Origin: Akanthomyces muscarius
Taxonomy: Eukaryota; Ascomycota; Sordariomycetes; Hypocreales; Cordycipitaceae
DNA length: 64,000 nt
Direction: 5' to 3'
NCBI RefSeq assembly: GCF_028009165.1
Contig: NW_026611618.1
Location: 496,001-560,000, forward strand
The notes below the pieces were generated by a model. It was given only the letters and a program-made list of their open reading frames with translations. It was not told the origin of the DNA and made no database searches. The translations under genes and the position numbers were made by a program. Positions 1-64,000 of the stretch are shown here, piece after piece (the first letter of the stretch is position 1; each line of letters starts with the position of its first letter).

Positions 1-2
1 GC

Positions 3-550
3 GTCATTGCCTTGGGCCGAAGCGAGGACAAGCTAAAGGCGCTCGCCATCGATATTCATTCTAGATATCCACTGGCTAGCATGGAGACGGTCTGCATAAC
101 CGGGGATGAGGCCAAAGACACGGCCGCTATCAAAACCCTGGGCACCGTTGACGCCGTCTTGGACATTACGCCCTCAGCAGCATCCGGTTCGACGCACACG
201 CGGAGCGCAATCAAATCGCTTCGTCGCGGTGGGCGCATCAGCGTCATGGCCTCTACCAAGAATATTGCCGTCTCTGAAATTCTCCTCAACGGCCTCACAG
301 TCAAAGGTAGGTCTCAGCCCATGCCGTCTCTGCCAGGGATACGAGTATTGACTAGCGCAACTTCCCAGGCAAGATGATGTACGAACGAGACGCGGTAATC
401 CATTTCGTCAAGATGCTGGAGGCCGGCTTGTTTCCGAAAAATGGCAATCTCGTGAAGACGACTGTATTTGGCTTGGATGAGTGGAAGGATGCCTTCAGCT
501 TTGCTGCCGAGAATAACGGAATTGGCCAATGTGTAGTTTTCAAGCCTTAG
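3..550 (+). CDS. Zinc-type alcohol dehydrogenase-like protein, C-terminal part (5' end outside window)
   Basis: Two exons are visible, 3-306 and 369-550, with a 62-nt intron (GTAGGT..CAG) between them. The first visible residues (VIALGRSEDKLKA) look like the end of the second strand of a Rossmann fold in the medium-chain dehydrogenase/reductase family. They are followed by a segment typical of the NAD(P)-binding half, with an acidic GDEAKD patch, a VDAVLDITPSAASG strand and a GGRISVMAS strand. The second exon gives the family's C-terminal helix and strand (GLFPKNGNLVKTTVFGLDEW) and ends in CVVFKP. The catalytic zinc site would lie upstream of the window, so substrate and metal dependence cannot be judged. 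It is probably a cytosolic NAD(P)-dependent alcohol dehydrogenase or quinone-reductase-like enzyme. No frame break is seen in the visible part. Confidence 0.75.
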
Positions 551-860
551 TGTTGGTCTAGTATAAGCAAAACAAAGGAATGATCCTATATACCGATACC
601 ACCAGTCACCCGGGAGCAATAGGTGAAAATAAACAATATACAGACAAGTGATAGCCTAATTAAGTAGGAGGAGATTTAGTCGTGTTAGTATCCTGCCGCG
701 TACGTGGTAATGGTGACGTCTGCGCCACGGCATTTGGCGGGGTTCCCCAGGCACGAGAGACTATCTGCGGGAAAGACAAAGCTTCTTCGAGGCTATTTAG
801 TGAAAAGCCTAATGTAAATTTTATATAATGCTTGCATTATTTCCCTACATGCTGCCTCAT
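551..860. other. Intergenic, no gene seen
   Basis: This is the 3' flank of the dehydrogenase gene. I see no coding exon or structured RNA. Confidence 0.5.
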
Positions 861-1400
861 CTACTCCATGAGGTTGACTGCAAAATCGCCGCCCTCGCGC
901 ATCGAGTCCTGCAGGGGCGTCTCCCACAGCTCGCGAAAGTGCACGTTTGCGATATTGGCCACGGCCATGCCCTTCATGCAGTCCGAATCGATGGTTGAGG
1001 CGTACACGTTCCGAATGCAATCCACGAATCGTTCACTGACCACAGCCTCGCAACCTTGATCTTGAGCTTGTCCAGCGAATACTCCCGAATGCAATCCACG
1101 AATCGTTCACTGAGCACAGCCTCGCAACCTTGATCTTGAGCTTGTCCAGCGAATACTCCTTAGAGCCCTTGACACCAAAGTACTGCGCGAGCTCATACAC
1201 CTGTAGGTTCGCCGTCGTTCAGAAATCTTGGTCTCAGTGAAGTAAGCACTCGTTTTTAGCTGCCACATACTAGCACTCCGCGTACAAGAAATACAGACTC
1301 GGAGCAGAGCATTCTCGGGATCGCGCCACATTCCGGCACGCGCAAATTGCTGGCACACGCCTTGCTCGAGCAACTCGGCGGGCCGACGGCTGAAATGCGT
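861..1400 (-). pseudogene. Degenerate BTB/POZ-domain protein gene
   Basis: On the minus strand, 1200-1100 reads VYELAQYFGVKGSKEYSLDK and 1063-861 reads RFVDCIRNVYASTIDSD followed by a helical tail ending NLME and a stop. Together these match the helical region after the BTB fold in fungal BTB proteins (VYxLADKYxxxGLKxLA, then FxxAxxxVYxxT). The two pieces are in different frames. Between them lies a 74-bp tandem duplication (1011-1158), and 74 is not a multiple of three. Upstream, 1400-1270 keeps short BTB-like scraps in shifting frames, such as SLYFLYAE. A CTACAG acceptor just before 1200 suggests that an intron once sat there. No intact start is found. I infer a recently decayed gene. The family call rests on pattern recognition only. 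Confidence 0.45.
1011..1158. repeat. 74-bp direct tandem duplication
   Basis: Copies 1011-1084 and 1085-1158 are identical except for one base (C at 1040, G at 1114). The duplication lies inside the BTB-like pseudogene and adds 74 bp, which breaks the frame. Confidence 0.95.
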
Positions 1401-3428
1401 AGCGTTTTTTTTCTTCGTTATGGAGAGAAGGAAAAGAACACACTATCCTACTTCGTTCGGGATATAGCGGCTCATCTGGCGCTGTGCGGCACAGAGTTTC
1501 GACGAGGCGCTCTTTCAGCGGCCTGCCGACAGCCCCGTGGACCTCAAAGACAGCTTTCATTCACTTTCACAGTGTCCTTCAAGCTTGTATTCACCCAAAC
1601 ATAATTTTCAGTTGATCCGCATCTCATATAGCACTTAATCGCTCCGGTTAAGATAACACTCGTTTGGCGAATTGGCCTCTACATTGCTTCCTCTTACTAG
1701 ACGCTGCATGAATGCGCATAAGTCAAGCAAGTCTACCTTCCTTTTTGTTTTGAATTGCCAAATTCCTGGCTTCTCCTGATACCGATGATAACAAATGCCT
1801 GCTCCAGCCGAGTTTGAAATGATCATGGACGAGATGAAGAAATATGCCTTGAGTAGTTTCACTCGTTTAGAAAAGCAATAGTAGATATGGCTGTAGGTAC
1901 TGCTCTATACCTATAATTTTGCACATAACTGAAGTATAGGTAGAGCCTGTGTAGTCGGTCGAACCTTGACACCATCGCTTCTGCCTGCTATATTGTGCAC
2001 TCCTGTCGGCATTCAGCAGGAACAAATTTGCAAAGACCCAAACACAATGCGTACAATCGTAAGATATTTATATGGAGTGAGTGGCATGAATCACTTTGTT
2101 TGAGACTGTGCTGGCCATGACGACAGTCTGGACACTTGGCATTACGCGATAGCCATCTACCTTCTCAGCCATGATTGATGATGAAGCAGGATCCATCGAA
2201 TCCCACCCCCTTTCCAACTCTAAAATAAGGAGCCATATTAGCTACCAGAATTGAGACAGAAGAAGCGGGGGCCGTCTACAACGCCGCCCGACGTTAAGAT
2301 CATCCACAGCAGCCTTGGTGGCCATGTTTTCACGCCCGGCAACTTTACAATTGCCGAGCTCGTTATCATTCGCCGCTGAAGCCAGATCAACTCTCCAACA
2401 TCCATACAAGTAATTTATGGCGAAAGACTGTTTTGGCGGGTCGTTACATAGCGCTCAGTCCGGCTGTAACAGTCCGGCGGCCAGCACCGTATGCCCAGAG
2501 CACGGCGACGAAGCAAATATGGAGAAGCAGTAGTCAATCGATATAGAACTGTCAGCATGAAGTTATGTCAATCCATTCAGGGCCAAATCAAGCAGGTCGA
2601 ACCGGTCACTGGCCCTGGGTAGTGTACTCTTAGGTAACTAGCAAGCCCTGCTTGAGACACGGCTGTCCAGGCAAAAAGCCCCGGCTCTGTTGATGATCAG
2701 CCTGTGGTGCTGTAGCCGAGAATCAATGTGATCATATCCACGGGCACGTTACTCATCAAACAGAGAGAGACATACCCGCATGGGCTCAGCGTTTCTACCG
2801 CTCGTAGCCGTATACTTCTCCCGTCTCCGGAATCACACAAAAGTGGAAGTTTAACCCCCAATTTCTAATTTCCAGGTCATAACTAGCTCATGCATCAAAT
2901 GAAGCGGCCCTTAGACCCCGTATATTAAGAAAGCTTGGCCGCTTACTTGACACATCACGCGACGCCTCTTCGACCAGTCTGCCAGCATTCCACACATTCG
3001 GCGACTTTTCCGTCACTGTTTTGACCGGGGACCTCTTGTAGCCGGTGAATCACGCAGCAGTATTCTAGCATTTTCTAGGGAGAAAGAAATCCAGAAAAAA
3101 GGCTCTTCGTGATATTCATGCACTGGCCTAACGTGAGCATCACTCTCTCTGAATTCTATACCCTTCGCTTCGACTGCATCGGAGCTTTCAGTCTTCAGCC
3201 AAATTTGGGTAGGGTACTGACTTGACAAGCTGTAGCTTTTATCTATGCTTTTGTTGCTTAAAGATGAAGGCAAACCACCCGAAACTCTGCGATTGCTCAT
3301 AACCGCAAACGAAATGATGGCAAAGACGGACAACCCGAATGTCTGCCTTGGAGCTACGTCACGGAGTCGCGTAGTCGCTTAGTATCTAGAATTCATAATA
3401 GCGGTATATCTACTCTATCTCATCGAGC
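1401..3428. other. Long stretch without a supported gene
   Basis: No convincing gene is seen. Two minus-strand open frames were weighed and not accepted. One, at 1635-1862, has a signal-peptide-like start but begins with GTG. The other, at 3013-3333, is 106 codons long, begins with TTG and has its first ATG at codon 12. Either could be an exon of a gene I could not assemble. Confidence 0.4.
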
Positions 3429-4021
3429 CTATTCCCAAATGATCTTGCGGTTAGAGAATAGATCACTCCCGCGCTGTGCAACAACATCAGCGAATAGGGA
3501 TGCCTTCAAGATAGTTCTTCCTTCAAGCGCCGGTGTCTTGGTGAAGATTGGGCTATGAAGAGTCAGTGTCTGCGTCGAAAGATATTGATTTGTCGTACCA
3601 TCCGCAATTTTGGCAGAAAGCGCGCTGCTTTGAATAAGTAGATGTTCATATAAGAGGCGAAATTGCGCCTTAATTAAGTTTACGAACCTGAACAGAGTTG
3701 CCGGATTCGGTGTCGTCATCTCTGTACAAACTAATTGTGGATTGGGGGTCGTTTACTGCCACATTGTCGTCCTCGACTACATAATTTATGGAAAATGCTG
3801 CTCGATAAAAGAGGCGTTAGTACGAGCGTCCCGGTGAGGGCGAGCGCACCATACCTCCTCCTGCTCGACGGCAATTTAAACTTAGTACATGGGTTAGCAA
3901 CAGATTACCAGAACAAAAATCGCGCAAAACTTTACCAGTGGCAGGCAATAGTTGTGACCACATTTCTATGTAGCTGCACGGTAATTGAGCCGCAGTTACA
4001 TCTACCAGATTGGAAAGTCAT
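3429..4021 (-). CDS. GFA-family (glutathione-dependent formaldehyde-activating / CENP-V type, Mss4-like fold) protein
   Basis: Five exons on the minus strand: 4021-3936, 3880-3855, 3800-3688, 3627-3599 and 3552-3429. The introns are 55, 54, 60 and 46 nt, and a TACTAAC branch point is visible in intron 2. The spliced frame closes at 125 aa. Zinc ligands of the GFA fold are present: CNCG (C8, C10), ACHCLNCR (C27, C29, C32) and FCQNCGCPIF. The diagnostic order is complete: CxCG near the start, CHCxxCRxxxGxAF, a SLYRDDDTESG turn, then the FCxxCGxPIF knuckle. The knuckle has Cys where Ser is usual (CGSP). Family members bind zinc, some react with glutathione adducts of formaldehyde, and most fungal copies have no proven substrate. 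The exons are very short, so single-exon gene calling would miss this gene. It looks intact. Confidence 0.88.
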
Positions 4022-5114
4022 TTGCAAGAAAAGATGGCTGCACGAGGTGGGCGATGAAAGTAATAGTTGAGAATGTTGGAGCTCTGTGAGATGATACGGG
4101 AGAACGTTTTTACATGGTGTATCAATATACCGGTACTTATTGCATCGCGGCCGGTAACCAGGAGCTTGTTCCGCCGGACTGCGTCGGACTTCTCAGCTCA
4201 CATGCAAGACGAAAGTCAAAAGCTTTCAGTCTACTTTCCCAATTGCCTCGAGTTACTTCCGTTCGTAGCATCAAGCACGTGCTGCCTTTATCGTCCCTTC
4301 TCCCCTCCCCCCCACACTAATGTCATGATTTTAGAGGATAAATAGCTGGGCGAGGAGAAGTCAGCACATTAGGCCATACTATTAACTTTTCGTAGAAAGG
4401 GAGAAGCTCGTATTGCCGCCCCACCAACGTAGCCGTTCCGGTCCGCGCAGTAGCTCCGACGGAAGTGGAATATATTTGATATGTCGCCACGCTCTACATA
4501 TCCATTGATTTGCTTACTACATTGCCTCACAATGGCGACGTGCTGGCGCTACGCCGTTTCGAATGGTCACCAGCAGCGCGTGCCGCAGCGGCAGAGGCAC
4601 ACAAGCCGTCCGTCTCCCACGCCGTTGGTCTCGGTCTAATGCATGAGTTGCTGGAGCTGGCACACAAGAGTTCCGGGAAATGATACTGTGTCATGCAATA
4701 AGCCGACATGGGCCGATCACGCGAAAGGTGGGTCATACAGCTCGAGCTACCAAGCGCGTTTGAGTCTCCCATCTTGGCTATCAACGTCTCTGCCATTCTT
4801 TTCATCTTCGCTCGGGTTACTGTCATGCACACAGTCTAGTCATTCTCCATAGCTGGAGAGTCTCGCCCCGATGAAGGTGCCCCGAAACCAAAGCAGGAAT
4901 TTTCTCGGACGAAATTGAGTTTTAATGGGCAGTGTATTTGTTGTCAATTCTGCGTCACTTATAGTACATGTTTCTTGCCGGCTATGCGCAGGCGGCTGGA
5001 TAGATGACAATAGCCGGCTTGGCCAATTCCGAACCTCGCTACTACCGATTTGTATATATAGAGACTTGGACACGACGGTAATGCCATCCATCTCCGTTTT
5101 CGCCGTAAACAAGA
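4022..5114. other. Intergenic with one possible gene remnant
   Basis: The plus-strand stretch 4478-4681 is open and looks coding, reading through NGDVLALRRFEWSPAARAAA to a stop after HKSSGK. It has no start codon and an upstream in-frame TGA, so it may be the end of a truncated gene or one exon. I do not recognise the family. A TATA-like TGTATATATAGAG lies at about 5050-5062, some 55 bp before the next gene. Confidence 0.35.
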
Positions 5115-5892
5115 ATGCCTTCTCCACAGACCATGACCAAGCAGGCCAATTTGCGTATGCCCGACCATAAGTTTCAGAAGCCAGGTCAGAGTTCGGAGGA
5201 ACAGTCAGACGATGCAAAAGAAGATGCAAAGTATAAGGCTATTGATGTTAACAAAACTTTATATGGCTTGGAGAGGGCGGGGGAGCGGGATCTTGCACTA
5301 CCCGTCGCTGCCTCTACCCCACGGGAAACAGCAAGCACTAGCTATGGCGCTCTCTGCACCTCCGGCGCAGAGATGGAGCAATCGGGCTGCGGCAGGTTGC
5401 CTGACTCATATACGATCGTCGTTGTTATCGTGAGCCAGTGTGTTCACAGCAATGTCGTAGCCTCCACAAAGATCGAGTCTCCAGTGCTGGCATCGACGAC
5501 TCGCAAGAGGAAAGCGACGCAGACCGAGTGTAACCTGCCATACCGAAGTGCTGTTCCGGGTAAGAAATACAATAAAACTATGAATGACGGCACATCTGAC
5601 TAAGACATGCCATCAAACAGAAGTACGTGGTGTTCTGGGTGATCTCAAGGTGAGTGATGAGCTACGGAGATCATGATCCTATGTCCAATGAGAGTGATTG
5701 ACATTTCAATAGAGTTCACGCGGACGTACGAGAATGCAGGACGAAAAACGTGACAGAGTGACGAAGAGACTTTCTCATCTGCCGTGGTTTCATTCTGAGC
5801 TTCCGGCGAAGATCAAAAGATCATTTTTGTCACCAGGAGAAAAGGAAATAGCAGAGAAGGGGGCTGAGGCTAAGAAATGGCAGCTTCGCTAA
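5115..5892 (+). CDS. Uncharacterised charged protein, three exons
   Basis: Exons 5115-5559, 5621-5649 and 5713-5892 join in frame (phases 1 and 0) to 217 aa. Introns are 61 and 63 nt with GTAAGA..CAG and GTGAGT..TAG ends. I do not recognise the protein. The N-terminal part is acidic and low in complexity (EEQSDDAKEDAKYK). The middle is Ser/Thr-rich with a KRKATQTE basic patch. The C-terminus is strongly charged and probably helical (RMQDEKRDRVTKRLSHLPWF, then GEKEIAEKGAEAKKWQLR). There is no signal peptide or membrane segment. A TATA-like element lies about 55 bp upstream of the ATG. The middle exon is only 29 nt, so the call depends on the splice model. It may be lineage-specific. The model is moderately secure and the function unknown. 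Confidence 0.55.
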
Positions 5893-7470
5893 AATGGAAG
5901 AACGCAAAATTTATGTGGCATAAGTTGTACTTCCTTTACGAGCGTGGCTACTAAAACGTGGTCGGACTCAGGGGCGAGTTCCAGGAAGCTTTGTTGTCAT
6001 AGGCCATATCCGTGAGTGGTCGCCTGTTGGCCCGCAGCTACAGCGGCTCCCGTGGGGCACATGCTAGATATGGATGGATAAAGCTTAGTGGTGGTGCAGC
6101 GTCCTAGCTGAAGAGGAGCCGCAAGAGCAAGGCCGGAAGCCGCGAGCATTGAGCGAGAGAACGGTAGGGAGGCAGGTGGTGGTAGAAGGAGAGTCACGAT
6201 GACAGGGGTATTGATAGGGCAGGGTATGGAGGAGAAGGCGCCATAATCTTATCACATATCCGTCGACACATTCCAACCATAATACTTGTCAGCGGGCGGG
6301 GGTTAGTATAGCAATAACCTGCGATAGAGAGTTTTCTACTCCGTAGTCACAACGAACTTCGACGGAAGCTAGACTGAAAGTAGTGGCGAGCAATTAGACG
6401 CAATGGCAATCTGCTCAACGATGGCAAGCTCCATCGGAAGCCAAGCCCATGGGGGTGCCACGTTTATCTCAGGTCTACCAGCCACTCGCTATAGCTATTC
6501 ACGTTTGTAAGTGGTGACGAAACCCGCGCCGTGATGCGCACTGTCTATACAACAGATTTGGAGTATTTGCGGGCCCACATTAGCACTATTCACAGATGAA
6601 CTCTGCTTCTATGACGCACCGATGTATTTGGATAGGGATATTCACATATACTTCAATCACCTACATGGCAAGATCGCAATTACAATCATCCACTCTCTTG
6701 AGACTTGCCTTGTAGGGGCATAATATCCGCTGCCCTGTTTTACCTAGTTTTTCTTGTAGTTGGGACGTCTCAACAGACCGTCAGCTGTGTTCCGCTCACC
6801 CAGTGCATAGTTTAGATTGAAATCATAAATCAGTCATCAGTGTAGCAATTTCAAGTATGGGCGTGGTGACTTGCTACCATGCCTTCACTAATACAGCGTA
6901 GGCCTGCTTTAATCCGAGGAAGTCGTTTGTTTGCTATATGGTCCCAACCCACAATCTTCATGGTTTTGTAGGGGGGGGATTTCACAGTGGAGCAGCGATC
7001 ATAGTATAACTGTTATGCAATATAAGGGGTTATAGGCTGTCCACAACTGTGTGGTCGGCCACCATATTTGTATGACAATAACATGGTGCAAGTATGAAAG
7101 AGCGGGCTCTGCCTCCAACGCTGGAATGCCATGGTAAAGCTACCAATGCCTAGTCACATGCTAAGCGAGGTCTACTACTACCTGAGTGCATAGATACGGA
7201 CGGCACTGCCACTCTTCTATCTTAATTCGCTTAAAGCTTCCATATCAAAAGCCCCGACGCATATCTTTGACTTCCCAATCCCTCCAGGCGTGGTTTTACG
7301 ATTGTGTTTCAGGCGTAGAACACGATTTCGAGTGGAAATAATTCACATTCCGCAGCACCAATTCCGCAAAGGTAGGTAATTACAACCAACACAATATCAA
7401 CAATCCGCAGCTCATCGGGGTTTCACGCTCACTCAAGGACCTGCGTACAATCTGCCGAGAAGAGGCCAAC
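5893..7470. other. Gene-free stretch
   Basis: No coding exon, RNA gene or repeat could be supported in this 1.6-kb interval. It has many stop codons in all frames. Confidence 0.5.
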
Positions 7471-7912
7471 ATGGCCTTACCAAGTACTGCATGGGCAGAG
7501 ACAATGAAACCTGATGAAGCAGAGCGATTTTCAAGGGAGGAGGACATAGTAACCGCTGTTCAACGAGATCATGACGATATCAACCAGTGCCCAGGCAATC
7601 CATCCAAAGCAGCTTTTCGCCGCAAAAGCAACACTTGAGGTCCTTAGAGGGCTACCCGCGTATGCTCGGTTCAGAGTATTCTCTGAACCACATACTTTTG
7701 ACAGCAGGGTACGCTTTTCCAATGGTAGCTGGGGAATTGACCCTGATGAACAGCCTGGCATTCGAGGTTTTGCTATTAAGATTCTAGGCGTGGATGGCGA
7801 AGGTGTCGATGGATCTCTTGCCAAGGCACACCATATCTTGATGGTCCTAACAGATCCTTTTGGTACTGACATTCCCGACTTCATTGAAACGACACAGAAA
7901 TTGGAGGGTTAA
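7471..7912 (+). pseudogene. Catalase-like (haem-dependent) domain protein, frameshifted and truncated
   Basis: An ATG at 7471 opens a frame with an acidic helix (MKPDEAERFSREEDIVTAV) up to NQCPG near 7594. The family pattern then continues only in the +1-shifted frame, AIHPKQLFAAKATLEVLRGL, on to RFSNGSWGIDPDEQPGIRGF and AIKILGVDGE. This is the signature of the catalase-like domain (RFSNG followed by PDxxPDxRGFAIKxLGVxGE). A net one-base change near 7594 explains the switch. The second frame stops at 7912, soon after the point where DFLLxNxPxFF-type sequence is expected (here HILMVLTDPFGTDIPDF), so most of the C-terminal half is missing. I infer a recent pseudogene. A sequencing error at the frameshift is the main alternative, but the truncation would remain. 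Confidence 0.7.
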
Positions 7913-8047
7913 TGGTACATTTGATGAAGTTGCAATGAAATTCCATGGTTTCGCCAGTAGCATGTTTCATAAGCGTATCTGATCTGTGTCATAGAGTTAT
8001 TTTAAAGGGACCCATAATACTGTACCAGAGTAGATAAACTACTTCGC

Positions 8048-8971
8048 TTACTTGCAGCCTTCTGCGGCCTTTGAGAGTTGTCGAAGAGCAAACCCGGCGC
8101 CCATGCCCTGCACGCTTAAATTTGTTATGTAGTCGTAATGTTCTACAGTAATGCCTTTTCCATGCGTGGAATCGCAGACTCCATCGCCCTGTGACCTCTT
8201 CATTTAGCAATGTTTCTTTTATAAAGCACGGGGTTGAAGAGCTTACAAAGTTGCATACGTCGAGCGTCTTTGAGACCCAGTCATCGGGGACTGCTAGCGT
8301 GGTGTCGAGGAAGACGAAAGCACCATCCACATCAGCCGTCGAGCTTCCGCCGTTGATGTCGACGTTGCAGGCTAACGCTGCTTTGTGGAATGGGTTGCCA
8401 ATCAGAAAGACGCCTTTGACGGCGTCAAATAAAGCACCTGTAAGGTAGGGAAGCGCGCCAACAGTAGCCGAGGCTCCCTGAGAATATCCCTGAAGAATAA
8501 AGCATTCGTCTGGACTGCTAGCGAGAGTGGAGTTCATATGGTTCAGAATCTAGAGTGGCGATTGTTACCCAACAGTCCTCTAGCAAAAACAGGTTCCACA
8601 TACATCTTCGGTGCCGATTTTTGGACTGTGGACAGTATCTGCAAAGTAGACAGTGTTATACTGTAGCAGGTCGTTAGCGAGCCGCTAGCTGAATGTATCT
8701 GTGTAGTCTCACGGTCTTTCCTCCTGGTCGCTGGCTGTGAATATTTCGGTTCATAAGCTGAAACCCCAAAGACTCGGTTTGCGGCTCTGAAGTGCCTCGC
8801 GTGTTGATGATTGCTGCAACATAAATAAACCGGTTTAGAAAATAAACGCGACGAGGTGGAATCATGATAGTCAGGACTCGACTCACTGTAGGTAGAGCAA
8901 GGCGCCGCGGCGGTACAGGCCGCTGCCGCCAGGACCTTCCAAAGGCCTGCAATGGCCAAGTAGCGCAGCAT
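8048..8971 (-). CDS. Secreted cutinase-family (CE5) serine esterase
   Basis: Five exons on the minus strand: 8971-8887, 8814/8813-8713, 8660-8604, 8549-8247 and 8188-8048. They splice to 228 aa. The start at 8971 gives a signal peptide (MLRYLAIAGLWKVLAAAACT). Family features follow in order: IINTRGTSEPQ, PGGKTYNTVYFAD, the nucleophile elbow GYSQG with Ser104, then CNFGDGVCD with Asp184 and VEH with His199 completing the Ser-Asp-His triad. Cysteines bracket the elbow as in cutinases. The family hydrolyses cutin or other short-chain esters outside the cell, and some members are acetylxylan esterases. A GCTAAC branch point is visible in intron 2. The next gene upstream on this strand is 1.5 kb away. 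The gene looks intact although it sits in a gene-poor arm beside a pseudogene. Substrate is not predictable. Confidence 0.9.
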
Positions 8972-10477
8972 TGTTGAACAGTTCAATGTAAATTGACAGA
9001 CTGTGCTGAATGATTTCCGCGTACTTGCCAACATACCATGTGCCTTATATAGATAACCTGGAAATTCTTTACGATCTGGTCGGTTCAGCCAGCTTGCCTC
9101 GGTATAGACATGAAGAGGTCAGTCCAACAGACACATGTGTGCGCATGGACAGTTTAAGTCGCCGTATCTTGATCACTACTACCAATTAAACTGGATCGCG
9201 TTTCTCAAAATTATTAGCATAATAGTTTATAATACAAGCTTGGAGACGCGAGGCATCGAAAACAAGTGCTAGTGAAGGAAGCAAACTGTGCTTCCAAGAT
9301 TCAGTATATCCATAGACGACAATGATGCTTTTTTCGTCAAAAACCATTTATATATTCCTACTCCTATAGGTGTATAGTCTGACTATGAGGTATCAGCTCG
9401 CATTAGCTGATGGCCCAGTAACCACACAAGGAGTAGCATAATAGAAGAACCCTGCGCGACATGCTAATAGGGGGTAGTAATAGTCACATGGCTGGTTTTT
9501 GTGGCCACAATTGATGAAAATACGACTAACTATAGCAACGCGAAAGCAATAGTAGAGAGATGAACGTGTACATGAGGAAAAGGTTGTCATGCACGAGGCA
9601 TCGAAGATCACTTCCTAGTGTGGATAAATATGTCGACGCTGGAAAAGGCAGGGATCAAGACAGTCTGAATTTCTGCAGGAATACCCTAGAAACTCTATCG
9701 ACTAACGCAAGGCTCATTCTCTGCAGTCGAACTTTTTCCAGCTTTTAATGCCATCTTCAAAATCGCGTTCGTCCTCGTTTTTGTCCTACATACTTTCCCA
9801 TGACCCCGCAAATTGTGTTTTTTTTTTTTGGCAGCAGTAGGCAATAAATACATTTTGCATCTATCCTAGCAGTAGTAACACTTCATGTAGACTGATGCGG
9901 CCATATCGTGGCAAGTCTTGGACTCGCGCAAACTCTCCTTACCTTGCAAGTTATCGTATCGCTGGGCTAGCACCACTGCCCCCTAGGCACGTCTAGATGT
10001 CCACCACCTGCTCGCTCGCCGTCTCCTACAGTGCAGGTATGAGATCGAAAATGCCACGTACCTAGATGCGGCCATGACTCGGCGAATACAGAGTAGTGAT
10101 AAAAGATAGTAGGCTTATCTATGATACTACTCTAGTATTAGCTTACGGTAGTATAGCAAGCGATGAACACTAAAAAAAAGGTGATACAAAGCTAGACAGT
10201 ATCACATTCGTGAGGTTCAATCGCAGAGAGGGCCTGAAGTCTCGACTGCACCAGCACGTAGAATGCATTAGCATTGATCACTCACTTGGAAACGATAATA
10301 CAGGCGCATGAACTACTAGATACGCATCTCGTCAAGAAAAAAAAAGTCGTCAAGTTTCATTCAACTAGATATGGTGTACATGATTTATTCCCAGGCCGCT
10401 GACTATACAAAGGAAAAAAGAGTTTCGCCCTCTTTTATTTTTAAAAAAAAAATCTTTTGCCGCTGCGACATCGCAGC
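8972..10477. other. Intergenic, no gene seen
   Basis: This AT-rich interval lies between the cutinase-family promoter and the thiolase 3' end. Homopolymer runs occur near 9819-9829, 10340 and 10440. A 62-codon plus-strand frame at 9560-9748 has no supporting features. Confidence 0.5.
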
Positions 10478-11851
10478 TTAAAAGTTGGCAGTGACCTTTT
10501 CCTCCGTGTCCTGCAGGGCCCAGGCGCTGGCGTGCTTCTTGGAGCGGACAGAGGTGGCCTGCGCGGCGGTGAAGCCCTTGGCCTCGACGGCCGGGTTGTA
10601 GCCGAGCTTGTTGATCTTGCCGACCTCCTCGTTGGTGAGCTTGGGCGCGGCCTTGCCGTCGGCGCGGGCGAGCACGCTGACGACGACGGCACCGCCCAGG
10701 CCCAGGTTGTGCTGCAGGGCGTACTTTGTGTCGGCCACCTCGCGGTTGTTGGCCCAGCCGCGCAGGTGCCAGACGAGCTCGGCGGCCTGGGCGATGCCGG
10801 TGGCGCCGAGCGGGTGGCCCTTGGAGATGAGGCCGCCGGAGGGGTTGACGAGGTACTTGCCGCCGTAGGTGATGTCGCCCTTGCGGACCATCTCGTGGGC
10901 CTTGCCGTGCTCGCAGAGGCCGAGGGCGTCGAGAACGAGCATCTCGTTGGCGGAGAAGCAGTCGTGCAGCTCGACGACCTTGACGTCCTGCGCCGTGATG
11001 CCGGCCTGCTTGAGGGCGACGTCCTTGGCGTGCTGCGTCATCTCAAAGCCGAGCAGGTCGATGGAGCTCTTGGAGAAGAGCGAGGGCGCGTCGGTGGCGA
11101 GGCACTGGCCCGCGATGAGCACCGCCTGGCTCTTGAGGTGCGGGCGGGCGTCGAGGAACTCCTGCGAGACGAGCACGGCGGCGGCGCCGCCGTCGCTCGT
11201 CGGGCAGCACTGCAGCTTGGTGAGGGGGTCGAAGATGGTGGGCGACTTGAGGATCTGCTCCTTTGTGTAGACCTGCTGGAACTGCGAGTAGGGGTTGTTG
11301 GGCGAGTGCGCGTGGTTGACGCGCGCAATCTCGGCAAAGTCCTCGTTGGTGGCGCCAAACTTCTCCTTGTACTCGCGGCCGCCGTTGCCAAACATCTGGG
11401 GCGCGCCGGGGGCGGGCTCGAAGCCGCGCGTCTCGGCCATCATGTTGACGGTGGTGCCGAGCGGGTTCTCGCGGTCGTTGAAGAAGCTCTGCAGCGAGCC
11501 GGCCATCATCTTCTCGAAGCCGACGACGAGGACGCAGTCGGCGGCGCCCGAGGCGACAAAGGTGCGGCCCATGGCGAGGCCGGTGCTGCCGGTGGCGCAG
11601 TTGTTGTTGACGTTGTAGATGGGCACCTTGGTCATGCCGAACTGGTAGAAGACGCGCTGGCCGCAGGTCGAGTCGCCGTAGCAGTAGCAGGCGACGCCCT
11701 GGTCGACGTCGTCGTAGCTGATCTGCGCGTCGAGCAGCGCCTTGACGCCGGCCTCGAAGCCGAGCTCGGTGTAGTCGACGTTGCCGCGGGGCTTGATGAA
11801 CTTGGTCATGCCCACACCGAGGATGTAGACGGGGGCGAGTTGGCGGACCAT
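10478..11851 (-). CDS. SCP-x-type thiolase (sterol-carrier-protein X thiolase domain, acetyl-CoA acyltransferase)
   Basis: A single exon of 457 aa. Thiolase landmarks are complete: the nucleophilic Cys85 in YNVNNNCATGS, the H296 motif ELHDCFSANE, and H346 in SKGHPLGATG, followed by a glycine-rich LGLGGAVVVSV strand. The early segment ILGVGMTKFIKPRG is typical of SCP-x/SCP2 thiolases rather than classical 3-ketoacyl-CoA thiolases. The enzyme should cleave 3-ketoacyl-CoA with CoA, probably of branched or side-chain acyl groups in peroxisomal beta-oxidation. The fused SCP2 lipid-binding domain of animal SCP-x is absent, and the C-terminus (VTANF) is not a classic SKL-type PTS1, so targeting is uncertain. 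GC-rich, well-biased codons suggest good expression. Confidence 0.93.
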   Translation of the reverse strand: MVRQLAPVYILGVGMTKFIKPRGNVDYTELGFEAGVKALLDAQISYDDVDQGVACYCYGDSTCGQRVFYQFGMTKVPIYNVNNNCATGSTGLAMGRTFVASGAADCVLVVGFEKMMAGSLQSFFNDRENPLGTTVNMMAETRGFEPAPGAPQMFGNGGREYKEKFGATNEDFAEIARVNHAHSPNNPYSQFQQVYTKEQILKSPTIFDPLTKLQCCPTSDGGAAAVLVSQEFLDARPHLKSQAVLIAGQCLATDAPSLFSKSSIDLLGFEMTQHAKDVALKQAGITAQDVKVVELHDCFSANEMLVLDALGLCEHGKAHEMVRKGDITYGGKYLVNPSGGLISKGHPLGATGIAQAAELVWHLRGWANNREVADTKYALQHNLGLGGAVVVSVLARADGKAAPKLTNEEVGKINKLGYNPAVEAKGFTAAQATSVRSKKHASAWALQDTEEKVTANF

Positions 11852-13363
11852 GATGGGCGGGTTTGTGATGTTTTCTGTGAGGAGAAAATGGGGTATATGG
11901 GGATGAGATGGGGGGGTGGGATATCACAGAAGGGTATAGATGATGAAAAGACGATGATGGGAGTGAGAGAGGAATGGAGGAGGAGCAAGGGCTAGGATGG
12001 GGATATATAAGAGGCACGGCTAGTTAGCCTCGGAACCGATAAATGGCTACGGCAAATAGCAGGCTGCTGGTAATACACACGCAGGCGCGGGGCCCCGGGA
12101 CGACGGCTCCAGTGGAGACTTTCAGATGCAAATGGGTTGACATGTCCAACGGAATGAGATTTACGACTGCGTTTTTTTTCCTCATGCTCGAGAAAATGCT
12201 ATGCAAACCAGGTGTCATGTCTGAGTGCGACCGAGGCAGAGATCCAATACCCTAGCTACCGTAAACACGATTGATGCCATCAGGATACCGCCAACTGCCG
12301 ACTTGATCGTCAACAGAAAAAGCTCGCCATATGAATTCCGCCCATGGAGTTTCCAGCTTGTATCCCCGCACTGCAGCAGCTCTAGTGTCTCTAGTGGCCA
12401 CGCTGGGTTGGGGGCTCTGGCCGAGGGTGGCCAATGGGCATAGACTCTGGGGGAGCATATAGCCGCTTTTGCCTCTAGATGCCAGAAACAACCGAACAGA
12501 CTAATGAACCGATGCAGGCAACGATTAAAAAAGGCGCCCGATTATAAATCTTAATCATGTGAATATCATCACCCTCCCAGCACGTCAATTTTTCTAATTT
12601 GTCTTGAGAGGTTTTTTATTTTTTTTTATTCTCGCCTCTGATCTCGACGGGCTCGCCGTCCACGCCCGTCCAGTTGCCTAGCTGTTTGTATAGCCGTTCT
12701 AGGTACCGTGTGGCGACCAGTGACAGACGGACAGTGACGTAGCGCTGTTGAGTCTCCAATGTACCCCCGTACCGAGGTCCGGCCCATCGGTGGCCACAGC
12801 ACATCGCACAGGCTGCATGCCTCTCCAGAGGGATGGCCTGATTACACACGTCCACAGGTTGCGCTTGGCCATGGTAGATGCAACCAATTATATTCAATTT
12901 TCCAATATTACACACAGATTTCCACGATGCTACAACACGCTTCCCTTTCGCCATTTCCTTGTTCTTTTCTTCGTGGAATTCTGCCTTGCTGCGACGGGCT
13001 TACGTGCAAAATTTGTCAGCGCCAGCCCCCCGGCGCAACTGGCCCCCGACCCATCGGCCGAGTTCCCTCAACACCAAAAACTCATGCATCGTCACTTTTC
13101 CCTATCGGCCGAGTCCAGCACTCTTCACAGCAAACAAACTGTCCGACCGACGCGCATCCCATTCGTAAGCCAAAGTAAGAGAAAAAAATCTTCTCCCCAC
13201 AGCCATATATAAAAACAGTTTCCATCTGCTCCTAGACAATAAAAATAAAAAACTTCATTTCAATCTCAACTCACATTTACTTTGATCAAACGTGCCTTTA
13301 TACTCTCCAGGTCTCTCAACGCACAGCTTATTCACCACCACTTCCACATCCTCAACCCCAAAT
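11852..13363. other. Divergent intergenic region
   Basis: This is the shared upstream region of the thiolase (minus) and the NmrA-like gene (plus). A TATA-like AGGATGGGGATATATAAG lies at about 11993-12010. No coding exon is supported. Confidence 0.5.
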
Positions 13364-14065
13364 ATGCACATCTACATCACCGGAGGCAGCGGCCGCAACG
13401 GCTCCCTCGTCATCGCCGAGGCCCTCCAGCGCGGGCACACCGTCACCGCGCTCGTCCGCAACCCCTCCTCCATGCCCTCCCACGCCAATCTCACCGTCCT
13501 CCAGGGCTCGCCCCTCAACCAGTCCGACGTCGAGCGCGCCCTCGCCACCCCCCTCCGCGCCTCCGCCGTCGTCAGCACCCTGAGCCTCGCCCGCACCGGC
13601 ACCTCTCCCTTTTCGCCTCTGCGCGGCGACACGACGCCCGACTTCATGTCGCGCGCCACCTCTGTCCTTCTATCTGCGCTCTCCGCCGTCGTCTCCAACC
13701 CCCCAGCCTCGGCCCCAAAAATCATCATCAACTCCACGCTCGGCGCGGGCGACTCCTGGGGAAACATGGCCTGGCCGTTTCGCCTGCTGTTCAGCCAGAC
13801 GCCGATGCGCTTCGGCGTCGCGGACCATAACCTCGTGGACGGGCTGGTGCGCGCCAGCGGACGGCGCTTCGTGCTGGCGCGCGCGGGGCGCCTGACGGAG
13901 CAGAAGAAGGAGGAGGACCCGGTGGCGGATGTCAGGGTGCTGCCGGATAATGCAAAGGGTCTGGGTGTTGCGGATGCGTTGACGAGGCAGAGCCTGGCGA
14001 GGTGGCTGTTGCGTGCCGCGGAGGAGGACACGTGGGATGGCAAGGCGCCGGTGCTGGTCAACTGA
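13364..14065 (+). CDS. NmrA-like / atypical short-chain NAD(P)-binding protein
   Basis: A single exon of 233 aa starting at the ATG at 13364. It opens with a Rossmann dinucleotide motif (MHIYITGGSGRNGSLVIAEA) followed by the RGHTVTALVRNPSSM strand, where the basic residue suggests NADP preference. A conserved central segment around INSTLGAGDSWGNM and a C-terminal GVADALTRQSLARWLL helix fit NAD(P)H-binding proteins of the NmrA/YwnB group. Members act as redox sensors or small reductases; no catalytic tyrosine motif of classical SDRs (YxxxK) is evident. The protein is probably cytosolic. The upstream leader is pyrimidine-rich. The exact role is unknown. Confidence 0.8.
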   Translation: MHIYITGGSGRNGSLVIAEALQRGHTVTALVRNPSSMPSHANLTVLQGSPLNQSDVERALATPLRASAVVSTLSLARTGTSPFSPLRGDTTPDFMSRATSVLLSALSAVVSNPPASAPKIIINSTLGAGDSWGNMAWPFRLLFSQTPMRFGVADHNLVDGLVRASGRRFVLARAGRLTEQKKEEDPVADVRVLPDNAKGLGVADALTRQSLARWLLRAAEEDTWDGKAPVLVN

Positions 14066-14444
14066 TTAAAAGGCTGTTTCGGGATTTGTATACATATTGT
14101 TGCATTAATGTTATCTTATATACATAGACATAATTAGTTCATTCGTCCTCATGTACAAGTTCGTCCTAGATTAGAGTCTCCTCGTTGTCGTCTTCAAGAA
14201 TTTGGATAGGCCAGGTGCGACTAGTGATGCTCGGTAGTATCAAGTATCAAGAGGCTGGCGTGGGAAAAGACAAAGTTATACCAACAACTTGTTATCCTTT
14301 GGTCGTACCAGGCTCTGACAATGGTTCATCTGCGCAAGCGATCCACAAATGAAAGTACAGACAAGAGCCAAACGCCACGGCACATTAAAGTACATGCATC
14401 CCTCCAGATGTGCAGAGTCGCATAGGCGCATCGGTTACGCCAGG
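14066..14444. other. Convergent intergenic region
   Basis: It separates the 3' ends of the NmrA-like and Zn2Cys6 genes. No gene is seen. Confidence 0.5.
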
Positions 14445-16955
14445 CTAGTCCCATCCATCCCAGATGAGCCAGCCACCAAACTGTTGCACCGCTGCAGCCG
14501 GATTGCTCATGTGCGTATGGCCGTGCATATACCCATCGGAGCTATATGCTTCATGTCCACCGTGCTGCACAGAGCGCACCTTTTCAATCGTCGTGTTGGA
14601 CGAGCGGAGCAGTAGACTCAGCACACCGTAGAGGCCGCGTACGATTTCATCGGCTCGCGGCTCCGGCTTCCTCACCGACTCCAGTACGAGTGCCAGCGTC
14701 AAGAGGTCCTTGGTATCATTGCCGGTCGCGTGTGTGGTCAAAATTTCGAGCGACTTTTCCACCGTGCCAATCAACCGGTCTGGTGACCAAATGGGCAGCG
14801 TCTCTGGTTTGTACGACGGGTAGTCGTCTCCACCAAACTCTGGCGTTTGGCGTTGATGGCCACCAATCATGTTATCAGCACTGCGGTGTGCTGACTGTAT
14901 GTAGTAACAGACACTCAGTGCTGCTTGTGCGATGTCATGCTTTAGCATTTGATGATACATGGCAGTAATGGTTTCGAAATAAGGTTGCCGCGGGTCGATT
15001 TCATCCAGGTACTTGAGAATCACCATCGAGGACCTCAGGTGCGCACGTGTAATCTGTGGCGGCGCATCAGGTGTTCCCATGGCCAAGCTGCGATATAACG
15101 CAAGAAGCGGACGCCTCGCGTGCATGTCGAGAATGACACGCGACCTCCACATCTTGCTCTTTTGTGTATCGTTGAGTATCCCTTGACGAGGAAACAAGTA
15201 GTTGATATCTTCAAGAAACCTGTCCAGCTTGGCGCCTACGTCCAGGACTTCTTGATAGTCCCGAATCGAGTCGATATTGTTTACCAAGTAAGCAACCTTC
15301 ATACGCACCGGCAGTGTCATGGCACCATACACCTGGAGCTGATTGTCTGTAATCTGGTCAATCGGCCTGGATGGCGGCAGCTCTCTCATACCCTCAAACA
15401 GCTCGACGTCGTCCAAATTCCGTGGCGGTCGACAGGTGAAGTCGCCTTCTCGCACAGATGTGGGCATATTCAGTGCAATTGATAAATGCACGTCGATATC
15501 CAGAATGGTGAACCAGAGTCGCCGACGCAGCTCGCTCTGGAAGATAGTCATGCGAGGGCCAAATTCTGACGGGTCGCGATGAAGTCCCATCGACATGGCG
15601 CTGCGTACAATGTAGCCAAGCTGAGCCCATAATTCATTGGTGCGTTGTGTCACCATTCGCTGGGCATGCAATAGCAGCACTTCGACCTGCAAGGATGCAA
15701 ACTCGACGCGTTGCTTGCCCTTGAGGCTATCCAACCAGCTGCGAACCAATGCGCAGCTCGTAGGATTGTGCACCCCGTCAACCCTCTCGTGCAAAATGCC
15801 CTTGGATTTCGTTTCAAATCGAGAAGCCGTCGATAGTACAGCCAGGAGCTGCGGTAAAAAGGATTCGGCTTGCTGTTTGCCGCCCCAATACATGTTGTAT
15901 TGCTCCATAAACGAGGGTATGTGAAGGATGCGATAGATTGTCTCGGAAGAATCCACATAGGAGGTGACCAGTCGATCGCAAACGTCTTTTGGAGGCAAGA
16001 TATCCGTCATGCGCTTCTGAACGGGCATCATGGAATCGACAAAGACTGAAATTGGAGTCAGGGCCTGGGCATAGTTTTCGTGCATGAAGTGGTGCGCAGC
16101 ACGAAAATCTGACAAGATTTCCCGACCGCCGGCAATGGTTTGGTGCTGCTGGATAAAAACTTTGGCGTCGTCAAACAAGTTGAGCATGACCCTAGAGCTT
16201 CCTTGCCCGAAGAATCGGGTCCGCTTGGCACCATTCTTGACGCTGAGCCCGCGAATCGTATCTACGGTGCCTGCAACAACACGGCCAGCGCTCAAATCAG
16301 TGCCCGCTGGACTCCGTACCATGACCTGCTTCTCTAGTCGCTCCATTCGCAGGGATAGCTCTTCCAAAAGTGGCAGTCCAGCGCCATCGCCGTTTTTGGC
16401 TGCTGCGACAGCGGCGGCAAGGCTGCCCGGCTCGCCGGTGGTGGACGTGACGGAAGGTGCAGTGCCGGGGGGGCAATTGCGCTTAGAAGGACGGCCAGGC
16501 TCGGCGGCTTCAACGTCGGAGACATCCGAGTCGGGCTGTCCATCTGCATCAGCTGAATATTTGCAGGCGCGGTTCGATTTCTGGCACTGCGAGCAGGGGC
16601 AGAGCCGGTCGCAACGGAGCTTCCGTTTACGGCACTCTGTACAAGACTTGACGGGCCGGGGGCGCTTGACGCTGCGCTGATGGGACTGGGGTTGCGAAAG
16701 GGGCTGCTGAGGGGCGGGCTGCTGCTTTTGCGGTGTCTGTTGCTGGGGCAGCTGTGGTTGCGGGTGCGGCGACTGCGATGCGGCGGCATGCGCATGGACG
16801 GGGAGCATCTGCGCCGGCGGCCCAGGCTGCTGCTGCCGGGGCTGCTGGAGACCGTCGAACTGGCCGGCAGCGCCCATTGTTGCGATTGCGCCGGCGGAAA
16901 TGTGTGTCGGGAAGGAAGCGACGGTATCAATGGCGCATCGGGATGCGTCGCGCAA
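14445..16955 (-). CDS. Zn2Cys6 transcription factor with fungal-specific regulatory domain
   Basis: A single open frame of 836 aa. The zinc cluster is complete: C105-X2-C108-X6-C115-X5-C121-X2-C124-X6-C131 in CTECRKRKLRCD followed by CSQCQKSNRAC. Before it lies a Gln/Pro-rich stretch of about 60 residues, typical of an activation or flexible region. After it come a short heptad linker (LLEELSLRMERLEKQ) and, from about residue 310 to 560, the fungal_trans domain with DRLVTSYVDSSETIYRILHI. It should bind CGG-containing DNA as a dimer in the nucleus. The start could instead be the in-frame ATG at 16877 (residue 27), which gives a more usual N-terminus. No neighbour suggests a pathway target. Confidence 0.92.
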   Translation of the reverse strand: MRDASRCAIDTVASFPTHISAGAIATMGAAGQFDGLQQPRQQQPGPPAQMLPVHAHAAASQSPHPQPQLPQQQTPQKQQPAPQQPLSQPQSHQRSVKRPRPVKSCTECRKRKLRCDRLCPCSQCQKSNRACKYSADADGQPDSDVSDVEAAEPGRPSKRNCPPGTAPSVTSTTGEPGSLAAAVAAAKNGDGAGLPLLEELSLRMERLEKQVMVRSPAGTDLSAGRVVAGTVDTIRGLSVKNGAKRTRFFGQGSSRVMLNLFDDAKVFIQQHQTIAGGREILSDFRAAHHFMHENYAQALTPISVFVDSMMPVQKRMTDILPPKDVCDRLVTSYVDSSETIYRILHIPSFMEQYNMYWGGKQQAESFLPQLLAVLSTASRFETKSKGILHERVDGVHNPTSCALVRSWLDSLKGKQRVEFASLQVEVLLLHAQRMVTQRTNELWAQLGYIVRSAMSMGLHRDPSEFGPRMTIFQSELRRRLWFTILDIDVHLSIALNMPTSVREGDFTCRPPRNLDDVELFEGMRELPPSRPIDQITDNQLQVYGAMTLPVRMKVAYLVNNIDSIRDYQEVLDVGAKLDRFLEDINYLFPRQGILNDTQKSKMWRSRVILDMHARRPLLALYRSLAMGTPDAPPQITRAHLRSSMVILKYLDEIDPRQPYFETITAMYHQMLKHDIAQAALSVCYYIQSAHRSADNMIGGHQRQTPEFGGDDYPSYKPETLPIWSPDRLIGTVEKSLEILTTHATGNDTKDLLTLALVLESVRKPEPRADEIVRGLYGVLSLLLRSSNTTIEKVRSVQHGGHEAYSSDGYMHGHTHMSNPAAAVQQFGGWLIWDGWD

Positions 16956-19900
16956 AATGTTATTGGGGAGTAGTTGACGCCAGGGTGGTCAAGCAGAGAC
17001 GGGACATGCCGTAGTGGCGCGGGAGGGTAAGAACCGGCAGATGATGGAAGGCGAGTAGCCGGGCTGTCGCTGGTAGAGACTGATGTAAATGGCAAGGAAT
17101 TCCAGAACAAAGAAGCCAAAAGAGAATAGTTGGAGCTGGTGTTTCGCGCAATCAGTCGTTGTTTTTCGTTGCAGCGGCGGACGCGCGGTAGTTTAGGCTA
17201 TCGGGAGCCTATGGGCGATTGGTTCGATTCCGTCAGATGATGGCTGGCCAGGCTGGTGTGGGCGGGAAACTTTGGCCCAGGCTGTCGCGAAATGAGATGG
17301 ACCACCGTCTGACTGCTGGACAAATCGGCGGCAGAGGCTTCTCCGCGGGGACTTTAGTTGGCGCAAAGGTACAGACAGAGCAGAAGAGAGTTGGAGGAAA
17401 AGGAAACGAGTAGGCGGTCGGCTGAAGGTGAGAGCCGTCCGTCACGGCGCTTGCTCGGGTTGTCTTTTGGTTGGGCTGGGCTGGGTCAGAAGCAGCCTGT
17501 CCGCACGACTCGGCCGGAAGGTACGAGGCAACCCAGCAGGGACAAGGGCGTCGAGGCTAACTCAACTTAGTCTCTGCTAGTTCAACCTAGTGCGCTTTGG
17601 TGTGGTCGTGAGGTGTGTGGATGTGGGAGCGAGTGTGGGCTCGGCAGAGCGCAGCGGACTGCAGCCGGGGTTTTGGAACAAGTCTAATAACGTGCAAGAG
17701 GAACGAGGGCCGGACCTGGGCACGATCGCAGGCAGCCAGCCAGGTCTTGTGAGCTGGGTTCTTATCGGGGCTCGCTTGGCTCGAGTGACGACGAGGGTAA
17801 ATGACGTGCAAGACTAGGTAGGCAGAGAGGGTGAATCAAGAGCTCACGATGTAGTTGGTTCGGAAAGTCGTGATGCCGCTGTAGTGTCTGCCATTGGCGG
17901 CCAAGATTGTCGAGTACAAGCTGGCGATGAGCACTATAGTGACGATAAATGGCCATTGGCAGTTAAAAGGCCGAGGATGAAGCTTCTGCAATATACCAAT
18001 ACTCGGCATTCACACAGGATCCAAGGAGGAGCAAACAGCGAGCCGTCCGTCTATCTGAGGCAGTGAGTGGCTGCGCACTGGCACGGCCACAGCTGACAGC
18101 TGGCGGATCCAAAGGCTGCCACTGCAAGCCGTGCCAGGGCTCTCTTTACCATGTTTCCGTAATCTGTACATGCACTCGAGAGAATATCCTTGACTGCCGC
18201 AATACCAAGCTTCAAGCCGCCTATTTAGATGCAAGGCAGCTAGCTACAAATCGTGCATGGCCATCTGCAGGCGGCCGCCGGCAGCGCTGCCATGACGTTT
18301 GCCTGGGCCCTGGCGCTCACTTAAAATTCGGACATGCGCGGTCCACAGACCCTGAGCTAAAGTATACAAAAATTTAAAGCCAAAAGTTAAAGCCAAAAAA
18401 AGAAAGAAAAAGAAAAAAAAAGGTACTCGGCAAAGTAGCACATTTCCTCGCGCTTTTTAGACTTTGTTTATCATTTAGCCGGTCGTAAGACGCCTGCATC
18501 ATTTCCCCTCGAAGCATGACACCCGAGAAAGAAGGTGACAATCAACAGAGAGCGGGTTCGGCCGAGATAATCTCCTTTGGGCTCCAGTGCTTGGACTGGA
18601 CTGACTCGAGGACACGACCAGCAAGTGCAGCAACGGCAGTTGACGCGCATCTCTGACCTGCACTGTAGTCTTCTTCCTCTCTTGCCAAGCCCAACGAGTC
18701 CCTGCGCGTCATCGCCCCGATTAGCCATCCGCCATGTTTAGCCCGGGTGTCCAGTCTGCCTAGTCACCAGTGTGCTCCCAACAAACTTTGGTCAAAGCAG
18801 CCGCCGAGCTGGCTCTCTCGCTCAGTTCAGCCCATGTAGCCGCAATTCCCTATCGTCGCTAGCGCCTCTTCGCCGCACGGCAAAATCGGAAATTTGGGAA
18901 GAGCACAGCTCCAGCTGTGTCCGTCTATCCTCCGTCAGCACTGCTCGATGGCCAACGCAGCCAATGGCCAATTGCATCCGAGGGCTGGTCTTTCTTCCTA
19001 TTCCTGGCCTTGATCGGTAAACACTGCATAAACTAGTCGCGAGCACGATGCCTTGTCTCAGGATGGTGCCACATGGGCGGTATCCTTTCGAAACTCCGTA
19101 TCAATCAGCCCTGCAGTCGTGCATGTCCGCCGCAGCAGGACCCTGGCTCCCGCCTGTTCCAAAAGTCGCATCTCCGGTGCAACATATGTTGACCAACTAA
19201 AGCCGAGAAAGCAAACCCCGTTGAAGAAACATGTCCGTGTCGTCTCGCGCCTCCATCAGTGCTTCCCACATCAAAATCCGCCTTCGTCAGCAGCACCCTG
19301 CAGCGACTTCCAAAGAAGGCGATGAGGCGGGCGAGCGGGCGATGAGTGAGATCAATGGCGCACCCATTTGCATCATCCTTACCGGCCGAGTGGGCAACGG
19401 GCAGCGCCGTCGTTGCAGGGGTCTCAAGTGTATGTGCCGTCGTTCCTCTCCTCCTCCTCCACCATCTCGGTCGTTGCCCGACACGGAGCATCCTCTTGCG
19501 CGGCGCACACGCATCACGCCACCAAGCAGTGAGAGGTATGTGCTCTTGATCGTGCTTACTAGTTTTTTTTTGAAAATAGTTGCCCATCAGAACAGTAAAT
19601 GCTCCATCATGGTCAAAGTCAGGAATGAGATGCTCAGTTGCGGGCGCCGACTGATTTTCGTCCCATATCCTAGCCGTTGCGCTTTTTTTTTAAATCAGCC
19701 CCGGGTGCGGGTGGCCTGTACCTGATCTATCTAGCTAGTTAGTTCTAGCCAACTAGCTATTGCAACGTTCGAGTCGGGACGGACGGGCTCACTAAGATCC
19801 ATAGGTACCCGCGGCACTTCTCTCACTGGTTGTTTCAGTTCCGAATCCGCTTCCGTAATAATGTCCCTCGCCCGTTCTATCCGTAAGCGCTTCTACACCA

Positions 19901-20714
19901 GCACTAAAAGAACAGACAGGGAAAGAATGAGAACTATGCTGGTCCATTTCATGAGGCCGCGCATCCGACGAGTTTCGGAGACATGCATCCCGCGGGCGCG
20001 CGGAGCCGAATGGCGGACAGGCACCCCATAGACTTTTTTGACCCTTCTTCTCCATCTCGGCACTGGCATGACGACTGCCGAGCTAAAACAAAACACCGAG
20101 GGGAGAAACAGAAAGAAATCCGCTCTTGTGCAGAAATCAGGCAACACGTACAGAAAGTAGGGTTTCAGACATATGTCTTGCAGTATTCTGGCCCCAAAAA
20201 CTTTGCAAGTCAAGTAATTCTGTTACCAATTACCACTTGTCATTCAATTGCGATTTTAAACTTACACCACCACGGTCGGCCGAAATCCCACAGCTCGCTC
20301 CGGCGCACGGCGCAACCGTCGGAGCCGGGGCTCTCAGCTGAACGCCACCACCACCACGCTGCGTGTGTGGTCGCAATCCACGATTAATTTATTTGCTGGA
20401 TTATTGAAACGCTGTTTATTAATCGAGAGGACTCGGCCCCAGTAGCGGCTGTTTTCTGCCTTTGCTCTACTTCGACCACTGATAGCAATCCCACGCGACA
20501 CAACGCTGTGAGCTGAGGTGCGGGCGCGCCGCTCGTCACATCCCAAATAGGGCATATTCAACAACCAATATCATTCAAGAGACGCAGGGCTCATTTAAGC
20601 TGTTTATTTGCTTCTTATTTTCCGTCATCAGCGTAGTAGCTCATCTCCTCATATGCCGCTTTTCTAATAATGTAATACATGTCCAAGCACGGCGACGTCC
20701 TTCGAGAACCCCTT
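16956..20714. other. Long intergenic region (3.8 kb), no supported gene
   Basis: This is the upstream region of the Zn2Cys6 gene and the 3' flank of the RQC1-like gene. Open frames of 60-164 codons occur on both strands but overlap each other and show no domain, signal or splice support. An A-rich patch lies at about 18375-18422. A stem-like AGGCT/AGCCT lies near 17196-17211. A long regulatory region for the transcription factor is possible. Confidence 0.45.
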
Positions 20715-22844
20715 TCATCTATTTCCGCCGTGCCCTGGCCATCCACCCGGCACATCCCCATCCTCCTCTTCCACACCATACTCGTCGTGCTGTTCCTCAG
20801 CCTCTTCCGCAGGGGCACCGCGGCCGCCAACACCCAGCATCTGCATTAGATTACCCAGGAAGCCAGGCTCTCTGCTCCTGCGCGCATGCTCTTCCAGGTC
20901 CCGTCGCAGCTCCTCATCCGTCTCGTCGTCGTAATCTGATTCGTCGTCCGCTGCCGCCCCCATGCCAAACCCTCGGGCCGGCATACCGCCGCCGCGTTGC
21001 TGCGCACCGAGCATGTTTTGCATGCGTGCAAGGGCTTCGTTGGTGGCATCGTCTCTGCCGCCGCCGGCACGGTCGTCGGCCCATGGCAGCTGTGTGCCTT
21101 GGTACGTGAAGATGTTGTCCTCTTTCGCCGGCGGCATGGGGTCAAAGTCGTAGTTGGGCTGGCGCTCGAGCAGCTCGCGCGGCGCCAGGGTGATGAGGCT
21201 CGTCTGGCCTTCGAGGTAGACCAGTCGTGTGGCGCCGAGATCGGGCATCGCATCGTCGGCTGGTAGGTCGCCGACTTGTACCTTTTCGATGCTCTTGGCG
21301 ACCTGTGTGAGAAGTGAGCTGGCCTGTGTGTTGTTCCAGAGATCCTTGGCAAAGTGCAGGTACAGCTTGACCCAGAACTGGCGCGAATCCGACTCGGCGT
21401 GGATGCCCCATATGGACGGTGGCGCGTCCAGGCCGAGCTCTTGGAAGAGCGCGCAGTACAGCCAAGGCACTCTCTGCATGCCCTTGGTGAGCGCCTCCTT
21501 TGCCGACTCCGTCTCGCCCATCTGTAGCATGGCCAAGATGCCGCTTTGCTTCAAGTAGATAAAATCTTCGTGCACATTGTACACATCCTCATCCACGTCT
21601 TGCAAGAAGTCCAGAAGCCATTTCGACTCGTGCGCGCGTACAGCCAAAAAGTGAAGGTAGTGCCTCATCGAGTAGGGATCTTTGGGGTCCAACGCATACA
21701 ACAGCTTCGCCCACTCCAGCGCGGTGCGATATGTGCCCTTCCGCAGCAGACTCCGCAGGTAATGATAGCCCGCGAGCCAGAACTGTCTGTTCTCCGGGCG
21801 GCGGAATTCCAGTCTGGCCTTGCCCTGTTCGAGATTTTGACGAAACGCCGACGTTGTCACGCGACCAAACGTAAAGAGCGCGCGCTCGCACAGCTCCGAC
21901 GACAGCGCCATGTTCTGGTCCTGCTTGGCCACGGCGCTGACTTGCAGCAGCGTCGAGATGTGATACGGCACGCGCTTGAGGAGATTAACCATGCGCATCG
22001 GGTCGCCAATCTGCACGCACGCGAAAAAGAGCATCTGCAGGCTGTCGTACTCTCCCTCGTGCAGGTACGCGTACTCGGTCGATGATCCATCGTCGGCCTT
22101 GGCAATCTCCTTCATGGTGAGGCCGCTCGCCGACTGGGCGGGCCAATAGTCGCGACCCTGAATGAAAGGATTGCGCCGCAGCGACACCTCGGGCAGCTTC
22201 TTCGCGTTGGGCGCCTGCGTACGCAGAAATGTCTCCAGATCCAACTGCGTGTTACCGCGCCCTCGTCGCATCTGCTGCTGCTGCTCCTGTTGCTGGCGCT
22301 CCTCTTCAGCCTGTGCTGACTCGATGATCTCGCGGCCAAAGAGATTGCGCATCTCGTTGATGGCTCGGAGATGATATGTGTTGATCTGAAAAATGCTATT
22401 GGACGCCACGGCGCGGCGCTGCTTCTCTTCGTCTTGCGCAGACGTGCCCTTTCCGGTGTTGGAGATTTTGAGCGCCTTGATCGCCTTGTCAATTTCATCT
22501 TCCTCGGTACCTCGAGCAGCCTCATGGTCCTCTGCCGCTGCCGATGCAGCCTTCTTTTTGCTCTTCTTCTTCTTCTTTCTATTCTTCTTTGCGCTCGCGG
22601 CCTGTTGCGGTGCATCTACCACAGGCTCAATTATCGCTCCGCCTTCGTCATCTTCGTCTTCGTCCGCTTCGGCGTCTGCGTCATCGTCGCCACCAAGAGC
22701 GGCAAACAGGTTTGGCTTGGGTCGGGCGGCCGGCACAGGCTCTCGTTCGCTCTCTTCGCCTTCATCAGACTCGTCGTTGTGTTTCTCAATAGCTTGTTCT
22801 AGCTCGCGCTGCTTCTGCAGCTTGCGCAGCTGTCTGGTCGACAT
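20715..22844 (-). CDS. RQC1: Ribosome quality control protein Rqc1 / TCF25 (Nulp1) family
   Basis: 709 aa from the ATG at 22844, where MSTRQLRKLQKQRELEQA matches the conserved start of the family. The frame is open farther upstream, but that extension is not conserved in character. The N-terminal third is acidic and Lys-rich (DDDADAEADEDEDDEGG, then KKNRKKKKKSKKK). The TCF25 domain follows from about residue 200, with NPFIQGRDYWPAQSASG, EYDSLQMLFFACVQIGDPMR and DPKDPYSMRHYLHFLA. In yeast, Rqc1 works with Ltn1 and Rqc2 on stalled 60S subunits and helps to ubiquitinate nascent chains in the cytosol; human TCF25 is the orthologue. The acidic tail (DDETDEELRRDLEEH) is typical. The gene appears intact and single-exon. 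Confidence 0.92.
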   Translation of the reverse strand: MSTRQLRKLQKQRELEQAIEKHNDESDEGEESEREPVPAARPKPNLFAALGGDDDADAEADEDEDDEGGAIIEPVVDAPQQAASAKKNRKKKKKSKKKAASAAAEDHEAARGTEEDEIDKAIKALKISNTGKGTSAQDEEKQRRAVASNSIFQINTYHLRAINEMRNLFGREIIESAQAEEERQQQEQQQQMRRGRGNTQLDLETFLRTQAPNAKKLPEVSLRRNPFIQGRDYWPAQSASGLTMKEIAKADDGSSTEYAYLHEGEYDSLQMLFFACVQIGDPMRMVNLLKRVPYHISTLLQVSAVAKQDQNMALSSELCERALFTFGRVTTSAFRQNLEQGKARLEFRRPENRQFWLAGYHYLRSLLRKGTYRTALEWAKLLYALDPKDPYSMRHYLHFLAVRAHESKWLLDFLQDVDEDVYNVHEDFIYLKQSGILAMLQMGETESAKEALTKGMQRVPWLYCALFQELGLDAPPSIWGIHAESDSRQFWVKLYLHFAKDLWNNTQASSLLTQVAKSIEKVQVGDLPADDAMPDLGATRLVYLEGQTSLITLAPRELLERQPNYDFDPMPPAKEDNIFTYQGTQLPWADDRAGGGRDDATNEALARMQNMLGAQQRGGGMPARGFGMGAAADDESDYDDETDEELRRDLEEHARRSREPGFLGNLMQMLGVGGRGAPAEEAEEQHDEYGVEEEDGDVPGGWPGHGGNR

Positions 22845-23866
22845 TTTTTCTTCGTCTGTGTCGCGCGACAGAGGGGTCGATGGCGGGGTCGTGGTGTTCA
22901 AATTGATCGGCAGAAGCTTTAGCTGCGTGGCAAGCAGCAATCCAATAAATCTGTAGAGGAAGAAGAAATCAATGCACTCACGCCGTATTTTATATGGCGT
23001 TGTAGATCGATACACTTTTGCGGCGCACCTGCACGCTCACCCAGACTAGTTACTGAAGGAAGAAATTCCCATGTGTAGCATCGAGTCACACCGGCCGAGA
23101 GAGCCATGACGTTCTAATAATGCGGGTCACACAGCCTTGCCACTTTGAACCTTCAAAAAGGCCTCCAGCATTTGCCAAGTGCATTAAGATGTAGTATTTA
23201 TAAAAACAGTTCTGATTAGAGCAGGGCATGAAGGCGTCTATCCAGAGCCCCATGTAAACTTTTCATCTCGCAGGTGTCTTTTTTATTGCCAGTGTACAAT
23301 AAAAGCAATGTTCTCAGCAGGTGCGTCTCTTGGGGCTTCCTGCAATGAACTCGGTAACTGTCAGCTCATGATCAGCTACAACACTCGCATTTTCGCCGTT
23401 AAAATGGCTGTAACTGATTTGTTTATTTCTGTTTAGGTTGTTTCGCTGTCAGGTACCAGTTAGATATCCTGGCAGCCTCCTTCCCTGTGCCACAGTAGCC
23501 TGCTCTGGCATCCGTCGCACGCAGATGCCCTCCTGTACAACGGGTATCGTCGTAACTTCATTGCATCCCCTATGTCGTAAATCTGTCAAATAATGTCATG
23601 TAGGCGCAAGTCGCCACGCTCAAAACTGGTTCGCTCAATCCAGCTAAAATCATGCTCCATCTGCACTGGTCAAAAAACCCCAGTCCTCCTCCAATGCAAT
23701 CCGAACTCCATGTAAGCTGTCCGTGGCCCTGCGTGTCCAAATGCTCCGAAGTATCCTTGATGAGCCATTGCAAAAATCATTTTCAAACAGTCATGTCGCT
23801 GGCCCCCGAGTCCCCAGTAATCGTTACAATATAAAGAAAATAAGGCGCCAGGCGTTAGCGCCTATG
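22845..23866. other. Intergenic region upstream of RQC1
   Basis: It contains the RQC1 promoter and the 3' flank of the SCD6-like gene. No other gene is seen. Confidence 0.5.
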
Positions 23867-25635
23867 CTACAGGTCGCCGCCACCGGCCTGATACTGAGGT
23901 CGGCCACCACGGCCACGGCCGCCTCGACCTCTGCCGCCACGTCCACGGCCACGGCCACGATAGTTGCGGTATCCTCCGTCAACGCTGCCTTGGCCAAAAG
24001 TCTCCATGTTCTTGCGCTGCTCCTCGCCACGCCACTCGCGGCCACCGGGCTTCTGCCCGGTGGAAGCTCTGTCCTTGGCCTCACTCGAGATGTTGTCGAA
24101 GAAAGAAGTGGACTTATTGTACACAGCGGGTGTAGCGTCGGAGCCGTCGGCTTCCTCGACCTCGGCCCCTTCAGCTTCTTCGCCAGGCTGTTTGATTTCG
24201 TCCTTGTTGAACTTCTTGTTTGCTTCGGCAAAGTCAAAGTCTGAGTTGGGGACCTCGACCTTGACGGTGGCAGCTGCGACTCTGCCGCCACGACCGCGAC
24301 CGCGAGGAGCCGTAGCTGGACGTCCAGCATTGACCTTCATTTCGTTGACCTTGTTGGTGAGGTTGTCCATGGCATTGCCTACGCCGTTGCCAAGCTGGGC
24401 CATGGCGACGGCAACAGCAGCTCGAGCTGCGCTGGTGGCATCTTGAACGCTGTTTGGCCCTGCGGCCGGGCCAGGGGCAGGCTGAGCTGCGCGCTGTTCC
24501 GCGTTGGGCAGAGAAAACGGCTTGGTACCGGCGCTGGTCAAAGGAATTACAGGATTGACCTTGTTTCTTTGGTTGGGGCCAGGTGCTCCGTTGGCGTTGA
24601 GGTTGGAGGCGGCGGCTTTGACGGCAGCAGTGGAGGGCTTGGATTCGACAGGAGGCGTAGGTGCAGTCTTTGCATCCTGACCGGAGGGAGCCTCAACCGG
24701 CTGTGGCTCGGGCTTTCCCGCCTGGGGAGGGCCTTGAGGTCCAGGGCCACCCTGAGGGCCACCGGGGGGGAAAGGCTGGTTTTGCCAGGGGCCAGGAGCA
24801 CCAGGACCGCCGGGCGGGAAAGCTTGGCCCGGGAACCAGCCTGGAGGAGGAGGGTAAGGATAGGGCATGTTGCCGAATGCAGGGCCAGGCACGGGGCCAG
24901 GGCCGCCACGACCCCATTGACCAGGAGGACCACCTTGGAAGTTGGGATTGGGAGGGAATTGTTGTCCTGGGGGTCCTTGAGGGGGCCCCTGGGGAGGTAC
25001 GTTCTGGTTGCCACCTTGTGCGCCACGGGGACGAGCCTTTATTCGAGTTAGCACATTCTCACATCGAGTTTGAAAGCATCAATAGGTGTGAGGTGTGGTT
25101 GGGAGATCAGAAGGAAGGCAACGGAAAGTTTCCACATAATTTGCGCCATCAGAGGTGACAAAGGTTTACATCCGTAAATATTTCATCATATAACCAGGGA
25201 GTTTGTTGGTGGGTAGTGCAGTACTTACTCCAAGGATAGCAGGGTCATCGGGGACGGCAGGAGGCTTGTTTTCCTTGATGCCAGGGTGCTCCTCAATGCG
25301 GAGGTCCTTTACATCGCTACCGCGGAATACGATATATTCGTAAACCTGTTCAGATGGAGCGATCTCCTCTGCAGGTCTGCCTTTGCGGCCCTCTGAGCCA
25401 AACGATCGCACATTTTCGAGCGAGACCGTGGACTCTTCCGAGTTGATCTCGTGTAGGGTGCCGACGTAGCTGATGCCATTGTCAGCGATTGAGCGTCTCC
25501 AAAGTCGGGGTAGCTAGGAAACATACCGGATATCGCTTTTTGAAATCAGGGAGATGCGGGATCTGTGGTCTGCGGTCAGTGATCGAGTCGAGTGGCAGCC
25601 GATGGGTGAGCTGCTAACCCAAGAAACTCCGACAT
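23867..25635 (-). CDS. SCD6: Scd6/LSM14 (Sum2/RAP55) mRNP translational repressor
   Basis: Four exons on the minus strand: 25635-25619, 25562-25527, 25469-25229 and 25036-23867. They splice in frame to 487 aa. Introns are 56, 57 and 192 nt, and the last has a TGCTAAC branch point. Domains are: the N-terminal LSm14 domain (MSEFLGSRISLISKSDIRYV, VGTLHEINSEESTVSLENV, VYEYIVFRGSDVKDLRI), a long Pro/Gly/Gln-rich linker, the FDF motif (NSDFDFAEANKKF) at about residues 375-390, a TFG-like segment (NMETFGQGSVDGG), and a C-terminal RGG tract. The family binds capped mRNA and eIF4G through RGG, recruits Dhh1 through FDF, and collects in P-bodies. The first exon is only 17 nt, so the start is easy to misannotate. 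Confidence 0.93.
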
Positions 25636-26286
25636 GACGGAGGCACAGCACTACGTTGAGCACGTAGCAAACTGGCTGTGAAGAAGAAAATATGTTATAT
25701 AAATTGAAGAGAGAGTGCCAGAGGCACGAGGTGGAGGGAGAGGAGTGAAGAAGAAGGTGATTGTGGAGAGAAAGGGAGATGTGGGAGAAGCAAGGCGGTG
25801 TTTTACGAGGCAAAGTTTGTCAAGTTGGACAGTGTGCAAAATACGGTTGTTGAGCGGCTGATGTTCGGGTGTGCGGGGAGCCCCGCACAAGCTCGTTGGC
25901 GGAGCGTCCAATAATCCATGAGCTAGCCGGGCGCTACCCTGTACTGCAATTTCGCATCTGCGCCTGGCCAAATCAGGCGAACCATGCGACAGAAATTCAG
26001 GACTTTAGTCATTAAGCGAAGCTTCCTGTTTGAGATGTCAGAAACTTTGCTTGATATACACAGCCCGATGTGGTGTGTGTTGCAAGATGCAGCTGACGGC
26101 TAAGGCTGTGGGGTCGTTCATCATTCCAGAGCTCTATCAGAAAACGTGCATACATCATGCGGCGAACTACTTGCTCAGAAAAAGAAAAGATGCTAAAGTA
26201 TATAAATTCTACACTATTATCCGCGAGACGTCTAATCATACCGCAGATATAACGGTGTTTAACACAAAACTCCTCCGTAAAAGGCA
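25636..26286. other. Intergenic region
   Basis: Promoter side of the SCD6-like gene and 3' flank of VTI1. No gene is seen. Confidence 0.5.
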
Positions 26287-27092
26287 TTACCTAAACTTGC
26301 TATAGATGACGAGCAGAATCAACAAAACCAAAACAGTGATGATCGAGATTGTGATTATCCTGTTCGTAGCCATCCTGTTGCGGAGAAAAGTCAGCATACA
26401 TCCCTCAAAACGTGTCGTTGGGCGCCTTTACCTACGGGCCATGCCCCTCAGAGTCTTGACACTGCGGTCGACGTAGCCCTCGCTCTCCATGAGCCGGTCA
26501 TGGGTGTGCTGAATCGTCTCCCGCTGCCTGTGCAGGTCAGCCAGGGTGCCGGCGCCAATGTCCTCGGTCTCGTTGGCGAGGGCCTGGCTGGCCTTGAGGC
26601 GCTGGGTGCTGCGGTCCAGGCGGTCGGTGCCGGAAAGCAGTTGCTGGCGCTGCTCGAGGTGAATATCGGAGGGGCCGGACGGGTCATCGGTGTAGCGAGA
26701 GCCAAAGAGGGCAGAGCGGTCCGAGGAGAGGTCGTTCAGCTTGCGACGGCTGGTGTCGACGTCGGACTCGTAGTTGCGGAAGCGCTGGTTGACCTTGCCG
26801 CGGGACGAGGTGGGGATGTTGGACTTTTCAAGGCGCATCTGGCCGAGCTAGAGAGAAGAGATGCCACGTTAGCTGATACAAGACAGGTCCAGCTACAGAG
26901 AGCTATTCGTACCAGTTCGTCGGCTTCCTCCAGCGCGCGCTCGGCCTGACTTATGGCAGCCTTGCGCGGCTCACCCGTCAGCTCGGGGATCTGCTCCATC
27001 TTTTGCGATAGGTCGGCCTGGACGAGCTTGAGCTCGGCCTCGTACGAGTTGAAGAGCTCAGAGCCGGCATCGGTATCGAGGGGGTTCGACAT
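26287..27092 (-). CDS. VTI1: Qb-SNARE Vti1
   Basis: Three exons on the minus strand: 27092-26913, 26847-26432 and 26374-26287. They splice to 227 aa; introns are 65 and 57 nt. The N-terminal three-helix domain is recognisable (LFNSYEAELKLVQADLSQK, then the QAERALEEADELLGQM helix). The SNARE motif runs from about residue 130 to 195 with the zero-layer Gln in LHRQRETIQHTHDRL. A C-terminal anchor follows (IITISIITVLVLLILLVIY) and ends just before the stop. Vti1 is the Qb SNARE for Golgi, endosome and vacuole fusion. The tail anchor is encoded by the last exon, which a single-exon prediction would lose. Confidence 0.95.
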
Positions 27093-28864
27093 AGCGGCGG
27101 CGACGGTTGTGGAAGCGGTGGCGGGTGGTGATGGTTTGTCGGCCGAAGCAAGGTAGAAAGGAGGCGCAGGCTGTCAAGGTCCTGGTTCAGCGTCGAGTAG
27201 CCAAGGAATAGAAGCGGGCGCGACAGCCAGGCAGCAGATTAATTTAAAAAGGACGAGCAAGCAATGCGACGGGCAACGACAGTTTGCGATGGCGAGATGT
27301 ACAAGGCTGGATGGAACGCAACAGGTCAAGAGGGCCTTGCGTCAGCCGTCGCCATCAATGGCTAGCGGCATGAGTCGGGTGGTTATGTCACCTCTTGCGG
27401 AGGAAGGTTACAGCAGTCGTTGCAGTGGCTGCCGCCTGGACGCTACCAGTAGGTACGCTGAACATGCTCTGCTGCACTGCCCGCAGGGACTGGGACTGGC
27501 TCCACTGCCCAGCCACTTTTGCAATGCGCCTGCACGTGATGTAGTTGCTGTGGCGGCCGTCGGCGGCAGAAAAAGAATATATGTGGTTCTGAGGCAGCAG
27601 ACTTTTGGCCTTTTTTCTTCTTTCTTCTTCAAAGTTGAACACCCGGCGAATGAAGATAAACGGCTTGACGTCCTGACATTTACTTGTCAATCTGGCACCA
27701 AGTTGATATGAGCCGGGGAGAAGGATTGCAGGAGAATATCCTGTTACGGCGCTTCTAAGAATTGGTGATTCGAACCGACGTTTCCCGATCCCGTTGAGTG
27801 CTCGACATTTCGACCATCGCGATGCAGTTTTTTTTTGCACGAGCTTGAGGATGATAATGCAAACTGCCAAGAAGAATGCGCAACCGTAATGCCAGGATTA
27901 CTCGTCCATCAATGCACGAGAAACCCCGTAAAATGCCGCAGGTGGCCGTTGTGAAACGCCCTCCTCGGCGGCGCTGCTTGGACAGCGCATCTTTGCAACC
28001 CTCCCGCTCGGTGCAGCCCATTGCTTCTTTGAGCCAATATCGGATTCTTTGAGCACAGACAGGCATGCACATATCGATCAAGTGAGCACCTCCATCGTCA
28101 GCTTACTGGTTGTTGAGTGTTGGGGTTGGCCCGGAGTCGCCCGGACGAGCCACTACGGCGCCCTGGTGACCCAAGTAGCCTCCACTAGCCTCAACCTTTT
28201 ACAAGGGTGAGCTTGACCGGACTCTGCTGGCTCTGCTGGCAGCCGCAGTGCCGCATTACGTCGACGACGGCGTCGCAGAAATAAAGCCTGGGGTCCTCGC
28301 TGGTCGCGGATTGCCATTCCCGTGTGTACCAGTACTCCTCAGCTTCCTCTTTCGCATACCTACCTTCTCGTCGTGACTGTTTCACTCATTCTTCCTTCTC
28401 TCAAAAGCGCTGCACATCTCGAGCTCTCTCGTCTCGCCTGCATCTCTTTCGTCGCCAATGCCTTCAGCACTACCCTCCCGCCCAATGGGAGACTCCAACC
28501 ACATGTACGTTTTGACCCGCGTCACCTTGCATACACCACCGCTCCAGAGCCAGCTTGAGGCGACACACTCGCATTCGGGCTAGCCATAGCCGTTCCCGTC
28601 ATCTTGCTTTTTACTGCCTCGGGTGCTGTCGCCATCGCTCCTCTTTTGCTGCAGAACAGAAACGCCACAGCTGTCTGCCGATCGAGCTCAACAAGCTCTG
28701 ACTATGCTTAGCTATGCTGCGCTATCTAGCTCGTCATCGAGACACCACCTCCTCTTTTTGCCTCTCTGCGACAACTTCCTTACATTCCGATTCCGTGCCA
28801 TAACCCAATTGCCCATTAATTTCCATTCTTTCGCCGTGATCCCCACGTCCCGTCTTTTCTCACC
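27093..28864. other. Divergent intergenic region
   Basis: This is the shared upstream region of VTI1 (minus) and the FAD oxidoreductase (plus). The last 500 bp before the oxidoreductase are pyrimidine-rich, as in long fungal leaders. A minus-strand sequence around 27755-27840 has a tRNA-like B-box but no cloverleaf. No gene is supported. Confidence 0.5.
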
Positions 28865-30495
28865 ATGAGCACGCCGGTTAACCGGTTCAATAGAAAAAAA
28901 GTCGCCATCGTCGGCAGCGGCTGTTCCGGCATCGCAGCACTGTGGGCGCTCAACCGCACATACCACGATGTCCATCTGTACGAAGCCGCAGATCGCCTTG
29001 GCGGTCACACAAATACCGTGCAATGGAGCGCCGGCAAGTTCAAGACGGCAGTCGATACTGGCTTCATCGTCTTGAACACGGCTACCTACCGTAAGTGCTG
29101 CCGCTGTCGCTCATCGCATGCCCACACCCGCCGCTACCTCGAATGCTAAAGTGCGCGATAGCCAACTTCATCAACTTCCTCAGCAAGGTGGGAGTAGAGA
29201 CGGAACCCACAGACATGACGTTTGGCGTTACGCGCGACCAGGGCGCCTTTGAATGGGCCGGCACAAGTCTCAATGCCGTCTTCACTCAGCGACGACGCAT
29301 CTTCTCCCCGCGCATGTGGCGCATGATCTTTGACATTGTGCGCTTCAACCAGTTTGCCCTCGACCTCCTCATTCACGACGAAAAAGACTCTTCCGACCGC
29401 CACCGCAACTTCTCCACCAAGCGCGTGGACCAGAACGAGACCATCGGCACCTATCTGACCCGCGAGGGCTATTCCGACGCCTTCCGAGATGATTATTTGC
29501 TTCCCATGGCCGCGGCCGTCTGGAGTACCAGCCCCGACAAGTGTGGTCTCGACTTCCCCGCCATTGCGTTGGTGCGATTCATGTGGAACCACCATCTGCT
29601 GACGACAGTATCTGAGCGACCTCAATGGCTCACCATCAAGGAAGGCGCCCAGGCATACATCCAAGCCGTCATGAAGGGATTCCCGCCAAACCACCTCCAT
29701 CTCAACACCGCTGTGCGCCAAATCGCCAACAGCGCCGATGGCCGCGTGCTGCTGAGCCTGGAAGATGGCAACACCGAAGTGTTCGACCACGTCATCCTGG
29801 CGACCCACGGCGACGAAGCGCTCGCACTCCTCGGGCCCTCTGCCACGGAAAAGGAGCGAGCCGTTCTCTCATGCTTCCAGACTTCGCAGAACGAGGCCGT
29901 GCTGCACTCGGACACCAACTTCATGCCGCGCAACACCCGGGCCTGGGCGGCTTGGAACTACCTGACCATGTCCTCACCCTCGACCGGCAAGGCCAACATC
30001 GACAAGGTGTCGCTCACCTACAACATGAACATCCTGCAGCACATCCCGCAAGATCCCTTTGGCGATGTTCTCGTCACCCTGAATCCCCTCCAGCGCCCGC
30101 GCCAGGCGACCGTCCAGGGCCGATTCTTCTACTCGCACCCGCTGTACACGCCCGGCGCCTTCCGTGCCCAAAAGGAGCTGCCGCACATCCAAAACAAGCG
30201 CGGAATCAGCTACGCGGGTGCTTGGACAAACTACGGCTTCCACGAGGACGGTTTCAGCAGCGGCCTAGCCGTCGCGCAGAAGCACCTCGGTGCCAAGCTG
30301 CCTTTTGAGTTCAAGGACTCGACGTACAGCAGAGGCCGGAGGCCGCAGCTGGGCTTGGCGGACTACGTTTTGCGATTTTTCATCTTACTCATCCAACTCT
30401 TTATTGTATTGACAATTGACCGGTTTTCGTCTGTTAGTAAGAGACGGAGTGTGCTAAATGGCACGGCCAAGTCCTACAAGAAGAAGCACAACTGA
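28865..30495 (+). CDS. FAD/NAD-binding amine-oxidase-like protein with C-terminal membrane anchor
   Basis: Exons 28865-29090 and 29162-30495 join in phase 1 to 519 aa; the intron is 71 nt with GTAAGT..TAG ends. The N-terminus has the FAD Rossmann motif ([17 protein letters not shown]) with the acidic strand end and the second glycine motif ([14 protein letters not shown]), which mark the flavin amine oxidase/desaturase superfamily. Further conserved blocks are [14 protein letters not shown]-like [20 protein letters not shown], and the C-terminal FAD block [21 protein letters not shown] hydrophobic segment near the C-terminus ([17 protein letters not shown]) suggests tail anchoring. This resembles the broad 'predicted NAD/FAD-binding protein' group linked in bacteria to lipid or cyclopropane metabolism. 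The substrate is unknown. Confidence 0.87.
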
Positions 30496-30771
30496 AGCGT
30501 CTCGTGTCACTTCTTGCCATGATTTACTGTAACTGATTCAACTAGCATTAGCGTGTTTTGCTTTCCCTGTATTCATCATAATCTCATTTATATAATAGAA
30601 ATCAGTTCTTTCTACCATATGAGTGTTTTCATCAAAACGCCGAGACTGTCCGGGAGCAAGCCGCTGAAAGTCGGGCCATGACCCACTAAAATTTAGATCT
30701 CCAACGCCCAGCTCTCGCCGCTCATCTCTGACCTCACTCGACCAAGCAACGTCAATTTGTCCACAGCCGTC

Positions 30772-31817
30772 ATGAATTCCTCACGGCAACTTGCGCAGTC
30801 CGCGGTGCAGGCCGGCTCCTCGCCATGGGCTTGCCTTTTCTGCCAGAATGCGCGCCAGCAGACCCGACGCCTCGACACGTCCGTCTTCCGACGCAAGCTG
30901 TCCGGCACGACAGCTCGACGAGCGCAGCCCCAGGAGCACCCGAACAACCCGAACGCGCTGACGATGAAAAAGGTGCACGAGCACTATAAGCGAAAGAACA
31001 GAACCGTCATGTATGGACTGCCGTGTGGCCCAATTGCCGACTTGCGCTGGCGGGATGTCAATTGGGTGGGCGATGTGATGGCCTGAGGCTGATGTACGGA
31101 CCTAGGAACTACACAATCAGCGCGATTCTGGGCACGGTAGCACTGTCGTATGGCTCTGTACCCATGTACAAGATGGTACGGAAAATTCACGTCCCTGGAG
31201 TTTGCCCACCGCACGAGAGCATAATTGGCTGACTTGAATGGGGTGGAAATAGATCTGCCAGCAGACCGGCTGGGGCGGGCAGCCGATCCGCGTCCACGGC
31301 GGCCCCGGCGGCGAGCAGCAGGACATTTCGAGCCGCGTCGTGCCCGTCACGACGGCCAAGCGCATCCGCGTCACGTTCAACGCCTCCGTCTCGGACGTGC
31401 TGCCGTGGAAGTTTACGCCGCAGCAGCGCGAGGTGCGCGTCCTGCCCGGCGAGACGGCGCTGGCCTTTTACACGGCCACCAACAGGGGCGACAAGGACAT
31501 CATCGGCGTCGCCACCTACAGCGTGACGCCGGCGCAGTGCGCGCCGTACTTTAGCAAGATCCAGTGCTTCTGCTTCGAGGAGCAGCGGCTGAATGCCGGC
31601 GAGACGGTCGACATGCCCGTATTTTTCTACCTGGACCCGGACCTGCTGAATGATCTCAACATGAAGGGCGTCGAGACGGTGACGCTCAATTATACTTTTT
31701 TCAGTACGTTGCAGAGCCTGAGAAGACGTTCTTCAAAGAGGAATTAGGAAGCTAACACATGCGACAGAGGCCCGCTACGACGACAATGGCAGGTTTACAC
31801 CTCCTGCTTCGCTGTAA
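30772..31817 (+). CDS. COX11: Cytochrome c oxidase assembly protein COX11
   Basis: Four exons: 30772-31010, 31106-31175, 31253-31703 and 31768-31817. They splice to 269 aa; introns are 95, 77 and 64 nt. The N-terminus is a basic mitochondrial presequence. Splicing exon 1 to exon 2 restores the conserved RKNRTVMNYTISAILG start of the single membrane helix (GTVALSYGSVPMYKMICQQ). The intermembrane-space domain follows with TGWGGQPIRV, PWKFTPQQREVRVLPGE and the copper-binding IQCFCFEEQ at about residues 206-214. The tail is ARYDDNGRF. COX11 delivers copper to the CuB site of Cox1 in the inner membrane. Four independent exon junctions agree in phase, so the model is secure. Confidence 0.95.
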
Positions 31818-32378
31818 AATACTGGACCTCGGTCCTTAGAATGTATCACTAGTTTTCATCTCCTGCATCTAGAGCGTCTGTACAAATAGCCCCCAAAAGA
31901 GTCTTGCATTAGGACGAGATGCCGTTGTACGCACCGTGATAACGTGACTTGTACGACGCCCATATTCCAGGACACGCGATATCACGTCCCCAATTAATCC
32001 AACATATCATAAATCTTTGCTCAAGGGATCAAAGCATTTACTTATCTTTGCTGTTTTTATTTTATTTTACATCGTTTTTCTGCTACTTCTTCGTACGGAA
32101 TTGTTCCCGGCCAAAATGCTGACATAATCCCAATCTGCAAAGCTACCAGCGAAGCCGCTCCACCACTGTGCAGCCAAATTTTCCGTTCTCACAAAAAAAA
32201 TACCCTTCAGATCACGTGTGGCCCACACATTCGTCTAAATTTCGCCCACAGCTGTGCACCCACACAAGCACACCAAAAAAGATTTCGGGCGCAAATCTCA
32301 CGACTCTTTTCTCTTCCCCATCACCCAACGCCGACAATCCCTCTACACGCCGATTTCATTTCGACAAATACCGACAAG
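31818..32378. other. Upstream region of ribosomal protein L26 gene
   Basis: The interval holds the COX11 3' end and the L26 promoter. A palindromic CACGTG (E-box/CBF1-type site) lies at 32213-32218, about 160 bp before the L26 start. The leader is pyrimidine-rich, as is usual for fungal ribosomal protein genes. The functional role of the site is inferred only. Confidence 0.45.
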
Positions 32379-32928
32379 ATGGTCAAGGTCAACACCAGTG
32401 AGTACCTCTACCGACATTCCAGCTGCGAGCAACCAATCGCGAGTTCAAAGCGCTGACCTGGTGAAATTCAAGACGTTTCGGCTTCCCGCCGCAAGAGCCG
32501 CGCCGCTCACTTCAAGGCCCCCTCCAGCCAGCGCCGTGTCATCATGAGCGCTCCCCTCTCCAAGGAGCTCCGTGAGAAGTACAACGTACGCCTCCCATGT
32601 CTCTCTTTCCTCGCCACCGAACTCCCCCTCCTAACCGTCTTTTCCACAGGTCCGCTCCATCCCCGTCCGCAAGGACGACGAGGTCACCATCGTCCGCGGC
32701 TCCAACAAGGGCTCCGAGGGCAAGGTCACCTCCGTCTATCGTCTCAAATACGTCATCCACGTCGAGCGCGTCACCCGCGACAAGGCCTCTGGCCAATCCG
32801 TGCCCCTCGGCATCCACCCCTCCAACGTCGTCATCACCAAGCTCAAGCTCGACAAGGACCGCGAGGACATCCTGGCCCGCTCCAAGCGCGGCCGCGAGCT
32901 CGCCGCCACCGGCAAGGTCACTGCTTAA
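32379..32928 (+). CDS. RPL26: 60S ribosomal protein L26 (uL24)
   Basis: Exons 32379-32397, 32473-32585 and 32650-32928 join to 136 aa. The protein starts MVKVNT and continues [36 protein letters not shown] and [20 protein letters not shown]. The last of these begins the KOW motif that binds 23S/25S rRNA near the exit tunnel. A basic, Lys/Arg-rich tail completes it. The very short first exon (19 nt) followed by an intron is typical of fungal ribosomal protein genes. Length fits the eukaryotic family. Confidence 0.97.
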
Positions 32929-34099
32929 ATGCGTGTGATCTTTGCAACGACGAATCGAAAATAAAAACAAAACCAGTTCCTATTGGTGGGAACCCGCAAC
33001 AAATACAACACCAACGTGGGACGACAAGGGACAAAAAAAAGGGAAATGGGCATGATACTCCGGCGTTTTTTTAATGTTTTGCGATAGGAATCCCCTCTTG
33101 CTCTCTTTCTGTTTGAAAGGGAAGCAGAGGAACCCCAAGCAGGGTAGATGAATTGAGAATTCCTATGGTTCTCAATGGCCATTTCACATACATTCTGTGA
33201 AGTGCTCCATGGGAGGCGTTTCCCGAAGTCTGTCCTGCTCTCTTGTCCGATTCATTGCTGAGCGTGACGCATTTCTTCCCCTTCGGCCAGTCTTGGCCAA
33301 GGACGTCTGTGCAAGAAAACAAACTCCCATGCGGATTCGTAGATCCCTCTTCGTAGACCTCTCTGCCTCACCGGCAACCCGCATCCACCGCTAGTATATC
33401 TCCGCGTTGACCTGTTATTTCATGGTCTTCGAGGTATACGACTAGCGAAGAGTAAACAAAGTAGTTGGCCACTTACTATCAAAGGCCTCTACTTCTTGCC
33501 CGAAGATTTTCATCGAGAGTAATGTTTATGACTATGGAAATTTGATGGTGAGGAACATACCAATTAAACGTCGCACCCTTATTTCCCCACAGCCTCTTCA
33601 CACAATGGCCAGCATGTCAGGACGCTACATCCAGGTCACAGCGGCACGGCAAGCTGTAAAAACATAATCCATCAATTAAAACTAGCACCTGTTGCTTCAT
33701 CTAATATAATGCTGCACTGAATAAAGCGCATACCATGGTCAATGCCAAAGACGTATCCCGTCGATATAACTATAATCCTCTCCTCCGCTGCCGCGTAAAT
33801 GCTCTCGAATTGCGTACAAGCCACGATATGATAAAGCTGAGCATCGCGACATTGCTGCATGTAACAGCTTACTCGTCCGAAACAATAGGCAGCGGACTCC
33901 CATGTGTATCTATACTATTGCAACTTGAGGTTGCAGCCCAAAATGTAGCCCGAAGATAAAAGCAAAGCGTGCAAACCTCGGACAGCTAACTCTGATGCGA
34001 TGCTATTCATACAAGTGTCGTAAGTATGGCTGGTGTAATTCATGCCCAAGCTAAAACTTTTTGATGCTGGTGAGGTTGAATCTGATCATAACTGCGTGT
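32929..34099. other. Convergent intergenic region
   Basis: It separates the 3' ends of L26 and the putative 4E-binding protein gene. Small open frames show no support. Confidence 0.5.
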
Positions 34100-36727
34100 T
34101 TACTGAGACAATATTCCCTGTGGGTTAAATTTGTGAAGGCTATCTTGGCGAATCGGTTCATTGTCGTTTGCCACAGCCGGCGGCAAGTTCTCGGCCTGTA
34201 CAATTTCGGGCGACTTGAGCTGAATAAGATCACCGCTCTCGGCGGCCTTTCCATTTGCTGTAGTAGACCGCGCTGGCGCGGAGGTATTTGCAATGGTTGG
34301 TGTTAAGTATGCTGTTGCGTGGCCTCGGTATTGGGGTAGGACACCCTGTGCGGTCGCGGAGGAAATCGTGCTAGGAACGAGCTGCCCGCTGGATTTTCCT
34401 TTGTTGAGCATACTCTGCCAAATGTCGTTGCGGGACTTGGTTCTATGAGGAGATTAATGACGGGTACAGAATGGGAAAGGGGGATAGATGCACACCCTGC
34501 TGAGGCTGCTGGCTTACGGCCCTTGAAGAGAATGCTTCGACCGTCCTCGCCTTCTTCAGACTCCGAATTGAATCTCGAAGACGCAGTGGCAGTAGTTGCT
34601 GCTGGATCCACATTCTTGCGAGCGTCTTCACCCTGGCGACCAATCTTGCCCGTGCATGATGCGCCGCGTTCCATAATCGAGCTGCCACAGCTCGAGTTTC
34701 GGGCCAACGCCTCGGATTGTGTTGTCTGACCGAGAGCGCCTCGGACAACTCGCTGTCTTAGTCTGCCCAGGGATCGGAACGGATCATAGACAGATCCATT
34801 AGCACTTCGTGGACCGTCGCTTTCTGATTGCACATCCATCAACGGATCATTTGACTCTGAAGATCGATCTTTCGTAGGAGAGGGCGGGTAAAAGTCTTTT
34901 CCGTCAAACTTGGGAAGGCCGCGCTGTAGGTGATGAGGGGTTTTACCCCAGTACATGTGGCGTGCACGAAGCTCATCGTCAGTGAGATCCCGCACATATT
35001 GATAGCCAGTCTCCCGAGCCTTGTCTGGGTTGCCCCCGGTCGGTATCATGCCGATTAGATACGGAATCTCTGGCTTCCGGGAGGAGAAGAACGAAGAATG
35101 GCCAGACCCTTCATTCTGTGGCTGAAAAGGCGGTGCAAGAGCCGCATGAACCGGCAGCGTTGAGGGTTTTTTAGTAGGGTCTGCTGTGCTCCCGAGCCTC
35201 TTGGGAGCAAAGAGGCTGACGGACTTGGTAGAATTGATGCCTTGCTGAGCTTGAAAATATTCTCGGTCTTTCTCGCGCCATGGCATTTGCACAGAGTTGC
35301 TCATACAATCCTGAAGAGAGTTTGGAGGAGGGCGGTTGGATGGCTCGTCTGCAGACGCATGGGGGAGTGTAATGGAGACTGAAGATGCAGAAGAGTTCTC
35401 CTTTGTCTTTGGATAATAACTTTCCTCAAAGCTTTTTTGGTTCTCAAGATTCTTCTCGAATTGCTCCACTTGCTGGCGAACCATGTGTGCCTGGTACTCC
35501 ATCCACTTTTCATCAATTTGATGTTTGTTGTAAAGAAGTTGGTCTTCAAGATATTTTAAAGATCCCCTCAGAACATCAATTTGCTTTTTGGTGATTTCAC
35601 TGGGTCGAATTGAGGATATAGGAGGGTTTGGTAAGGAACCTGTGGTTTGTGTAGTTGGCGAAGCAGCCGCAGCAGGACTGGGCTTTGCAGTTTCGACGGC
35701 AGGCTTGTCGACCTTGACAGGAGCAGATGCAGGGGCAGCTGTGGCCGAAACCGAGGCCGAAGTTGTGGACTGTAATGCTGTTGGAGCTGTAACTGGCCCA
35801 AGCATTGATGGATGAGGAAAGCCGGAAAACGCAGGCATGCCATAGGCAAAAAGGGATGGATTATGAGGCATAGCCCACTGGCCGTTGAAGTAATAGGGCC
35901 GGCTGCCACCCATAGGAGCAGCATTTTGGTGTGTAGAAGGATCTACCCCTTCTTGGCGGTCATCAACACCGTCCTGCTGGTTTCGGGAATTATCTTTGTC
36001 GCTGGCTTTCGGAAATGCTGTTTGTGGCATAGGCGGAGGCAGACAAAATGTGTTGTAGATCTGCCACGGAAACATTGGGTATGCAGATCCGTGCATGGCA
36101 GGAGTATATCCTGGATACATAGGAGGGAAAACGCCGTACGGATACTGGGTGCCATTTGTTATCGCAGCATCAGCAGAATCCCGCTCCAATGGGCGCGCGG
36201 GGAAGAGACTCCCCGAACCAGACTTTTCCTTTGACCATTTGCCAGTGGGGGATGAAGAAGCCCTTGTATTTGGAACAATCCGTCCGCCTGCTGTAACCCT
36301 GACATGGGAAGGCGAAACTACAGCTTTGTAAAAGCGTTGGAAGCCTTCGTCCTTTTGGGCAACAAGACCCGGTGGCGCCGAAATTGGCTGTGGCTCGCCA
36401 GATTCGTTCTCTGTCCGACCGCGATATCTCCACTCCGAATCTGTGCCATCGAGTTGCTGAACAGGAGCAAGATTGCCGTTGGGAGCAGCCGTCACTTTCT
36501 CGGTCTCTTCTTCTGGAATCAAAGGCAGAGATCGATTGACGGGGAAACGCAGAATGTCTTCTGCAATTCAGCTGTCAGTAGGAAATAGCAACAAGGTTCA
36601 AACTTATAAACGCACCGAGAGAAAGGTCTTTTTGGAGCTTCTGACAGAGCTCGTCATATATCTCTTTCCTGGCGGGAATAGACTTCATTCGAAGCAACTC
36701 TTGCGCGGAGTATGTGACGGGGGCCAT
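34100..36727 (-). CDS. Putative eIF4E-binding protein (fungal, otherwise unrecognised)
   Basis: Exons on the minus strand 36727-36616, 36560-34496 and 34442-34100 join in phase to 839 aa; introns are 55 and 53 nt. The C-terminal donor GTGTGC at 34495 was preferred over GTAAGC nearby because only it restores the good C-terminal frame (TKSRNDIWQSMLNKGK). Right at the N-terminus, APVTYSAQELLRMK contains a canonical eIF4E-binding motif Y-X4-L-Phi (Y6, L11, L12), placed as in 4E-T/Cup/Eap1-type repressors. The rest is low-complexity and disordered, with a Pro/Met-rich middle and one conserved-looking block, GYQYVRDLTDDELRARHMYW followed by GKTPHHLQRGLPKFDGKDFY. I infer a cytosolic translation or mRNA-storage regulator. 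No enzymatic domain is seen. An upstream in-frame ATG at 37132 would add 135 aa of unlikely sequence. Confidence 0.7.
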
Positions 36728-39326
36728 TTTGGTTCCGAGAAAGGCGAAAAACAGGTACGAACGATGGTTTTCTCTCGAGTACCAGACAAACAGCGTGGGG
36801 TACCCTCGAGGCGATCCAGTAGGGCGGCTGTTGACACGAATGAAGGTCAAGATGGGGGCAATCTGCGTCCAGAGTCTGGATCCGTCAGCAATTTTCTGGG
36901 CCTCCAACTGTGACTGAAGAAAATGTGGTAAGTCGCGGCGGGACAAGAGATGGTGGAAGAAGTTCAAGCTGCCAGCCAGACGAATTGTGACCTGAATGCA
37001 ACGATGATGATTGTGAAGCAAGGAGTGTTTGATGAGCAGCGCCGTAGAAGGGCCCAAAGCCTGGTCCTCATTTTGGAGCACCGACAGCCATCGAAGCAAC
37101 CGCTTCGACCTTTTCGAGCGGGTGAGGGTCATGCCGAGCCGTTATGAGCAATATAGATAACGTTTCTGAAATAATGCTAATCGAAGCTTTCTTTCATTTT
37201 AAAGTGTTGGCAAAAAGATCTCAGAAAAGCCAGTGCAATTGTTGAAACAAGGGCGGAAGATCGAGGCGACAAGCTGCTCCAGCGAGGCAAATAGGCGAGG
37301 CAAATGTTGATGGCGGCGAGGAGGCAAGACTGTGGAGGGTGGGGGAGGCTTGGTGCAAATGCAAAATGATATTGCAAAGGTTGGAGATGATTCGCGTCAA
37401 ACCGGCTGCGGCAGGGATGGGACGGGAGCGGAGGCCGGATGCGTGATGGGTGGTGAGAAGAAAGTGAGAAGACGCTGGACTTACCCAACAGCTACCAGCG
37501 AGAGCAATTCGGGACCGCACGTGTATTCATACAAAGATCAGTCAAAGTGTCGATCAAGAAACGGTCGTCGTGAGAAATGAAGATAGGAAATTGTGACAGA
37601 TGGAGTGATGGATGGGAGTGGTTGGAGATGTCAAAGGAAGACAAATGGACGAGACGGCCGGGATAATTAGAATAGGTAGCGAAGGACGGTGGCGTGTTCG
37701 AAGGGTCCTGACTGCGTAATTTAGGAAGGAGCCTGTCGAAATTAGCCAGGACAACAAGCTGCGCTGGTGGCACTGGAAAGAGCTCTTCTTTGTCTGGAGA
37801 GCATGTAAGCCACAACAAGGACGATGAGAGTTGCAAGAATGATCCTTCTATTGTGCTATTTGTACTAAACAAGTCTCCAAGTTGAGGGCAAATTTTAATT
37901 TTTTTTTGGTTCTCTGTCTTTCAAATAAAAAACCGTCATCTCCTCTGTCGTCTGCAAACGGAGGCACTTTTTGGGTATCGGTGTTCGGTCCCGCAGCAGC
38001 TGTCAGAGCAAATCGCTGCCAGCCGTCAGGAAAGTGCCCAACGCATCAGGCAAACTCACACATACCTCGTTTCACAAGAACAGCATCTTGTGCAATAAAA
38101 TGAGCAACATCTCTCGCAAGAAAGCGCAACTTGCAGTCACTTCTGCGCGTCGAGCCCCCCCACCTGGCGATGCGCGAACTGCTGGGTCAGTTTGCTGACG
38201 GGCTTGGATGCTCCGGCACGGGCCGAGGCGGATCTGGTTTTGGTCGAGGTGGGCTTTCTGCAGTATTTCCAACCACAGGAGCAAGGAAATCTGCTGCTAG
38301 AATGCCGGAGCTAACCATCTTCTTTATCAGCGCGGATGCGACCGATACTACATGGCGAGCGTTTCGCCCGAGATGAAGGACGTGGTGGCCGTTTTATACA
38401 TTAAATATCGATGTAGCAGCCCCCCCCCGCCATTCAGACGCGCACACGAAACCCGAATGTGCTCAGGACCTCATGCGAACTGGTGTCTGGCTTGCACGCC
38501 ACCTATAGCCACCCCTTCCCCTGTCCTGGGTGCTCAGACGCCTTGGTTTCGAACATGGATGGGTATTTGCCTCCGCCGCGCGGGCCGCCTCCACGCAACG
38601 GCCTTGTCGGATAGACAACGGCGCCTGATATCCAAAGTGTCTCGGGGACTGCAGAATCGGGAATTTCTCGCATGGCCGGGGGCGTTTAAGCCTCATGCGC
38701 ACTGACACCGGGTGCGTGGCATTGGAGCGGCACACAGCAACGGTAAGTAGAGCGGTGGTGCTATTTGTGCATCCCTGCAGTCAGTCTGAGCTGGCGTTTT
38801 TTTCATGCAAACGAGGACACGCGCAGTGGTGCATGCAGCAAAATTCCATAAAATAGTCACAATTGGTCTGATGACCATATTGGTCGCTACCAGTATGCAG
38901 TCGCTCATCACGCTGTCGCAGCGTTGATGCGATCCACGACCGCGTGCCGCTGATACCACAGCTACCCGATACCAATCAACGGAACGTCAGCGCACATCAC
39001 AACGACATTTATCTGTCAACTGAATTATGAGGGACGCCCAACTTGCAATTCTGGACTAGAAAGACAGTGAAGTATATTGATACATTTCTTTCATCCTCCA
39101 GGCGGCTAGACGTAGCATGTGACTTACTGAATATCTATGGCGGTGCTGTAGAGGCCACGAGGGGCAAAACCAGATCTTCCCCGAATATGGTCCGACACAC
39201 CTGAAATACATCCCCTCCGGATTTCACTCGATTGCAACCATGGATGATGTCAGTAGTGGATATTCACTGTTCCATCTCTTGACTGTCTCTACACAGAAAA
39301 ATGCTATTTGATGTAGATTTGCCACA
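36728..39326. other. Long upstream region, no supported gene
   Basis: This is probably the promoter and leader of the minus-strand gene ending at 34100. The minus strand from 37872 to 36728 contains several upstream open frames, including one in frame with the gene from 37132. Further out, 37900-39326 shows no supported exon. Confidence 0.45.
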
Positions 39327-39712
39327 TCAAAGCTCTACGGCATCATCTCCGATTACACATTCCGTCACATCAGTATATGTGCATGCGTCCAGGGTCGCGT
39401 TGTATACTTTGCGATTTTGCGGAGTGCATCTCGCTGGTTGATCCGAGCATTCCCCACAATCAAATTCTATGGCTTGCAGTCCAGCATCACAGGTAATAAA
39501 CCTTGTGCAATCCCTTGGGTTTATGTAGTTTCCAGGCTGCATGCCTGAGCAGTCGTACCAAGGTGCTGGCCTGCTAGTGTCTCCGGATCCGCAATGACCA
39601 CTGTGACATATTCTCAGTATGGTGTATAGTCAGCGATTGGGTAGAAAGGAGCATACCCTAGACTTAGCATAGCTACTACTAGCATTGTCGTTTTGACTGT
39701 CTTGGGAAACAT
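39327..39712 (-). CDS. Small secreted CBM14 (peritrophin-A type) chitin-binding protein
   Basis: Exons on the minus strand 39712-39657 and 39600-39327 join (phase 2; 56-nt intron GTATGC..CAG) to 109 aa. The first exon encodes a signal peptide (MFPKTVKTTMLVVAMLSLG). The mature protein is small and has nine cysteines. The order fits CBM14/peritrophin-A: APWYDCSGMQPGNYINPRDC, then TRFITCDAGLQAIEFDCGEC, and YNATLDACTYTDVTEC, with the usual aromatic and Asn residues before the last pair. The family binds chitin. In fungi such proteins include wall-protecting lectins such as the Avr4 type, which shield hyphae from host chitinases; this parallel is inference. The gene stands alone in a 4-kb gene-poor gap, a typical place for effector-like genes. 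A single exon view would lose the signal peptide. Confidence 0.83.
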
Positions 39713-40987
39713 GTTGTGCGTCGTGAGAAACTATAAGTAGTAGACAACAGGAGATAACGTTTACAAGATGAAGGGAGCAGGACGGATTACAGGTATTATA
39801 ATGGCGAGTTGTGGATGCTGTTGGCCATATTTGCTTTTGTTCTCTTACGTCACTGGAAGACAAAATGTGGTACATTCGGGGAATCTGACTGCCCTAATTC
39901 ATTACTTTCCAGGGAAGTAATGTGAGAACTTTGGCGCGTCTCCACGCGCGCCGCCGGTGCCACGCTAATCAAAACGGTGGTAAGATCAACCGCAGAGCAT
40001 AGCGGGCATGTATGTCTCTCTGCTTGGCCCAGAGCTATACCACAGACGTTGAGCGATCAACGAATCAGAGAAGAAGATGAAGAAAAAGAGGAAGAAGAGG
40101 AAGGAGAAGCAGACGCGTTTAGAAAACCGAGACCTCTGAAACAACCATGACATGGGATACTCTATATATCGAGGAATATTTTGCGTCTGGGCTCCATGCC
40201 AATTATCACATGGGGTAGGACAAAGTGAACCATGTGTTAGCCGTGATACAGTGCTGCTGTGGAGTCGAGGCGACAGCGGGTAACACATGCGTTTGAATCA
40301 CGAAACAGGTTCCTGGCCAGAACCTACTAGGTAGCTGTATTCATGCCATGCCGTCTAAATTCTGGGCTTTGGCTGCAGAGAAATGCAAGGCTACAAGCCC
40401 ACCACATCACCACAATGCGGCTACCGGTATTTACCTAGCCATCGGCAGCTTCCTGGCCCGAACCCGGCCAAAGGGAACCCGGGCCGACAGACTCGTCGCT
40501 CAATGGGGGAATCAGGCAACGCATGTTCAAACATCCAGCGGCCGAGTTTCCATGCCATAACGTTACATATGCCCAGCGATGCAGGCGCACGCGTGATTGG
40601 ACAAAATGGCCTTAGAAGGCTCTTTCTTGCGCCTCTGATTTGGCCATCTACCAATGGCCTCGGTTGCTAGCTACGATATCCACAAGGCACCGAGACCGTT
40701 GATCCATACTATCCCCTCACTGGGGTAAACCCAGTTCGATTGGATGACGGATGTTAGGAACGGTCCGGAAAATTGACGCAAAAAACAGCATTTAGGCTTG
40801 TGATTCTCGGCTGTAGCGTTTTCCGATTTTGCATCTACATCTACATCAGCTTCCCGATTTCCAACTCACGACTCTTGCACCCGCATCTTCCTCAATTCAC
40901 TCGACAACGAGAATCACACGACCGCCCGATTTAAAGCGCGCACCACACCAATTGACTTCAATCAATCAATCAGAAACCAAATTCACC
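39713..40987. other. Divergent intergenic region
   Basis: Shared upstream region of the CBM14 gene (minus) and the SET-domain gene (plus). No gene is seen. Confidence 0.5.
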
Positions 40988-42040
40988 ATGGCTCCTCTTA
41001 CTCCCCACTGGCAGCAGCCTTCCCACCCCGACATTCAAGACGTCGTCATCGTCAACGAGGCCGAATTCACCACCAAGAGCCTCTCGCGCGTCGCCCTCGC
41101 ACCTTTTGCCCTCTTTGCGCGCTTCGACTTTCCGCCGTGCACCGAGGCCCCGGAGCCCACGTATGCCACGGTGCAGATGGGACGCAATAGACATCTCAAC
41201 CTCAACAGTGACTTGCTGTACATTAACCACTCTTGTGAACCGTCTCTTGTCAGTGAATGCCCGCTCCTCCCGGTTTGCTAGGTACCTACCTAGCGTCGCC
41301 TGTTTCTCCCCCGCATTCAAGTTGACGCACGTGGAAGGGGGACGAGCTCACACTCAAGAAGACCTCGGGTATTCCCCGATGCGAAGTAGAAGTTTACCAG
41401 AATTGACAAGAATAAAACCACTCTAGATCTTTGACACTGGTAACAAGATTATCATTGCTGGACCCAAGGGCCTCCAACCTGGCGATGAACTCACTGTTAG
41501 TTGACCCCGCCATACCCCGCCACGCTGCGATGCGGCGAAATGCGTAGCAAACGCATGGCGAAAAAAAAAAAAGGCAAAAACCTCTAATGACCAATTCTCC
41601 ATGCTCAGTTCTTCTATCCCTCTACAGAATGGGAAATGGCCCAGCCCTTCCAGTGCCTCTGCGGCACGCCCACCTGCCGGGGCACCATTGACGGCGCCAA
41701 GAAGATGACGCGCGCCCAGCTCGACGGCCTCTGGCTCTCCAAGCACATCCGCGAGCTCCGCGCCGAGCAAGAATCCGCCGGCTCCCCTTCGCCCGCCTCT
41801 GTCTCCTCCGACCCGACGACCTCTGCGCTTCAGAATGCCCTTGACCAGGCGGAAAAGGTCGTCGAGGCCGCTCGCGCCGCGCTCCTCTCCTACACGAGCA
41901 GCAGCAGCAGCAACGGCGCCAGCACGTTCCTCAGCAACAGCGCCGACAATGCCACCAAGGGCAACGGCATCGGCCGCCGCGGCCTGACCTCGCGGGAGCT
42001 GAGCGGCGAGATGGGTGGCGACACGGCGATTCGTGCGTAA
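40988..42040 (+). CDS. SET-domain (post-SET type) protein
   Basis: Exons 40988-41248, 41427-41495 and 41609-42040 join with phase 0 at both junctions to 253 aa; introns are 178 and 113 nt. The SET catalytic core is visible as YINHSCEPSL (N80-H81-S82-C83, the AdoMet-pocket knot), followed by IIIAGPKGLQPGDELTFFYP, where the Tyr is the expected catalytic residue. A post-SET-like CLCGTPTC follows. The N-terminal SET strands are short, and the C-terminal third is a Ser-rich helical tail (SALQNALDQAEKVVEAARAA). The protein should be an AdoMet-dependent lysine methyltransferase, or a related small SET protein whose targets in fungi are mostly unknown. Nuclear or cytosolic location cannot be told. 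Confidence 0.85.
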
Positions 42041-42483
42041 AAGAAAAAAACGGACCTAACTGGTTTGCGGAGGGATAGATGCTTTCTTGCCTTTTGGCGT
42101 GGAATCTCTGTCCCTTGTTGACTGTTGGTGAAGAAGCAAGCAAGATGACTCCCGCGTCATTCAACTGGTGTGCCTCTTGCAATGAAGAAGAAAAATGGAG
42201 AAAAAAGTAAAGGTGAACTGTTATTTTACATTCTGTTATACAACGCGGAGAATTCAACATCTCGTGTTCTTTAAGTAGTTTTTCAAACATTGCAACTGAA
42301 AATAAGAAGAATAACTCCATTGAATTCGTGCTTATAAACCAGGAAAAGACGCCAAACGCCAACTATATAATATCGAAGAGAAGAAAGAGATTCAAAAAAG
42401 ACTAAAATCCGCCGTCGTATAGAAATACAAAGTCATTGCTGAAACGTACATCGAACCAAGCTCGGCACAATGGACAGACTGCT
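42041..42483. other. Convergent intergenic region
   Basis: Between the SET-domain gene and the membrane protein gene 3' ends. No gene is seen. Confidence 0.5.
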
Positions 42484-44391
42484 TTAGTCTCGTGCCTTGG
42501 CCTTTCTCTCCGCTTCCTTGCGTCGGTTCCCGCCCGTGACATTCATGCCTGGCATCCACCCGGCATCGCTGATCAGGCGCTGCTTCTCGGTGTACTTGGC
42601 CATGTCCTCCCACTGCTTGCGTTCTAGGGTGCGGCGGTCGTGTGTCGCGCGCGTGAAGCGCCACGCCTCCGTGTCGGCCATGTGCCAGGCCTCGAGCGAT
42701 GCACGGCGGCGCATCGTCTCGGTGGTGCCGGCGACGGCGTCACGGGGCACGGCAATGACGGCCTCCTTGGCACGATCCAAGATGGCGAGCTCCCTCTCCC
42801 GCTCGGTCTCGCTCGTGGCCTTGGGCCCGTAGGCAAGGTCGGGCCGGTCCTTGTCGTTGATGTGGTCTGAGGGTACGGGGCTCTCGGAGCGGCCGTCGTC
42901 GATGAGCTTCTGCGGGATGGCGAAGCCAAAGTACCAGTCGAGCTCGGTGGGGAACGGGTCCTCGGCGGTGAACCATAGCGACCGCGTGTCGGCGGTGTCG
43001 CCTGATACGGCCTTTTTGAATTGCAAGACTTGCGAGTATCGTGATCGATGACCGCCAAGCAGGCTCGCAGTCACGGAATACAGCCAGCCATCCCGTTCAG
43101 AATCGCGAATGACGGTGGCGTTGAAGCCTTCCTCCATGCTGGCCAGGACGGTGCGTGTCCACGGGTGGGGGACCACACCGATTGTAAACACATTGCTTTC
43201 GTTCATGAATGCCTTGGGCGTCTTGACAACCAAGGGTGTTGTGGCGCCACAGGGACCGCATTTAGGAAGATTGGGAGGGCATGAGCCGGCAAGGGGCGTG
43301 GGCGGACACGATGCCAGAGCTTCGGCCAGAGCAGTGGCATTCCGCACCATGGCGGTCATATGTTCCGGGAAAGGCTTGACAACATCGATACCCAAGGCGT
43401 AGGAATTTTGCCAAGAGGACTGAAGGTGGGCATTGATAAGCTCGTTGCGCAGAGCTCCGAACTGGTGCTTGTTTTTGTCGAGCACGAGTTTGGGATACTT
43501 TTTGGCGATGGTGGTGGCATTGTAGAAAGCTAGCACAGTCGAAGCCTCTTCCTCTGCAATTGCGTCGGCGGCTAGGACATCTAGAAGCGAATTGGCAGAG
43601 TTGATGTCAACCGACTCCATTGCGTTCCGAACCGCTAGGTGCACCTGCTCCCGAGAGCCCCAAAATAGCGCGCTCGACATGTTGCCTGCCCTCGATAACG
43701 TGCTGTATTGGCCGCGTCGGAGAGAAGGCAAAAAGTCGTAGTCGGTACCCATCGGGAAGAGAACAGGCTGTGAGAGCAGGCCGCCATCCATCGTGTCCCA
43801 CGCGAGCCAGCGCAAGAGATCCCTCTTTAGCTGAACTCCGACATTCATCGTGTCGAGCTTGGAGTAGAGGGGATTCGTCTTTGCCTCGTCTGGACCGAGA
43901 ATCAAGGGCTTGAATCCCCGCGCCCACCAAGCGCGTCGCCACATAAGTAGCAGCTCAGCATCTGTATTATTTTCGGCGGCCTCGGTTTGATCGAGCGCGT
44001 CGTAGTAACAGTATATCGGCGGGCGACTCTGCAAATTCGGAAGAAGAGTTCTGTCGTCGTCCAAAGTCACTTCATTGGAGAAGACTTTGGACAAGCCCTG
44101 GGGGTCTGCCAGCCACGACGATCTGGCATATGCATCATTGCTTTGCCGTGGCGGCGGTGTTGATGGCGGAGTGACTGGCCGTTGCGCGCCTTTGGCGGTG
44201 GAATCGTAGACTCGAGGTTTTGTCGTAGTCTTTCGCTCGGCTTTGGACAAACTCGGCGAGGATGGCAGCGCAGATGTGAGAAGAGTAACGAGACAAAAGG
44301 CGGAGAGCGACACAGCGGCGAGAAGAATCGTCAACCGCCGTGTGGTTAAACGAGGCATTGGGAGGCCGGGGTAGGTCGGCCGTCGAAGCAT
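42484..44391 (-). CDS. Uncharacterised fungal type II membrane protein
   Basis: A single exon of 635 aa. A short basic cytosolic N-terminus is followed by one signal-anchor helix at about residues 18-43 (RRLTILLAAVSLSAFCLVTL), then a Ser/Pro/Thr-rich stem and a large lumenal part with several N-glycosylation sequons. The lumenal domain contains PPIYCYYDALDQTEAAENN, ELLLMWRRAWWARGFKPLIL, LLRWLAWDTMDGGLL, QPVLFPMGTDYDF and a CPPNLPKCGPCG cluster. This architecture and the stem suggest a Golgi glycosyltransferase-like protein. The segment YCYYDALDQ...LLMWRRAWWARGFKPLIL reminds me of glycosyltransferase N-terminal strands, but I cannot name a family and no clear DXD motif stands out. The tail is highly charged and helical. 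Confidence 0.75.
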   Translation of the reverse strand: MLRRPTYPGLPMPRLTTRRLTILLAAVSLSAFCLVTLLTSALPSSPSLSKAERKTTTKPRVYDSTAKGAQRPVTPPSTPPPRQSNDAYARSSWLADPQGLSKVFSNEVTLDDDRTLLPNLQSRPPIYCYYDALDQTEAAENNTDAELLLMWRRAWWARGFKPLILGPDEAKTNPLYSKLDTMNVGVQLKRDLLRWLAWDTMDGGLLSQPVLFPMGTDYDFLPSLRRGQYSTLSRAGNMSSALFWGSREQVHLAVRNAMESVDINSANSLLDVLAADAIAEEEASTVLAFYNATTIAKKYPKLVLDKNKHQFGALRNELINAHLQSSWQNSYALGIDVVKPFPEHMTAMVRNATALAEALASCPPTPLAGSCPPNLPKCGPCGATTPLVVKTPKAFMNESNVFTIGVVPHPWTRTVLASMEEGFNATVIRDSERDGWLYSVTASLLGGHRSRYSQVLQFKKAVSGDTADTRSLWFTAEDPFPTELDWYFGFAIPQKLIDDGRSESPVPSDHINDKDRPDLAYGPKATSETERERELAILDRAKEAVIAVPRDAVAGTTETMRRRASLEAWHMADTEAWRFTRATHDRRTLERKQWEDMAKYTEKQRLISDAGWMPGMNVTGGNRRKEAERKAKARD

Positions 44392-45517
44392 GCTGCGTGG
44401 CGGGGCGGCGATGCGACCAGGCCGTTAGGGCCGCGACAAGGTTCCCGGCGATCGAGCTAGAAGGCGCCAGAAGCGAAGGGGTGCGTTGCTCGAGGGGACG
44501 AAAATTCCATAACGACAGAGAGCGAATGCTGAGCAATATTGCCCTACGGCGTTGGGCTGAGTCGAGGTAGTTACTGAGATGAGAAGAGAAGAGTGTGTTG
44601 CCAGGGATGATTTGAGGGCAAGGGGGGAGGAAACTGGCGGGCAGTGGCGGCTACGGCATCCCGCAGTTAGGCCCACCTCGGGACGTGGTTACTTGCGCCG
44701 GAGGGGGGTCTGTTACAAGCCTTATATGGGCATCTTTTGTGACAGAAACTGGATAAAGACTTCTGTTTATAGAAGATATTTTCAAATGCATATTTCCGTA
44801 GTCATTTATAATCTTGAATCTGGAGCACCTAGCGAAAAGAATACCTACGGTAGGTAGGTAATTATGTCCAGGGCTGCCACATAGCGCGCCATGTACCAAA
44901 AGTCCCCTACAGACCTGCGCTAGCGCTGCATGTGCTGGTCGTCGCTAGCCTCCGCGTTTAGTGGACTGAACAGTGGGTGCGGTCTGGACTGTAGTGGCTC
45001 GCGGCGCTGTAAAAACGTACAGGATGCCCTTTGGCGGGGTCGAGGCGGCATCAGGGTTCCATTGTTGGGCGGCAAGCCGCTCTGTCGCATGGCTGCTGCT
45101 GCTCAGGATGGGATTTTTGGACTTTGGCTAATGTAGCCGCTTTCCACTGCCCATTTACATGATTCTCCCCCGATTTTAGGCATTGTGGCCACGTCGGTCT
45201 CCAACTGTCGCTACCTTGTTCACTGCGCCGAGGTGCCTTGACTCATCGTAGCCTGTTGCCTGTTTGCACAACCGGCTGCCACCTGCAGTCACTTTTACCT
45301 GTTAGCCGCAGTCACCACCCTCCCAGGCAGCAGTAGCACCAACCGCCCGCCATTGTTGTCTTCCGTCCTCGCAGCTGCATGGCCTCGAGCAGATATCTTG
45401 AGCCAGCGTCACGGCAGCGCTGCAGCCTGCATCTTCTCAATAACCTCTGACTGGTAGCCGTACTGTGGCCCGCTTACACGCCCTGCCCAGACCAGCATCA
45501 CATATCAAGTGCCCAAG
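44392..45517. other. Divergent intergenic region
   Basis: Shared upstream region (1.1 kb) of the type II membrane protein and the PARP-E2 gene. No coding exon is supported. Confidence 0.5.
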
Positions 45518-48500
45518 ATGCCGCCGCTCAGGTTCTACGAGGACCTCGCCAAGGCGCAGAGCAGCGAAATAATCAGAGTCTCTGACATAGCCCACGGTGA
45601 TGACTCTGGTGCCCTCAAATTTACCTACCATCACGAAACTCTCTCGGGGCCTGTAACCATCCACATGATGGCCCATGGTGAGCGCAGCCGATCCTTCCCC
45701 CACGCCACCAGTCGGCTGATATGTGCGGCACAGATTGCATGTCTTATCCAAGGAATTCGGGCTTCATCGTCTTTTCAGAGTTCGACAATGCGGACAATGA
45801 TTTCACCCGCTGCCTTGATGCTGTTTGCGAGAAGCAAAAGTGGATCAACATTGGAGAGGCCGTCCGCACTATTTCAGTAGCAATCACGGCCGCTATTGAG
45901 AAGCGTAATGTCGACGTCGAAGATGACCCCGAGGACTCTCCGTGGGATGACGGAAGCGATTTTGAGGAGCTGGATCCTATGGAGATCTCCAGCAACGATG
46001 GCGACCGTCGACCCAGACCCGATCAATATATCGGCGTTGTCCTGACCGACGACGCCAAGACCTTGACCGACCTAAGATCCTCTCTGCGAAAGGCCCAAAA
46101 TTCAGGAATAACTGTCGGTATATATCCCAGATTCGGAAGTAAATTACCCGAAATCATTTCCCTTTCCGCACCCGCCTCGTCTCTTGGCGTTGCCAACGGC
46201 ATTTTGGAATCGTGGGGCCTCAAAGAATCCGACAACTTGGTTCTGCTTGTCAAAATCGGCGGCTTATACCCGAGCCTGGACGAATTTACCAATCTTTCCA
46301 GCCGACAAACAGTCTTGCAGTTTCGATTTGGTAAATGCGTGGGCGAAAAGCCCTCGCTGGTGTCAGTCCAATCTGCCTATCGCAACACAAGGCACTTTTT
46401 CCCAGATGACGACGAGATTGAATCCGCCGGCGCTGACGAGGCCCAATTTCCATTCGAGCTTATCAACATGTCCAACTCAATAGACAAACTATTGAATGCT
46501 GATTTTATGAGGCTGCTCGGAACCAGAAGAAACCACAAACTCTCTTGGCCAAATGCCCAGCAGATTGTCTCGCGACTGGAGCTGCAATCAGCAGGCGGCA
46601 ATGTTTTTGCCGAAGACATCAATGTTGAGGTTTTGAGCATGCAAGTCGACCATATTCCCTGGCAGAGTCTTGTAGGCCCAATTTCCCAGGATGGCGCACT
46701 AGATGACGCAAAATCATTTAGCCTGCCCCTGGTCGCGATGCAGCTCGCCCTACATCGACTCGCAAACTGCACGCGCTACTGCATGGTATGCAACGCATGC
46801 CTGAATCAGGGCTACTCAGCTTTGAAACCCTATGTGTGCTCCAACTCTCTTTGCTTGTTCCAGTACCTGTCACTTGGCCTTGGATCAAGTATTGAGCACG
46901 AAATCATCAACGCCCCCTACGTCGTGGACATGCTGATATGCTTCCTGTACGCCGCACTTGCCAACTTTACCGCTCGTGAGATGCCGGATGGGCTTAGCAT
47001 CAAAACAGCCTATGTGGACGATGATTGGGCTCATGGATCCTACGTCGCCGCAATCGCGGACATGGAAATGATGAAATTACGGGACCTCGACTATTCGATA
47101 TTGAAGGCGAAGAACCCAGGAAAATCTTACGGTGACGCTTTGCGCGAAGGAGACCGTATCCTGATTATCCACCGAGAGCCTGACTGCGATTCGCACATGG
47201 ACTTGGTCGTAAAGTCGTGGTGTCGGCTCGTAGCATTTGTGGATGGAGAGTGGACGTTTGAGCGCCACCATTTTTCCGAATCAAAAAGAAACCCAAAGCC
47301 ACTGCAGCCCGACTCAAAGCCTCATGAACTGTCCAGCGAACCAATCAAGGGAATGGGACAGGGAAATTGGCGCCAAGTGCACTTGTTTGGCTACTGGCAG
47401 AATATCGATGAATTTGCCCTTGACCGGCGAAGACTCGCGTTGCTTACTATTCTCGACGGGCTGCCCCCAGTACTCGACATGCGGAAATATCTGTTGGCCC
47501 AGCCTGGAAGGCGGCTGTCGACTTGGAATCGCATCAATTCTCCCGAGTTGGCAGTATTGAACTGGACTGTGGCTTCGAATCGATCATTGATTGTCCAAGA
47601 CGATATTGTGGCTGACAAAGACATGCAAGACGCATCCTCCAGCAAGGCCTGGAATAAAATCTGCACATCGGAGCACCCCCAGCAAATCAAACAACCATGG
47701 ATGCAGTTTCGATTCCTTCAAGGCTCGCCGGAGATGGAGCAGAAATTCGAGTACAAAGCGAGTCAGATGCTGGAAACGACAAAAACGCCTACAATTTTTG
47801 CCTGGCATGGAAGCCGGCTGAAAAATTGGCACAGCATCATCCGAACAGGGCTAGACTTTTCCAGCGTTGAAAATGGTCGAGCGTGCGGCAATGGAGTCTA
47901 CTTTAGCCATGACATGATTACCAGCCTCGGCTACAGCGGAGGCGGCCTGCTAGGAGACCAGACGAATGTGGTAAGCCTTTCCACAAACATCTCATCAGTC
48001 TGTAGGATCACGAACCAACTAACAGTCCCGGCAGATTGGCCACTGGGCTAAGTCGGAACTTCAAATAAGTTCCGCGATTGCCGTTTGTGAGCTCATAAAC
48101 TCACCCGACGAGTTCGTCTGCAACAATCCGCATTATGTCGTTGATGCATTACACTGGATCCAGTGCCGTTATCTGCTGGTGTCAATCAATCCGACCACGA
48201 AAGCAAAGGAACTTCCTTTTTACGAGCCTCAGAGCAACGAAACCCCCGCGTATGTGTTGCAAGATGGCAATAACCCTATCAAAGTCGGTAAAAAACTTGT
48301 CGAAATACCCATCGTGGCCATTCCGTTCGATCGACGTGCTCGACAGAGCAAAGAGCCCTCACAAGCATCAGCAGTCGCGACAAAAGCTCGGTCACCAGAA
48401 ATTACCACGCCACTGAAATGCAACTACGATACGGATGACATTGATTTGTACCTCGGCTTTATTGACGTGGACGACGGGGTAGTTTCACCCACAATGAAAC

Positions 48501-49231
48501 GACGCGGGTCGTCGACCCCCTCAGATCTTTCGTCGCTCTCTCAGTTTTCAAATAAGCGAGCGAAAGCCGCGGACGGCCGAGTGATCCGAGCCCAGACACG
48601 CAATCCATCCGGTTTTGATCCGCAGGGACTCAAAATGGAATCGCTCCGCCTGCTTGCGGCGCCGACGTGGGCCGCGACGTCGAAGCAGGCTGTCCGCCGC
48701 CTAACGATGGACCTCAAGGATCTGCACCGCCGACAGACCACCTTGGGAGACTTGTCATCGGGATACTACGTGCACACAGACAAGAGCGACAATATGTTTC
48801 AGTGGATTGTCGAGCTCTTTGACTTTGACGCCGCGCTGCCGCTCGCCGGCGACATGACGGCGTTAGGCTGCGCCAGCATCGTCCTCGAGTTTCGCTTTGG
48901 CCCCAGCTATCCAATGTCGCCACCCTTTGTGCGCGTCGTCCGCCCGCAGTTTGTGCCTTTTATGCAGGGCGGCGGCGGGCACGTCACCGCTGGCGGCGCC
49001 GTTTGCCTCGAGCTCCTGACCAACTCGGGCTGGAACCCGGCCATCAACATTGACAATGTGATTATGCAGATTCGCGCGGCGATTGGCGAGCCGGACCGGC
49101 CCGCGAGACTGCAAAAGGGCGTCTACAAAGTGGACTATGGGATCGGAGAGGCGGTCGCGGCATTTACGAGACTGGCGAATGCACATGGCTGGCAGGTGCC
49201 CGAGGACTTTCAGCATATTGCGATGCTGTGA
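45518..49231 (+). CDS. PARP6/8-like ADP-ribosyltransferase fused to a UBE2Q-like ubiquitin-conjugating (E2) domain
   Basis: Exons 45518-45677, 45734-47970 and 48035-49231 join in phase (1, 0) to 1197 aa; introns are 56 and 64 nt. Residues ~400-450 carry a Cys-rich PARP6/8-type element (CMVCNACLNQ, LKPYVCSNSLCLFQYLSLG, then APYVVDMLICFLYAALA). The ART domain spans ~720-850: the donor loop His in IFAWHGSRLKNW (H744), the Tyr in GNGVYFSHD (Y776), and the third-strand motif NNPHYVVDALHW. There the position of the polymerising Glu is occupied by His832, so mono-ADP-ribosylation is expected. A basic, Ser-rich linker (KRRGSSTPSD, NKRAKAADGR) may hold a nuclear signal. Residues ~1015-1190 form the E2 fold, with YPMSPPFVRVVRP and the active-site Cys1123 in GGAVCLELLTNSGWNPA, closest to UBE2Q. 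Such fusions are, to my knowledge, known in filamentous fungi, but their biology is not. Confidence 0.92.
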
Positions 49232-50213
49232 GGCTGAGACTGGTATTGAACGAAGGATCAAGGGCAATGTCGACTGCCGACACATCTAAGATGTTTTGAC
49301 GAGATGAAACAAGGTGAAGAGACGGACGACTAGACTGATGAGTGACGACTTTGAGACTGAGAGCGACAAGACGGAGAGCGTCGAGACTGAGACTGACTCG
49401 ACATATAATGTCCATTACTTTTTGAGAATTCCTGCGCATACTTGCGAGTAGCAGGGCCGTGTTTCTTTTTGCGTGTACACGCCCAGACATTTATATATTT
49501 GTCTTTATTCCTACAGCGATACAGTCTGAGACACATAGCGAAAATAGGGTATACACTGAATGGTGAATTTGATATTTTTATCATGTTTTTTCTATTGCTT
49601 CATTGTTTTCTTTCTTTCGCTGTATAAATTGCTTTGGCATTAGTTGCGTGAACCGCATGCCAAAATCGTGCTGTTTTGGCCATCCGTCTGACCCCTCGCA
49701 ATGTGGACAACCTCGGCAAAAAAACACAGCAACACGACACGACGACACATCAACAAACAGCATGACGGTACAACAGCCGCATCACGCCTACATTTGCCTT
49801 GCCGCTCGCGGTCCTGGTTCTTGATGGTGGTTCTCCGGGTATGGGTTTTACAATTCTATCATGCGCCCCGGTGAGGGACTTTGGTCCTGTATAAAAAGCG
49901 TATATCTTTGTAAATCTCGCAAGAAAAACGAAAAATGAAAAGTGATAAAGATACTGCAGAAGGAGCGTAAAGAAGCATTCACTTTCCCTTGCTGCTCTCA
50001 TCTTCATCGTGGCCCCCCCGCCGCTACGTCCCCTTTTTTTGTCTCTTGATCCTGACTCGCAAGATCATAGCTGTCGTGTTTAAACAAACCTCGCAGAAAA
50101 AAAGACCCCGTGTAGAAATAATTGATGAGCTCCATGGTTGACAAAAGGAAATTGGGAGAAGAAGAAACTGTTACACTAGCTGGTAACAGGCTGACTCTGC
50201 GTGTTGCGTGCGC
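49232..50213. other. Convergent intergenic region
   Basis: Between the 3' ends of the PARP-E2 gene and PRPP synthetase. No gene is seen. Confidence 0.5.
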
Positions 50214-51581
50214 TCAGTCGTGCTGGAACAAAACGCTAATGGACTCGCCGTGGTGGACACGACGAATAGCTTCGGCGAAGACGGCGCTGATGTCCAGCAC
50301 CTCGAGCTTGGGGCAGAGACGGCAGTGCTCAGTCTGAGGCACCGAGTTGGTGACGAGGATCTTGTCAATCGCCGAGGCGTTGATGCGGGCAATGGCGTCG
50401 CCGCTGAAGACACCGTGGGTTAGCAGGGCATACACCTTGACGGCGCCCTCACGCTTGAGCAGCTTGGCAGCGCGGGTGATGGTGTTGGCCGTGTCACCGA
50501 GATCGTCGACCAAGATGCAGATGCGGTTGGCGACGTCACCAACGAGCATCATGCTGGCGTTGCGTTGCTCGGTGAACTTGATCGGTCGGCGCTCCTAGAG
50601 GGCATGTGAGTTTCCATGGCAGCAAGCAGCGGCAGTTCATGTTACCTTGTGAATGAGAGCAAAGTCCATGTTCAGACTGTCGGCAATGGCCGTGGCACGC
50701 TTGGCACCTCCGGCATCCGGCGAGACAACGACGGCCTCCTTATAGCCGGGGATGTACTGCCGGATGTAATTTTGTAGCAGGGGCTTTCCGTAGAGGTTGT
50801 CGACGGGAATGTCGAAGAAGCCCTGGTATTGGGGGTCGTGGAGGTCCATGGTGATGATGTGATCGGCGCCAGCGCACGTGAGCAGGTCGGCAACGAGCGT
50901 ACCGGCCTGAGCAACCCACTGCTTATAGCCTGGCTTGGCGTGAAAGGTATTGACGATGCTGGGCTTCTCGTAGTCGTGGGTGGTGAAGCTGCGCTGCGAA
51001 GAGACGGAACCTTCGGTGGTGTGGCCACGAGCGTGGGAAGCCAGGCTGGCGGCGCTGTCAACGCGCTTGGAGGGAGTGGCGTGGTCGGCGCCTTCGGGCT
51101 TATCCTCCAAGATGCTGTTCTTAGCAAGCTTCTCAGCAAGGCTGTTGACGCCGTTGTTGAGGCCACTGCTCTTGGGCCCACCCGGGCGCGGCGTCGCAGG
51201 GACGCTCTCAAAGGTGTAATCTTGTTTGCTCCCATTCTCGTGGGACCGTGATAGAGGGGCGCCGGACTTGTTGTAGGGCCAGTCGGGCTGACGAGAGTAG
51301 GGAAACAGAGGGACGACTGCAGTGACACGCTTGGCAGAACCAGTCTTGCAGGCCGAGATCATGATGCAGAGGTCAATGAGGTTGTCATTGACGTTGCCGG
51401 AACCAGACTGAACAATGTAGACATCCTTGCCACGGACCGAGTCCTTGATCTCACAGCGGCTTTCACCACCTGAGAATTTGCTAAGGATGCGGTTACCGGG
51501 AGGAATGCAGAGGATGTTGCCAATGTTGTCGGTCAGCTCGGGGTGGGAGTTGCCGCCGAGGAGGACAATGTTGCGGACCAT
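50214..51581 (-). CDS. Ribose-phosphate pyrophosphokinase (PRPP synthetase) with internal insertion
   Basis: Exons on the minus strand 51581-50646 and 50594-50214 join in phase 0 to 438 aa; the intron is 51 nt. It starts at [16 protein letters not shown]. Active-site blocks are complete: GGNSHPEL and [22 protein letters not shown] (ATP-flag region), [33 protein letters not shown], and the PRPP loop [17 protein letters not shown]. An insertion of about 115 residues (positions ~102-217, Ser/Lys-rich, [18 protein letters not shown] onward) interrupts the fold, as in the Prs1/Prs5 type of yeast, where such non-homologous regions link the enzyme to cell-wall-integrity signalling. It makes PRPP for nucleotides, His and Trp in the cytosol. 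The start is chosen at 51581 because upstream residues are not conserved in type. Confidence 0.95.
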
Positions 51582-54306
51582 GGCTGTTCGAGGGCGAGAT
51601 CGGTCGATGAGTCGATTGTCGACTGTTTGCTGATACAACGAGATGGTCGAAGAAATTGACAGCAGAGAAAAAAACTATCAACCAATTGCCTTGTGCGTCA
51701 AATTGAGCGACAGACGAAGAGACTGCGGGGTGGTGATGACGCAACGTCAAAGCGAGCGGTTTAGCTATGCCGAGGGTCAACTTTTTTTTTTAGCCTGCGT
51801 CGCACCGGTTACGGACCAGAAGCAGGCACGCGAGCGCGATGACAGAAGAAAGAAAAAGAGAGGGAAAAAAAATCGTCGCAGTTGGCAAGCTTGGTCAAGA
51901 CCAGCAGGCGCAGCGGGATAGCGTGAAGCGTAGAGGGATGGAGGGCCTGTATCAAAGCAGCATCGTGATGGATAGGAAAGGATGAAAAATCCGGAGAGTC
52001 AAAGGGCAGGCCGGCTAGAGCAAGGCGAGGCCTGAGTCAAGGTTTGAGGTGAGTTGCGGTGCGGTGCGGTACTGCTTCCGTCCCCCGCCGCTCTCCACTG
52101 TAAAAAAAAAAAAGCTGCAGGTGGAGGGAGGTGCAGGTGCGGTTACGGCTACGGCTGCCATGCTTGGTGGGGTAAAATGCAGATGCTGCATGGCTAGGTA
52201 CCTACGCACCTTTACACCGGTTTTTATTAGGCGGTGCGCCATTGGCGGTTGGCGCCGCAGTAGCCATGTCTCTAGCGGTTCTTTATGCAAGGCCGTTTCG
52301 ATAGGTGGCTGTTGGCTTTTTACAAATAAATTAAACTAGATGCTATACACCACATCATGTGCCACAGAATCAATGGGTCGACGTGCTGCCTCTGTCCAAT
52401 TTCTCAGTCTCGGCCAGACTGAACAGAGAAGAGAGACGGGTCGTAAGGAGCATGCGCGAGTAAAACTGCAGGCTCTGCGTCACCCCGAAGCCCTCTGAGA
52501 TCTCGTTGCGTCCGCCAAGGGAGTGTAGCCCGCTGTCATGAAGAAGAGGTCAGCTGCGACTCGCCATATGTCGTCGGCTGTGTACACTTTTGGTATTACC
52601 AGCGACTTGTGCCGCAGGAGCCGTCTTTTATATAATTGAAAGACAACGCCTAACCGTGTAATAAACCTGGTATACACGGAGGACAAGTGAAACTCCAGAG
52701 CCAAGTATACCGGAAATGGCTAGCCAATCACCGACATCTAACTGCGAGGCGTGGCTAGCATCTACACGGACCTAAGTTAACCAACTAGCGGCTTGTGGGA
52801 GAAGCGGAGCACGGCGCCGTAGGAGGGGAGGATCGTGCCCGACGGCGCTGCTCGCTGGTAGAGCAATTTCCGAGTTCATAATGCCATGACATGCGCCCGT
52901 ATCGCAATGCACTAGCCGAACCTCGATGTCGCTACGGGACATGGCCGTAAATATTCTCAAAGAATTTTGAATATTCCCAGAGATCCTACGTCTGCCTCTA
53001 CTAACGTTAGTATATACACGAAACACCGTGTTTTTGGTCGAGGTTGCTGTCCGTTAAGCATAAAGTGCCGCTGAATATTTCTTTTTCGTCTGAAGATGTG
53101 CCTCCGCAGCTAAGCACTGCGCCGCTGTGAGTGGCAGGATGCTGGCTTTAAGTATTGAGGTGGCAATTGCACTTTGAAAATCTGTCGAGTAGTTTTCCAA
53201 GGAAAAAATGGGCTCTAATTTCATCAAGATGGCCTGTAGAGCTAGAGGTGTACACATAGCCCTGTCATCTATCATATCGAGATTTCGGCAGCGGTGCTTT
53301 GATAATGCGCCTCTTCCAGTACGCGTTGCTCTAAAGATGCGCTGGTGCGCCGTAGGCCATCAGGATACAATTGGAAGAGTCAAGCTCCGAGAGACTGTAT
53401 CAGGACAAAATAAGTCACGGACCCTTTTCCCCGACCTTCTTTCTCATATAACACAAGACAACAAGCCTAGAATAATGCAATAGTCACAGTAGTATTTAGC
53501 ACTATGAACATAAATTAAAACATATACTAGTGTGGGCCGCGGGGCCAGCCGCGATGTACCAGGCATGACTATGTAAAAAAGGCAGATTCAGCACGATGAC
53601 ACGCGCATGACATCCCAGGAAAGAGTATGAGGGCCTTCAGCGGCAAGAGTCTAATGATTGGTTTTGAATTCCTGTTGCTCAGATTGTCAGGGCCTATCCC
53701 TGGGGCTCCCGAGGGGCAGCACCTCCGGCCACTGTAACCACTAACAGTCTCTACCTGGAGGTACATAAAATAAGGCATTTGCGACGTGTTGAATTTGGTA
53801 AACTCGATGTCTTCTAGTATTGATCTACATCAAATATACTTCTATTTTTGGTGAGAACCAAATTTTACAGAAAGTAAGGGTAGCTTCCGGAGGTATGTCC
53901 GGGCCTTGACGTTCGAGTGGAGAAAGAGGGCCGATGCACAGTCTGTGAGTGCACCACTCTTAGTCGACTTTCGAAATCTTGTAGCAGATAAAAAAACTCT
54001 TCCTCCAACAAAACATTGACGCTGCTATCTAATGCAACCGTCATTACATTCGATGATGGTATCGTTACACATGTTGGAGGGTCTTTGTTGTGACTCATAC
54101 AGGTGGTAGGGTTTCTCTGCACATTCCATGGAGCATATATATATCGTGTGAAATTACTTTGGCCGTATTCTAGATGCAATACATATCAGCGCGATTGTAT
54201 ATTGAGCAGGTTGCCTCAATTTCTCACAAATTCAAGCACAAGGCTTACCGTTTCACCGCGGACATCGTTCCACTTTCAAAGAGGAGGGCAATAAATTTGC
54301 TCGAGA
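51582..54306. other. Long intergenic region (2.7 kb)
   Basis: The right-hand part is AT-rich and has minus-strand open frames (52480-52704, 53054-53275) whose peptides look partly protein-like (for example ENYSTDFQSAIATSILKA). I could not assemble them into a gene. A short GGTGC tandem patch lies near 52056-52072. These could be remnants of a decayed gene. Confidence 0.4.
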
Positions 54307-55940
54307 ATGCAAAAAACGCGAGCAGAATATAAGAATAGCTTAAATGATATTAATCGCCCAGAAGAAGACACTCCAAAGCCCGAGATCTCTACTACAGCGG
54401 AGATGCACCCATCTACAGCACCCACCCCTTGTCCAACGGAGCTAAGTGCTGCCGGTAAGCGATAGTCGCGTACGAGGGAAGCAGAAAAAGTACTGACTGG
54501 CTACCAGGGGAAATCACAACACTACCAACACCTGGTTTGCAAAGGTCCCTACAAAACAGACTGGACTACTTTACGTCAGCACCGTCTCGTCAGGTCAGCC
54601 GAAGAGAGAGGGACCAAGTTCAAGCCAGGAAAAGATTTACACGTCCCGAGGCAATCGCATTACGGATTCCATCTAACAATATGACCAATGAAGCCTACTT
54701 GAAGGAGAATCCTTGGTATGGAGAACTGAGGAAACCTATTTTCAGCCTCGCACAGCCTTTTCCGCACACGACTCACCATCAAAAGAGTAATCATAGTCGC
54801 AAACTCCCCCAAGATCTGGAAGCGGGCGGGGGATTGCCAAGTCCCGTGCCTGGCTCTCCAAGTACGTTCGGGTCAACTCAATCAAGAAACCACTCGTCGC
54901 GTTGGTTTCGAGAACCGGGAAATCAATTTGCTGTAGATGCAGAACCGTTAGGCCACGAGGAGCTTCCAGAAGTTGAAAAACGAAACCAAGATCCAAACGA
55001 ACTACGCAATTGGTGGGCCAGGATACGCGCGCGTTATCCCGAGCCATTCGCAGAATTTCTGTCTGTGAGTTTCATTTTCGCTCTTTCCTCCCCAAGGGGA
55101 GATATCTGATTGTTTATGCTGACAAGAGCAACTTGCCAAAATAAAAGACGGTCATATCTATATTTTTGGCAACTTCAGCAACACTGAACTCCATGCTTTC
55201 GACAGAGTCTCGGAAAAATTGTGGCAATCTCGAGATTAGCTGGGCGTGGGGTTTTGCATGGATGCTCGGAATCTACATCGGAAGTGGTGTATCTGGAGCT
55301 CATATGAATCCAGCCATTTCCATCACCCTTAGCTTCTACCGCCGCTTTCCATGGCGACAGTGCATTATATACATCGTCATTCAGTTGTTTGCTGGGATTG
55401 TCGCCGGCGCGTTGGCGTACGGTGTCTTCCACGAGATGATACAGCATGCAGATCCGACCTTGGAGGCCAGCTGGTCTGGATTTTTTGGGACTCCAAAGGA
55501 TTGGATGAGCACCAAAGGAGCTGTTCTTTGCCAAATAGTACAAAGCGCTATTGTTGTTGTTGTTATGCTTGCTTTGGGTGACGATCGAAACGATACTCCT
55601 GGAGCAGGCATGCATGCATTTGTAAGCCCGAGGGTCAATCAATACATTGAGGTTTTGCTAACACTTACAAAATTAGATCCTTGGGCTTTTAGTGACAAGT
55701 TTGAAGCTAACATTCGGGCATAACTCGGGGGCTGCGCTGAATCCAGCCGCGGACTTTGGTCCTCGTCTCATAGCTTATTCGGTCGGATATAGTGATACTC
55801 TGGCGTTCGGCAATAACTGGTGGGTAATTGGACCTTGGGTTTCGAACCTAGCTGGCTCAATGATTGGCGGAGCCACCTATGATGCCCTCGTTTTCGTAGG
55901 CTCGGAAAGTCCTGTAAATCGCCGAATTCAGAGGACGTAA
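54307..55940 (+). CDS. Aquaglyceroporin (MIP family) with long N-terminal tail
   Basis: Four exons: 54307-54454, 54508-55064, 55148-55621 and 55677-55940. All splice in phase to 480 aa; introns are 53, 83 and 55 nt. A disordered N-terminal tail of about 225 residues contains NEAYLKENPWYGELRKPIFS, a segment seen in fungal aquaglyceroporins, and ends ...ARYPEPFAEFLS where helix 1 starts. The first half-helix motif is SGAHMNPAIS (N289). The second is SGAALNPAADFGPR (N415), with the Asp that marks glycerol channels. The Arg that normally follows the second NPA and forms the selectivity filter is Ala here. Six membrane segments are recognisable (for example QCIIYIVIQLFAGIVAGALA). It should conduct glycerol or other small solutes across the plasma membrane. 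Confidence 0.93.
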
Positions 55941-56676
55941 AATCACTACCAAAGAGGCAGCAGTTAGCACGCCAGCGGCGGCGGCCCGCCCAAGTGCCCC
56001 CGAAGACTGGCCGCTACGTCGTCAATGAATATGCATTGGCAGCGGGGGGTAGATTTTGATCGACGGACCGCAAATGTTTGTAAAAGAGACAAAGTGGATG
56101 GCTAAGACGCGGGCAAACAATGTAGTACCGGGAACGGGCAAGGAACATGACATTAAAACAAGCTATGAAGTGGGAGTGGCAGATGGCCGCCAGCCACCAA
56201 GTAGCTCGTCAAGAGTATTGGGCCAACGAACGTCAACGACTCACAGGCATAGCATGTATTTCCTACTAGCATTCACCCTCATTGTTTGTTAATGATTAAT
56301 ATAATCTACACATTAGCTGGGCGCTTCCAGTGGTTCATCTATTGATATTCAGTACATGGCGCGCTACCCTAAACTTGTTGCTACCTACCTAAGTGGTAGG
56401 GCAGGTGGGTGGAGCACGCTACGAGCCGGCACTCAGGCCCTGTATTTTTTCCTGCTACAGCGCATTACGTACGCAGAGCCGCCCCACGGCGATTGGCTTT
56501 GCCAGGGCGGGCACTTGGAGCTTGTTTTCTGCCAGAAAAAAAGTTGGGCAAGCTTCAATCCAAGCAAGGCTCGCCGCCCGATCGCCAGAGCATCCCCATC
56601 GGAATTGGTTTGCCATTAATATCAACGCGCGAGCCTCCTCTTATACTACACCAATCCAGGCGCATCATCCGTTAGC
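55941..56676. other. Intergenic region upstream of RPC17
   Basis: No gene is seen. Confidence 0.5.
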
Positions 56677-57187
56677 ATGAAGATTCTTGAGGCCCAGGCT
56701 GCTGTCCTCTCCAACTACGAGGTCTACCAACATGTAGCCGACCAAAAGGACCGTTACAAAAAGACCAAGCGTCGTGGTCCTCCCAATATGGAGACCGTTG
56801 CTCGTGAGGTATGATTCGCTGAATTTGCATTTTATCTGACGCTCTATTGCTAACCTATCGTAGCTGCTCCAGTACCTCCGCACCGCGCCGAGTCCGCTTA
56901 GCCAGACGCCCATCACCTATACACCCTCATGCATCAAGACCCTCATCGAGCGTCTGCAGCCCTTTGAGCTGTCCAAGGGCGAGGTCGTCATGATTCTCAA
57001 CCTGCGACCCTCTTCGGTCGCAGCTCTAAACACCGTTCTCGAGGACATGGGCGACCGATACACCGAGACCGAACAGGAGCAGCTTGTCACCACCATTTCC
57101 GAAGTTCTGGGCCAGTTTGAGGAGCCAGAGCCTCAGGAAGTTGAAGGGGATACATCCATGCATGATGCCGCCGAAGCAGCCCCTTGA
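56677..57187 (+). CDS. RPC17: RNA polymerase III subunit Rpc17 (RPC9/CGRP-RCP)
   Basis: Exons 56677-56808 and 56864-57187 join in phase 0 to 151 aa; the 55-nt intron has a TGCTAAC branch point. The protein starts MKILEAQAAVLSNYEVYQHV, as the family does, and has LLQYLRTAPSPLSQTP, a tip segment, and the HRDC-like LQPFELSKGEVVMILNLRPS, followed by VEDMGDRYTE-like LEDMGDRYTETEQEQL and an acidic tail. Rpc17 pairs with Rpc25 to form the Pol III stalk that contacts TFIIIB and starts tRNA and 5S transcription in the nucleus. The stop lies 45 bp from the stop of the convergent GTPase gene. Confidence 0.93.
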
Positions 57188-57232
57188 AATCTATATCCAG
57201 AATCATGACGCTAAATGCGGCGCTGCCCTTTG

Positions 57233-57927
57233 TCACAGAATGGCGCAGCCGCCCTCGCTCTGCCCCCCGGCTGCCTTGGTGGTATCTACCGCCGTTGAAC
57301 ATATATCTTCAAACGCGAGTTTGATGAGCTCGCCTGTAAATGCTGAACACTCGACATAGCGATCGGCTCTCAAACTCTGCGCCATTTGATAGGCCTCTTG
57401 TGGATAAATGATGCCGTTTGGATCCGTCTCGGAGCGCAAGTCACGCTTCAAGCCCAGGACGACAATGGGCAGACCGTCGATTCGAGGAAACGACTTCTTC
57501 ACTTCATCAATCCACTATTGAAACAGTCAGCATACGCTGCTTGACGATTGCGGCCGCGACCCTGGGCTGCCCACATAACGTTTCATGCTCAGCAGACTCA
57601 ACCGCTGGCTAATGTCATAGCAGATGACGACCATGTCGGGGTCCAGCAGACGCCAATTTTCCGGGCTCGATGTGTCATAGAATTCCAGACGGTAGCTTCT
57701 CTCAGCAAAATTTGCGTTGAAAATAAACGGTTGGTCAATGTCGCGCAGCAGCGGTATCGGATTCACATTCTCGCCTGCGCTCAGCCGCCTATCCCGGCTG
57801 TCAGTCACATGCACCCGGCCACAGTGTAGCTCCTAGATATGAGAAATACATACGATAAAAACGTCGTCTTGCCGCATTTCTCGTCACCCACTAGCAGTAG
57901 CTTGATTGTTTCCGCTTCGGACGCCAT
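57233..57927 (-). CDS. Atypical Rho-like small GTPase, prenylated
   Basis: Exons on the minus strand 57927-57854, 57797-57575 and 57514-57233 join in phase (2, 0) to 192 aa; introns are 56 and 60 nt. The P-loop is GDEKCGKT (residues 14-21). The G3 motif is DTSSPENW where Rho proteins have DTAGQE, so the catalytic Gln is missing and the switch II sequence is altered. The effector and switch I region (NPIPLLRDIDQPFIFNANF) is also unusual. G4 is LKRDLR, a Rho-like replacement of TKxD, and G5 is CSAFTGE. The C-terminus CAIL is a CAAX box, with Leu favouring geranylgeranylation. Rho type is suggested by IDEVKKSFPRIDGLPIVVLG. It likely binds GTP but may hydrolyse slowly. A membrane-bound polarity regulator is inferred. 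Confidence 0.85.
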
Positions 57928-58162
57928 ATCTGGCGCATGGTGTAAAGTTTGGCTCTCGACCTCCCAACGGCGTGCCGAGAGATAAGGCCGGCCGCCCGCC
58001 GATAATGACTTTTCGCGGGACGCTAACCTCGATCAGCCACAACCACTCAGAACTCACCACTCAAGCCCCGGTTTTAGCCTCTAGAGCCCTGCATCAAGTT
58101 TCTTTCCAATGAGAGGGATACACTAAAAGAGAGAGGTTTCTAGGATATCGTTAAATGTTTTT

Positions 58163-59959
58163 ATGAAGCCCTTTTGGCGGGCAAAGAGGCCGAGTTGCTG
58201 CGCTGAAGCCGTCGCTCGAGTCACAAGCACGCCGCGGGCCTGCGCAGGTTTTTCAACCACCCCGCCAGCGGCATATCTCAAGGCCAAGACCAAATCGTTG
58301 AAGAAGATGGATCCCACCAACTACAACAGCTGGACCAAGCTCGGTCTCGTCGAGCGCGTCCGTCAACTAGAGGCCGAGCTGCAACGGAGACCAGCAGCCC
58401 CGGAGCCCGCGCCGCAAAATGGAGATGTAGAGGCAGCATCGCCCCCTGGGACGACAAAGCCCAAGGTCAAGCGCAAGATGGACCCGTCCAAGTACTCTAC
58501 CCGCTTCATTGCGCTGAAGCTGGCCTATCTGGGCAAGAATTACGGAGGATTCGAGTTCCAGGCCATGGGCAACCAGCCTACCATTGAGGAGGAGCTTTGG
58601 AATGCCCTGACAAAGGCTTGCCTCATCTTCCCGGAGGATGAGAAGATTGTCGACTTTAACATTTGCGAATACTCCAAGTGCGGACGGACGGACAGAGGAG
58701 TCAGCGCATTTGGGCAAGTCATTGGCATTCGTGTCAGGAGCAACAAGCCGTTGCCAAAGGAGCCCGAGCAGACCACAGCAGAGGACACCGAGGAGGGACA
58801 AACGGAAGAACAGGAGCCAGAAGTAAAGAAAAAACCATTCGACCCGATTGCAGACGAGATTCCCTACCCCATGGTTCTCAACAGAATACTGCCGCCGGAC
58901 ATCAGAATCCTGGCCTGGTGCCCCTCACCACCACCAGACTTTTCAGCCCGCTTCTCCTGCCGCGAGCGCCAGTACCGATATTTCTTCACGCAACCTGCCT
59001 TTTCGCCCGAGCCCTCGGCCGCTGGCGGAGGCGCCGCGTCTGGCTGGCTCGACATTGAAGCCATGCGCGACGCGGCGAAGCGCTTCGAGGGAGAGCAGGA
59101 CTTTCGCAACGTCTGCAAGGTCGACCCTGCCAAACTCATCACCAACTGGTCGCGCACCATCTTCGAGTCGGACATTGTCGAGGTCCAGGACGTCGCCGCC
59201 GCGCTGCCCTACATCACCGCCGCGGGCTTTTCGCCGGCCGATTTCCAAGGAGACGAGAAGAGCTTCCCCAAGGTGTACTATTTCCACGTCCGCGGCTCGG
59301 CGTTCTTGTGGCACCAGATCCGGCACATGGTCGCGGTGCTGTTCCTCGTCGGGCAGCGGTTCGAGAAGCCGTCCATTGTGACGGAGCTGCTCGACGTAGG
59401 CAAGTACCCGCGCAAGCCGGGATACACCATGGCCGACGAGGTGCCGCTCGTGCTGTGGGACTGCGTCTTTCCAGATCTCACCCAGGCGGACGAGACGCCG
59501 CTGTCAGCAAGCAATACACACGTCGACACCATGCAGTGGATCTACGCCGGCGCTGAAAACTCGTCCAAAATGCGCTCGGGTCAGTTTGGCCCGTTTGGCG
59601 CCCTGGACGGCATGTGGAAGGTGTGGCGCGGGCACAAGATGGACGAGCTGCTGGCCAGCCAGCTGCTCCAGCTCATGGCGGAGCAGGCCGGCAGTGGTAG
59701 CAGCACCGAGGTAGCTTCCACCGAAGAGACTAAGAAGCCACAGTCGAATAAGAAGTCGGCGCAGAGCGTGCGGCTATATGAAGGCGGCAACACGGGACGG
59801 CCGGCGGGCAAGTATGTGCCGATGGAGAAGAAGGATAAGCTCGAGTCGCCGGACGAGCTGAATGACAAGTATGCTCGTCGCAAGGGGTTTGTAGATGCGG
59901 CGGATATGCGTGCCAGACGCAACGAAGGCAAAGACACCGTCATGCAGAATGACGAATAA
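58163..59959 (+). CDS. DEG1: tRNA pseudouridine(38/39) synthase Deg1/Pus3
   Basis: A single exon of 598 aa. The TruA-type fold starts around residue 110 with FIALKLAYLGKNYGGFEFQA. The catalytic Asp is D177 in YSKCGRTDRGVSAFGQV. Later blocks include SFPKVYYFHVRGSAFLWHQI, RHMVAVLFLVG and VDTMQWIYAG. A coiled-coil-like N-terminal part (GLVERVRQLEAELQRR) and the KKMDPTNYNSW start match Pus3/Deg1 rather than Pus1. The enzyme makes pseudouridine at positions 38 and 39 of many tRNAs. The first 48 residues are basic and Ala/Ser-rich, so the 58163 start may add a mitochondrial presequence, and the ATG for MDPTNYNSW (residue 49) may serve the cytosolic form. Dual start use is inference. Confidence 0.93.
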   Translation: MKPFWRAKRPSCCAEAVARVTSTPRACAGFSTTPPAAYLKAKTKSLKKMDPTNYNSWTKLGLVERVRQLEAELQRRPAAPEPAPQNGDVEAASPPGTTKPKVKRKMDPSKYSTRFIALKLAYLGKNYGGFEFQAMGNQPTIEEELWNALTKACLIFPEDEKIVDFNICEYSKCGRTDRGVSAFGQVIGIRVRSNKPLPKEPEQTTAEDTEEGQTEEQEPEVKKKPFDPIADEIPYPMVLNRILPPDIRILAWCPSPPPDFSARFSCRERQYRYFFTQPAFSPEPSAAGGGAASGWLDIEAMRDAAKRFEGEQDFRNVCKVDPAKLITNWSRTIFESDIVEVQDVAAALPYITAAGFSPADFQGDEKSFPKVYYFHVRGSAFLWHQIRHMVAVLFLVGQRFEKPSIVTELLDVGKYPRKPGYTMADEVPLVLWDCVFPDLTQADETPLSASNTHVDTMQWIYAGAENSSKMRSGQFGPFGALDGMWKVWRGHKMDELLASQLLQLMAEQAGSGSSTEVASTEETKKPQSNKKSAQSVRLYEGGNTGRPAGKYVPMEKKDKLESPDELNDKYARRKGFVDAADMRARRNEGKDTVMQNDE

Positions 59960-60107
59960 AATAAATAGACAATAAAGAAAACCAACCATTGCGGTCTTCT
60001 GCAGCGATGCTATTAAACATTAAAGCTTCCGTGAGCTGTGTAAATCTATGTACAGGTCGTAGTCGTCGTCGTATCATATCTTGAATCCCTTCTCGCTTTC
60101 CTTGCCG

Positions 60108-60794
60108 TTATAGAATCGGCGTCTTCTCATCCCTTTTCTCATACAAACACTCCCTCGCGCCTCGCCAAACCGCCTCCACGATGCGCCGTCTCGGCAGCAG
60201 ACCCGGAAACACCACCACCAGGTCCTCCTCGCCCTCGACCACCACAATCAGATAATACCTGACCTCGAACCCCCGAAACGCCTCATTCACCAGTATATCG
60301 CGAATCTTTTCCGTGGGGATGAACCTCGTCGCCGCGCTCGCAAAGTAGCTCGGCGCGCTCTCGCGCGTCTGCACGCCCAGCCCGCGCATGACCAGCAAGC
60401 TCTCCTCGGCGTACACCCGGCGCGAGAGTGTCCGCAGCGCGAGCGCAGCCCCGGGAAGGAGGATGACGAGCGGGATCGAGGCGGAGAAGTGGCGGAGGGA
60501 TGTTCCCGTGGAGGAGCGGTGCAGGGCGTCGAGAGCCCAGAGGAGCGTGTCGGCGGTGAAGAGATCGTGCGGGAGGGTGAGGGGCAGGGCGGGCGCGGGG
60601 GAGGAGTACGGCGAGAGGGACCAGCGCGCTTCGAGGAGGAGGATGGTGAGGATGGAGAGGAGGATGCGCAGGACGAGGAGGAGGAAGCGCAGGAGACGCA
60701 GGGCGACCGTGGATGGTGGTTGGGTGGTGACGGTGAATTCGGTGGTTGTGGGCGAGGGACGCCGGATTTGGAGACGGGGCAGTGTGGTGAGCAT
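60108..60794 (-). CDS. GPI15: GPI-GlcNAc transferase subunit Gpi15 (PIG-H)
   Basis: A single exon of 228 aa. Two hydrophobic hairpin segments lie at about residues 30-55 (RLLRFLLLVLRILLSILTIL) and 105-125. The PIG-H domain follows: EESLLVMRGLGVQTRESAPS, FIPTEKIRDILVNEAFRGFE, VRYYLIVVVEGEEDLVVVFP and PRRRIVEAVWRGARECLYE. Gpi15 is part of the GPI-GnT complex at the ER that starts GPI-anchor synthesis. Length fits fungal members. The 3' end is about 150 bp from the convergent Pus3 gene. Confidence 0.92.
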   Translation of the reverse strand: MLTTLPRLQIRRPSPTTTEFTVTTQPPSTVALRLLRFLLLVLRILLSILTILLLEARWSLSPYSSPAPALPLTLPHDLFTADTLLWALDALHRSSTGTSLRHFSASIPLVILLPGAALALRTLSRRVYAEESLLVMRGLGVQTRESAPSYFASAATRFIPTEKIRDILVNEAFRGFEVRYYLIVVVEGEEDLVVVFPGLLPRRRIVEAVWRGARECLYEKRDEKTPIL

Positions 60795-62662
60795 GATGAA
60801 GGCTCGGATTTTGGTGGAGGATATTTAGAAAGGGATCATGTCGTTGTTGTATAAGCAGTGGTGAAGACGGAGGTGCCAATTAAAGCTCCAGCTGGCGGTC
60901 GGTTCTGGTAGCAAAATAAAGCGGGGAGCTGTCATGAGGAGGTGCCAGTACACCGGCTCATCTGGCAGCCGAGATATGGCTTTGAAAAATATGAAGAAAT
61001 AAAACTCCGCTGTTTGGAGACTCGTGCAAAGACAATAAATTTTGAAAGAGAAACTCGGGCCTCAAAAAAGGGTGCTCTCGACAAGCCAGCGTTCTTTTGC
61101 CAGCGCTCCATTCAGTGGGGCCACTGTACCTATATAGACCAAAATAACGCGGCCAAATGTCGGCTGTAATGGCTCAACTGGGAAAGCTCTCGTCCTTTTC
61201 TCGTCTTGCAACCGCACCAAACACCGTCAGATCCCTCTCTGCTGGCGCCCAGCCCGAACGCCGCGGTGGCCGCCCGCTCGCATGGGCAACCTGCGACCGT
61301 CGGTACACAGGCAGTTTACGCTGCCCGCGGCCCTCAGCATTGGAGATGACCCTTGAGGGAGGTTTCACTCTGCAGAGAACTCTCCCCCGTCGCGTGGCGG
61401 GCTGGATTACGACCCGGAGGGGAATTTTGGGCTGGTTGTGTGAGAAAGAGAATTCAACCAATTTCTTTTTTTGCTTGGCGCGTTAATTATTAAATGACAT
61501 TCGAGGATTGAGTCGTGTATTTTTTTTAATGTTGATTGAGTCGCGGTGAAGGTGAAAAATTGTTTTTATCTTGCTAATGCTTGGATTCGAACCCCTCTTG
61601 GAACGAGCGCTGCTGAGTAGTGCGCACCTCTACGCTTCGCCTGAGGGCGCTGCTGTCTAGAATCTAGAACAGCTATAGCACGTTGAAAGCGATTACCTTT
61701 TAATATCTGTTTGACGCCGTAATACCCTCTTATCCTGGAAATATAGAGACTTTGCCTATGTGGTTAATGCTGTCTCTAGTATGCCAACTATTAGACCGGG
61801 CTGGAGTCCTCGCACGCAAGCTTATATAAGCCACTTCCTAGGACACACAAGTCGAAAGAAGCGGACCTCAATTCCAGACGCCGAGCCACTATGACGCTCT
61901 TATCCCACATCTACGTCTACTAGCAATTGAGAACAGTTCCTAGACTGCTTGTGGGCCACAACGAGCAGGCTGCGCGCGTGGATGCACTCACACAGACCTT
62001 GTGGCGAAAATGGGATGCCAACGGTACCACGACTTAGAGCACGTAGATTGTGTCATGTCATTGAGCCTGAGCCTCAGCAAAAGGGAGGCGTACCCGCGCC
62101 AATTTTGCCCCTGTATAATGAGCCAGGCGCGCATAGCGAAGCTTGTAAGCTTGTAAGGTAAGAGAGAAAGAGGGCCTCTACGAGACCTGACGCGCTATCG
62201 AACATACTACACGAGCCGCCGAATGACAGTAAGTAGGATACGAAATGGAACGACCCCTCTCCCCCCAAATAAGCAGTTAAGGGGGACGAGCTAGAATATG
62301 GACGAAGACAATTTTGTTCAGTTCCATTCATCATAAAACCATTTGTGAGTTGTGAATTTGGCTACCGACGCACCTGCGCGCGTTGGCCTCGAGCAACCAC
62401 GACGAAGGAGTGCCGATGTGGCACAGGAAGCTATGGGCTCTCTGGATGTATTTTTTGCCTGGTTCTCTTGATCGTCTTGAGCTCGTGTTTGGGCTTCGCG
62501 GATTTCACATATGAATGAGTAACTGAGTGAGCTTCTACTGTTCGACTAATATAGAAGCATTCTAGTTTGAGGCTGAGCATATGCTGCAGGGGGTTGCCTG
62601 CATGAGGCTGAGTAGGACACCGCCATTAGAAAGATTTCTTGCACCTTACATCCTCATGTGCC
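60795..62662. other. Intergenic region upstream of the NLR gene
   Basis: This 1.9-kb interval was checked for a gene. An open frame 61171-61485 begins with a presequence-like MAQLGKLSSFSRLATAPNTV but degenerates and has no partner exons. The minus strand around 61575-61660 has a tRNA-type B-box (GGTTCGAATCC) without a foldable cloverleaf. Confidence 0.45.
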
Positions 62663-64000
62663 ATGCCAAGCTTCCGCAACTTGATACAGCGACGAAAAAA
62701 GGCCGCACGATCCCGCGTAGATGGACAAGTGGCTTCAACTGCGACTGCATCTGAGGCTTTGCTAGAAAATGTGGCAGAGGCGAGCATCACTGCTCCTGTG
62801 CCTAGTGCACAGGCACCAGAGATGATCTCGAGTGACGGTGCTGAAAACGAGACAATAACTGAACACTTATGGTCGCGAGCTTATCAAGCCTTAAGAGAGC
62901 GAGAGCGGGAACTCATGGATGCTTATGAGAGCTATCTAGGCATTTGCGCTGGTGACGAATGTGCCGTATTTTCAAACCCAGAAGCAGGCGCAGAGCTCAT
63001 TCGTAAGCTGCAGGAAGGTCGGGACGAAAAACAATGGCGATTTTCCTTTGGAGGCAAAGACCACAAAATGCGAGATCAAGTTGAGAAGCTTGTCAAGCTT
63101 CTGGTGTTTTCTGATGCCGTCATTAAGCAAGCGGTCAGCGCACGGCCACACGCCGCTTTAGCATGGTCCGGCGTTTCCATATTTCTTCCGGTTTGTCTGC
63201 GAATGTTTTTTGAAGAAGTCCGTGACCTTGCTTACTGTGATTAGCTTCTCTCTGGTGCCTTTACAAAAAATGAAGACATGGTCAAAGGGCTAGCTAGCAT
63301 TGGTGACATCCAGCTCTACTGGAAAACATGTGAGGACACTTTTTTCACCTCTTCTTCGGCTTTTCAGGATCTCATCCCGCCGCTCTCCAAAGTCTACTCT
63401 CAGATACTAGAGTATCAAATTCGAGCTGTGCATCATTTATCGAAGACACAATCCGCTCGCGCCTGGCAAAAAGTTGCAGGGTGGAGCGACTGGAGGCAGA
63501 ATACAATTGCGATTGAGAAGGCTAGTGAGGCTTGTAAGACCCATATACCGCCGCTTCAGCAACGGGAGGCCCGAGAGAACTTCTCGACGGAAATGTCAAA
63601 GCTCGATAAGCTCTTTCAGACTGAGCGAGATATCTTGCAGTTGATGCGAGAGAGCCGGCTCAAAGACAAAGAAGGAACAGTTCTTCAAGAACTCTTCTCA
63701 GCAGGGTCTAGCTATGCCTCGGATAAAGACTTCAATCCTACACAAGTCCAGGGAACATGTGAATGGCTCTTCAGCGACCAGACATTCTGTTCCTGGAGGG
63801 ATAATCTGGAGTCCGATATTTTCTGGATATCTGCAGGCCCAGGCTGTGGCAAGTCTGTTCTGTCCCGCGCGCTTGTCGACCATGGCCATCTCCAGAGCAA
63901 CAGTTCGACAATTAGCTTCTCTGGCACGGCGACGGTTGAGAACCGTACCGCCACGACATGCTACTTCTTCTTCAAGGACGACTCTTCCCGCCGAAATAAC
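62663..64000 (+). CDS. NACHT-domain NLR-like protein, N-terminal part (3' end outside window)
   Basis: Exons 62663-63190 and 63245 to the window edge join in phase 0; the 54-nt intron is GTTTGT..TAG. At least 428 residues are seen. The N-terminus is Ser/Ala-rich, followed by a helical NACHT-associated N-terminal domain (EHLWSRAYQALRERERELMD, FGGKDHKMRDQVEKLVKLL, then SARPHAALAWSGVSIFLPLL), the pattern found in fungal STAND proteins. The Walker A is ISAGPGCGKSVLSRAL with Lys near residue 379, then CYFFFKDDSSRRN, typical for fungal NACHT NTPases. The sensor (WD40, ankyrin or TPR repeats) would be beyond the edge. Such proteins control heterokaryon incompatibility and, probably, innate responses in fungi. 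The in-frame ATG at 62663 is the first in the exon. Confidence 0.9.

Follow-up and report, generated by a model that had tools for sequence, protein, structure and literature searches.

A fungal chain joining a PARP6/8/16-type ADP-ribosyltransferase to a UBE2Q-like E2 keeps both active sites and may place ubiquitin on ADP-ribose

Proteins that unite a PARP domain with a ubiquitin-conjugating domain have been in print since 2010, when Citarella and Teotia named Clade 6A for chains that combine FPE, PARP and UBCc domains, remarking that the E2 cysteine is present (PMC2964712). In 2014, PARP6/8 homologues with a UBCc domain were reported from Ascomycota, Basidiomycota, Physcomitrella and Chlamydomonas (Perina, 2014; PMC4245714), which is the only paper since 2011 that I found in the open literature on fungal PARP6/PARP8-E2 proteins. 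The architecture discussed here is therefore not new. What is added is the joint conservation of both active sites, the UBE2Q-like identity of the E2 with its equivalent of UBE2Q1 His409, and a proposed coupling of the two activities. In the open literature, a scope that leaves aside subscription papers and preprints, I found no UBE2Q-like reading with a His409 equivalent, no such coupling and no prediction of the partnership proposed below; judged by titles and the first lines of abstracts, none of the papers found there that name both UBE2Q and PARP8 treats a link between them. The E2-like folds of PARP6/8 have been called "enigmatic", with roles that "remain to be described" (PMC12687431), and the accessible text of this 2025 review of dual marks does not mention "fung-", UBE2Q or PARP8.

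The protein considered here is encoded in a window of 64,000 nucleotides of the Akanthomyces muscarius (Cordycipitaceae) genome and carries the core feature of Clade 6A, a PARP catalytic domain and a C-terminal UBCc domain with the catalytic Cys in one chain. It shares with the Clade 6A fungal PARPs a PARP domain without the Glu and an active Cys in the UBCc domain, its N-terminus may correspond to their FPE (RWD-like) domain, and no structural feature was seen to set it apart from them, but the accessible text of the Clade 6A paper does not term the E2 UBE2Q-type and proposes neither hydroxyl nor ADP-ribose chemistry (PMC2964712). The homologues described in 2014 have the same Cys-rich motif, PARP domain and UBCc domain (PMC4245714); a beta-rich insert within the helical extension may set the present chain apart. 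Human PARP6 and PARP8 (Suskiewicz, 2023; PMC10450202), together with PARP16, resemble it in the helical extension, the ADP-ribosyltransferase (ART) domain and the missing Glu, and PARP6/8 also in the Cys-rich element, a C4 zinc finger in the human proteins, and perhaps in domains of RWD type, but an E2 domain is not described for these human proteins in the part of that paper that was accessible. Human UBE2Q1 and UBE2Q2 have in common with it the E2 fold, a Cys in a GGA-x-C setting, the lack of an HPN motif an equivalent of His409 and, by motif only, perhaps one of Trp414; they differ in having Tyr343 where the fungal protein has His, and in standing alone rather than being fused to an ART. 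Finally, the Deltex E3s share the predicted product, a ubiquitin ester on ADP-ribose, and a catalytic His (PMC7615817, PMC12000418), but they are RING-DTC E3s that use a separate E2. No Pfam match to RING or DTC was found in the 1197-aa chain at E values up to 1, and a RING/U-box match turned up in one of 14 relatives (E 0.67).

The gene occupies 45518..49231 on the plus strand of the window, to which all coordinates below refer, and its three exons (45518-45677, 45734-47970 and 48035-49231) are separated by introns of 56 nt (45678..45733) and 64 nt (47971..48034), both with GT...AG edges, the second lying in a loop of the ART domain whose length varies. The spliced frame encodes 1197 aa, its sole stop being the terminal one (49229-49231), and the product is identical to an annotated, uncharacterised A. 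muscarius protein (P0001). The window itself is part of contig C11 in an assembly of 36.2 Mb and 12 contigs. The intron 1 junction lies in a gapless alignment in the relatives P0003, P0004, P0005 and P0007, and P0002 has an insert there. That gene prediction wrongly fused two adjacent genes is scarcely credible: besides the intron edges and the absence of internal stops, the join between ART and E2 sits inside exon 3, in one open frame (48023-49231), so the fusion is independent of both introns, and 215 relatives of at least 1000 aa combine the active-site residues of ART and E2 in a single chain. A mis-joining of neighbouring genes was discarded on the position of that join. The gene is real, and the single-chain ART-E2 protein that the earlier note had read from the DNA is confirmed with small corrections; its two domain calls hold in Pfam matches and in sequence and structural alignments.

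The chain opens with a domain (residues 1-113, 45518..45912) in which the secondary structure of the model, a helix, four strands and two helices, is RWD-like in layout, and which would correspond to part of the published FPE domain (PMC2964712). Pfam RWD gave no match in the N-terminal part of the 1197-aa chain, and the RWD matches in four of 14 relatives were weak, with a best E of 0.0028 and positions unlisted. An acidic disordered stretch follows (residues 114-153, 45913..46032; 16 D/E, 3 K/R; pLDDT < 50), then a second domain (residues 155-400, 46036..46773) that is possibly a degenerate E2-like fold, to be compared with the split RWD of PARP6/8. The next element (46780..46854) is Cys-rich and resembles a C4 zinc finger, with Cys403, Cys406, Cys422 and Cys427 kept in 216, 214, 213 and 214 of 216 aligned sequences, respectively; the spacing of 2-15-4 fits the motif CX2CX9-19CX4C of PARP6/8 (PMC4245714) and so bears out its earlier assignment to that type. 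Together with the N-terminal domains, it probably recruits a substrate or partners. A helical extension like that of PARP16 (residues 432-667, 46867..47574), interrupted by the beta-rich insert (residues 491-606, 47044-47391), adjoins the ART domain, whose core (residues 701-852, 47674..48193) is split by intron 2. Between the two catalytic domains lies a linker (residues 901-990, 48338..48607) that had been described as basic; it is in fact of mixed charge here, with a median net charge of -8 over the 216 sequences. Its length and mostly disordered state, set between the two active sites, speak against coupling. The UBE2Q-like E2 domain (residues 1010-1197, 48665..49228) completes the chain.

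The extent to which these sites are conserved was read from 224 distinct sequences, including P0001, drawn from top-ranked protein-search matches (the best 120 of 772 and, with divergent seeds, the best 120 of 585); such samples, like the best 120 of 388 obtained with the E2 as query, would under-represent decayed members. Those of at least 1000 aa, the protein itself and 215 relatives, make up the alignment of 216; the eight shorter ones were left out and are taken for partial gene models, precomputed Pfam giving PARP only in six, UQ_con only in one (P0011) and both in one. The architecture had been expected in other Pezizomycotina, and the searches did recover such relatives; among those with recognised genus names most belong to Sordariomycetes and Leotiomycetes, and one relative (P0057) is from Trichoderma reesei QM6a. 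Median pairwise identity is 0.39 (1500 random pairs), and 36 of the 1197 positions are strictly invariant over the 216 sequences. Among the 36 are His745, Tyr776, Cys1123, His1183 and Trp1185, which are jointly kept in 216/216. A rough placement test, which takes no account of phylogeny, asked how readily the sites would fall into columns where 210 or more letters agree: the value is 0.0022 for the four E2 sites (46 such columns of 207) and 0.039 for the two ART sites (40 of 200).

Judged by these residues, the ART is of the PARP6/8/16 type (Clade 6), its triad retaining the His and the Tyr but lacking the Glu. The Tyr (Tyr776, 47899-47901) is the one first proposed, and the His is His745 (47806-47808) rather than His744. 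At the third position, which the earlier note had predicted to be other than Glu, stands His832 (48131-48133), and the column holds His in 95 sequences, Cys in 40, Tyr in 39, Phe in 33, Ile in six, Thr in one and a gap in two, with Glu in 0/216. His832 as a specific catalytic substitute was dropped because the position varies in this way. The variation fits mono-transfer, but it would also fit a weak or inactive ART. Indeed, one could suppose that the domain is a non-catalytic sensor of NAD+ or ADP-ribose, or a scaffold, and that the E2 alone works, a reading to which the range of third residues (H, C, Y, F, I, T) and the absence of the Glu from Clade 6 proteins (PMC2964712) lend themselves. 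I consider it improbable, given that His745, Gly746, Ser747, Arg769, Gly774 and Tyr776 are identical in 216/216, as an NAD+-using site should be, and that human PARP6, PARP8 and PARP16 fall within the ranges named mono-ARTs (PMC12377720).

The closest E2s, by sequence and by structure, are UBE2Q1 and UBE2Q2, and structural alignments to the human proteins (2qgx, 1zuo) give 36-39% identity. Cys1123 (49004-49006), proposed from the outset as the active Cys, is invariant in 216/216 and aligned with the UBE2Q Cys: in the 2qgx alignment it faces Cys106, taken as Cys351 (an offset of 245). With that offset His164 is His409 and faces His1183 (49184-49186), while Tyr98 is Tyr343 and faces His1115 (48980-48982). 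This alignment is gapless over 1154-1183, with one two-residue gap between that stretch and the block from 1112 on, which holds His1115; the structural alignment with UBE2Q2 (1zuo_A) likewise stops at residue 1183, which it pairs with 362. The His409 equivalent is thus clearly present and invariant (His1183, 216/216). The tool alignments end at 1183-1184, and Trp1185 (49190-49192) is equated with Trp414 by its W-x2-P motif only, the spacing between His and Trp being 2 here and 5 in UBE2Q1; the UBE2Q1 mutants listed in the literature include W414 and P417 (PMC10971424).

In UBE2Q1, Tyr343, His409 and Trp414 are needed for discharge of ubiquitin and not for loading, and Tyr343Phe is tolerated, no His variant being named in the accessible text (PMC10971424). 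The fungal site, to go by the aligned residues, would read His-His-Trp where UBE2Q1 reads Tyr-His-Trp, and with Tyr343 replaced by His1115 I call the domain UBE2Q-like rather than filing it as UBE2Q. The replacement of the Tyr by His (Asn in 6/216, His in 210/216) speaks against a chemistry like that of UBE2Q1. A His near the Cys is marked in the 2010 paper as common to typical UBCc domains (PMC2964712), and His1115 may accordingly be a remnant of a canonical site. UBE2Q1/2 are without the HPN motif (PMC10971424), and a literal HPN occurs in 0/216 sequences across columns 1105-1123. With the E2 alone as query, the best 120 of 388 matches keep Cys1123, His1183 and Trp1185 in 120/120 and His1115 in 115/120, the others having Asn (four) or Tyr (one). 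Public records name some relatives "ubiquitin-conjugating enzyme E2 Q2", so the bare likeness is already in the annotation.

In humans, UBE2Q1/2 transfer ubiquitin to Ser, Thr, glycerol and glucose and are comparatively unreactive towards Lys, and UBE2Q1 prefers Thr between Ser and Thr (PMC10971424). Active sites that ubiquitylate hydroxyls recurrently use a catalytic histidine (PMC7615817). By analogy with UBE2Q1, the fungal E2 would on balance be directed at hydroxyls, and I regard it as probable that both domains are active. In that case the ART would use NAD+ to attach one ADP-ribose either to its own chain or to another protein. E1 would load ubiquitin onto Cys1123, and His1183, probably together with His1115, would assist the E2 in passing it to a hydroxyl. 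With both sites in the same chain, the ADP-ribose newly attached by the ART would be the most likely acceptor, and the product would be a ubiquitin ester on mono-ADP-ribose (MARUbylation), made without a Deltex-type E3. There is precedent for the product: the 3' hydroxyl of ADP-ribose is where Deltex E3s esterify ubiquitin (PMC7615817), and cells contain mono-ADP-ribosyl-ubiquitin (PMC12000418). An intact bifunctional enzyme that builds a ubiquitin ester on its own mono-ADP-ribose is the best single explanation of the whole, and I hold it tentatively. The ester on ADP-ribose, taken as a step by itself, is conceivable rather than expected. Transfer of ubiquitin to ADP-ribose, already raised in the earlier note, gains indirect support from an E2 that appears to be of the hydroxyl-using UBE2Q kind and loses some from the difference at Tyr343.

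UBE2Q1 takes several hydroxyl compounds, which leaves room for acceptors other than ADP-ribose, and the term ADP-ribose is absent from the paper on UBE2Q1/2 and hydroxyls (PMC10971424). The two enzymes could both be active and leave separate marks on a shared client or complex, the E2 working on Ser/Thr or Lys and the fusion serving for co-delivery only. This is a serious if unlikely alternative: human UBE2Q1 accepts Ser/Thr as well as those other compounds (PMC10971424), the linker is long and mostly disordered, and the additional N-terminal domains could bind a client, yet by itself it leaves the choice of a UBE2Q-like E2 as partner unexplained. A distinctly improbable variant is that the ART modifies the E2 or ubiquitin and so switches the E2 off or on, with NAD+ gating the transfer; one chain does hold both domains with both active sites kept, but nothing in the sequence points to such regulation.

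A search of the same genome with the E2 segment, in which three candidates were scored, found no separate UBE2Q-type E2; apart from the protein's own sequence it matched a single canonical E2 (33% identity). There are 29 exon-level UQ_con matches in the genome, and a UBE2Q that is heavily split or highly divergent could escape such a search. A DTC domain search of this genome gave no match, but it gave none in the control genomes either, and a Deltex protein may still be present. A further PARP locus, whose domains include WGR and regulatory ones, was found, as was one macrodomain protein, which could be an eraser.

The Rosetta-stone argument takes proteins that are fused in one lineage as candidate partners where they occur separately. 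UBE2Q1 is itself built from an RWD domain and a UBC domain (PMC10951314), which makes the fungal chain resemble PARP8 and UBE2Q united in a single protein. On this argument, PARP6/8 and UBE2Q1/2 may cooperate functionally in animals. The full proposal, a one-protein MARUbylating machine without a Deltex E3 in the fungus together with a PARP6/8-UBE2Q1/2 partnership giving the same product in humans, is doubtful as a whole. The natural fusion makes ART, E2 and product testable in one tube. If the product is indeed a ubiquitin ester on ADP-ribose, filamentous fungi would offer another enzymatic way to a modification that the papers cited here connect with Deltex E3s and animal PARPs, and the ubiquitin-related folds of PARP6/8 would have an explanation.

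Upstream of the C-terminal E2 domain, the PARP-E2 fusion protein contains a second domain (residues 155-400; 46036-46773) with a short segment similar to the protein's own E2 domain, and among the matches listed for it UBE2Q2 is the sole E2. This domain is possibly a decayed E2 copy.

Seven shorter relatives retrieved by protein searches (P0011, P0008, P0012-P0015 and P0106) contain a single one of the two Pfam domains. These are probably partial gene models, though they may reflect a real split of the fusion or loss of a domain. Public-record names are misleading for the relatives P0084 and P0103, examples being 'ubiquitin-like modifier hub1' and 'putative membrane protein'.

Besides the fusion gene, the only further PARP locus detected in the organism's own genome (L001; G000:C3:4834220-4834954) has WGR and PARP regulatory domains. 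The sole macrodomain match within that genome (L033; G000:C10:45256-45588; Macro, E 9.7e-43) marks a candidate eraser of mono-ADP-ribose. In the window, the fusion gene neighbours a ribose-phosphate pyrophosphokinase gene (50637-51674, reverse strand; Pribosyltran_N, E 2.7e-31), an enzyme whose product feeds NAD+ synthesis. The window also encodes a flavin amine oxidoreductase (29095-30495, forward), a tRNA pseudouridine synthase (58127-59959, forward) and the PIG-H subunit of GPI-GlcNAc transferase (60108-60824, reverse).

Within the E2 domain, His1115 (48980-48982) occupies what I take to be, in canonical E2 numbering, the site of the HPN Asn of canonical E2s. Asn replaces it in six of the 216 aligned sequences of at least 1000 aa (P0255, P0299, P0304, P0313, P0317 and P0320), and these variants, set against His1115, offer a natural comparison bearing on lysine versus hydroxyl preference.
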